Source: an uncultured Bacteroidales bacterium (GTDB lineage: Bacteria > Bacteroidota > Bacteroidia > Bacteroidales > UBA932). From it: a DNA stretch of 34,625 bases. The DNA is taken from NCBI GenBank assembly GCA_944322805.1, contig CALUQC010000065.1, positions 1-34,625 on the forward strand, read 5' to 3'. Shown here piece after piece: positions 1 through 34,625 of the stretch. The position numbers were made by a program, and so were the translations under genes. Within the stretch, counting starts at the first letter, position 1. Every line of letters begins with the position of its first letter. The notes below the pieces were generated by a model. That model worked only from the letters and a program-made list of their open reading frames with translations. It made no database searches and was not told the DNA's origin.

Positions 1-774
1 CTCAAACGGGACTGGGTCATCGGTACGGCCGCGAGACAGAAAAGGAAAATTTCCGACGCGCTCGCTTCGGGAAAGGCAGTGGGCCTGCTCGGGAACGGGG
101 CTGTGGTGCGGTCTCTCATGTCTGAAATCGTGTTTGTCCGTGCAGACGGGCCTGAATCCGGTGCGGGTGCAGGGGCGGCAGCTTCGGGAAGCGGGCGGAA
201 GGCTGTGCTGATACGGACCGGAACGGAGCAGGTGGAGGACTTGAGGCAGAGCGGCCGTACATGGCTTTCGCTGGACAGGCCCGTATTCAGGAAGACTCTG
301 TCCTATTCCGGAAATCTGCCCGGGGAGGGGAGCGCTGCCCTGGACGGGATATTGAAAGAATGTCTTATAGATGTGCTCAGGCATGAAGCGAAGATCATAT
401 TGCCTCGGAAAACGGCCTTTTTCGCCGACAGATTCGGTTTTAAGGTCGGGAATGTCACGGTCAAGCACAATTCATCGAACTGGGGAAGCTGCTCCCGGCG
501 GGGCAACATAAACCTTAACCTGAATCTTGTCCGTCTTCCGGAGCCGTTGTGCGACTATGTCATCCTTCACGAACTCTGCCATCTGAGACATCCGGACCAT
601 GGGCCAGGCTTTCACTCGCTGCTGGAAAAACTCTGCACCGACAATATTGTCCGGCAGGCTTTGACTGATGATCCCTGTGTCAGGGACTTCGTTGCGAAAA
701 TCAATTCTTCCCGCTCCGTCTTTCCGGTGCACAAGACTCTGGAACGCGAAATGAAGGGCTATCGCCTTATATGA
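1..774 (+). CDS. YgjP-like zinc metallopeptidase, 5' truncated by window edge
   Basis: The frame is open to the first base of the window, so the GTG at 79 is probably internal and the true start lies upstream. The C-terminal half carries the signature of the YgjP-like (DUF45, PF01863) metallopeptidase family: WGSCS, then an HExxH zinc site (HELCH, bases 568-582) followed by RHPDHGPGF, whose third His is the expected additional ligand. The family is related to SprT/WLM-type metalloproteases; its substrates are poorly defined, so the role is open. A Gly/Ala/Ser-rich stretch (about bases 145-200) interrupts the N-terminal part and looks like a flexible insertion. No signal peptide is visible in the part present. 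The 3' end overlaps the convergent MATE gene by 8 bases. The family call is firm; the function is not. Confidence 0.85.
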   Translation, partial: LKRDWVIGTAARQKRKISDALASGKAVGLLGNGAVVRSLMSEIVFVRADGPESGAGAGAAASGSGRKAVLIRTGTEQVEDLRQSGRTWLSLDRPVFRKTLSYSGNLPGEGSAALDGILKECLIDVLRHEAKIILPRKTAFFADRFGFKVGNVTVKHNSSNWGSCSRRGNINLNLNLVRLPEPLCDYVILHELCHLRHPDHGPGFHSLLEKLCTDNIVRQALTDDPCVRDFVAKINSSRSVFPVHKTLEREMKGYRLI

Positions 775-2113
775 CGCGGTTTTTCCATTTGCCGCTCAGC
801 AGGTAGCCTCCGCACAGAATCGCCATAGCCAGACCGTAGACATGTTCGGCTGTCCAGCATACTGCCACGTCCGCCCTGACGAGGTGTATGACCGTGAAGC
901 AGTAGAGGGTGTATATGCACAGGGCCGTGAGTTCCAGGAAAAAGGCCTTGCGGGTGTTGCCTGTACCGGAAACTGCCTGGAAGAATATGTTTGCCGGTAT
1001 GGTGATGAGGTATGCGCTGCACAGCACCCACAGCGACGGGACGGAGGCTTCTATGATGTCAGGGATATTCGTGTATATCCTGATGATGAGCCGCGGGAAG
1101 GCTGCAATGAAGATGGCCAGCACCGCTACTGCGGCATAGCTTATTTTCAGAATCCTGAGTACGAGTCCACGGACGGCATCCGGGTATCCATGCCCTATGA
1201 TGTTGCTGACCAATGAACTGCATGTAGATGAAAAGGCCATGAGTACCATCCACATGAGTCCGGAAACGTTGCGGATGATGTTGGAAACAGCCAGGGACCT
1301 TTCTCCGAGATGCTCTATGAACAGGAAGAATATCAGCCATGTGGAGAGCGAGACCGTGTTCTGTATCATTGTCCAGACGGATACGGACAGCATGTCCTTG
1401 AGTTTCCCGAATTTGAAGCCCTGAAATTTGTCCAGTCCGTACTTCACGCAGTCGGTCCTGGTCACCGTGTACACTATGAAAAATATGAGCGATACCAACT
1501 CCGCCAGCGTGGAGCCAATGGCTGCTCCCGCTATTCCCAGGGCAGGCACGCCCAATTTCCCGAACACGAATATCCAGTTGAAGACGACATTCGACAGTAC
1601 CATGGTTATGGAGTTTAGGGTCAATGTCTTAGTCTGGGTGGTGCCTACATAGAATGCACGGAACATGGCTGTGACATAGGCGAAGAACAGCCCCGGAAGC
1701 CTCCAGCGGACATAACTCAGTGCGGCCTCTGCGACTTCGTCCGATGATACCATTTTGCCCATCAGCCATGGTGAGAACATTTCGGACAGGATGACGGTCA
1801 GCACCGCCAGCCCGAGGAGGAAGCAGACTCCGTGGTAGAAGATGTTGCCTGTTTCCGCATAGTTGCCCTCGCCGTTGCGGCGGGCAATGATAATCTGCGA
1901 GCCGATGCTGAAACCGAAGCCTATCATGAAGATGACCGTGTAGTAGACTCCTGCGATGGCCGATGCTCCGAGTTCCACTTCTCCTACCCTGCCCATGAAA
2001 GCGGCGTCGGTCATCCCTATCATCTGCTCCATTACCAAGCTTATGAGGATAGGGTAAGCGATATTCCAGATTTGCCGGTACGAATATATCGGGGCGGTCC
2101 GTGTCATAGCCAT
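767..2113 (-). CDS. MATE family multidrug/Na+ antiporter
   Basis: This encodes a 448-residue polytopic membrane protein of the MATE (NorM/DinF-like) family, which exports cationic drugs or metabolites in exchange for Na+ or H+. The N-terminus (IWNIAYPILISLVMEQM, then a TDAAFMGRVG segment) matches the first helix and loop of MATE proteins. The length and about twelve hydrophobic segments arranged as two six-helix halves (roughly residues 14-210 and 235-440) fit the family. ATG at 2113 is used; a second Met two codons in is possible. It lies 40 bases downstream of truB on the same strand with no clear TAnnTTTG box between, so it is probably the last gene of an rpiB-truB-MATE transcript. Substrate cannot be told from sequence. 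Confidence 0.9.
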   Translation of the reverse strand: MAMTRTAPIYSYRQIWNIAYPILISLVMEQMIGMTDAAFMGRVGEVELGASAIAGVYYTVIFMIGFGFSIGSQIIIARRNGEGNYAETGNIFYHGVCFLLGLAVLTVILSEMFSPWLMGKMVSSDEVAEAALSYVRWRLPGLFFAYVTAMFRAFYVGTTQTKTLTLNSITMVLSNVVFNWIFVFGKLGVPALGIAGAAIGSTLAELVSLIFFIVYTVTRTDCVKYGLDKFQGFKFGKLKDMLSVSVWTMIQNTVSLSTWLIFFLFIEHLGERSLAVSNIIRNVSGLMWMVLMAFSSTCSSLVSNIIGHGYPDAVRGLVLRILKISYAAVAVLAIFIAAFPRLIIRIYTNIPDIIEASVPSLWVLCSAYLITIPANIFFQAVSGTGNTRKAFFLELTALCIYTLYCFTVIHLVRADVAVCWTAEHVYGLAMAILCGGYLLSGKWKNRVI

Positions 2114-2153
2114 ATATGATAGATACGATAATGAATGTTAGGGAAAGGTGTTC

Positions 2154-3473
2154 TTATTTTGCCTGTCCGGCAAAAGGCGCCTTGAAAATCCGGAGCACTT
2201 CTTCGATGCCCATGGCATCTTTCACGTCGAAGTTTCCGCTTTTGGTGCGCCGCAGGTCCTCCAAGTAGGCTCCGCTGCCGAGGGCTTCTCCCAGATCCCT
2301 TGCAAATGCTCTGACATAGGTGCCTTTGCTGCACGAAATACGTATTTTAGCGTGCGGGAGGTGCAGGTGGGTGTTGTCGGTGACGTTTATCCGGGAGGAT
2401 TGTCCCGGGGGCATGGTCTGCGGCGCTGCACTGCGGGATTGGGAGACGGCGCAGCTCGCACTGGATACAACCCCTGACGGGGTCAACAGTGCTGTGTTGG
2501 GGGATTGGGAGACGGCGCAGTTCGCACTGGATACAACCCCTGACGGGGTCAACAGTGCTGTGTTGGGGAATTGGGAGACGGCGCAGTTCGCACTGGATAC
2601 AACCCCTGGCGGGGTCAACAGTGCTGTGTTGGGGGATTGGGAGGCGGTGCAGTTCGCACTGGATACAACCCCTGGCGGGGTCAACAGTGCGAACTGTCGC
2701 CGGCTCCCAATCCTTGCATCCGCATTATTCCGAGTCATGTCTTCCCAATCCATGTCTTCCCGAGCCATGTCATCCCGAGCGTAGTCGAGGGAGCTATCGA
2801 GGGAGCTGTCGAAAGAACTGTCAAGGGCCCCGCTGTCGGGGGCGCCCCCTGCCCCGTTTTCAAAGGAGAGCAGTTCAAGGCCGGTTATGCGTATGCGCGA
2901 GGTCCTGACAAGGGCGGCGGCCGTCTCGTCGAGACTTCCGGGACCGTCGGATTTCAGCATTTTCCGGGCTATCTCGTATGCACGCACTCCGTCCACCGAT
3001 TTCGCGGAAAAGAGCGGTGCCGTCTGGTCCTGTTCGCCGATGAATTTTCCAAGTGCCTCCCTTACGGCCGTTTCGGTAATGTGCCCGTACGGGAAATGCC
3101 TGTCGATTTCCTTTTCCTTGTCGTAAGAGGGTGTAGTGGCTCCGAATGCGATGTCCGCCACGTATTCCTTGTCGTGCGACTGGAGGGTTTCCGCAAGTCT
3201 GGTAGCTTTCCCGATGCATACGAGCAGTACTCCTGTCGCCAGCGGGTCAAGCGTCCCGGCGTGGCCCACTTTCAGGTTTTTCTTTCCGAAATATCTGACG
3301 GCAGCGAATTTTATCTTGCGTATCACGTCGGCCGAAGTCCACCGGTAAGGCTTGTCTACCGGGATGATGATACCGGAAGGATAGTCATCGATGATATTAT
3401 TAGCCAACATTGCGCCGTCGGTCAGGACCAGCGGCGCAATACCGGTTGCAGTATTTTTCGATTCTGAGGTCAT
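2154..3473 (-). CDS. truB: tRNA pseudouridine-55 synthase TruB with large repeat insertion
   Basis: TruB converts U55 of the tRNA T-loop to pseudouridine. The catalytic core is intact: VDKPYRWTSADV at residues 39-50, GHAGTLDPLATG with nucleophile Asp76, and the C-terminal SCSKGTYVRAFARDLGEALG block (residues 380-399). Between the strand ending LLSF (about 205) and PHAKIRISC (about 373), adjacent in ordinary TruB proteins, lie about 167 extra residues. They are an Asp/Ser/Met-rich stretch followed by four 22-residue repeats of the type ALLTPPGVVSSANC. The protein is therefore 439 residues, against roughly 230-310 for the family. The start at 3473 was chosen because its ATG overlaps the rpiB stop in an ATGA arrangement. 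The longer open frame reaching 3710 lies inside rpiB and is spurious; Met22 is an alternative start. The reading frame stays open through the insertion, so the enzyme may still be made. Confidence 0.9.
   Translation of the reverse strand: MTSESKNTATGIAPLVLTDGAMLANNIIDDYPSGIIIPVDKPYRWTSADVIRKIKFAAVRYFGKKNLKVGHAGTLDPLATGVLLVCIGKATRLAETLQSHDKEYVADIAFGATTPSYDKEKEIDRHFPYGHITETAVREALGKFIGEQDQTAPLFSAKSVDGVRAYEIARKMLKSDGPGSLDETAAALVRTSRIRITGLELLSFENGAGGAPDSGALDSSFDSSLDSSLDYARDDMAREDMDWEDMTRNNADARIGSRRQFALLTPPGVVSSANCTASQSPNTALLTPPGVVSSANCAVSQFPNTALLTPSGVVSSANCAVSQSPNTALLTPSGVVSSASCAVSQSRSAAPQTMPPGQSSRINVTDNTHLHLPHAKIRISCSKGTYVRAFARDLGEALGSGAYLEDLRRTKSGNFDVKDAMGIEEVLRIFKAPFAGQAK
2435..2713. repeat. 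Four-copy 66-bp palindromic tandem repeat (REP/BIME-like)
   Basis: Four units with a 66-base period start near 2435, 2501, 2567 and 2633. Each holds nested inverted repeats: GCACTG...CAGTGC enclosing ACCCC(TGAC or TGGC)GGGGT. In the last unit the outer arms lengthen to a perfect 12-bp pair, 2650-2661 with 2685-2696. The left end (GGGATTGGGAG at 2435) is mirrored imperfectly at the right end (GGCTCCCAATCC, 2702-2713), so the whole array is bounded by inverted copies. Units differ at only a few positions. The structure resembles REP/BIME elements; the family is not one I recognise. Confidence 0.8.
2736..2792. repeat. Short repeats ending in a GAGCGTAGTCGAGGGA motif
   Basis: Three imperfect copies of about 15 bases built on CCATGTCTTCCC run into CATCCCGAGCGTAGTCGAGG. 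The last motif resembles a dispersed bacterial repeat (CATCCTGAGCGAAGTCGAAG type) that I recall from Bacteroidota and other genomes. It forms an imperfect TCCCGA/TCGAGGGA hairpin. On the coding strand of truB the block is read as acidic repeats such as REDMDWEDM. The resemblance is from memory, not from a search. Confidence 0.5.
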
Positions 3474-3901
3474 TGGAGCGGAATCTTGTCGATGCGTTTC
3501 TGATGTCTCCCTCCTTCGAATCCGGTAGAAAGCCAGGTATCGGTCATTCTGACAATTTCTTCGAAAGAGGCGAATCTCGCCGGCATCACGAGGATGTTGG
3601 CATTGTTGTGCTTCTTGACAAGTCCGGCGATGTCCGTGTTCCAGGCCAATCCTGCGCGTATGCCCTGATGCTTGTTCAGGGTAATGGCCATACCGTTCCC
3701 CGTTCCGCACATGGCGATGCCTTTGTCCACCTGCCCGCTTTCCACGGCTGACGCCAACGGATGGGCCACATCAGGATAGTCCATGCTTTCCGTAGAATGC
3801 GTGCCGAAGTCTTCCACTTCGATGCCTTTCGATTCGAGATATCCGATAAGCCGGCTCTTGTAGTCGAAGCCGGCGTGATCGCTGCAGATTCCTATTTTCA
3901 T
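3470..3901 (-). CDS. rpiB: Ribose-5-phosphate isomerase B
   Basis: RpiB interconverts ribose 5-phosphate and ribulose 5-phosphate in the non-oxidative pentose phosphate pathway, supplying ribose for PRPP. The 143-residue length is normal. The SDHAGFDYK motif (residues 7-15), the active-site Cys65 in MCGTGNGM, and the NTDIAGLVKKHNNANIL segment (residues 88-104, with the conserved His98) are all present. This is the LacA/RpiB fold, unrelated to RpiA. The stop overlaps the truB start by four bases (ATGA), indicating translational coupling. Upstream, 40 bases separate it from the calycin-like lipoprotein gene, with a small hairpin between them and no evident promoter box. Confidence 0.95.
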   Translation of the reverse strand: MKIGICSDHAGFDYKSRLIGYLESKGIEVEDFGTHSTESMDYPDVAHPLASAVESGQVDKGIAMCGTGNGMAITLNKHQGIRAGLAWNTDIAGLVKKHNNANILVMPARFASFEEIVRMTDTWLSTGFEGGRHQKRIDKIPLQ

Positions 3902-3922
3902 AAAACTTTTCCTGAATCTTTT

Positions 3923-3935
3923 CCGGGAGTCCCGG
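3923..3935. other. Small GC hairpin between lipoprotein gene and rpiB
   Basis: A perfect inverted repeat CCGGG-AGT-CCCGG lies in the 40-base gap. In the minus direction no U-run follows it, so it is at best a weak terminator or mRNA-processing element. Confidence 0.35.
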
Positions 3936-3941
3936 ACGTCC

Positions 3942-4511
3942 TTATTCGGCTGCGGCCTTGGAGCCGGTGAATGTTACAGTGACAGGAATTTCTGATGAAG
4001 CTGGAGCCGCCATTGTCGCAGTAATATTGAGTGAAAGCGTTATTGCTCCCGTACTTTCAACCGTGCCCGTCATAGTAGCCTTAGCGCTTGCCAATATCGC
4101 CTGGGCCGTAGAACTCAATGTGACGTCGGCAGCTTCGGAGAGGGTAAGGGAATACTTCCCATCGGCTGCGCTGACCGGTACATCAGGGATTGTGATATTT
4201 CCCAACTGCATGCTCGCGATTGAAAAATTGCTGACGGTCAGGTCTACGGTATTTTCTGAGTCTCCCTTTGTAATGCTGATAACCTGATTCTCGATAGGCG
4301 TACCTCCTTCACCAACAGTCAGTGATCCGCTGTAATCGCCTGGAATATCGGCTATGGACCCTATCACATTGCCCTCGCCCCCGGTGTTGCCGCCGTCTCC
4401 CGGATTCTCGACATTGTCGTTGCCGCCATTGTCGGTCTCAGCCTTGTCGCAGGCCGTCATAAGTGCAAATGCTGCAAAAGCCGTTGCAGCCGCATAAATT
4501 ACTCGTCTCAT
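3942..4511 (-). CDS. Calycin-like domain lipoprotein
   Basis: The start at 4511 (MRRVIYAAA...) gives a clean signal peptide ending in lipobox LMTAC, with the Cys about 21 residues in. The longer frame from 4547 adds residues that would spoil it. After an acidic, Gly/Asn-rich linker (DKAETDNGGNDN and following) comes a beta-rich domain starting IPGDYSGSLTVGEGG and containing VISITKGDSENTVDLTVSNFSI. This pattern matches the calycin/lipocalin-like domain (PF13944) of small Bacteroidales lipoproteins; that assignment is from memory. The acidic residues after the lipid Cys resemble the Bacteroidota lipoprotein export signal, suggesting a surface location. A promoter-like box lies just upstream. 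The ligand is unknown. Confidence 0.7.
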   Translation of the reverse strand: MRRVIYAAATAFAAFALMTACDKAETDNGGNDNVENPGDGGNTGGEGNVIGSIADIPGDYSGSLTVGEGGTPIENQVISITKGDSENTVDLTVSNFSIASMQLGNITIPDVPVSAADGKYSLTLSEAADVTLSSTAQAILASAKATMTGTVESTGAITLSLNITATMAAPASSEIPVTVTFTGSKAAAE

Positions 4512-4544
4512 AACAAAAAAATTTAATTGGTTAAAAACAGTCAG

Positions 4545-4573
4545 CAAAAATAAGATTTATTCTCCTATTTCAA
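4545..4573 (-). promoter_or_regulatory. Putative promoter of calycin-like lipoprotein gene
   Basis: On the minus strand TATTTTTG (4552-4545) fits the Bacteroidota -7 consensus TAnnTTTG. A TTG (4573-4571) lies 18 bases further upstream as a possible -33 element. The start codon is 34 bases downstream of the -7 box. Confidence 0.5.
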
Positions 4574-4622
4574 TCTTTTTTCCGGACTTTTTTCCCGGCA
4601 GTCCGTGAAAGCACCACTGCGG

Positions 4623-5375
4623 CTAAGCGATGCAGAGTTCTACCGGGCAGTGGTCGGAGCCTGTGATTTCAGTGTGGATTTTGGCGGAGACGAGCCTGTC
4701 ATCCATTCTTTTGGATGTCAGGAAATAGTCTATGCGCCAGCCTGCGTTCTTTTCCCGTGCCTTGAAACGGTAAGACCACCAAGAATATATGTCTTTCATG
4801 TCGGGGTAGAAGTACCTGAAAGTGTCGGTGAAGCCGCTGTCGAGCAGGGTCGAGAACTTTTCCCGCTCCTCGTCTGTAAATCCTGCGTTCCGCCTGTTGG
4901 TCTTCGGGTTTTTAAGGTCTATTTCCTTGTGGGCTACGTTAAGGTCGCCGCAGACTATGACCGGTTTTTTCGCATCGAGTCCCAGCAGGTATGCGCGGAA
5001 ATCGTCCTCCCATTTCATGCGGTAGTCCAGCCGGGCCAGTTCGTCCTGTGAATTCGGCACATAGACCGTGACGAAAAAGAAATCCGGCATTTCCAATGTG
5101 ATGATCCTGCCCTCGTGGTCATGTTCATCTATCCCCATGCCGTAAGTCACGTTCAGCGGCTCGTGTTTCGTAAAGACCGCCGTTCCCGAATATCCTTTCT
5201 TCTCGGCATAGTTCCAATACGAACGGTATCCTTCGAATTCCATATCCAACTGTCCTTCCTGCATCTTTGTTTCCTGCAGGGCGAAAAAGTCAGCGTCCAA
5301 AGCCTTGAAGGTTTCGGCGAAGCCTTTGCCGGTGCAGGCGCGGAGGCCATTTACATTCCACGATATAAACTTCAT
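4623..5375 (-). CDS. xth: Exodeoxyribonuclease III / AP endonuclease
   Basis: This is a 250-residue enzyme of the ExoIII/APE1 family, which cuts DNA at abasic sites and removes 3' blocking groups in base excision repair. The motifs run in the family order: SWNVNGLRA (residues 5-13), LQETKM with metal-binding Glu35, YVPNS, GDLNVAH, GWRIDYFL, and the terminal GSDHCPV with the catalytic His. Length is normal, no signal peptide is seen, and the protein is expected in the cytoplasm. It lies about 35 bases downstream of the decayed esterase reading frame, whose second direct-repeat copy ends in its upstream region. No TAnnTTTG box was found directly before it. Confidence 0.95.
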   Translation of the reverse strand: MKFISWNVNGLRACTGKGFAETFKALDADFFALQETKMQEGQLDMEFEGYRSYWNYAEKKGYSGTAVFTKHEPLNVTYGMGIDEHDHEGRIITLEMPDFFFVTVYVPNSQDELARLDYRMKWEDDFRAYLLGLDAKKPVIVCGDLNVAHKEIDLKNPKTNRRNAGFTDEEREKFSTLLDSGFTDTFRYFYPDMKDIYSWWSYRFKAREKNAGWRIDYFLTSKRMDDRLVSAKIHTEITGSDHCPVELCIA

Positions 5376-5393
5376 ATTTCTCTCTCGTTTCTT

Positions 5394-5437
5394 TTTTTAC
5401 AATAACTTCGTCAGACGGCTCTTCTCGCATCCTCATT
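5394..5437. repeat. Direct repeat copy 1 (44 bp)
   Basis: This is identical to 5515-5558 except for one base (T at 5408, G in the other copy); the two copies are offset by 121 bases. It lies at the 3' end of the truncated esterase frame and in front of xth. A CCTCAT-TACC-ATGAGG hairpin (5431-5446) overlaps its edge. Confidence 0.85.
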
Positions 5438-5812
5438 ACCATGAGGTAACTCCGGTGCTCGTCGTTTGTCTTCCTTGTTCTTGCAGAAAAATAAACATCG
5501 AGCCGCTTCCTTGCTTTTTACAATAACTGCGTCAGACGGCTCTTCTCGCATCCTCATTTCCCATATACATGCTTGAGGACCTTGTCTGCATACCGCTCTC
5601 CGAGGAGTCACCATATTGCCTTCCGTGTCAAGAATATACACGTTCTCCATAGGCTCGAAGTCCCCTTTGGACCCGTCAAGCGTTCCTCTTCCGGCCATAT
5701 TGGACTGTCCTATGCACAGGAAAAGGTCCAGATTATTGCCGACAGGCTCTGTAGCATGGATAGCCGCAGAAAAACAAATGCTGAGAAGTAAAATTATCCG
5801 TTTCATGTTCAT
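5411..5812 (-). pseudogene. Truncated SASA-type acetylesterase (N-terminal fragment)
   Basis: The start at 5812 overlaps the cysS stop (ATGA); 5806 is an alternative. A signal peptide ([20 protein letters not shown]) is followed by DLFLCIGQSNMAGRG, the nucleophile block (Ser37) of SASA/DUF303 carbohydrate esterases (sialate 9-O-acetylesterase and acetylxylan esterase type, CE6-like). Recognisable sequence ends near ILDTEGNMVTP, about residue 70. The remaining residues are Arg/Lys/Glu-rich, do not resemble the family, and are encoded partly by a direct repeat. The C-terminal Asp/His part of the catalytic site is absent: 133 residues against about 250 or more in intact members. It is probably an inactive remnant whose 3' part was replaced by repeat DNA. 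Confidence 0.7.
5515..5558. repeat. Direct repeat copy 2 (44 bp)
   Basis: This is the partner of 5394-5437, with 43 of 44 bases identical. It is read within the esterase remnant as EMRMREEPSDAVIVK, whereas copy 1 is read in another frame and ends the open frame. The 121-base offset is not a multiple of three, so the two copies were not a coding tandem repeat. Confidence 0.85.
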
Positions 5813-7344
5813 AATGACCACTCGGTGCCCTCTTTGGTATCCTTGATGGATATTCCCAATGCTTTCAATTCATCCCTGATCCTGTCGGACGTAGCCCAGT
5901 CCTTCGCCGCTTTGGCCGCCTTGCGCTGATCCAGCACCATATCCACAAGCCCGGCAATGGTGTCTGCCGCCCTGCCGTCCTCCGCTTCCTCGTTTTTAAG
6001 GCCGAGGACTCCGGACACGATATCGTCGAACAGCCGGACCAGAACTTCCATATCCGCTGCCGTCAGTGACGTCTTTTTATCTTTTGCCGAATTTATCAGC
6101 CTTACAGCGTCGAAGATATGCGCGATTGCCACCGGCGTATTCAGGTCGTCGCACAGAGCCTCATACACTTTCTCGCATATTTCATTGACCTCTGCGGAGC
6201 CGGCCGTAAAACTTTCAGGAGCGCTGCCATTGGCGGGAGCAAGGCTGCCGCCACCTGTTCCCACTCCTGCCGCCGACGCCATTTCCTTCAAATCCTTTTC
6301 CGCCTGCATCACCCTTTTCAGCCCTTTCGATGCCGCCTGCAGCGCCTCGTTGCTGAAATCCAGAGTGCTGCGATAGTGCGCCTGCAATATGAAGAAACGT
6401 ATGGTCATAGGCGTATATGCCTGCTCCAAAAGAGGATGCGTGCCGGTGAAAAGTTCCTGCAGGGTGATGAAATTCCCGTATGACTTGCCCATCTTCTTGC
6501 CGTTGATGGTAATCATGTTGTTGTGCATCCAGTATTTCACGCCTCCGCAGCCCCTCGATGCCATGTTCTGGGCCAGTTCGCACTCGTGATGCGGGAACAT
6601 CAGGTCCATTCCGCCCCCGTGTATGTCGAATTCGCGGCCCAGATACTTTTCACTCATGGCGGAGCACTCCAGGTGCCAGCCGGGGAATCCCTCGCTCCAC
6701 GGTGACGGCCAGTGCATTATGTGTTCCGGCGACGCCTTTTTCCAGAGAGCGAAGTCGTACGGCTCGCGCTTGTCTTCCTGGCTGTCAAGCTCCCGCGTCC
6801 CGCTGACCACGTCCTCGAGATTCCTGCCGGAAAGTACGCCGTAATGATGGCTTTCGTTGTATTTCCGCACGTCGAAGTAGACGGACCCGTTGCTCACATA
6901 GGCGAATCCTGCATCCAGTATCTTCCTTATCAGGGCTATCTGTTCGATGATATGGCCCGAAGCCCTTGGCTCTATGGACGGCGGGGCCACATTCAGCATC
7001 CGCATCGCCTCATGATATCTGATGGTGTATTCCTGGGCCACTTCCATAGGCTCCAACTGCTCTATCCGGGCCTTCTTTGCTATCTTGTCCTCTCCTTCGT
7101 CCGCATCGTGCTCGAGATGTCCCACGTCGGTTATGTTCCTGACATACCTGACTTTATATCCGAGATGCCGGAGCAGCTTCACGAGCACGTCGTATGTGAC
7201 GCCCGGCCTGGCATGTCCCAGATGCGCATCTCCGTAGACTGTGGGACCGCAGACATACAGGCCCGCGAAACCCGGATGCACCGGCTTGAAAAGCTCTTTT
7301 TTCCGTGAAAGGGTGTTCGTTATGTATAAATCTCTCATTGCCAT
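5809..7344 (-). CDS. cysS: Cysteinyl-tRNA synthetase
   Basis: This 511-residue class I aminoacyl-tRNA synthetase charges tRNA-Cys. Cys32 in YVCGPTVYG and the HLGH form of the HIGH motif (residues 41-44) mark the ATP site. Further zinc ligands appear in WHLECSAM and [10 protein letters not shown]. The KMSKS loop reads KMGKS, a variant I believe also occurs in other CysRS. The C-terminal DALR-type region has an Ala/Gly/Ser-rich insertion ([19 protein letters not shown]). ATG at 7344 is used; Met3 is an alternative. The 3' end overlaps the esterase remnant, and a promoter-like pair of boxes sits upstream, divergent from the purine operon. Confidence 0.96.
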
Positions 7345-7366
7345 TTCAGGTTAATCCAATTCCACG

Positions 7367-7396
7367 CGAAGGTAGGAATTTTTTTGTGGTTTTCAA
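7367..7396 (-). promoter_or_regulatory. Putative cysS promoter
   Basis: The minus strand has TTG (7396-7394), a 19-base spacer and TACCTTCG (7374-7367), one mismatch from TAnnTTTG, 22 bases before the cysS start. It is divergent from the purE promoter-like box in the same 202-base gap. Confidence 0.4.
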
Positions 7397-7428
7397 GAAA
7401 ATGCCGGCTCAGCTTCTGAAAATTATAT

Positions 7429-7436
7429 TACCTTTG
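7429..7436 (+). promoter_or_regulatory. Putative -7 box of the purine operon
   Basis: TACCTTTG matches the Bacteroidota -7 consensus exactly. No convincing -33 TTG is seen at the expected distance. If used, transcription would begin near 7443, leaving a leader of about 105 bases before purE. Confidence 0.4.
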
Positions 7437-7447
7437 CGGATGTTGCC

Positions 7448-7533
7448 GCGGGAGGGGGCCCCGCCTGCCGCCGCAGGCAATGTTGACGTGAATATAAATT
7501 GTTAACAATAAATAAATTATTGCCGTAAGGCAA
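7448..7533 (+). promoter_or_regulatory. Structured leader of the pur operon (three hairpins)
   Basis: Three potential stem-loops lie between the promoter box and purE. They are GCGGG/CCCGC (7448-7464), GCCTGC-CGCC-GCAGGC (7463-7478, sharing two bases with the first, so the two may be mutually exclusive), and TTGCC-GTAA-GGCAA with a GNRA loop (7520-7533), 13 bases before the start codon. This may be an attenuator or translational control element. It does not match a riboswitch I recognise. Confidence 0.35.
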
Positions 7534-7546
7534 AAAGAAAGTCAGT

Positions 7547-8014
7547 ATGAAAGTAGCAGTCATTATGGGCTCGTCCAGCGACTACGATGTGATGTCGGCT
7601 GCGATACAGGTCCTCGAGGAATTCGGAGTGGAATACGAGAAAAAAGTCATCAGCGCTCACAGGACGCCTGATCTGATGTGCGAATATGCGAAGTCTGCAA
7701 AGGAGAGGGGAATAGGCGTGATCATAGCGGGAGCCGGCGGAGCTGCCCATGTGGCAGGAGTCGTGGCTGGGATGACTACAGTGCCGGTTATCGGCGTCCC
7801 TATCCAGACCAAGGCTCTCGGCGGCATGGATTCCCTCCTTTCGATAGTCCAGATGCCTGGCGGCATACCTGTGGCTACGATGGCCATAAACGGGGCCAAA
7901 AATGCCGGACTTTTTGCCGTGCAGATACTGGCTCTGACGAATGATGCTCTTGCAGACAGACTTTTGAAATACAGACAGGCCCAGACACAAAAAGTACTCG
8001 ACACTGAAATATGA
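7547..8014 (+). CDS. purE: N5-carboxyaminoimidazole ribonucleotide mutase PurE
   Basis: This 155-residue protein is the size of class I PurE, which converts N5-CAIR to CAIR and normally works with PurK (not in the window). The phosphate-binding GSSSDYDVM (residues 8-16), SAHRTP with His38, and AGAGGAAHVAGVVAG are all present. It is the first gene of the purine operon; its TGA overlaps the purL ATG by four bases. It lies downstream of a structured leader. Distinguishing class I from class II (direct CO2-using) rests on overall resemblance and is less certain than the PurE assignment itself. Confidence 0.95.
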   Translation: MKVAVIMGSSSDYDVMSAAIQVLEEFGVEYEKKVISAHRTPDLMCEYAKSAKERGIGVIIAGAGGAAHVAGVVAGMTTVPVIGVPIQTKALGGMDSLLSIVQMPGGIPVATMAINGAKNAGLFAVQILALTNDALADRLLKYRQAQTQKVLDTEI

Positions 8015-11000
8015 AAAACTATCGAATTTTCGTAGAAAAATACCCGGAGTTTCAGGTGGAAGCCAAAAGCCTGCTGAGCGAACTCAACGAGAATCTTCAA
8101 CTTTCGCTTGAAAGCCTGAGGCTCCTGAACGTGTATGACCTGTTCGGCTTTACGCCGGAGCTTGTGGAAAAGAGCCGCTACGGGGTTTTCGGAGAAATAG
8201 TCACCGACAGGGTGTCCGACGAATGCGACCTGTCAGGCGTCAAATACATTGCCGTGGAATATCTTCCTGGGCAGTTCGACCAGAGGGCGGCTTCGGCGGT
8301 GGAATGCGTGAAACTCATCGAGCCGGAGGCCGACGTGCGGATCAAAAGTTCCAAACTGATTATCCTCGACCCCGACACGGACGATGCCGTCATTGAAAAA
8401 ATAAAGCATTATTATATAAACGGTGTAGAATCCCGTCAGAAAGACCTGTCGCAGCTCAGTGATACGGAACAGGCTCCGGTAGTGCCGGTGCAGGTGCTGG
8501 AAGGCTTTACCGCCATGCAGGAAAACGATCTGGCTCCGTATTGCAGGAAAATGGGTCTGGCGATGAATGCCGATGACCTGCGGGAAGTCGTGAATTATTT
8601 CAGGGGCGAAGGACGCGACCCGTATGAGACCGAACTGAGGATTCTCGATACATACTGGAGCGACCACTGCCGGCATACTACCTTTACCACCGAACTCGAG
8701 GAAATCGACATTGAGGATTCCTTTATAAAGGAGGAAATCGACGGCACCCTGAAAATGTACATGAAAATAAGGCATGAGCTCGGCAGGGAAAACAAGGGCC
8801 TGAACCTGATGGACATGGCTACGGTCGGAGCCAGATATCTGAAATCCAAGGGGCTGCTCGACGATATGGAGGTGAGCGAGGAGAACAATGCATGCAGCAT
8901 ATACGTGGACGTGGATGTGGACGGGAAAATCGAGAAATGGCTGCTCCAGTTCAAGAATGAAACGCACAATCATCCTACGGAGATAGAGCCGTTCGGAGGT
9001 GCCGCCACCTGTCTCGGCGGAGCCATCAGGGACCCTCTTTCCGGGCGCAGCTACGTGTACCAGGCCATGCGCGTGACCGGGGCGGGGAACATATACCAGC
9101 CTGTCTCGGAGACTATTCCGGGCAAGCTGCCGCAGAAAGTCATCAGCCGCAAGGCCGCACACGGATATTCGAGCTACGGAAACCAGATAGGACTTGCCAC
9201 CACGCATGTCCGTGAGATTTATCATGAAGGCTATGTGGCCAAAAGGCTCGAAGTAGGGGCTGTGGTCGGAGCCGTGAAAGCCGAAAATGTCCGCAGGGAA
9301 TCCCCAGTGCCGGGCGATATAGTGCTTCTCCTCGGAGGCCGCACCGGACGTGACGGCATAGGCGGTGCGACAGGCTCGTCCAAGGAGCATACGGAAGCCT
9401 CCCTCGAGACGTGCGGAAGCGAAGTGCAGAAGGGAAACGCACCGGAGGAGAGAAAACTACAGAGGCTGTTCCGCCGTCCGGAAGTCACGAGGCTTATCAA
9501 AAAGTCCAATGATTTCGGCGCAGGCGGCGTAAGCGTGGCCATAGGCGAACTTACCGACGGGCTCGACATCTATTTGGACAGGGTTCCTGTCAAGTACAGC
9601 GGGCTGAACTCCACCGAGCTGGCCATCAGCGAGTCTCAGGAGCGCATGGCGGTAGTCATAGAAGCCGGCGACCGTGCCGAGTTCGAGGCTTACTGCCGCA
9701 GCGAGAACGTAGAGGTCACATATGTGGCTGACGTCACGGATACGAAGCGGATGCGCATGTACAACAAGGGAAAACTCATGGTGGACCTCTCCCGCGCATT
9801 CATAGACAGCGCAGGAGCCAGGCATTATGCCAAGGCTGTCGTTGCTGCTGTCGAGAACAGGGATCCGTTTGTGCGCAAGGTGGAAGGAAATACGCTGAAA
9901 GACAAGATATTCAACAACCTCCAGGATCCGAACGTCACTTCCCAGAAAGGACTGATCGAGATGTTCGACTCTACCATAGGGCGTTCGACCGTACTGATGC
10001 CTTTCGGAGGCTGCCTCCAGACGACGGAGACCCAGGTTTCCGTGCAGAAACTGCCTGTCGACGGCTACACCGACACTGCCAGCATCATGGCGTTCGGCTA
10101 CAATCCTTTCATTTCCACGTGGAGCCCTTATCACGGGGCTGCATATTCCGTGGTGGAAGCATGCGCAAAGGTCGTGGCCGCTGGTGCGTCATATGAAAAA
10201 ATGAGATTTTCCTATCAGGAATATTTCGAAAGGATGCACGATTCCCGGTCATGGGGCAAGCCGCTCAGCGCCCTGCTCGGCGCCTTGAAAATGCAGGTGG
10301 AGATGGGACTGCCGTCCATTGGCGGCAAGGATTCCATGAGCGGCACTTTCGAGCACATCAACGTGCCGCCGATGCTCATGGCTTTCGGCATTACGACTGT
10401 CAATGCCTCGAAGGTGATTTCTCCGGAACTGAAATGGGAAGGCAACAGGCTGTATCTCATACGGCATACTCCAAAGTCGGACTACATGCCGGATGTCGGG
10501 CAGCTGAAGGCCAATTTCAAATATATCGAAAGCCAGATTTCCGCAGGCAACATTGTCTCGGCCTATGCCATCGGTTTCGGAGGCGTGGCGGAGGCCCTGT
10601 GCAAGATGTCGTTCGGCAATGCGTTCGGAGTGGATGTGAACTATCCTGAAGACAAACTTTTCGACTATGGCTGCGGCTCCGTACTGGTGGAGTCCGAGAC
10701 AGAACTTGACTGGCCGGATGCGGTATATCTCGGCGAGGTGACTTCCGGAGAGGACGGAAACCTGAAAATCAACGGTGTGCGGCTTTCCATTTTCGAACTG
10801 ATGTATGCGAACGGCGCGAAATTCGCGAAAATATATCCGGATACATGCGAGCCTGCGCACAAGGCGCTCGTGCCTCCGGGATTCAATGAAAACAAGGTGC
10901 GGAAGGTCGGAAAACAGGATCTGAAATATCATGGCGCACCTGTGGAGCATCCGATTGCATATATACCGGTATTTCCCGGCACCAACTGCGACTACGATAC

Positions 11001-11751
11001 GGCCAAGGCATTCCGCAAGGCCGGTGCAGAGGTCCGCATGGGGGTATTCTGCAATCTGCACAGCGAAGATATCTTCCGTTCCATCCGGCAGATGAAAAAG
11101 GATATATCCGAGTGCCACATACTGGCCCTTGCAGGCGGTTTCTCCGCTGGCGATGAGCCGGACGGTAGCGGAAAATTCATAGCGAATGTTCTGAACAACA
11201 AGGAAATAGCCGAGGCAATACACGCCCTGCTCGACCGTGGCGGACTTATTCTCGGCATATGCAACGGTTTCCAGGCCCTTGTCAAGTCGGGGCTGCTGCC
11301 GTACGGAAGGCTCGGGACCGTCACGAAAGATTCTCCGACATTGTTCAGGAACGACATAAACAGGCATATTTCCCAGATGGTGACTACAAGGGTTTCCACG
11401 ACCAATTCTCCGTGGCTTTCAAGTTTCTCCACGGGAGATCTACAGACTGTTGCCGTGAGCCACGGCGAGGGCAAGTTCGTGGTGAACGAGACTCTTGCAA
11501 GGGAACTTTTCGAGAACGGCCAGGTCGCTTTCCAGTATGTCGATCCCGTATCGGAAGAGGTGACGATGGATTCGCCTTACAACCCTAACGGCTCCTATTA
11601 TGCCATCGAAGGCATTATAAGCCGCAACGGACAGATTCTCGGCAAAATGGGTCACACCGAAAGGTACGAGAAGAATACGTTCAAGAATATCGAGGAGGAC
11701 CTCGAACAGCCTCTCTTCGAAAACGCAGTCAATTATTTCAGAGGAAAGTAG
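8011..11751 (+). CDS. purL: Phosphoribosylformylglycinamidine synthase, large single-chain form
   Basis: At 1246 residues this is the large PurL that fuses the PurS-like N-terminus, two AIRS-like halves and a glutaminase. It converts FGAR, Gln and ATP to FGAM. NETHNHPTEIEPFGGAATC (about residues 316-334) marks the FGAM synthetase site, and GGKDSMSGTF lies in the second half. The C-terminal class I glutaminase begins at IPVFPGTNCDY (about 985) and carries nucleophile Cys1084 in GICNGFQ and His1151 in SHGEGKF. Separate purS and purQ genes are therefore unnecessary. It is translationally coupled to purE, and purF follows after one base. Confidence 0.97.
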   Translation: MKNYRIFVEKYPEFQVEAKSLLSELNENLQLSLESLRLLNVYDLFGFTPELVEKSRYGVFGEIVTDRVSDECDLSGVKYIAVEYLPGQFDQRAASAVECVKLIEPEADVRIKSSKLIILDPDTDDAVIEKIKHYYINGVESRQKDLSQLSDTEQAPVVPVQVLEGFTAMQENDLAPYCRKMGLAMNADDLREVVNYFRGEGRDPYETELRILDTYWSDHCRHTTFTTELEEIDIEDSFIKEEIDGTLKMYMKIRHELGRENKGLNLMDMATVGARYLKSKGLLDDMEVSEENNACSIYVDVDVDGKIEKWLLQFKNETHNHPTEIEPFGGAATCLGGAIRDPLSGRSYVYQAMRVTGAGNIYQPVSETIPGKLPQKVISRKAAHGYSSYGNQIGLATTHVREIYHEGYVAKRLEVGAVVGAVKAENVRRESPVPGDIVLLLGGRTGRDGIGGATGSSKEHTEASLETCGSEVQKGNAPEERKLQRLFRRPEVTRLIKKSNDFGAGGVSVAIGELTDGLDIYLDRVPVKYSGLNSTELAISESQERMAVVIEAGDRAEFEAYCRSENVEVTYVADVTDTKRMRMYNKGKLMVDLSRAFIDSAGARHYAKAVVAAVENRDPFVRKVEGNTLKDKIFNNLQDPNVTSQKGLIEMFDSTIGRSTVLMPFGGCLQTTETQVSVQKLPVDGYTDTASIMAFGYNPFISTWSPYHGAAYSVVEACAKVVAAGASYEKMRFSYQEYFERMHDSRSWGKPLSALLGALKMQVEMGLPSIGGKDSMSGTFEHINVPPMLMAFGITTVNASKVISPELKWEGNRLYLIRHTPKSDYMPDVGQLKANFKYIESQISAGNIVSAYAIGFGGVAEALCKMSFGNAFGVDVNYPEDKLFDYGCGSVLVESETELDWPDAVYLGEVTSGEDGNLKINGVRLSIFELMYANGAKFAKIYPDTCEPAHKALVPPGFNENKVRKVGKQDLKYHGAPVEHPIAYIPVFPGTNCDYDTAKAFRKAGAEVRMGVFCNLHSEDIFRSIRQMKKDISECHILALAGGFSAGDEPDGSGKFIANVLNNKEIAEAIHALLDRGGLILGICNGFQALVKSGLLPYGRLGTVTKDSPTLFRNDINRHISQMVTTRVSTTNSPWLSSFSTGDLQTVAVSHGEGKFVVNETLARELFENGQVAFQYVDPVSEEVTMDSPYNPNGSYYAIEGIISRNGQILGKMGHTERYEKNTFKNIEEDLEQPLFENAVNYFRGK

Positions 11752-11752
11752 C

Positions 11753-13159
11753 ATGACCGGCAGAGGCTTGAACGAAGAATGCGGCGTATTCGGCATCTAT
11801 GGTGTCGAAGATGCTCCCGGACATGTGTATTACGGCCTTCACGCCCTGCAGCACAGGGGTCAGGAAGGGTGCGGAATAGTATCCGTCGATGCGGACGGAA
11901 ACCTGAAAAGGGTAAAGGGAGAAGGGCTTGTCACCGAAGTTTTTGACGAGAACAGGCTTTCGGGGCTCCGGGGGAATATGGCCATCGGCCATGTCCGCTA
12001 TTCCACCACGGGGGGAGGCGGCATAGAAAACGTGCAGCCGTTCCTGTTCAGGCACCATACCGGCGATTTCGCATTGGCGCACAACGGCAATTTGGTGAAT
12101 TACGACCTTCTGCGGAGGGAGCTCGAGGACCGCGGCAGCCTTTTCCAGTCTTCTTCGGACAGTGAAATCCTGGCGCATCTGATAAAGAAGGACAGCGCCC
12201 GGGCGCACAAGCCGAGGATTTATGCCATAGAAAATGCCTTGAGGGCGGTGGAGGGCGCATTCGCCTTTCTGATAATGACGTCCAAAAGGATATATGCATG
12301 CCGGGACAAAAACGGTCTCAGGCCGCTGTCGATAGGAAAATTGGGTGACGGCTATGTCATCAGCAGCGAGACCTGCGCTTTCGATGTGCTTGGGGCTGAA
12401 TTTATCCGCGATGTCGAACCTGGCGAAATAGTGACCATAGACCATCACGGGATACGCTCCCGGAAATATACGGATTCGTGCACCCGTCACATGTGTGCCA
12501 TGGAGTACATATATTTTTCCCGGCCTGACAGCGACATAGAGGGGTGCAACGTCCACAGTGTCAGGAAGGAGACCGGACGGCTGCTGTACGAGGAGGCTCC
12601 GGCGGATGCCGACATAGTGGTCGGGGTGCCGGATTCGAGCCTGAGTGCCGCCATGGGATACAGCGAGGCAAGCGGTCTTCCGTATGAAATGGGACTTATC
12701 AAGAACAAATATATAGGCAGGACATTCATTTTCCCGTCCCAGAGCATGAGGGAAAAGGGCGTGAGGATGAAACTTTCCGCCGTAAAGACCATAGTAAAAG
12801 GCAGGAGGGTGGTGCTGATAGACGATTCGATAGTGCGTGGCACCACGTCGAGAAGAATCGTTACGATGCTGAAGGAGGCCGGTGCGGCCGAGGTGCATGT
12901 CAGGATAGCAAGTCCTCCTATCAAGATGCCGTGTTTCTATGGAGTGGACATTTCCACCTACGATGAGCTGATATGCGCCCGCAAGAGCGTGGAGGAGGTC
13001 CGGCAGAGCCTCGGGGCCGATTCCCTGGCATTCCTGTCGGAAGATGCGCTTTTCAAGGCGGCCGGCCGCAGCGAGTTCTGCCTGGCCTGCTTCAACGGAC
13101 ATTATCCTACATCCCTGTATCAGAGCATCGAAGATGCCAATAAAGACGGAAAGTTCTGA
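11753..13159 (+). CDS. purF: Amidophosphoribosyltransferase
   Basis: PurF catalyses the committed step, PRPP + Gln to phosphoribosylamine. Cys10 of ECGVFGIYG is the expected N-terminal glutaminase nucleophile after removal of a nine-residue propeptide. The PRPP-binding motif VVLIDDSIVRGTTS lies at about residues 353-366 (Asp357/Asp358). Four cysteines, in HMCAMEYIYF, KMPCFYG and FCLAC, match the [4Fe-4S] ligands of the Bacillus-type enzyme, so an oxygen-sensitive cluster and propeptide processing are likely. The length of 468 residues is normal. It starts one base after purL and ends two bases before coaW. Confidence 0.96.
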   Translation: MTGRGLNEECGVFGIYGVEDAPGHVYYGLHALQHRGQEGCGIVSVDADGNLKRVKGEGLVTEVFDENRLSGLRGNMAIGHVRYSTTGGGGIENVQPFLFRHHTGDFALAHNGNLVNYDLLRRELEDRGSLFQSSSDSEILAHLIKKDSARAHKPRIYAIENALRAVEGAFAFLIMTSKRIYACRDKNGLRPLSIGKLGDGYVISSETCAFDVLGAEFIRDVEPGEIVTIDHHGIRSRKYTDSCTRHMCAMEYIYFSRPDSDIEGCNVHSVRKETGRLLYEEAPADADIVVGVPDSSLSAAMGYSEASGLPYEMGLIKNKYIGRTFIFPSQSMREKGVRMKLSAVKTIVKGRRVVLIDDSIVRGTTSRRIVTMLKEAGAAEVHVRIASPPIKMPCFYGVDISTYDELICARKSVEEVRQSLGADSLAFLSEDALFKAAGRSEFCLACFNGHYPTSLYQSIEDANKDGKF

Positions 13160-13161
13160 TA

Positions 13162-13986
13162 ATGAGTGTTCTCGGCATAGATTTAGGCGGAAGCGCCACG
13201 AAGTTGGCTGAGCTTGAGGACGGGAGAATCGCAGGTTTTGCGGAAGCGCCGTCGCCGGTGCGGATGGAAAGTCTGTTTGACCGTGACGGTCAATATCCGG
13301 GAAACGGGACCATCCGTTTGGAAAGGGTGGAGAAAATAGTTTTGACCGGAGCCGGAAGTTCTTTCGTGACAGGGGATTTCCGGGGTATCCCGACAGTGAA
13401 GACGGATGAATTCGCGGCGAATGCCGCAGGTGCCCGGGAGATGACCGGACTGGAAACGATGGTGGTGGTGAGCATAGGCACCGGGACATCGTTCGTCAGC
13501 GTGAAAGGCGGGAAATACGAGCATATAGGCGGCCTTGCAATAGGCGGAGGCACGTTTTCCGGACTTTCCGGCGTGATTTTCGGTCATTCGGACATGGGCG
13601 CGGTGGCGGAAATGGCCGGACGGGGAGATGCCGCGAACGTGGACCTTCTGATAGGAGACATAAGCGGGACGGCTCTGCCGGGACTGCCGGTGGATGTCAC
13701 TGCCGCGAATTTCGGGAAGGCTCGCCGGGATTCTCTGAAAGAGGATGTGGCGGCAGGCCTTGCGAACATGGTATTGCAGGCTGTGGGAAGTTCGGCGAAC
13801 TTCGTGGCCCGAGGTACCGGCATCACGGATTTCGTGATGATAGGAAACATGGTGACGTTGCCGCAAAGCAGGCATCTGTTCGACAGGATGGGGGAGTTCT
13901 ACGGACTGAATTTCATTGTCCCCGAGTATCCCGGATATGTGACTGCAATAGGTGCGGCAATATTGTCCCGGTCCGGGCGTATGTGA
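13162..13986 (+). CDS. coaW: Type II pantothenate kinase CoaW, inside the purine operon
   Basis: This 274-residue ASKHA-fold kinase phosphorylates pantothenate, the first step to coenzyme A. GIDLGGSATKLAEL (residues 5-18) is the phosphate-1 loop. VSIGTGTSFV, GGLAIGGGTFSGLSG and DVTAANFG match the Staphylococcus/eukaryote type II family, and the C-terminal GYVTAIGAAIL closes the fold. ROK-family sugar kinases share the nucleotide fold, but the TAANFG and GGGTFSGL blocks favour PanK II. It starts two bases after the purF stop, so it is co-transcribed with purine genes. A metabolic reason is plausible (CoA contains adenosine phosphate) but inferred. Bacteroides species, as I recall, use type III CoaX instead. 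Confidence 0.85.
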   Translation: MSVLGIDLGGSATKLAELEDGRIAGFAEAPSPVRMESLFDRDGQYPGNGTIRLERVEKIVLTGAGSSFVTGDFRGIPTVKTDEFAANAAGAREMTGLETMVVVSIGTGTSFVSVKGGKYEHIGGLAIGGGTFSGLSGVIFGHSDMGAVAEMAGRGDAANVDLLIGDISGTALPGLPVDVTAANFGKARRDSLKEDVAAGLANMVLQAVGSSANFVARGTGITDFVMIGNMVTLPQSRHLFDRMGEFYGLNFIVPEYPGYVTAIGAAILSRSGRM

Positions 13987-14013
13987 ATTTGATTATATTA
14001 TAAAATAACGGTT

Positions 14014-15048
14014 ATGGCAGTAAGTTATGAAAAAGCAGGAGTGAATCTCGAGGCAGGATACGAGGTCGTCCGCAGGATCAAGAGTCACGTGGCATCGACT
14101 TCCCGGCCTGGAGTAATGGGCAACATCGGGTCGTTCGGAGGCATGTTCGACCTTTCGGCATTGAATATCAAGGAGCCGGTGCTGGTCAGCGGCACGGACG
14201 GAGTGGGGACGAAACTGAAACTCGCGTTCGAGATGGACAAGCATGATACGATAGGTATAGATGCTGTCGCAATGTGCGTGAATGACGTATTGGCGCAGGG
14301 CGCCGAGCCTCTGTTTTTCCTCGACTATATTGCCGTAGGGCACAATGAACCTGCGAAAATCGAAGCGATAGTATCCGGAGTCGCCGAAGGATGCCGCCAG
14401 GCCGGATGCGCCCTCGTCGGCGGAGAGACGGCCGAGATGCCGGGAATGTATGCGGACGGGGAGTATGATATCGCCGGTTATACTACCGGGGTCGTGGAGA
14501 AATCCAGACTTATAGACGGCTCCAAGGTAAAAGCAGGGGATGTACTGGTCGGAATTGCTTCTTCCGGAGTGCATTCCAACGGATTCAGTTTAGTGCGCAA
14601 GATCTTTTCGGACAATGCCTTGGACCTTCATGCCTCATATCCGGAACTCGGAGGCCGCAAGCTCGGCGAAGTGGCTCTGACACCGACCAAAATCTATGTA
14701 AGGCAGGTCCTGGACGTAATCCGGAACTGCGACGTGCATGGCGTGGCACACATCACTGGCGGAGGCTTCGATGAAAACATCCCGCGCATCCTGCACGAGG
14801 GTCAGGGGCTTGAGATTCAGGAGGGCACATGGGAGATTCTGCCGATTTTCGGCCTTTTGGAGAAATACGGAAAGGTGGGGCATCGCGAGATGTTCAATAT
14901 TTTCAACATGGGCATAGGCATGGTGCTGGCTCTTGATGCTTCCGAGGCCCGGAAAGCGATTTCCATTCTCGAGGGTCACGGAGAAAAGGCTTCCGTTATC
15001 GGACGGGTGACCGATGTTCCCGGGGTGAATATTATTTTGAAAAGATAA
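14014..15048 (+). CDS. purM: Phosphoribosylaminoimidazole (AIR) synthetase
   Basis: PurM closes the imidazole ring, turning FGAM and ATP into AIR. The protein has 344 residues, the normal length. Hallmarks are [16 protein letters not shown] near residue 65, [34 protein letters not shown], and [15 protein letters not shown]. It is homologous to the AIRS halves of PurL. It follows coaW by 27 AT-rich bases and precedes purH by 12, continuing the operon. Confidence 0.97.
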
Positions 15049-15060
15049 ATTCATGACATA

Positions 15061-16614
15061 ATGAAAAGAGCGTTATTTTCTGTAAGCGACAAGAGCGGGG
15101 TGGTGGAATTCGCTGCCGGCCTTGTCGGGCTCGGCTGGGAGATCATAGCTACCGGCGGGACCATGAAGATGCTGCAGGATGCAGGTCTTAAAGTGATTAA
15201 TATCAGTGAGATTACCGGATTCCCTGAAATATGTGACGGCAGGGTTAAGACGCTTCATCCCAAAGTGCATGGAGCGCTGCTCGGAAGACGTGACCTGGAA
15301 AGCCATCGCCGGCAGCTCAAAGAGAACGGCATAGAGTATATCGATATGGTATGCGTGAATCTCTACCCGTTCAGGCAGACTATCGCAAAGCCTGATGTTA
15401 CCATGGATGATGCCATCGAGAATATCGATATCGGAGGCCCTTCCATGCTCCGCAGTGCTGCAAAGAACTGGAAATCAGTGACGGTAGTATGCGACCCTGC
15501 CGATTATTCTCTTGTCATGGACGAGATAAGGGATAACGGTGACACCACCCCTGAAACGCGGCTGAAACTTTCCGCAAAGGCCTACACCCATACTGCGGAA
15601 TATGACATGATGATTGCGACCTACATGAGGAAGCAGGCCGGGCTGAACGAGAAACTTTTCCTCGAATACGACTTGAAACAGGGGCTGCGCTATGGCGAAA
15701 ATCCTCATCAGGAAGCCAAGTTCTATGCTTCCACGGAAAAAGTGCCATACTCTCTCGCCACTGCCGAACAGCTCAACGGTAAGGAATTGTCCTATAACAA
15801 TATCCAGGATGCGAATGCCGCACTGAACATCGTCCGCGAGTTCGACGAGCCGTTCTGTGTCGGGCTCAAGCACATGAATCCTTGCGGTGCTGCCGTCGGC
15901 AAGGATGTTGTCGAGGCATGGAAAAAGACATTCGAAGCTGACAAGGTCAGCATTTTCGGCGGCATCGTTGCGACAAACCGCGAGATCAACAGGGAGGCTG
16001 CGGAACTCATGAAGCCTGTTTTCCTTGAAATCATCATGGCTCCGTCCTTCTCGGATGAGGCTCTCGAGGTCCTCCGCACCAAAAAGAATCTGCGCCTGTT
16101 GAAAGTGGACATGACTATGGACAACAGTCCCCGCATGCAGTATGTCAGTGTCAATGGCGGGCTTCTCGCCCAAAATCAGGACATCAATACTGTCGAGGTT
16201 AAACCTGAAATGTGCGTGACTGAAACAAAGCCTGGCTCCGATATGCTTTCCGACCTCAATTTCGCATGGCGTATAGTAAAGCACACCAAGTCAAATGCTA
16301 TCGTAGTCGTAAAGGACGGTGTGACCATGGGAGTCGGTGCCGGGCAGATGAACCGTATCGGCTCTGCCGAGATAGCCTTGAAGCAGGCCGAAGCGACTTG
16401 CAATGAACGCGGCATCGATGTGAAAACCACAGGCCTTGTAATGGGGTCAGATGCTTTCTTCCCGTTTGACGACTGTGTCACCCTGGCAGCCGAATATGGC
16501 GTGAAAGCCATCGTCCAGCCAGGCGGAAGCATCCGGGACAATGACTCCATCGCCAAGGCGAATGAGAATCATATCGCGATGCTGTTTACCGGAATGCGTC
16601 ACTTCAAACATTAA
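15061..16614 (+). CDS. purH: Bifunctional AICAR transformylase / IMP cyclohydrolase
   Basis: This bifunctional enzyme performs the last two steps to IMP. The N-terminal MGS-like cyclohydrolase domain begins ALFSVSDKSGVVEFA, with GRVKTLHPKVHGALLGRR. The C-terminal formyltransferase domain includes GLKHMNPCG with Lys270/His271, the expected catalytic pair, and GSDAFFPFDD and QPGGSIRDND near the end. The length of 517 residues is normal. It consumes N10-formyl-tetrahydrofolate, made by FolD encoded two genes downstream. A 57-base gap with a hairpin separates it from purD. Confidence 0.97.
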   Translation: MKRALFSVSDKSGVVEFAAGLVGLGWEIIATGGTMKMLQDAGLKVINISEITGFPEICDGRVKTLHPKVHGALLGRRDLESHRRQLKENGIEYIDMVCVNLYPFRQTIAKPDVTMDDAIENIDIGGPSMLRSAAKNWKSVTVVCDPADYSLVMDEIRDNGDTTPETRLKLSAKAYTHTAEYDMMIATYMRKQAGLNEKLFLEYDLKQGLRYGENPHQEAKFYASTEKVPYSLATAEQLNGKELSYNNIQDANAALNIVREFDEPFCVGLKHMNPCGAAVGKDVVEAWKKTFEADKVSIFGGIVATNREINREAAELMKPVFLEIIMAPSFSDEALEVLRTKKNLRLLKVDMTMDNSPRMQYVSVNGGLLAQNQDINTVEVKPEMCVTETKPGSDMLSDLNFAWRIVKHTKSNAIVVVKDGVTMGVGAGQMNRIGSAEIALKQAEATCNERGIDVKTTGLVMGSDAFFPFDDCVTLAAEYGVKAIVQPGGSIRDNDSIAKANENHIAMLFTGMRHFKH

Positions 16615-16626
16615 TTTTACCGGAAA

Positions 16627-16650
16627 CGGCGCACCTGCTGCATCGCGCCG
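16627..16650 (+). other. Intercistronic hairpin purH-purD
   Basis: CGGCGC (16627-16632) pairs with GCGCCG (16645-16650) around a 12-base loop. No U-run follows, so it is more likely an mRNA-stability or processing element than a terminator. Confidence 0.4.
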
Positions 16651-16671
16651 GCATTAGAGATAAATCAAGGA

Positions 16672-17937
16672 ATGATGGACAAGAAAGTATTGGTAGTCGG
16701 AGGCGGCGGAAGATGCCATGCGATAGTGGATGCGCTGTCGCGTTCGCCGAAAGTCGGGAAAATATATTGTGCGCCGGGCAATGCCGGCATTGCTGCCCAG
16801 GCGGAGTGCGTGCCTCTCAAGGATACGCAGGTAGATGAATTGAAGGATTTTGCCCTTGAGCATGAAATAGACCTGACGGTCGTCGGTCCGGAAGTTTCTT
16901 TGGCTGCCGGTATCGTGGATGTGTTCAACTCTGCCGGACTGAGGATTTTCGGTCCGACCAGGGATGCGGCTCTTATAGAGTCGAGCAAGGATTTCGCGAA
17001 GCACCTTATGGACGAGTGCCATGTTCCGACTGCCTCGTTCCGTACTTTCGATGACTATGCCGAGGCTTTGGAACATGTCAGGGGCGGAAAATTCCCTGTC
17101 GTCCTGAAGTATGACGGCCTTGCTGCAGGAAAAGGCGTCGTGATAGCCGAGAACATGAATCAGGCTGAGTCGGCCTTGAAGGACATGCTCCTGGACGACA
17201 AGTTCGGAAAGGGCAGGGTAGTGGTGGAGGAGTTCCTTACGGGGCCCGAATTTTCTTTCATGTGCTTCGTGGACGGTGACAAGGTTTGGCCGATGACAGT
17301 GTCACAGGATCATAAAAGGGCATACGAGGGCGACAAGGGGCCGAACACTGGAGGCATGGGCGCGTACTCTCCCGTTCCGATTATCACTGATGAAGACATC
17401 GAGTATTCTTTGGAACATATCATGAAGCCTGTAGCGGCAGGCATGGTCGCGCAGGGCCGTCCTTTCAAGGGTGTGCTTTACGGCGGGCTGATGAAGACTC
17501 CTGACGGAGTGAAGGTCATAGAATTCAACTGCCGTTTCGGAGACCCTGAGACGGAAGTGGTCCTGCCGCGTCTTGAGACAGACATTTACGATATATTTAC
17601 CGCGGTGACCGACGGTACTCCCATGCCGGAAATCAGGTGGTCGTCCAAATCCGCCATCGGCTTCGTACTGGCATCGAAAGGCTACCCTGGCTCGTATGAA
17701 AAGGGGTATGCCATAGAAGGGCTTGCCGAAGCGGAAGCATTGGGCGATATCCGCATCTACCACATGGGTACGGCGGAAAAAGACGGCAAACTTGTAACAT
17801 CCGGAGGCCGCGTGCTCATGGTCGTCGGGTTCGGGGACAGTCTCCGGTCCGCCCAGGCCCATGCCCTCAAGGCCGTGGGCTGCATCCGGTGCGACAACCT
17901 GTTCTATCGCAAGGATATCGGCTGGAGGGTATTGTAG
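16672..17937 (+). CDS. purD: Phosphoribosylamine-glycine ligase
   Basis: This is an ATP-grasp ligase that joins glycine to phosphoribosylamine to give GAR, the second step of the pathway. The N-terminal Rossmann-like segment begins VLVVGGGGRCHAIVDAL. The family normally reads GGREHA, so Cys replaces the usual Glu. The rest is canonical: APGNAG, VVGPEVSLAAGIVD, FPVVLKYDGLAAGKGV, GMGAYSPVP and FNCRFGDPETEVVLPRL (metal and ATP site). The length of 421 residues is normal. ATG at 16672 is used; the next codon is also ATG. FolD follows after 41 bases. Confidence 0.95.
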   Translation: MMDKKVLVVGGGGRCHAIVDALSRSPKVGKIYCAPGNAGIAAQAECVPLKDTQVDELKDFALEHEIDLTVVGPEVSLAAGIVDVFNSAGLRIFGPTRDAALIESSKDFAKHLMDECHVPTASFRTFDDYAEALEHVRGGKFPVVLKYDGLAAGKGVVIAENMNQAESALKDMLLDDKFGKGRVVVEEFLTGPEFSFMCFVDGDKVWPMTVSQDHKRAYEGDKGPNTGGMGAYSPVPIITDEDIEYSLEHIMKPVAAGMVAQGRPFKGVLYGGLMKTPDGVKVIEFNCRFGDPETEVVLPRLETDIYDIFTAVTDGTPMPEIRWSSKSAIGFVLASKGYPGSYEKGYAIEGLAEAEALGDIRIYHMGTAEKDGKLVTSGGRVLMVVGFGDSLRSAQAHALKAVGCIRCDNLFYRKDIGWRVL

Positions 17938-17978
17938 GGACTGTTTGGCCAAATAGTCTGAAATTTATCGACAATATT

Positions 17979-18824
17979 ATGATAATCAGTGGAAAAGAAC
18001 TGTCTGCCAGGTTGAAGGCTGACATGAGGGATGAGGTGTCCTCATTCCCGGAAAAATACGGCAGAGTTCCTCATTTGGTGGTGATTTTAGTGGGCGACGA
18101 CCCTGCCAGCGTCTCTTACGTGACCGGAAAGGCCAAGGCTTCGGAGTTTGTCGGCATCAGGAATACTACTGTCAGGAAGCCGGAAACCATAACGGAAGAA
18201 GAACTTTTGGAACTTATCAGGCAGCTGAATGCGGATGATACCGTAGACGGAATTTTGGTGCAGCTGCCGCTGCCGGAGCATATCTCGGAGGCCAAAGTCA
18301 TAGAGACCATAGACAAGGCCAAGGATGTGGACGGTTTCCATCCTCTGAATGTTGCGGCCCTGTGGCAGAAACAGCCGTGCACCCTGCCGTGCACTCCGAA
18401 AGGAATCATAAAGATGCTCAAGGCTGCGGGTGTGCAGATAGAAGGGAAGCATGCCGTAGTGATAGGCCGGAGCAATATCGTGGGCCTGCCGGTGGCAAAA
18501 CTTCTTCTCAATGAAAATGCCACCGTCACTGTCGCTCACAGCCGCACGAAAGATCTTCCGTCGATTACCCGCCAGGCTGATATTTTAGTTGTGGCGATAG
18601 GCCGTCCGCGTTTTGTTAAGGCTGACATGGTTTCGGACGGAGCCGTGGTCATCGATGTGGGGGTCAACCGCGACCCAGAGACCGGCAAACTCTGCGGAGA
18701 CGTGGATTTCGCCGCCATTGAGCCGAAAGCCTCCGTCATCACTCCTGTCCCGGGCGGAGTCGGTCCGATGACCATCTGCTGCCTGATGGAAAATACCATC
18801 GAATGCTTCCTCCGTACCCGGTAA
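17979..18824 (+). CDS. folD: Methylene-THF dehydrogenase / methenyl-THF cyclohydrolase
   Basis: FolD oxidises 5,10-methylene-THF with NADP+ and hydrolyses the product to 10-formyl-THF, the formyl donor for PurH. The start MIISGKELS at 17979 was chosen over an upstream in-frame ATG (17889) that lies inside purD. Motifs are VGDDPASVSYVTGKAKA with the active-site Tyr and Lys, GILVQLPLP, PCTPKGIIKML, the nucleotide-binding GRSNIVGLPVAKLLL, and TPVPGGVGPMT. The length of 281 residues is typical. It is the last gene of the pur operon, and its placement directly couples one-carbon supply to purine synthesis. Confidence 0.96.
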   Translation: MIISGKELSARLKADMRDEVSSFPEKYGRVPHLVVILVGDDPASVSYVTGKAKASEFVGIRNTTVRKPETITEEELLELIRQLNADDTVDGILVQLPLPEHISEAKVIETIDKAKDVDGFHPLNVAALWQKQPCTLPCTPKGIIKMLKAAGVQIEGKHAVVIGRSNIVGLPVAKLLLNENATVTVAHSRTKDLPSITRQADILVVAIGRPRFVKADMVSDGAVVIDVGVNRDPETGKLCGDVDFAAIEPKASVITPVPGGVGPMTICCLMENTIECFLRTR

Positions 18825-18858
18825 GGACTGAGGCGGTTTTGTCGGAGCCAAGGATAAA

Positions 18859-18886
18859 GAGGGCGAGTCTACTTTTGACCGCCCTC
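18859..18886. terminator. Candidate terminator between convergent folD and glyA
   Basis: A perfect 7-bp inverted repeat GAGGGCG/CGCCCTC encloses 14 bases in the 114-base convergent gap. A second small hairpin, TGCCC-TTT-GGGCA, lies at 18914-18926. Neither has a strong U-tract, so efficiency is uncertain; the location suits a bidirectional stop. Confidence 0.4.
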
Positions 18887-18938
18887 ACTTTGAATACTAA
18901 GTATCTCGGAAATTGCCCTTTGGGCAGCATGCGGACCG

Positions 18939-20267
18939 CTAATATTTATTCAGCGGCATTCCGCTCATCTTCATGCGGACCTGTTTGCGGACGTTGGCTA
19001 TGACTGCGTCATGCTCTTCCTTGCCTTCTTCCGACTTGCCTGAAACATAGCCGATATGGGCTGCGGCGCTTGCCAGGACAGTGTCGATCAGATTGACGAT
19101 AAATTCCATGTCTTTCTCCACGAGCCCTCTCGAAGTGACTGCCGGGGTCCCTATCCTGATGCCGGATGTCTGGAACGGTGAGCGGGAATCGAACGGCACC
19201 ATGTTCTTGTTGATGGTGATATCGGCCTTGCCGAGTTCCTTTTCCGCCATTTTTCCGGTCAATTCACTGAATTTGGTCCTTAAGTCTATCAGCATCAGGT
19301 GATTGTCCGTACCGCCGGACACTACCTTGTAGCCTTTTGCCTTGAATGCCTCGGCCATGGCGAAAGCATTTGCCACCACCTGTTTCTGATACTCCACGAA
19401 CTCGGGCTGCAAGGCCTCGTAGAACGAAACCGCCTTGGCTGCAATGCAATGCTCGAGCGGGCCACCCTGTACTCCCGGAAAGACGCTCGAATTCAGTATC
19501 TGGGACATTTTCTTGATTGCGCCCTTTGGCGTGGTCAGTCCCCACGGGTTGTCGAAATCCTTGCCCATCAGTATGATACCTCCTCTCGGTCCGCGGAGTG
19601 TCTTGTGGGTCGTGGATGTGACGATATGTGCGTATTTTACAGGATTGCTGAGAAGCCCGGCAGCGATAAGTCCGGCAGTGTGGGCCATGTCCACCATGAG
19701 AATCGCTCCGACGCTGTCAGCTATTTTCCTCATGCGTTCCCAGTCCCATTCGCGGGAATATGCGGAAGCGCCGCCGATGATCAGTTTCGGTCTGAATTCC
19801 TCCGCTTTTTTCTCCATGTCGTTATAGTCGATCATTCCGGTCACTTCATCGAGCCCGTAAGCTACCGCGTGATACAGAATACCGGACATGTTCACAGGGG
19901 AGCCGTGGGTCAGATGCCCGCCGTGTGCAAGGTCGAGTCCCATGAACGTGTCTCCAGGCTTCAGGCAGGCCATCATCACGGCCATGTTCGCCTGTGCTCC
20001 GGAATGCGGCTGGACATTTGCATATTCGGCTTCGAAAAGCTGGCAGAGTCTGTCGATAGCCAACTGCTCTATCTGGTCTACTATTTCACAGCCTCCATAA
20101 TATCTTGCCCCCGGATAGCCTTCGGCATATTTGTTCGTGCAAATGGAGCCGAGAGCGTTCAGTACCTGCTTGCTGACATAGTTTTCAGAGGCGATCAGTT
20201 CGATTCCGTTGGTCTGTCTGTCTTCTTCCTTTTTTATCAGATTGAAAATCTGAAGATCCTGTTTCAT
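18939..20267 (-). CDS. glyA: Serine hydroxymethyltransferase
   Basis: GlyA is a PLP enzyme converting serine and THF to glycine and 5,10-methylene-THF, feeding both PurD (glycine) and FolD. The length is 442 residues. Features are [10 protein letters not shown] near the N-terminus, [40 protein letters not shown], and the PLP lysine Lys222 in [14 protein letters not shown]. It is convergent with folD rather than in the operon, and has its own -7 box upstream. The C-terminus includes the usual [10 protein letters not shown] motif. Confidence 0.97.
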
Positions 20268-20292
20268 ATCTGTTTCTTTTACTTAAACCCGA

Positions 20293-20300
20293 CAAATTTA
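20293..20300 (-). promoter_or_regulatory. Putative glyA -7 box
   Basis: The minus strand reads TAAATTTG, an exact match to TAnnTTTG, 25 bases before the glyA start. No -33 TTG is seen at the usual distance. Confidence 0.45.
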
Positions 20301-20424
20301 CGGATTTTTTTCAAACGGATTCCCGATGCCGGGATTTTATATCGAAAAATTTGTGCATATTCGCGCCATGTATCCGGCGGAAAGGCATGGAACGCATCCG
20401 GAAGCCGGAAATGAAACCATACGG

Positions 20425-20952
20425 ATGAAAGACAGAAAATTATTGAATATAGAGCTCGGCCGCATGACGGTCGAGCAATACAAACACTCCGAAAAGTCCG
20501 GAATTGTCGTAATATTGGACAACGTGCGCAGTGCGCACAATGTCGGCTCGGCTTTCCGCAGCTGCGACTCTTTCAAGATAGACAAGGTCTGCCTTTGCGG
20601 CATCTGCGCAGTCCCTCCGTCGCCGGAGATCCACAAGTCTGCCATCGGAGCCGAATTCAGTGTGGACTGGGAATATTTCCCTGAAACCATGTCCGCCGTG
20701 ACCCGCCTGAAAAACGAGGGATACCATATCATCAGTGTGGAACAGACAGTGCATTCCCTTTCATTGGACGATTTTGTCCCTGCCCCGGACGGCAAATACG
20801 CCTTTGTTTTCGGCAATGAGGTTTCCGGCGTTGCCCAGGAGGTCGTGGATGCATCCGATTTTTCCTTGGAGATTCCCCAATACGGTACCAAGCATTCGTT
20901 GAATGTTTCGGTGTCGGTGGGTATTGTCCTCTGGGTCGCCCACAAACGATGA
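20425..20952 (+). CDS. SpoU/TrmH family RNA 2'-O-methyltransferase
   Basis: This is an SPOUT-class SAM-dependent methyltransferase acting on ribose 2'-OH of tRNA or rRNA. Motif 1 appears as VILDNVRSAHNVGSAFRSCD, motif 2 as YAFVFGNEVSGV, and motif 3 as IPQYGTKHSLNVSVSVGIVLW, which together form the trefoil-knot SAM site. The start at 20425 (MKDRKLLNIELGRM) was chosen because Bacteroidota relatives I recall begin with a similar RKL...EL.R segment. In-frame starts at 20326 and 20368 would add poorly conserved residues. The resulting 175-residue protein lacks an N-terminal RNA-binding domain. The target nucleotide cannot be assigned. Confidence 0.88.
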   Translation: MKDRKLLNIELGRMTVEQYKHSEKSGIVVILDNVRSAHNVGSAFRSCDSFKIDKVCLCGICAVPPSPEIHKSAIGAEFSVDWEYFPETMSAVTRLKNEGYHIISVEQTVHSLSLDDFVPAPDGKYAFVFGNEVSGVAQEVVDASDFSLEIPQYGTKHSLNVSVSVGIVLWVAHKR

Positions 20953-20953
20953 T

Positions 20954-21082
20954 CGTGCCGCCGGAGCGGGCCATTTTTCCGTGTCCACTTTTTTAAGCCG
21001 GTACAGGGATATATGTCGTGCCTGTCGGCTGCCTGAAACCGTAAGTGCTAACCTCTCACGCTTTTCAGCATCCGGCGGCACG
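20954..21082. repeat. 129-bp inverted-repeat element with internal stems
   Basis: A perfect 12-bp inverted repeat (CGTGCCGCCGGA at 20954-20965, TCCGGCGGCACG at 21071-21082) bounds the element. Inside are AGCCG-gt-ACAGG (20996-21007) pairing with CCTGTCGGCT (21021-21030), and CTGAAA (21033-21038) pairing with TTTCAG (21063-21068). Only two bases separate the inner stems from each other and from the closing stem, as in a folded multi-branch RNA. It fills nearly the whole gap between two convergent genes. It could be a structured RNA, a small MITE-like element or a terminator; the sequence alone does not decide. Confidence 0.55.
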
Positions 21083-21087
21083 ACCGG

Positions 21088-23727
21088 TCAGTCATTGATT
21101 TTAAGGGCTTTGAACAGCTCCACTACAACCAACGGCACCAAAGCCAGTCCTGCAACGGTCAGCCATTGCGTGCATCCCATGGAGGAGAAGCTGAACGCCT
21201 CTGCGAAAGCCGGCACCAAAAGCACTGCCAGGGAAAATATCAGCGACATCCCGATAGCGAATATCAGAGCCTTGTTCCGCAGCGGATTGAACTTGAAGCG
21301 GGACTCCGTGTTCGAATGGAGGTTGCCTGCATGCACGAGCTTTCCGGCTATAAGGGAAGCGAACGCCATGGTCTGTCCGAGAGATTCGGCTGATTCCGCA
21401 TTGCCGTATATTTCCATCCCCATCTGCTTTCCGATGATGAAAGCCACGAGAGTGATGGCGCCCATCATGACGCCCTGATAGCTTATCCTCCAGATCATCC
21501 CCTTGTCCATGAACTGTTTGCCTGCCCCGCGAGGGCTTTTCTTCATGATATCCTTTGCCGCAGGGTCCAGGCTGAGGGCTAATGCAGGGAAAGTCTCGCT
21601 TACAAGATTTATCCAGAGAATGTGGATAGGCAGCAGCGGAATACCCATGTTGAATATCGAAGTCACGAACAGCAGAAGCACCTCTCCGAGATTTGTGGAC
21701 AACAGGAAAAGGATGGTCTTCAATATGTTGTCATAAATGCGCCGCCCTTCCGACACTGCCGAAACGATAGTTACGAAATTGTCGTCCGACAGAATCATGT
21801 CCGAAGCCTCTTTGGCGACCTCCGTACCGGTGATGCCCATCGACACCCCTATGTCAGCCTGCTTCAGAGCCGGCGCATCGTTCACCCCGTCTCCGGTCAT
21901 GGCCACGATTTCGCCTTTTTTCTGCCATGCCGTCACTATCTTTACTTTCTGCTCCGGCGCGATACGGGCATATACGGTGTATTTGTCGACGTTTTCATTG
22001 AAGTAATCCTTGTCCAGTTTCTCCAGTTCGGTGCCCGTAATGGACAGGTCGCCCTCCTTGTGGATTCCTATTTTTCTGGCTATCGCCAATGCCGTAGCCT
22101 TGTGGTCGCCGGTGATCATTATGGTCCGGATACCTGCATTATGGCATTCTTCGATGGCTCCTATTACTTCATCCCTTTCAGGATCTATCATTCCGGTGAT
22201 GCCGGCGAAAATCAGATCCCGCTCCACTTCCTCCATTTCGGAAGACACGGCATCCGTCGGCCTGTATGCCATTGCCAGGACTCTCAGAGCGGAATCCGCC
22301 ATCTTCGAATTGCGTTCCTGGAGGTCGGCAATGTCTCCGGCGGTGATTTCCCTTACCCCTTCGGCAGTCTCTATCCTCGTGCAGACCGAAAGCACCTCGT
22401 CCAGACCGCCCTTGGTATTGATTTGCAGTGTCCCGTCCTGCATCCTGTTTATCGTGGACATTCTCTTTCGGGTGGAATCGAAAGCCACCTCGCCCACGCG
22501 CGGACAGGCTGCATCGAGAGAAGCCTTGCTGATTCCGTGCCTGTTTCCGAGGTCTATGAGGGCTATCTCGGTAGGGTCGCCCACCATGGATGTCCCTCCG
22601 TCACTGTTCTTCACCTCCTTGGCATCGCAGCACAGCACGGCTATGGTGTACATTCTTTCAGCCTGCCCTGCCGTATATTCATCGACTACCGTCATCTGGT
22701 TTTTCGTGAGTGTCCCGGTCTTGTCGGAACAGATGACAGTCGTACATCCGAGCGTTTCCACGGAAGGCAGCTTGCGGACTATGGCGTTATGCTTCACCAT
22801 CCTCCTTACGCCCATGGACAGAATGATGGTGGAAATGGCCGGAAGACCTTCCGGAATGGCGGCAACGGCGAGGGATACGGCTACCATCAGCATGTTGATG
22901 ACAGGCTCGCCGTTGAATAATATGCCTATTGCGAAAATCACGACGCAGATAAGGACCGAAGCCGTTCCGATGACCTTGCCGAGCTTCTCCAGACGCACCT
23001 GCATCGGGGTCCTGGTGTCGGACTCGCCTCCGAGCATGTCGGCTATCTTGCCTATTTCAGTATTCATTCCCGTTCCGACCACAATGCCTTTTCCGTGTCC
23101 GAACGTCACCACTCCGCTGGAATACGCCATGTTCTTCCTGTCCCCGAGCGGGATGTCTTCGTCGGCGAGCGTTTCAGGACTTTTCTCTACCGGCACCGAT
23201 TCTCCTGTCATGGACGACTCCTGGATGCTCATGTTGTACGACTCGGTGATTCTGATGTCCGCCGGCACGATGTCTCCGGTTTCCAGCTCCACAAGATCCC
23301 CGGGCACCACGTCCTCCACGTTCACCACCATTGCCTCTCCGTCCCTGACGACCTTTGCCATCGGGGCGGCCATCTTTTTCAGCGACTCGAGCGACTTCTG
23401 CGCCTTGAATTCCTGATATGCCCCGATGAAGGCGTTCAGGAGCAGGATGCCTGCTATTATATAGGTGTCTATCAGGCCTCCTTCCTCCGGATTGCTCAGT
23501 CCCATTATGCCGGAAATGACGGCGGCGATGATCAGGAGAATGATCATGAAACTCTTGAACTGGGCGACGAACATTGCGAAAAACGAGCGTCCCTTTTTCT
23601 GTACCAATGTATTTTTCCCGTATTTGCCGATGCGGGAACCGATTTCGTCTTTTCCGAGACCTCGGGCTGAATCCGTCCCGAATTCCTTCGATATTTCTTC
23701 GATGGATCTGCTGTAAATATGTTTCAT
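21088..23727 (-). CDS. Calcium-translocating P-type ATPase
   Basis: This 879-residue type II P-type ATPase resembles the SERCA/PMCA-like bacterial Ca2+ pumps. Seen in order are an N-terminal cation-ATPase domain, TGES in the actuator domain, the M4 ion-binding motif AAIPEGLPAIS, the phosphorylation site Asp335 in CSDKTGTLTKNQM, a TGDHKATA motif, the hinge TGDGVNDAPALKQADIG, and a C-terminal cation-ATPase region with M5-M10. It is expected to export Ca2+ from the cytoplasm using ATP. Selectivity for Ca2+ over Mg2+ or Na+ is inferred from overall similarity. It is divergent from the araC-type gene and has its own -7 box. Confidence 0.92.
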   Translation of the reverse strand: MKHIYSRSIEEISKEFGTDSARGLGKDEIGSRIGKYGKNTLVQKKGRSFFAMFVAQFKSFMIILLIIAAVISGIMGLSNPEEGGLIDTYIIAGILLLNAFIGAYQEFKAQKSLESLKKMAAPMAKVVRDGEAMVVNVEDVVPGDLVELETGDIVPADIRITESYNMSIQESSMTGESVPVEKSPETLADEDIPLGDRKNMAYSSGVVTFGHGKGIVVGTGMNTEIGKIADMLGGESDTRTPMQVRLEKLGKVIGTASVLICVVIFAIGILFNGEPVINMLMVAVSLAVAAIPEGLPAISTIILSMGVRRMVKHNAIVRKLPSVETLGCTTVICSDKTGTLTKNQMTVVDEYTAGQAERMYTIAVLCCDAKEVKNSDGGTSMVGDPTEIALIDLGNRHGISKASLDAACPRVGEVAFDSTRKRMSTINRMQDGTLQINTKGGLDEVLSVCTRIETAEGVREITAGDIADLQERNSKMADSALRVLAMAYRPTDAVSSEMEEVERDLIFAGITGMIDPERDEVIGAIEECHNAGIRTIMITGDHKATALAIARKIGIHKEGDLSITGTELEKLDKDYFNENVDKYTVYARIAPEQKVKIVTAWQKKGEIVAMTGDGVNDAPALKQADIGVSMGITGTEVAKEASDMILSDDNFVTIVSAVSEGRRIYDNILKTILFLLSTNLGEVLLLFVTSIFNMGIPLLPIHILWINLVSETFPALALSLDPAAKDIMKKSPRGAGKQFMDKGMIWRISYQGVMMGAITLVAFIIGKQMGMEIYGNAESAESLGQTMAFASLIAGKLVHAGNLHSNTESRFKFNPLRNKALIFAIGMSLIFSLAVLLVPAFAEAFSFSSMGCTQWLTVAGLALVPLVVVELFKALKIND

Positions 23728-23753
23728 CGTTCAGATTTTTTCAAAACCGTGTG

Positions 23754-23761
23754 CAAAAATA
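23754..23761 (-). promoter_or_regulatory. Putative -7 box of the P-type ATPase gene
   Basis: The minus strand reads TATTTTTG, an exact TAnnTTTG match, 26 bases before the start codon. It sits one base from the -33 element of the divergent regulator promoter. Confidence 0.5.
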
Positions 23762-23762
23762 A

Positions 23763-23792
23763 TTGGAGTATGCTGATATATTGTTAAGTTTG
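23763..23792 (+). promoter_or_regulatory. Putative promoter of the AraC-type regulator
   Basis: TTG (23763-23765), a 19-base spacer and TAAGTTTG (23785-23792) match both elements of the Bacteroidota vegetative promoter. This is the best-formed promoter in the window. Transcription would begin about 28 bases before the ATG at 23827. Confidence 0.65.
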
Positions 23793-23826
23793 CAGAATAA
23801 AAAATGTAGGAAAAGTCGTATTCGAA

Positions 23827-24717
23827 ATGAGAGGAAAGGAAGAACAGCGATTCAGACGTATCGACGTAGGAGACCTGTCCGACGTAGTCAACTCCCAGTA
23901 CCTCAACAATTTCTATTTGTTATACGACACCCTGAAAGACATTTTTTTCGAAAAAGGTTCTTCGTTCATTTTTAACGGTTTTTCCATCACCCTGTGCAAA
24001 AAGGGATATTGTTCCATGAAGGTGAGCGGCAGGGATTATACGGCGGAGAAGGATTCCCTCGTGATTCTTTCCCCGAACCAGTTCGTTGAAATCACCGACA
24101 TATCGGAAGATTTCACCCCCGTATCCATCATCGTCTCACTGGATGTCATCCTCGAATTTCCCAGCCCGGTAGACATGGACATCATGTACAATGTCCCGAG
24201 ATATCCTGTCATCGGCCTGTCTCCGGAAAAGCTGGCCCACTTCATGGAATATTACGATTTTATAGAAAAACAGTACAACGAGACGGACAATGCCTACCGG
24301 GAAGAAATCTCCAAGGCACTCCTGTATGCTCTGATGCTGGAAATATGCGATGTGTTCAGATCCGTCACCGGAGATGACAAGGATATCGCCAGGCCGAAGC
24401 CGGAACAGCTGACGGACGATTTCTTCAAGCTGCTGGCAAGGCACTACAAGACCGAACACAATATCGGGTTTTATGCGGACATGCTGAACCGCACCCCGAA
24501 ATATCTGTCCGGCGCCATCAAACGGCTCAGCGGCAGATCCGTATCGGACTGGATAAACTCCACGCTGATAAGTGAAATCAAACTCAGGCTGAAAGTGACG
24601 GACAAGACTGTCCTGGAGATTTCCGAGGAGCTGAATTTTTCCAGCCCCTCTGTCTTTGTGCAGTTTTTCCGGCACCATACCGGCATCACCCCTCTCCAGT
24701 ACCGGAAGCAGGGTTGA
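23827..24717 (+). CDS. AraC-family transcriptional regulator of the glycan locus
   Basis: This is a 296-residue DNA-binding protein. The C-terminal third (about residues 195-293) has the double helix-turn-helix of AraC/XylS proteins, including NIGFYADMLNRTPKYLSGAIKRLSGRSVSDWI and the second-HTH pattern VLEISEELNFSSPSVFVQFFRHHTGITPLQYR. The N-terminal part (GFSITLCKKGYCSMKVSG and following) is predicted to be a cupin-like ligand-sensing domain. It has no signal peptide or transmembrane segment. Position immediately upstream of a GH3 gene and a SusCDE set suggests local control of the locus, in place of the hybrid two-component or ECF systems often found there. The effector is unknown. Confidence 0.9.
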   Translation: MRGKEEQRFRRIDVGDLSDVVNSQYLNNFYLLYDTLKDIFFEKGSSFIFNGFSITLCKKGYCSMKVSGRDYTAEKDSLVILSPNQFVEITDISEDFTPVSIIVSLDVILEFPSPVDMDIMYNVPRYPVIGLSPEKLAHFMEYYDFIEKQYNETDNAYREEISKALLYALMLEICDVFRSVTGDDKDIARPKPEQLTDDFFKLLARHYKTEHNIGFYADMLNRTPKYLSGAIKRLSGRSVSDWINSTLISEIKLRLKVTDKTVLEISEELNFSSPSVFVQFFRHHTGITPLQYRKQG

Positions 24718-24720
24718 AGC

Positions 24721-24734
24721 CGGCGTATCCGCCG
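24721..24734 (+). other. Hairpin after the regulator gene
   Basis: CGGCG-TATC-CGCCG begins three bases after the regulator stop. No U-run follows, so it is a weak terminator at most; read-through into the GH3 gene 43 bases on is possible. Confidence 0.35.
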
Positions 24735-24776
24735 TTACGGTAAAATGATGAAACCGATTCAATAAAAATATATTAG

Positions 24777-27296
24777 ATGAAAAAACTGACGATGATTATG
24801 GCAGGCGCCGCGGCGCTGTGCCTTGCTGCCGGAAAAATTTCCGCGCAGGTAACCATCGGCCCGGAAGATGAAAAACGGGCTGAAGAACTCGTGTCCATGA
24901 TGACGCTCGATGAAAAAATCGGGATGCTCGCCGGAGAGAAATCCTTTTATCTGAGAGGTTTGGAACGGCTCGGCATACCGGCGATACGGATAGCCGACGG
25001 ACCGCAGGGAGTGAGGAACAACACCAAAAGCACCCTTTACCCGTGCGGCATCCTGACGGCGGCCGCCTGGAACAGGGATCTTGCCTACCGCATGGGAGCA
25101 AGCCTAGGCACAGATGCCAGGGCCCGCGGGGTGAGCATCATGCTCGGCCCCGGAGTGAACATTTACAGGGCGCCGATGTGCGGCAGAAACTATGAATACA
25201 TGGGCGAGGACCCTTATCTGACATCGGAGACTGCCAAACAATACATTCTCGGCCTCCAGGACCAGGGCGTGATGGCTACCGTAAAGCATTTTGCCGCAAA
25301 CAACCAGTTGGAGCACATACGCCACAGCGTCAGCTCCGACGTGGATGAACGCACTCTCAACGAGATTTATTTCCCTGCATTCAGGAAAGCCGTGGAAGAA
25401 GCCGGCGTGGCTGTCGTGATGGACAGCTACAACCTTGTCTGGGGCGTGCACTCTACTGAAAACCCGTGGATGAACAACGAGGTCCTGAGAGGCCAATGGG
25501 GCTTCAAGGGCATCGTGATGTCCGACTGGACGTCCGTGTATTCGACTTTGGGCGCCATCCGCGGAGGACTGGACATAGAATGCCCCAAGGGCGTTTATCT
25601 GACACCGGAAAAAATCAAGCCTCTGCTTGAGACAGGAGTCATAACCGAAAAGGATATAGATGAAAAAGTGAAGCATATCCTCCAGACATACAGCGCATTC
25701 GGTTTCCTTGAGAAACTTCCTGGAGACGACACCATACCTCTTGACAACGAAGAATCCAGGCAGACTGCCCTCGACATCGCCCGCGAAGGCATCGTACTGC
25801 TTGAGAACAGGGGGCAGCTGCCGTTGAAAGCCGGCTCGAAAGTAGCTGTCCTCGGACCTAACGCCGATGTCATCACCACCGGAGGAGGCAGCGGATTCGT
25901 GTCACCGTATTCGACTGTTTCCGCATACGAGGGCCTGGCAAGCCTGATGGGAAGCGGCAGCGTGATCCTGCTTTCCGACGACCTCCTGTATGAAGACATC
26001 CTTCCGTCCGTATATACAACGGCTGCGGCCGGCAATACGCAAGGGACCTGCCAGGCAGATCCGGACAGTACAGGCTGCGCCGCATCTGCTGAAAAGGTAC
26101 AGGGCTTTACGGCAGACTATTATATCGGGAAAAAGCCGGAAGGCGATATTTTCCGGACCTGCACCGAGACCGATCCTACCCACTACTGGAGCTACGGACA
26201 TCCGTTCGACGGCATGCCTGACGATGGCTTCTCCGTAAGATGGACCGGTACTTACACGGCCGGGGAAAGCGGTACGGTACGCGTCAAGATGGCCGGAGAC
26301 GACGGTTACAGGCTCTATGTCAACGGAAAGCTCCTCGGCGGAGACTGGGGAAACCATTCCCTGACCACCCGTGCAGTATTTTTCGATGTCGAGGCCGGCA
26401 GGAACTATGACCTGAAATTCGAGTTTTATGACAATGCCGGGGAAGCCACGGTAGTGTTCGAGGCTGGCCTTATGAACAGGAAGAAACTCGAAAATACACT
26501 GGCAGAAGTCTCTGACGTGGTTTACTGCGCCGGATTCAACAGCAGTACCGAAGGAGAGGGCTGGGAACGTCCGTTTGCCCTGCCTGATGACCAGATACGC
26601 ATGATTAACCTCGTGTCCTCGATGCATGACAGGGTTTCGGTCGTAGTCAACGCCGGCGGAGGAGTGGATTTCAACGGCTGGTCGGATGATGTCGAATCCG
26701 TGCTTATGGCATGGCATCCGGGACAGGAAGGAGGTACGGCCATTGCCGAGATTCTCACCGGAAAGATCAACCCGAGCGGCAAACTGCCGATATCCATTGA
26801 AAACAAATGGGAAGACAACCCTGTCCACGACAGCTATTATGATGTAAACAGGAGAGTTACCTATACCGAAGGCGTATTCATGGGCTACCGCGGCTATGAC
26901 AGGACAGGCAAGACTCCGAGATATCCTTTCGGCTACGGACTGAGCTATACGGACTTCGAATACTCGAATCTCGAGGTGAAAAAGGCCGGAAAATCCTGGT
27001 CGGTAAGTTTCGATGTGACCAATACCGGCGATGCTGACGGCCTTGAAACGGCCCAGGTCTATGTGTCGGACGTGGAATCTTCGGTACTGAGGCCGAAAAA
27101 GGAGCTGAAAGGGTATGAAAAAGTGTTCATAAGGAAAGGGGAGACTGTGAGGGTCAACGTATTGCTCGACAGGGATGCCTTCTCGTTCTATGATACGGAG
27201 TCGAAGGAGTTCGTTCTCGAGCCGGGTGATTTCATGATAACTGCCGGACCATCGTCTGCAACCCTTCCGTTATCGGTAACGGTCAAGATTCGATGA
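24777..27296 (+). CDS. Secreted GH3 beta-glycosidase with PA14 insert
   Basis: An 839-residue glycoside hydrolase family 3 enzyme follows a signal peptide ending near KISAQ (residue 24). The N-terminal barrel contains RIADGPQGVR, the KHF motif (ATVKHFAANNQ) and the nucleophile Asp250 in VMSDWTS. A PA14 domain (about residues 440-580, with FTADYYIG, FSVRWTGTY and MAGDDGYRLYVNG) is inserted in the second sandwich domain, as in Kluyveromyces-type beta-glucosidases. A fibronectin-III-like domain closes the protein (about 725-835). Such enzymes release terminal beta-linked glucose, xylose or related sugars; the exact sugar is not predictable. No lipobox is seen, so a periplasmic location is likely. 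It is upstream of susC and probably part of the same glycan system. Confidence 0.92.
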   Translation: MKKLTMIMAGAAALCLAAGKISAQVTIGPEDEKRAEELVSMMTLDEKIGMLAGEKSFYLRGLERLGIPAIRIADGPQGVRNNTKSTLYPCGILTAAAWNRDLAYRMGASLGTDARARGVSIMLGPGVNIYRAPMCGRNYEYMGEDPYLTSETAKQYILGLQDQGVMATVKHFAANNQLEHIRHSVSSDVDERTLNEIYFPAFRKAVEEAGVAVVMDSYNLVWGVHSTENPWMNNEVLRGQWGFKGIVMSDWTSVYSTLGAIRGGLDIECPKGVYLTPEKIKPLLETGVITEKDIDEKVKHILQTYSAFGFLEKLPGDDTIPLDNEESRQTALDIAREGIVLLENRGQLPLKAGSKVAVLGPNADVITTGGGSGFVSPYSTVSAYEGLASLMGSGSVILLSDDLLYEDILPSVYTTAAAGNTQGTCQADPDSTGCAASAEKVQGFTADYYIGKKPEGDIFRTCTETDPTHYWSYGHPFDGMPDDGFSVRWTGTYTAGESGTVRVKMAGDDGYRLYVNGKLLGGDWGNHSLTTRAVFFDVEAGRNYDLKFEFYDNAGEATVVFEAGLMNRKKLENTLAEVSDVVYCAGFNSSTEGEGWERPFALPDDQIRMINLVSSMHDRVSVVVNAGGGVDFNGWSDDVESVLMAWHPGQEGGTAIAEILTGKINPSGKLPISIENKWEDNPVHDSYYDVNRRVTYTEGVFMGYRGYDRTGKTPRYPFGYGLSYTDFEYSNLEVKKAGKSWSVSFDVTNTGDADGLETAQVYVSDVESSVLRPKKELKGYEKVFIRKGETVRVNVLLDRDAFSFYDTESKEFVLEPGDFMITAGPSSATLPLSVTVKIR

Positions 27297-27337
27297 AATT
27301 TCTTTCAAAAAAATTTTTCATGTAGCGGATAAATATT

Positions 27338-27345
27338 TATTTTTG
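27338..27345 (+). promoter_or_regulatory. Putative -7 box before the DUF4832-type gene
   Basis: TATTTTTG matches TAnnTTTG exactly, 33 bases before the ATG at 27379. No clear -33 element is present, which could mean dependence on an activator such as the nearby AraC-type protein. Its presence argues against a TTG start at 27343. Confidence 0.45.
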
Positions 27346-27378
27346 CACACTGTGTTCGTGAACAACAATAAGAATCAC

Positions 27379-28974
27379 ATGAAAATATCACAGACAATAA
27401 CTATGATAAAAACTTTGGTTCCCCGACGTTTCCCGGTATTGACACTGCTTTCCATACTGATACTTGCTTCCGGTTGCAAAGGCGGCATCGCCATCCCCGG
27501 GAATACGGAATACGAACTTCCTGCCGATACCGTCCGCGTATTGGACAACCCTCTGAACGGCTGGGTGATGTACCTGAACAGAAACTGGGATGAAACTTTC
27601 TGGGAAAAGCAGGGCTACGACCGGATGCCTGCCGACAGCGGGCGTCTGACCGTCAAAGTTTCGGATTACGCATCGGTAGCGTACCTCAGGACAAGCTGGG
27701 CCGCCATGGAGCCTGAAGAAGGAAAATATTTCTGGAAGGACCCTGACAGCAGGCTGTACCGTCTGCTGGCAAGCGTGCGGGACAGAGGCATGAAGATAGC
27801 GTTCAGAGTGGTGGTGGACGGACGCGACCAGGGCGCAAACACACCGGACTATGTATTCGATGCGGGGGCCGGCTATTATCTTCAGGACCCCGGCAGACCG
27901 GACAGGAAAACGCCTTATCCACAGGACCCGGTTTTCAGAAAATATTACGAGAAATTCATAGAAGCCCTGGCTGCGGAGTTCAACGACCCAGACGTCACGG
28001 CTTTTGTCGACGGCTACGGCTTGGGCAAGTGGGGCGAGGGTCACAATGTCGTCTATGAACCCGGCAACGCCGTCAGTGACAGCACCTCTTATTACAAGGA
28101 GAACACCATGCGCTGGATTACCGGGCTTTACTCCAGGACATTTACGAAGATTCCGCTTGTCATCAATTACCACAGGCACATAGGTGCACCGGTAAGCGAG
28201 GGCCGCCAGGTGGACCCGGACAGCGAACGCCTCCTGCAGATAGCCATTGACAACGGCTACTGTCTCAGGGCCGACTCCTTCGGGATGAACAACCAGGACT
28301 GGGGCTACAACGACTGGGAGCGCTCTTTCGTGAAAAAATGGGCGTACAGGCTTCCTGTCATCATGGAAGGCGGCTGGATAGTGGGACAGCACTCATGGTG
28401 GAATGACCCGGCAGGGTACAAGACCCCGCGTGATGTCCGTATCGGAGAATTCACGACTTCGCAGGAAGAAAAGGTGAACATGATGGATTTCAGGGCCGGC
28501 ACCGAGACGACTTCCTGGTTCAACGATGCTTTCGACTATGTGCAGAAATTCATCTCGGAAGGCGGATACAGGCTCTATCCGTCGGTGGTGACAGCCCCTG
28601 CAGAGATGAAGAACGGAAAAAAATACAGGATAGGCCACAGATGGACCAATCTCGGATGGGGATATTTCCCTGACAACATAAAACAGTGGAACTACAGCCA
28701 TAAGGTAGCCTTTGCCCTTCTCGGCAAGGACGGGAAATGCGTGGCCGAATTCATCGACCGTGACACCGATCCGTCGAAGTGGATAAAAGGTAAAGATACC
28801 GAATATGTTTCGGTTGTCCGTCCGGACAATATCCCTGCCGGACAATACGATCTTGCCGTAGCCATCGTCGACACTTCGGAAGAAGGCAATCCTCCGGCCA
28901 TCGAGCTTTCCTTGGATGAAAGCGTCATCACGTCTGACGGCTGGGCCAAAATAGCGGAAGTAACCGTAAAATAA
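27379..28974 (+). CDS. DUF4832/DUF4874-type putative glycoside hydrolase lipoprotein
   Basis: From ATG 27379 the 531-residue protein has a signal peptide and lipobox (LILASGC), so it is lipid-anchored. A later start, MIKTLV at 27403, is possible. The body begins with LDNPLNGWVMYLNRNW and has RTSWAAMEPEEGKYFW, MKIAFRVVVDG, FVDGYGLGKWGEGH and MEGGWIV, resembling the TIM-barrel DUF4874 plus DUF4832 architecture. The WAAMEPEEG motif is like that of GH-A clan beta-galactosidases. GKWGEGH and MEGGW contain candidate catalytic glutamates, which is inference. The C-terminal beta domain (about 410-531) fits DUF4832. It directly precedes susC (18 bases) and is probably a surface or periplasmic enzyme of the locus. 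Confidence 0.75.
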   Translation: MKISQTITMIKTLVPRRFPVLTLLSILILASGCKGGIAIPGNTEYELPADTVRVLDNPLNGWVMYLNRNWDETFWEKQGYDRMPADSGRLTVKVSDYASVAYLRTSWAAMEPEEGKYFWKDPDSRLYRLLASVRDRGMKIAFRVVVDGRDQGANTPDYVFDAGAGYYLQDPGRPDRKTPYPQDPVFRKYYEKFIEALAAEFNDPDVTAFVDGYGLGKWGEGHNVVYEPGNAVSDSTSYYKENTMRWITGLYSRTFTKIPLVINYHRHIGAPVSEGRQVDPDSERLLQIAIDNGYCLRADSFGMNNQDWGYNDWERSFVKKWAYRLPVIMEGGWIVGQHSWWNDPAGYKTPRDVRIGEFTTSQEEKVNMMDFRAGTETTSWFNDAFDYVQKFISEGGYRLYPSVVTAPAEMKNGKKYRIGHRWTNLGWGYFPDNIKQWNYSHKVAFALLGKDGKCVAEFIDRDTDPSKWIKGKDTEYVSVVRPDNIPAGQYDLAVAIVDTSEEGNPPAIELSLDESVITSDGWAKIAEVTVK

Positions 28975-28992
28975 CTTTAACTGTTATATCAT

Positions 28993-31900
28993 ATGCGAAC
29001 AAATCTAACCACTCGCTTTGCAGGAATTCTTTCTGCAGTATGTGCAACGATGCTTTCCGCATTCGCTGCCTTTGAGGCGACGGCCGCTCCTGCCACGGGG
29101 GGGGGGTACGTTCTATGTCTCTGAAGCACAATCCGACGGTTTAACACTTACGGGAATCGTTTCGGACGATCAGGGCGAGCCCCTTATCGGAGCGTCAGTC
29201 CTGATTAAGGGTACGACTACAGGCTCTATTACCGACGTAGACGGAAGTTTCTCCATAGAGATTCCAGGGCCGGGAGTGACCGTGGAAGTATCCTATATCG
29301 GTTTCATCACACAGGAAATCGTCATTACGGACCAGAGCCGGCTCGATGTCACGCTGCAGCCGGACAACAAACTCCTCGATGAAGTCGTAGTCATCGGCTA
29401 CGGTACGGTCAAAAGAAAAGATCTCACAGGCTCGGTGGCCTCGGTCAGAGGCGACGACATCGCAGCCAAGAAAACCACCACACTTTCCACAGCCCTTCAG
29501 GGTACGCTTTCGGGTGTGCTCGTACAGAGGAACAACAGTGCTCCTGGAGCATCTGCCAGCAGTATCCGTGTACGAGGCGTGACCACCATGGGTACATCCG
29601 ACCCTCTCATCATTGTGGACGGTGTCCAGACCGATGACATCGACTATGTGAACTCGAACGACGTGGAGAGCATCACCGTGCTGAAAGATGCTGCGGCAGC
29701 CTCCATCTACGGATCCAAGGCAGCGGCCGGCGTCATCCTCATCACTACCAAACGTGGCTCCAAAACGGACCTCAGCATCACATACAACGGTGAATTCGGC
29801 TGGGAAATCCCTACCGAGCAGCCTGAGATGGTCGGCCTGACGAGATATTTGGAGATGTCGAACGAGCTTGCATACAACGACAACAACTCGCTCGGATTCT
29901 ATTCCCAGTATACTGCGGACCAGGTGAAGAACTGGGTGGCGAACAATGCTGCTGACCCGGACAATTATCCTATCACTGACTGGAATTCCCTGATTCTCAA
30001 GAATTCCGCTCCAAGGACCACGCATACCGTCACGGTAAGCGGCGGAAACGATGCGGTCAGGTCATCCGTATCTCTTGCCTACGATGAAGTGAGCGCCCTG
30101 TATGACGGCCGCAAGTTCCAGCGCTACATGCTCCGCGCGAACAACGACTTCACCATCATCAAGGATTACCTTTTCGCTACTTTGGACATCAATGTCCGCA
30201 GGGCCAAGAACAAGAGGCCGGTGTACGACCCGTTCGACGAACTCCGCAAGATACCTGCCATCTATCCGGCAGTATGGGAAAACGGAGCCATAGCATCAGG
30301 AAAACAGGGAGCCAACCCTTACGGACTTATCCACAACAGCGGAACCAACACCTCCTGGAGCACCCAGATAGGCGGAAAGGCATCTATCGAACTCCGTCCG
30401 GTAAAGGGACTCAGCATCCAGGCCATCATCGCTCCGTTCATAAACTATACGAAGTCAAAGCAGTTCAAGCTCGCAGCCAACTATTATTCCATGGATGACC
30501 CGACACTCGTCGTAGGTCCTCTCGAGGGCGGCGGTACGTCCTATACCACTACTTCCCTGAGCGAGACCAGGAATGACAACTATCACGTCACTTCCCAGGT
30601 CATCGCCAACTATATGAAGACGTTCAAGGAAAAACATAACCTGAACGTGATGGCCGGTTACGAGAACTACGTGATGAAAAGCGAAAACCTCACCGCAGGC
30701 CGCGACTATTACGACCTGACGAGCTATCCGTACCTGAATGTGGGACCGGAAGACTATCAGAGCAACAGCGGTACCGCATCCGAATATACCTCGAACTCGT
30801 TCTTCGCCCGCGTGATGTACGACTACGACGGAAGATATCTGGTTCAGGCCAATGTCCGCGAAGATGCCTCTTCAAGATTTGCGCGCAACTACCGCTGGGG
30901 TACCTTCCCTTCCTTCTCGGCAGGCTGGGTCATCAGCGAAGAGCCTTGGATGCAGTCCACGAAAAACTGGCTGTCATTCCTGAAACTGAGGGCTTCCTGG
31001 GGTATGCTCGGAAACGAGCGTATCGGAAGCAACTACTTCCCTTACATGGCTCTGGTCAGCTTCGACGATGCCATTTTCTATGACACTCCGGAAGACGGTA
31101 CGGTAGTATCCGACAAGACGTCGGTAATGAACGACCTCGCCGTCGAGGACATCACCTGGGAGACCACCACATCTACCGACATAGGTCTCGACCTGAGTTT
31201 CTTCAACCAGCGTCTGAGCGCCACGTTCGACTGGTACTGGAAAACTACGGATGACATGCTTCTGGGCATCAATATCCCTTACATAATGGGATATGACAAC
31301 CCGTCCACCAATGCCGGTACAATGGCTACGCAGGGGTTCGACCTCGAACTCGGATGGAATGACAGGGTAGGGGACTTTACTTACAACATTTCAGTAAACC
31401 TCTCCGATTTCCAGTCTAAGATAGTCCAGATAAACGGTACTGAAATCATCAAGGACGGCAAGATCCATCGCGAGGGTACATATTTCAACGAATGGTACGG
31501 CTACATCTGTGACGGCATATTCCAGACTCAGGAAGAACTGGACAATTCGGCGAAACTGGCCGGCGCGAAAGTCGGAGACCTGAAATACCGCGACATCAGC
31601 GGCCCGGACGGTGTGCCTGACGGACAGATCAACGCAGAGTACGACCGGGTGCCTCTCGGAAACTCCCTCCCTCGCTTCCAGTACGGCGGACAGTTCTCCT
31701 GTGCATGGAAAGGCATAGATTTCTCCCTTGCCTTCCAGGGTATCGGGCATCAGAACTCCTATATGTACAGGGAGATGGTCGAGCCGTTCCGTGACAACTA
31801 CGGCGGATTCCCGGCCATGCTCGACGGACACTACTGGAGCGTATTCAACACCGCAGAGGAAAATGCGAATGCGGAGTTCCCGAGACTGTCGACCACCAGC

Positions 31901-32155
31901 AAGAACAACAACTATACTACCTCCGATTTCTGGCTTTTCAACGGCGCATATTTCCGTCTTAAAAATGTCACCATCGGATATACCTTCCCTGAGAAATGGA
32001 TGTCGAAGGCGAGAATCAAGAATCTTCGTATCTACGCTACCGCCAACGACCTGTTCTCTATCGACAATTTCCCTATGGGCTGGGACCCTGAGATGGGCGT
32101 GACTTCCTATCCTATCACCAAGTCCGTACTCGTGGGACTTTCCATCAAATTTTAA
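28993..32155 (+). CDS. SusC-family TonB-dependent receptor, frameshifted at a G10 tract
   Basis: The ATG at 28993 opens a signal peptide (MRTNLTTRFAGILS..., ending near EATAAPA) that runs into ten consecutive G (29097-29106) and stops at 29122. The receptor continues in the +1 frame from the G tract: a carboxypeptidase-D-like domain (LTGIVSDDQGEPLIGASV), the LLDEVVVIGYGTVKRKDLTGSV junction, a plug with SSIRVRGVTTMG and DAAAASIYGSKAAAGVI, and a beta-barrel ending SVLVGLSIKF. The TTG at 29018 in that frame only reads the signal region out of frame. With nine G the two halves would fuse through a three-Gly linker into one receptor of about 1053 residues. As sequenced the gene is off or mis-read. 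SusC proteins import glycans through the outer membrane with SusD, which follows. Confidence 0.88.
29097..29106 (+). repeat. Homopolymer (G)10 in susC
   Basis: Ten G lie directly after the signal-peptide coding sequence. Length sets the reading frame: 9 or 12 joins signal peptide and receptor, 10 does not. It encodes a glycine linker, tolerant of changes by three. It is the longest G/C homopolymer noticed in the window. Confidence 0.8.
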
Positions 32156-32167
32156 AGGAGAAACGCA

Positions 32168-33916
32168 ATGAAAAAAATATTTATACCTCTGTTCTGCATC
32201 CTTGCCCCGGCACTCGTATCCTGCGTGTCCATGGATATCACGCCTAAGGCGCAGGGTAACAGCGAATCCTGGTACAGTACCGAACTCGAACTCGAGATGG
32301 CGGCAAACAGACTGTACACCATCGGCTACTGGGACAGCCCTTATCAGGACCCGGAGACCTGGTCGGACAACTTCACATACAGGGACATCAACTGGCACCG
32401 TGACAGCGGGGCCCCGCTGAACGGGAATCTTGACGGGAACACCTATATCACATACAATATCTGGCAGCAGGACTATAAGCTGATAGCCCAGGCAAACTTG
32501 ATTCTGACGTACAGCGGCAGGGCAAAGGCAAACGGCGTGGCCGAGGACATCATCAACCAGTACCGTGCCGAGGCTTATTTTGCAAGGGCCTGCAAATATG
32601 CCGAACTCATCGCCTACTTCGGAGATGTGCCATATGTCGACAAGCCTTTGACCATAGACGAGGCCGAAGCTATGGAACGCATGCCGAAAGACCAGCTCAT
32701 ACCGTTGGTCTACAGTGATTTCGATCATGCAATCGATACTCTTCCCGTCTCCTATACCGGCACACAGCGTTTCACCAAGGGTGCCGCAATGGCCATGAAG
32801 GCCCGTTTCGCCCTTTATATGGAGGACTGGGAGACTGTGGTGGAGGCTACCGAGGCCTGCATGGGACTTGACATATACTCCCTCAATGCTGATTTCGGAG
32901 ATATTTTTCTCATGACGACAAAGCAGATTCCTGAAAAGATATTCGTAATACCGAGACTGGCTACCAGCGGTGTAAAGGTGCCTCAGTGGTTTGTCCAGAA
33001 CGGAGTTCCCCGTAACGCCGGCGGATACGGCTCCGACACCCCGTCCTGGGACCTGTTCGCCAGCTTCCTCTGTACGGACGGCAAGCCTATCGACGAATCC
33101 GACCTGTTCGACCCGAAGAATCCTTTCGACAACAGGGACCCTCGTCTGGCAGAGACTATCGTACCTTTCGGCTCTCTTCACTGCGGCTGGTATTTCGAGC
33201 CGGACAACAAGACTGCCACTGCCGCAGACGGTACTACCAAGTCGAATCAGGACTGCAGGCTCAACCAGCAATACACTTCATATAACGGTCTGATGTGGAA
33301 AAAAGGCATCGATGACTCGTGGTTGGTCGGCACGAGCTGGAACCAGGATGCTGAGAACGACCTGATAATCATGCGCTATGCCGACATCCTCCTGATGAAT
33401 GCCGAGGCGAAGATCCAGCTCGGGACTGCAAGCCAGGACGTATTCGACCAGACTATCAATGCAGTACGTGCGAGAGCGTACGGGGTCACCGCTGCCGACA
33501 AGTCCATGTATCCTGCAGTGACATATTCGTCTGACAAGACTGCTAACATGCGTGCCCTACAGACAGAAAGGCGTATGGAGACGGCCAAGGAAAGCCTCAG
33601 ATACCTCGATGTCATCAGATGGGGACTTTACAAGAAGGCTTTCAACGGGTACAACTATCTGCTCCCGGACAACACCGCTCTTGAAAACCATATCAACACG
33701 AACAATTCAAATGACCCTGATAGCGACGGCTGGTTCTGGGGAGACCATGTCCCTGAAATAGACGAGGACGGCATTGCGGACTTTTCCGGACTGCTCAGCG
33801 CGGGTTATGCACGTACAGGTGCGCAGAGGATTTTCCCTGACCATCAGGTGCTTTTCCCGATTCCTACCTACGACAGGACACTGATGCCTAACCTCAGCCA
33901 GAACGAGGGATACTAA
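32168..33916 (+). CDS. SusD/RagB-family glycan-binding lipoprotein
   Basis: This 582-residue lipoprotein (lipobox ALVSC, Cys at residue 19) belongs to the RagB/SusD family, which forms a lid on the SusC channel and binds glycan at the cell surface. The DITPKAQ segment after the Cys, the helical TPR-like repeats (for example YRAEAYFARACKYAELIAYFG) and the C-terminal pattern NAVRARAYG...TERRMETAKESLRYLDVIRWG with a final FPIPTYDR are typical. It starts 12 bases after the susC stop, the standard susCD arrangement. Binding specificity cannot be read from sequence. Confidence 0.95.
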   Translation: MKKIFIPLFCILAPALVSCVSMDITPKAQGNSESWYSTELELEMAANRLYTIGYWDSPYQDPETWSDNFTYRDINWHRDSGAPLNGNLDGNTYITYNIWQQDYKLIAQANLILTYSGRAKANGVAEDIINQYRAEAYFARACKYAELIAYFGDVPYVDKPLTIDEAEAMERMPKDQLIPLVYSDFDHAIDTLPVSYTGTQRFTKGAAMAMKARFALYMEDWETVVEATEACMGLDIYSLNADFGDIFLMTTKQIPEKIFVIPRLATSGVKVPQWFVQNGVPRNAGGYGSDTPSWDLFASFLCTDGKPIDESDLFDPKNPFDNRDPRLAETIVPFGSLHCGWYFEPDNKTATAADGTTKSNQDCRLNQQYTSYNGLMWKKGIDDSWLVGTSWNQDAENDLIIMRYADILLMNAEAKIQLGTASQDVFDQTINAVRARAYGVTAADKSMYPAVTYSSDKTANMRALQTERRMETAKESLRYLDVIRWGLYKKAFNGYNYLLPDNTALENHINTNNSNDPDSDGWFWGDHVPEIDEDGIADFSGLLSAGYARTGAQRIFPDHQVLFPIPTYDRTLMPNLSQNEGY

Positions 33917-33937
33917 CAGATAAAGATACACGAGAAT

Positions 33938-34625
33938 ATGAAAAATTCCATTATGAAATATGCTGCAGCTTTCGCTGCAATGTCGGGGCTGCTCCTGGCG
34001 GGATGTACCGAGGAAGTGGACAATGCCTACTCCCGTTTCCCGTCCACCATAAACATCACGGCCTCGGCCGGGGAGATAGTCCTCGACGAGGACACTCCTG
34101 ACGAAGTCGCCCTTACCGTCTCATGGACACCTGCGGCGGACCACGGGGATTCATATATCATAGACTATGAATATGCCTATACCCTGAGTGAGAATTCGGA
34201 CGTCACCGAGTCGGAAGAAGTATTCGAAGGTGAGGAATTCGTACGTGAATACACCCATAAGGAGCTTCAGGACATTCTGATGAATACCTTCGGATACAAG
34301 ACCAGTACATGGGGCAGCCTGATTTTCTCCGTATCTGCATCATATACCAGAAATAGCGAGAGCGATGCCATGGTCCCTCCTGATGAGGCCAGCGTGACGG
34401 TCCGGGTGAAGACATACGGAGCCAAACAGTTCGCTGCAGACCGGGTATTCATGGGTGGAGAAGCTGTCGGATCGGAAAACATCGAACTGACTCCGAGTGA
34501 GACCAACCCTTCCCTCTATGTCTACAACGGAAACCTTTCCGCAGGCGGATTCAACTTCCCTGTTGAGTATGGTGACGAGAATAATGTCATCATTCCTGCA
34601 GGCTCGGCCGACGTTACTGTCGAAA
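33938..34625 (+). CDS. SusE-like outer-membrane lipoprotein, 3' truncated by window edge
   Basis: This open frame of 229 codons runs off the window end. The N-terminus is a lipoprotein signal (MKNSIMKYAAAFAAMSG, lipobox LLAGC). It is followed by TEEVDN, whose acidic residues after the lipidated Cys fit a surface-export signal. The next part, INITASAGEIVLDEDTPDEVALTVSWTPAADHG, has the VLDE...VALTVSW pattern of the SusE N-terminal domain. It follows susD by 21 bases. SusE/SusF-type proteins bind starch or other glycans at the surface through beta-sandwich domains; here the family position is clear but the ligand is not. Confidence 0.8.
   Translation, partial: MKNSIMKYAAAFAAMSGLLLAGCTEEVDNAYSRFPSTINITASAGEIVLDEDTPDEVALTVSWTPAADHGDSYIIDYEYAYTLSENSDVTESEEVFEGEEFVREYTHKELQDILMNTFGYKTSTWGSLIFSVSASYTRNSESDAMVPPDEASVTVRVKTYGAKQFAADRVFMGGEAVGSENIELTPSETNPSLYVYNGNLSAGGFNFPVEYGDENNVIIPAGSADVTVE

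Follow-up and report, generated by a model that had tools for sequence, protein, structure and literature searches.

Organization of the locus

The window, by which we mean the whole 34,625-nucleotide stretch of DNA analyzed here, comes from an uncultured Bacteroidales bacterium and carries a sugar-uptake locus of ordinary make. Its features are as follows.

23827..24717, + strand: AraC-type regulator gene heading the locus (Pfam HTH_18, HTH_AraC)
24777..27296, + strand: glycoside hydrolase family 3 gene (Pfam Glyco_hydro_3, Glyco_hydro_3_C, PA14, Fn3-like)
27343..28974, + strand: gene upstream of susC, with a weak match to Pfam DUF4832 (E = 5.2e-6, below the curated cut-off)
28993..29124, + strand: susC start codon and signal-peptide frame; in the 10-G allele, a stop follows after 43 codons (OFF)
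29097..29106, + strand: run of ten G at which slippage is proposed; the same place in five other species holds 8, 9 or 10 G
29107..32155, + strand: SusC body, in a second frame and intact to its stop; dN/dS of 0.07-0.12 versus six orthologs
32168..33916, + strand: susD-like gene (Pfam SusD_RagB, SusD-like_3)
33938..34624, + strand: susE-like gene (Pfam SusE), cut by the contig end

The body of the window SusC is an above-cut-off member of its family, scoring 949 bits against TIGR04056 (family cut-off 368.25), and contains the Pfam CarboxypepD_reg-like (about 29150-29392), Plug (about 29414-29734), and TonB-dependent beta-barrel domains in succession. As expected of a SusC-family gene, it is adjoined by its susD partner, after which comes susE. 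From body-frame residue 37-47 to the end, the protein matches SusC homologs of solved structure, namely, 8aa4 (E = 1e-125), 5t3r (E = 1.2e-118), and RagA 6sli (E = 3.8e-77); the likeness is one of protein, and these structures carry no information on the G run.

A ten-G tract separates the signal peptide from the SusC body

The tract is the single G/C run of at least eight bases in the window. From the ATG at 28993, the frame reads MRTNLTTRFAGILSAVCATMLSAFAAFEATAAPAT-GGG-YVLCL-stop, giving a product of 43 residues with the stop at codon 44. The signal-peptide-like part of this product, which was assigned by eye from its hydrophobic core and AAP end, finishes in AAPAT and is followed by Gly-Gly-Gly, five further residues, and the stop. 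A first-pass annotation of this DNA had placed the signal peptide and the SusC body in different frames across the tract and had proposed that one G fewer would join them. Both claims were confirmed, the first by the stop in the frame from ATG 28993 and the second by a start-to-body distance of 1 mod 3, because of which nine or twelve G would be in frame. The signal peptide is thus out of frame with the body in the 10-G consensus of the window, and it is in frame in three orthologs. Since the tract precedes the functional domains, a change in its length shifts the frame ahead of all of them, although changes by three should be harmless, given the tract's position in a tolerant linker directly behind the cleavage region.

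The tract is kept at the same place in related species with differing lengths

Orthologs were collected by protein search of 200 genomes of the same genus together with a named genome collection, in which G134, G182, G127, and G204 are equivalent to CALUQM, CALUPB, CASFLY, and CASEOO, respectively (an 800-base stretch was identical for each pair). The close set comprises seven species including that of the window, at 79-87% identity, each represented by one genome from a separate assembly. In six of the seven, the window included, a G run was found at the same place. It measures 10 bases in the window, 9 in G134, 10 in G127, 10 in G204, 8 in CALUQB, and 10 in CALUUA, and the start-to-body offsets within this gene family are 1, 0, 1, 0, 2, and 0 mod 3. 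Accordingly, the genes of G134, G204, and CALUUA are in frame (ON) and those of the window, G127, and CALUQB are out of frame (OFF), with two different out-of-frame offsets. The length thus varies between species over 8, 9, and 10 G, with three ON and three OFF alleles among six otherwise intact genes. This comparison of homologous susC genes had been proposed with the first-pass annotation, under which relatives uniformly showing a non-repetitive sequence of constant length would have spoken against a switch. Such uniformity was not found; yet G182, at 86% identity, has plain sequence at the tract position, and the run is also absent from a 73% identical homolog (L081) and, among the 45 best matches examined, from almost every more distantly related SusC.

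Among those 45 matches and their follow-up, the exceptions with a run were L074 and L079. The first is a SusC with nine G between its STN-like and CarboxypepD_reg-like parts, in frame. The second, a SusC from Candidatus Limisoma faecipullorum, has eight G where the signal peptide ends (position 4057), also in frame.

In short-read assemblies, no feature is less certain than the length of a homopolymer. The tract might therefore be real and its length in the window be wrong by one base through a slip of sequencing or assembly, in which case the gene would simply be ON in this species. Poly-G artefacts do occur in the collection, as in the first ~55 bases of contig C57 of G018, which are nearly all G. 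However, the window run lies inside a coding sequence, 29 kb into its contig, and recurs in five species with separate assemblies; a one-base error cannot create a run of 9-10 bases, and the alleles of G127 and CALUQB are out of frame too. We consider an erroneous window length unlikely, and it would concern the present state of the gene alone, leaving the proposed switch untouched. As the whole explanation, a simple homopolymer error was rejected because the run recurs across separate assemblies.

The flanks of the run have diverged at many positions on both sides among the close species. Over the SusC bodies of the seven close orthologs, dS is about 1 to 2, with synonymous sites near saturation, and dN/dS is 0.03-0.12, a range that holds also for a pair of out-of-frame alleles, indicating purifying selection. 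From these values, it follows that the run has outlived synonymous saturation and that the OFF bodies are not decaying. These data bear on whether the frameshift could be an ordinary inactivating mutation in a gene that is no longer needed. The consensus as it stands cannot make an exported SusC, as a decaying gene would predict, but the body is intact over more than 1000 codons, dN/dS is 0.07-0.12 against all six orthologs, and three of these orthologs are in frame. Moreover, the automatic rule for start-proximal runs (described below) finds six out-of-frame genes in the window's genome, and in each the frame beyond the run stays open for at least 100 codons. Gene decay is accordingly very improbable, and the pseudogene was rejected as a whole explanation on account of the intact, constrained body.

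Selection at the protein level for a glycine linker could also account for a run at this site, since every frame of a G run reads Gly-Gly-Gly. Codon choice argues against it: by hand count, GGG makes up 17 of the 18 Gly codons in the six tracts versus 35 of the 620 (6%) in the seven SusC bodies, a bias with a binomial probability of ~1e-20 if the codons were independent, which those of related species are not. Only three of the six alleles are in frame, and G182 does without the linker. A run that merely encodes a linker is scarcely credible, and the GGG bias and out-of-frame alleles led us to reject it as the whole explanation.

Long G runs are in excess in the window's genome and recur at SusC signal peptides

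Against dinucleotide shuffles of the window, the run by itself is unremarkable: 2.0 G8 matches were expected and 3 seen, a number reached in 30 of 100 shuffles. As this null ignores coding constraint, run-length decay and comparison between genomes were used instead. The window's genome (G000, an assembly 87% complete) holds 22 distinct G/C runs of at least 9. In 352,119 of its bases, a sample of 20 stretches (selected for size or taken from earlier lists, some with known runs), we counted 218 G/C runs of at least 5, 15 of at least 6, none of exactly 7 or 8, and 2 of at least 9. The window and 29 SusC loci (203,752 bases) gave 65 of at least 5, 11 of at least 6, none of 7, one of 8, and 6 of at least 9. 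Extrapolated from the 352-kb sample, a run-length decay of 0.07 to 0.19 per base predicts 0.03-1.9 runs of at least 9 in the whole genome versus the 22 observed, and tracts of this length are thus in excess of chance genome-wide. A/T runs in the same sample drop gradually (56 of 7, 7 of 8, and 6 of at least 9), and an A9 search of the genome returned 30 match positions, or about 20 distinct runs. The excess over decay is therefore a property of G/C runs.

SusC genes in the genome numbered 50 matches, 46 of which were examined; C109, C50, C39, and C13:9577 were dropped for a missing N-terminal part, and the 46 include one whose start lies off its contig (L128) and three that begin at profile positions 84-95. 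A search of the genome's other susC genes for similar G runs in this position had been suggested with the first-pass annotation, and such runs exist: at least 8 G were found in the signal-peptide region of 6 of the 46 5' ends. Named by contig, the states are 10 OFF for C65 (the window) and C125, 9 OFF for C129, 9 ON for C66, and 8 OFF for C26. The sixth, C31, has 9 G before the hydrophobic core and is OFF with its assumed start; at 338 nt ahead of the first domain, this run falls outside the 250-nt stretch used for the location count. Within that stretch, runs of at least 9 G precede the first domain in 4 of 46 SusC genes versus 0.054 expected (P ~3e-7 for the four, ~3e-5 for three with the window omitted). 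C runs of at least 6 were absent from the scanned 5' stretches of all 46.

Runs also occur in other kinds of genes of this genome. Two lipoprotein-like genes, L014 and L028 (the latter with BACON domains), carry theirs just after a putative lipobox Cys, out of frame, and a third, L019, before the hydrophobic core, in frame; further runs lie within DUF3575 and DUF6377 genes.

The longest run found in the genome is one of 14 G at the start of region 4 of an ECF-type sigma factor gene (L024, C140:3362-3375, minus strand), out of frame with the apparent rest of region 4. Three two-component regulator propeller-repeat genes (L020, L025, and L026, on C119, C151, and C163) have in-frame 9-G runs far from their starts. 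A 10-G run at C169:2619-2628 (L027) is apparently intergenic, 135 nt before the ATG of a gene judged glycosyltransferase-like by eye, and could act on transcription. Finally, contigs C73 (L011) and C89 (L016) share their first 218 bases apart from the length of a C run, 11 in the one and 10 in the other; the match covers 117 bases ahead of this run and 90 bases beyond it. The two contig ends are probably copies of a repeated element, and their length difference is a possible trace of slippage, or of error, within one genome.

Further gene groups and the wider clade

Four further gene groups keep a run at the same site in different species with differing length. In an STN-like SusC (domain assigned by eye), the run at the signal-peptide end measures 8 in the window's own genome (OFF), 10 in G127 (ON), and 11 in G204 (OFF). 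Two SusC groups have it inside the first domain, with 9 bases in G127 and 10 in G204 for one and 9 in G134 and 10 in G204 for the other. A lipoprotein-like group has 9 in the own genome and 10 in G127.

For the clade as a whole, we read all 30 listed runs of G204, all 14 of G134, eleven of G127, part of those of G018 and G182, and 20 from three genomes of other families. By an automatic rule applied to three genomes, 17 of 66 runs were start-proximal G on the coding strand versus 2 of 66 start-proximal C (binomial P = 0.0007), the G runs being distributed as 8 of 22 in the own genome, 5 of 30 in G204, and 4 of 14 in G134; this rule missed L004, L019, and L028, which are start-proximal by eye. 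In the genomes of other families, 1 G versus 2 C of the 20 runs were start-proximal, 9 of the 20 lay under no stop-free stretch of 100 codons, and none of the 20 was at the signal-peptide end of a SusC. With a Fisher P of 0.06 for 17 of 66 versus 1 of 20, the difference between the clade and other families is suggestive only. The trait is uneven within the genus as well, since G9 match positions over 36 same-genus relatives range from 0 (eight genomes) to 54 (G018), with 35 in the window's genome. Much of the G018 count stems from its contig C57, where positions 1-55 look like a sequencing artefact.

Loss of mismatch repair was considered as a cause of the runs. All nine genomes examined contain MutL, and eight of them a strong MutS. 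The exception is the window's genome, with only a weaker MutS-domain match (E 4.8e-29), which may reflect a gap in its incomplete assembly. Because both genes are present in most genomes, slippage would have to act despite mismatch repair.

Apparent gain or exchange of the run, and a C-run counterpart

The SusC on contig C125 of the window's genome (L109/L022) has a signal-peptide type and a run related to those of the window gene. Its seven orthologs in other species (L265-L271, 73-87% identity) have different signal peptides and no run. Since C125 has the unit of signal peptide and run and these orthologs lack it, the unit seems to have been gained or exchanged between SusC genes.

A different, related SusC has a C7-C8 run at its signal-peptide end in four species (L272, L273, L274, and L275, from G102, G077, G099, and G092), where 73-82 nt separate it from the first SusC domain. 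The four share one out-of-frame offset, and their 991-residue bodies are intact. The species are close, at 88-98% identity to one of them, and the run is absent from the next relative (L276, 72%) and 13 further relatives. On their sequences, these four genes would be either all OFF or subject to programmed frameshifting.

The four C-run genes, with their shared offset and intact bodies, make the best case for programmed slippage by RNA polymerase or the ribosome, whereby the DNA length could stay constant and an out-of-frame gene would still make a fixed share of full-length protein. However, the offset is not conserved in the window gene family, the STN-like group has one of its three genes in frame, and the C-run species are close relatives that may represent one or two events. 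For the window gene, programmed slippage is in our judgment quite improbable.

Discussion

From the mixed offsets, the intact bodies, the tract kept between diverged flanks, and its recurrence at the same structural position, we infer a contingency locus. The G run of the window is very probably a slipped-strand phase-variation tract that switches susC on and off and is OFF in the window consensus. Such a switch is probable because the tract has been retained in this position by related gut bacteria while its length varies, some alleles being in frame and others not. The phase-variable importer put forward in the first-pass annotation is thereby supported at the level of sequence, by the mixed-frame tract in orthologs and by similar runs in SusC genes of the same genome. 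In the best reading of these genomes, the window tract would be one of a set on SusC transporters and other surface proteins in an uncultured Bacteroidales group. We lean modestly toward a broader view, in which a genome-wide poly-G phasome targets mainly the junction of SusC signal peptide and body, each cell carries a random set of importers, and the unit is gained, lost, or exchanged.

Several observations weigh against a contingency tract. The run is lacking in G182, in nearly all distant SusC, and in the seven C125 orthologs, and eight of 36 same-genus relatives have no run of at least 9 G. Slippage must occur in the presence of mismatch repair genes, and the single out-of-frame offset shared by the four C-run SusC fits programmed slippage equally.

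If the tract is a switch, replication slippage would gain or lose single Gs within a strain, as the variation seen between species suggests. In the ON state, with 9 or 12 G, the signal peptide would be joined to SusC through a short Gly linker and the protein exported to the outer membrane; in the OFF state, with 10 G, the cell would make the 43-residue peptide and no exported transporter. A population would then be mixed, with only some cells importing the glycan of the SusC/SusD/SusE-GH3 locus or exposing the receptor to phage or host. The benefit might lie in diet, phage, or host pressure.

The outer-membrane receptors HmbR and HpuAB of Neisseria are phase-variable through poly-G tracts. 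Homopolymer switching of surface genes, poly-G included, is established in Neisseria, Campylobacter, and Helicobacter according to excerpts of three papers (PMC3786947, PMC8355987, PMC2823697). As in the HmbR/HpuAB, Campylobacter, and Helicobacter sets, the tracts described here place a homopolymer within the reading frame of a surface-protein gene, where its length sets the frame, and affect many genes per genome. In contrast to those systems, where switching was measured, switching here is deduced from sequence. The bacteria, an uncultured group, also belong to another phylum, and the targets observed are genes for SusC glycan transporters and lipoprotein-like genes.

SusC/SusD systems set the glycan diet of gut Bacteroidales and are candidate phage receptors, and DNA inversion is, to our knowledge, the only kind of stochastic control of these systems. 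Ornithobacterium hominis, considered below, is a member of the same phylum. In Bacteroides fragilis, SusC/SusD phase variation by DNA inversion is described (Nakayama-Imaohji 2009, as cited in PMC11868660), and the excerpt of the citing paper names inversion as the phase variation of Bacteroides. The proposed switch resembles the B. fragilis system, as excerpted there, in its stochastic switching of SusC/SusD expression; that system uses invertible DNA and an invertase, whereas the window has a homopolymer run inside a coding sequence. For B. fragilis capsule loci, an excerpt reports a frameshift in a run of four Cs with slippage suggested as a possible cause (PMC3090145), which among the excerpts is the nearest printed suggestion of slippage found in the order. 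A putative phase-variation mechanism is mentioned for O. hominis adhesins in an excerpt of PMC13183296. Poly-G switching is thus known elsewhere; for SusC, the titles and abstract openings among the open-licence matches listed describe no homopolymer or slippage switching, and the open-licence literature returned nothing on Cryptobacteroides together with phase variation.

Genome-wide searches for phase variation in gut bacteria mostly target inversions. A slippage switch within a coding sequence would escape such searches, and annotation would tend to label its out-of-frame copies pseudogenes. If the proposed switch is true, variation in nutrient uptake within a clone would be readable directly from homopolymer lengths in metagenome reads.
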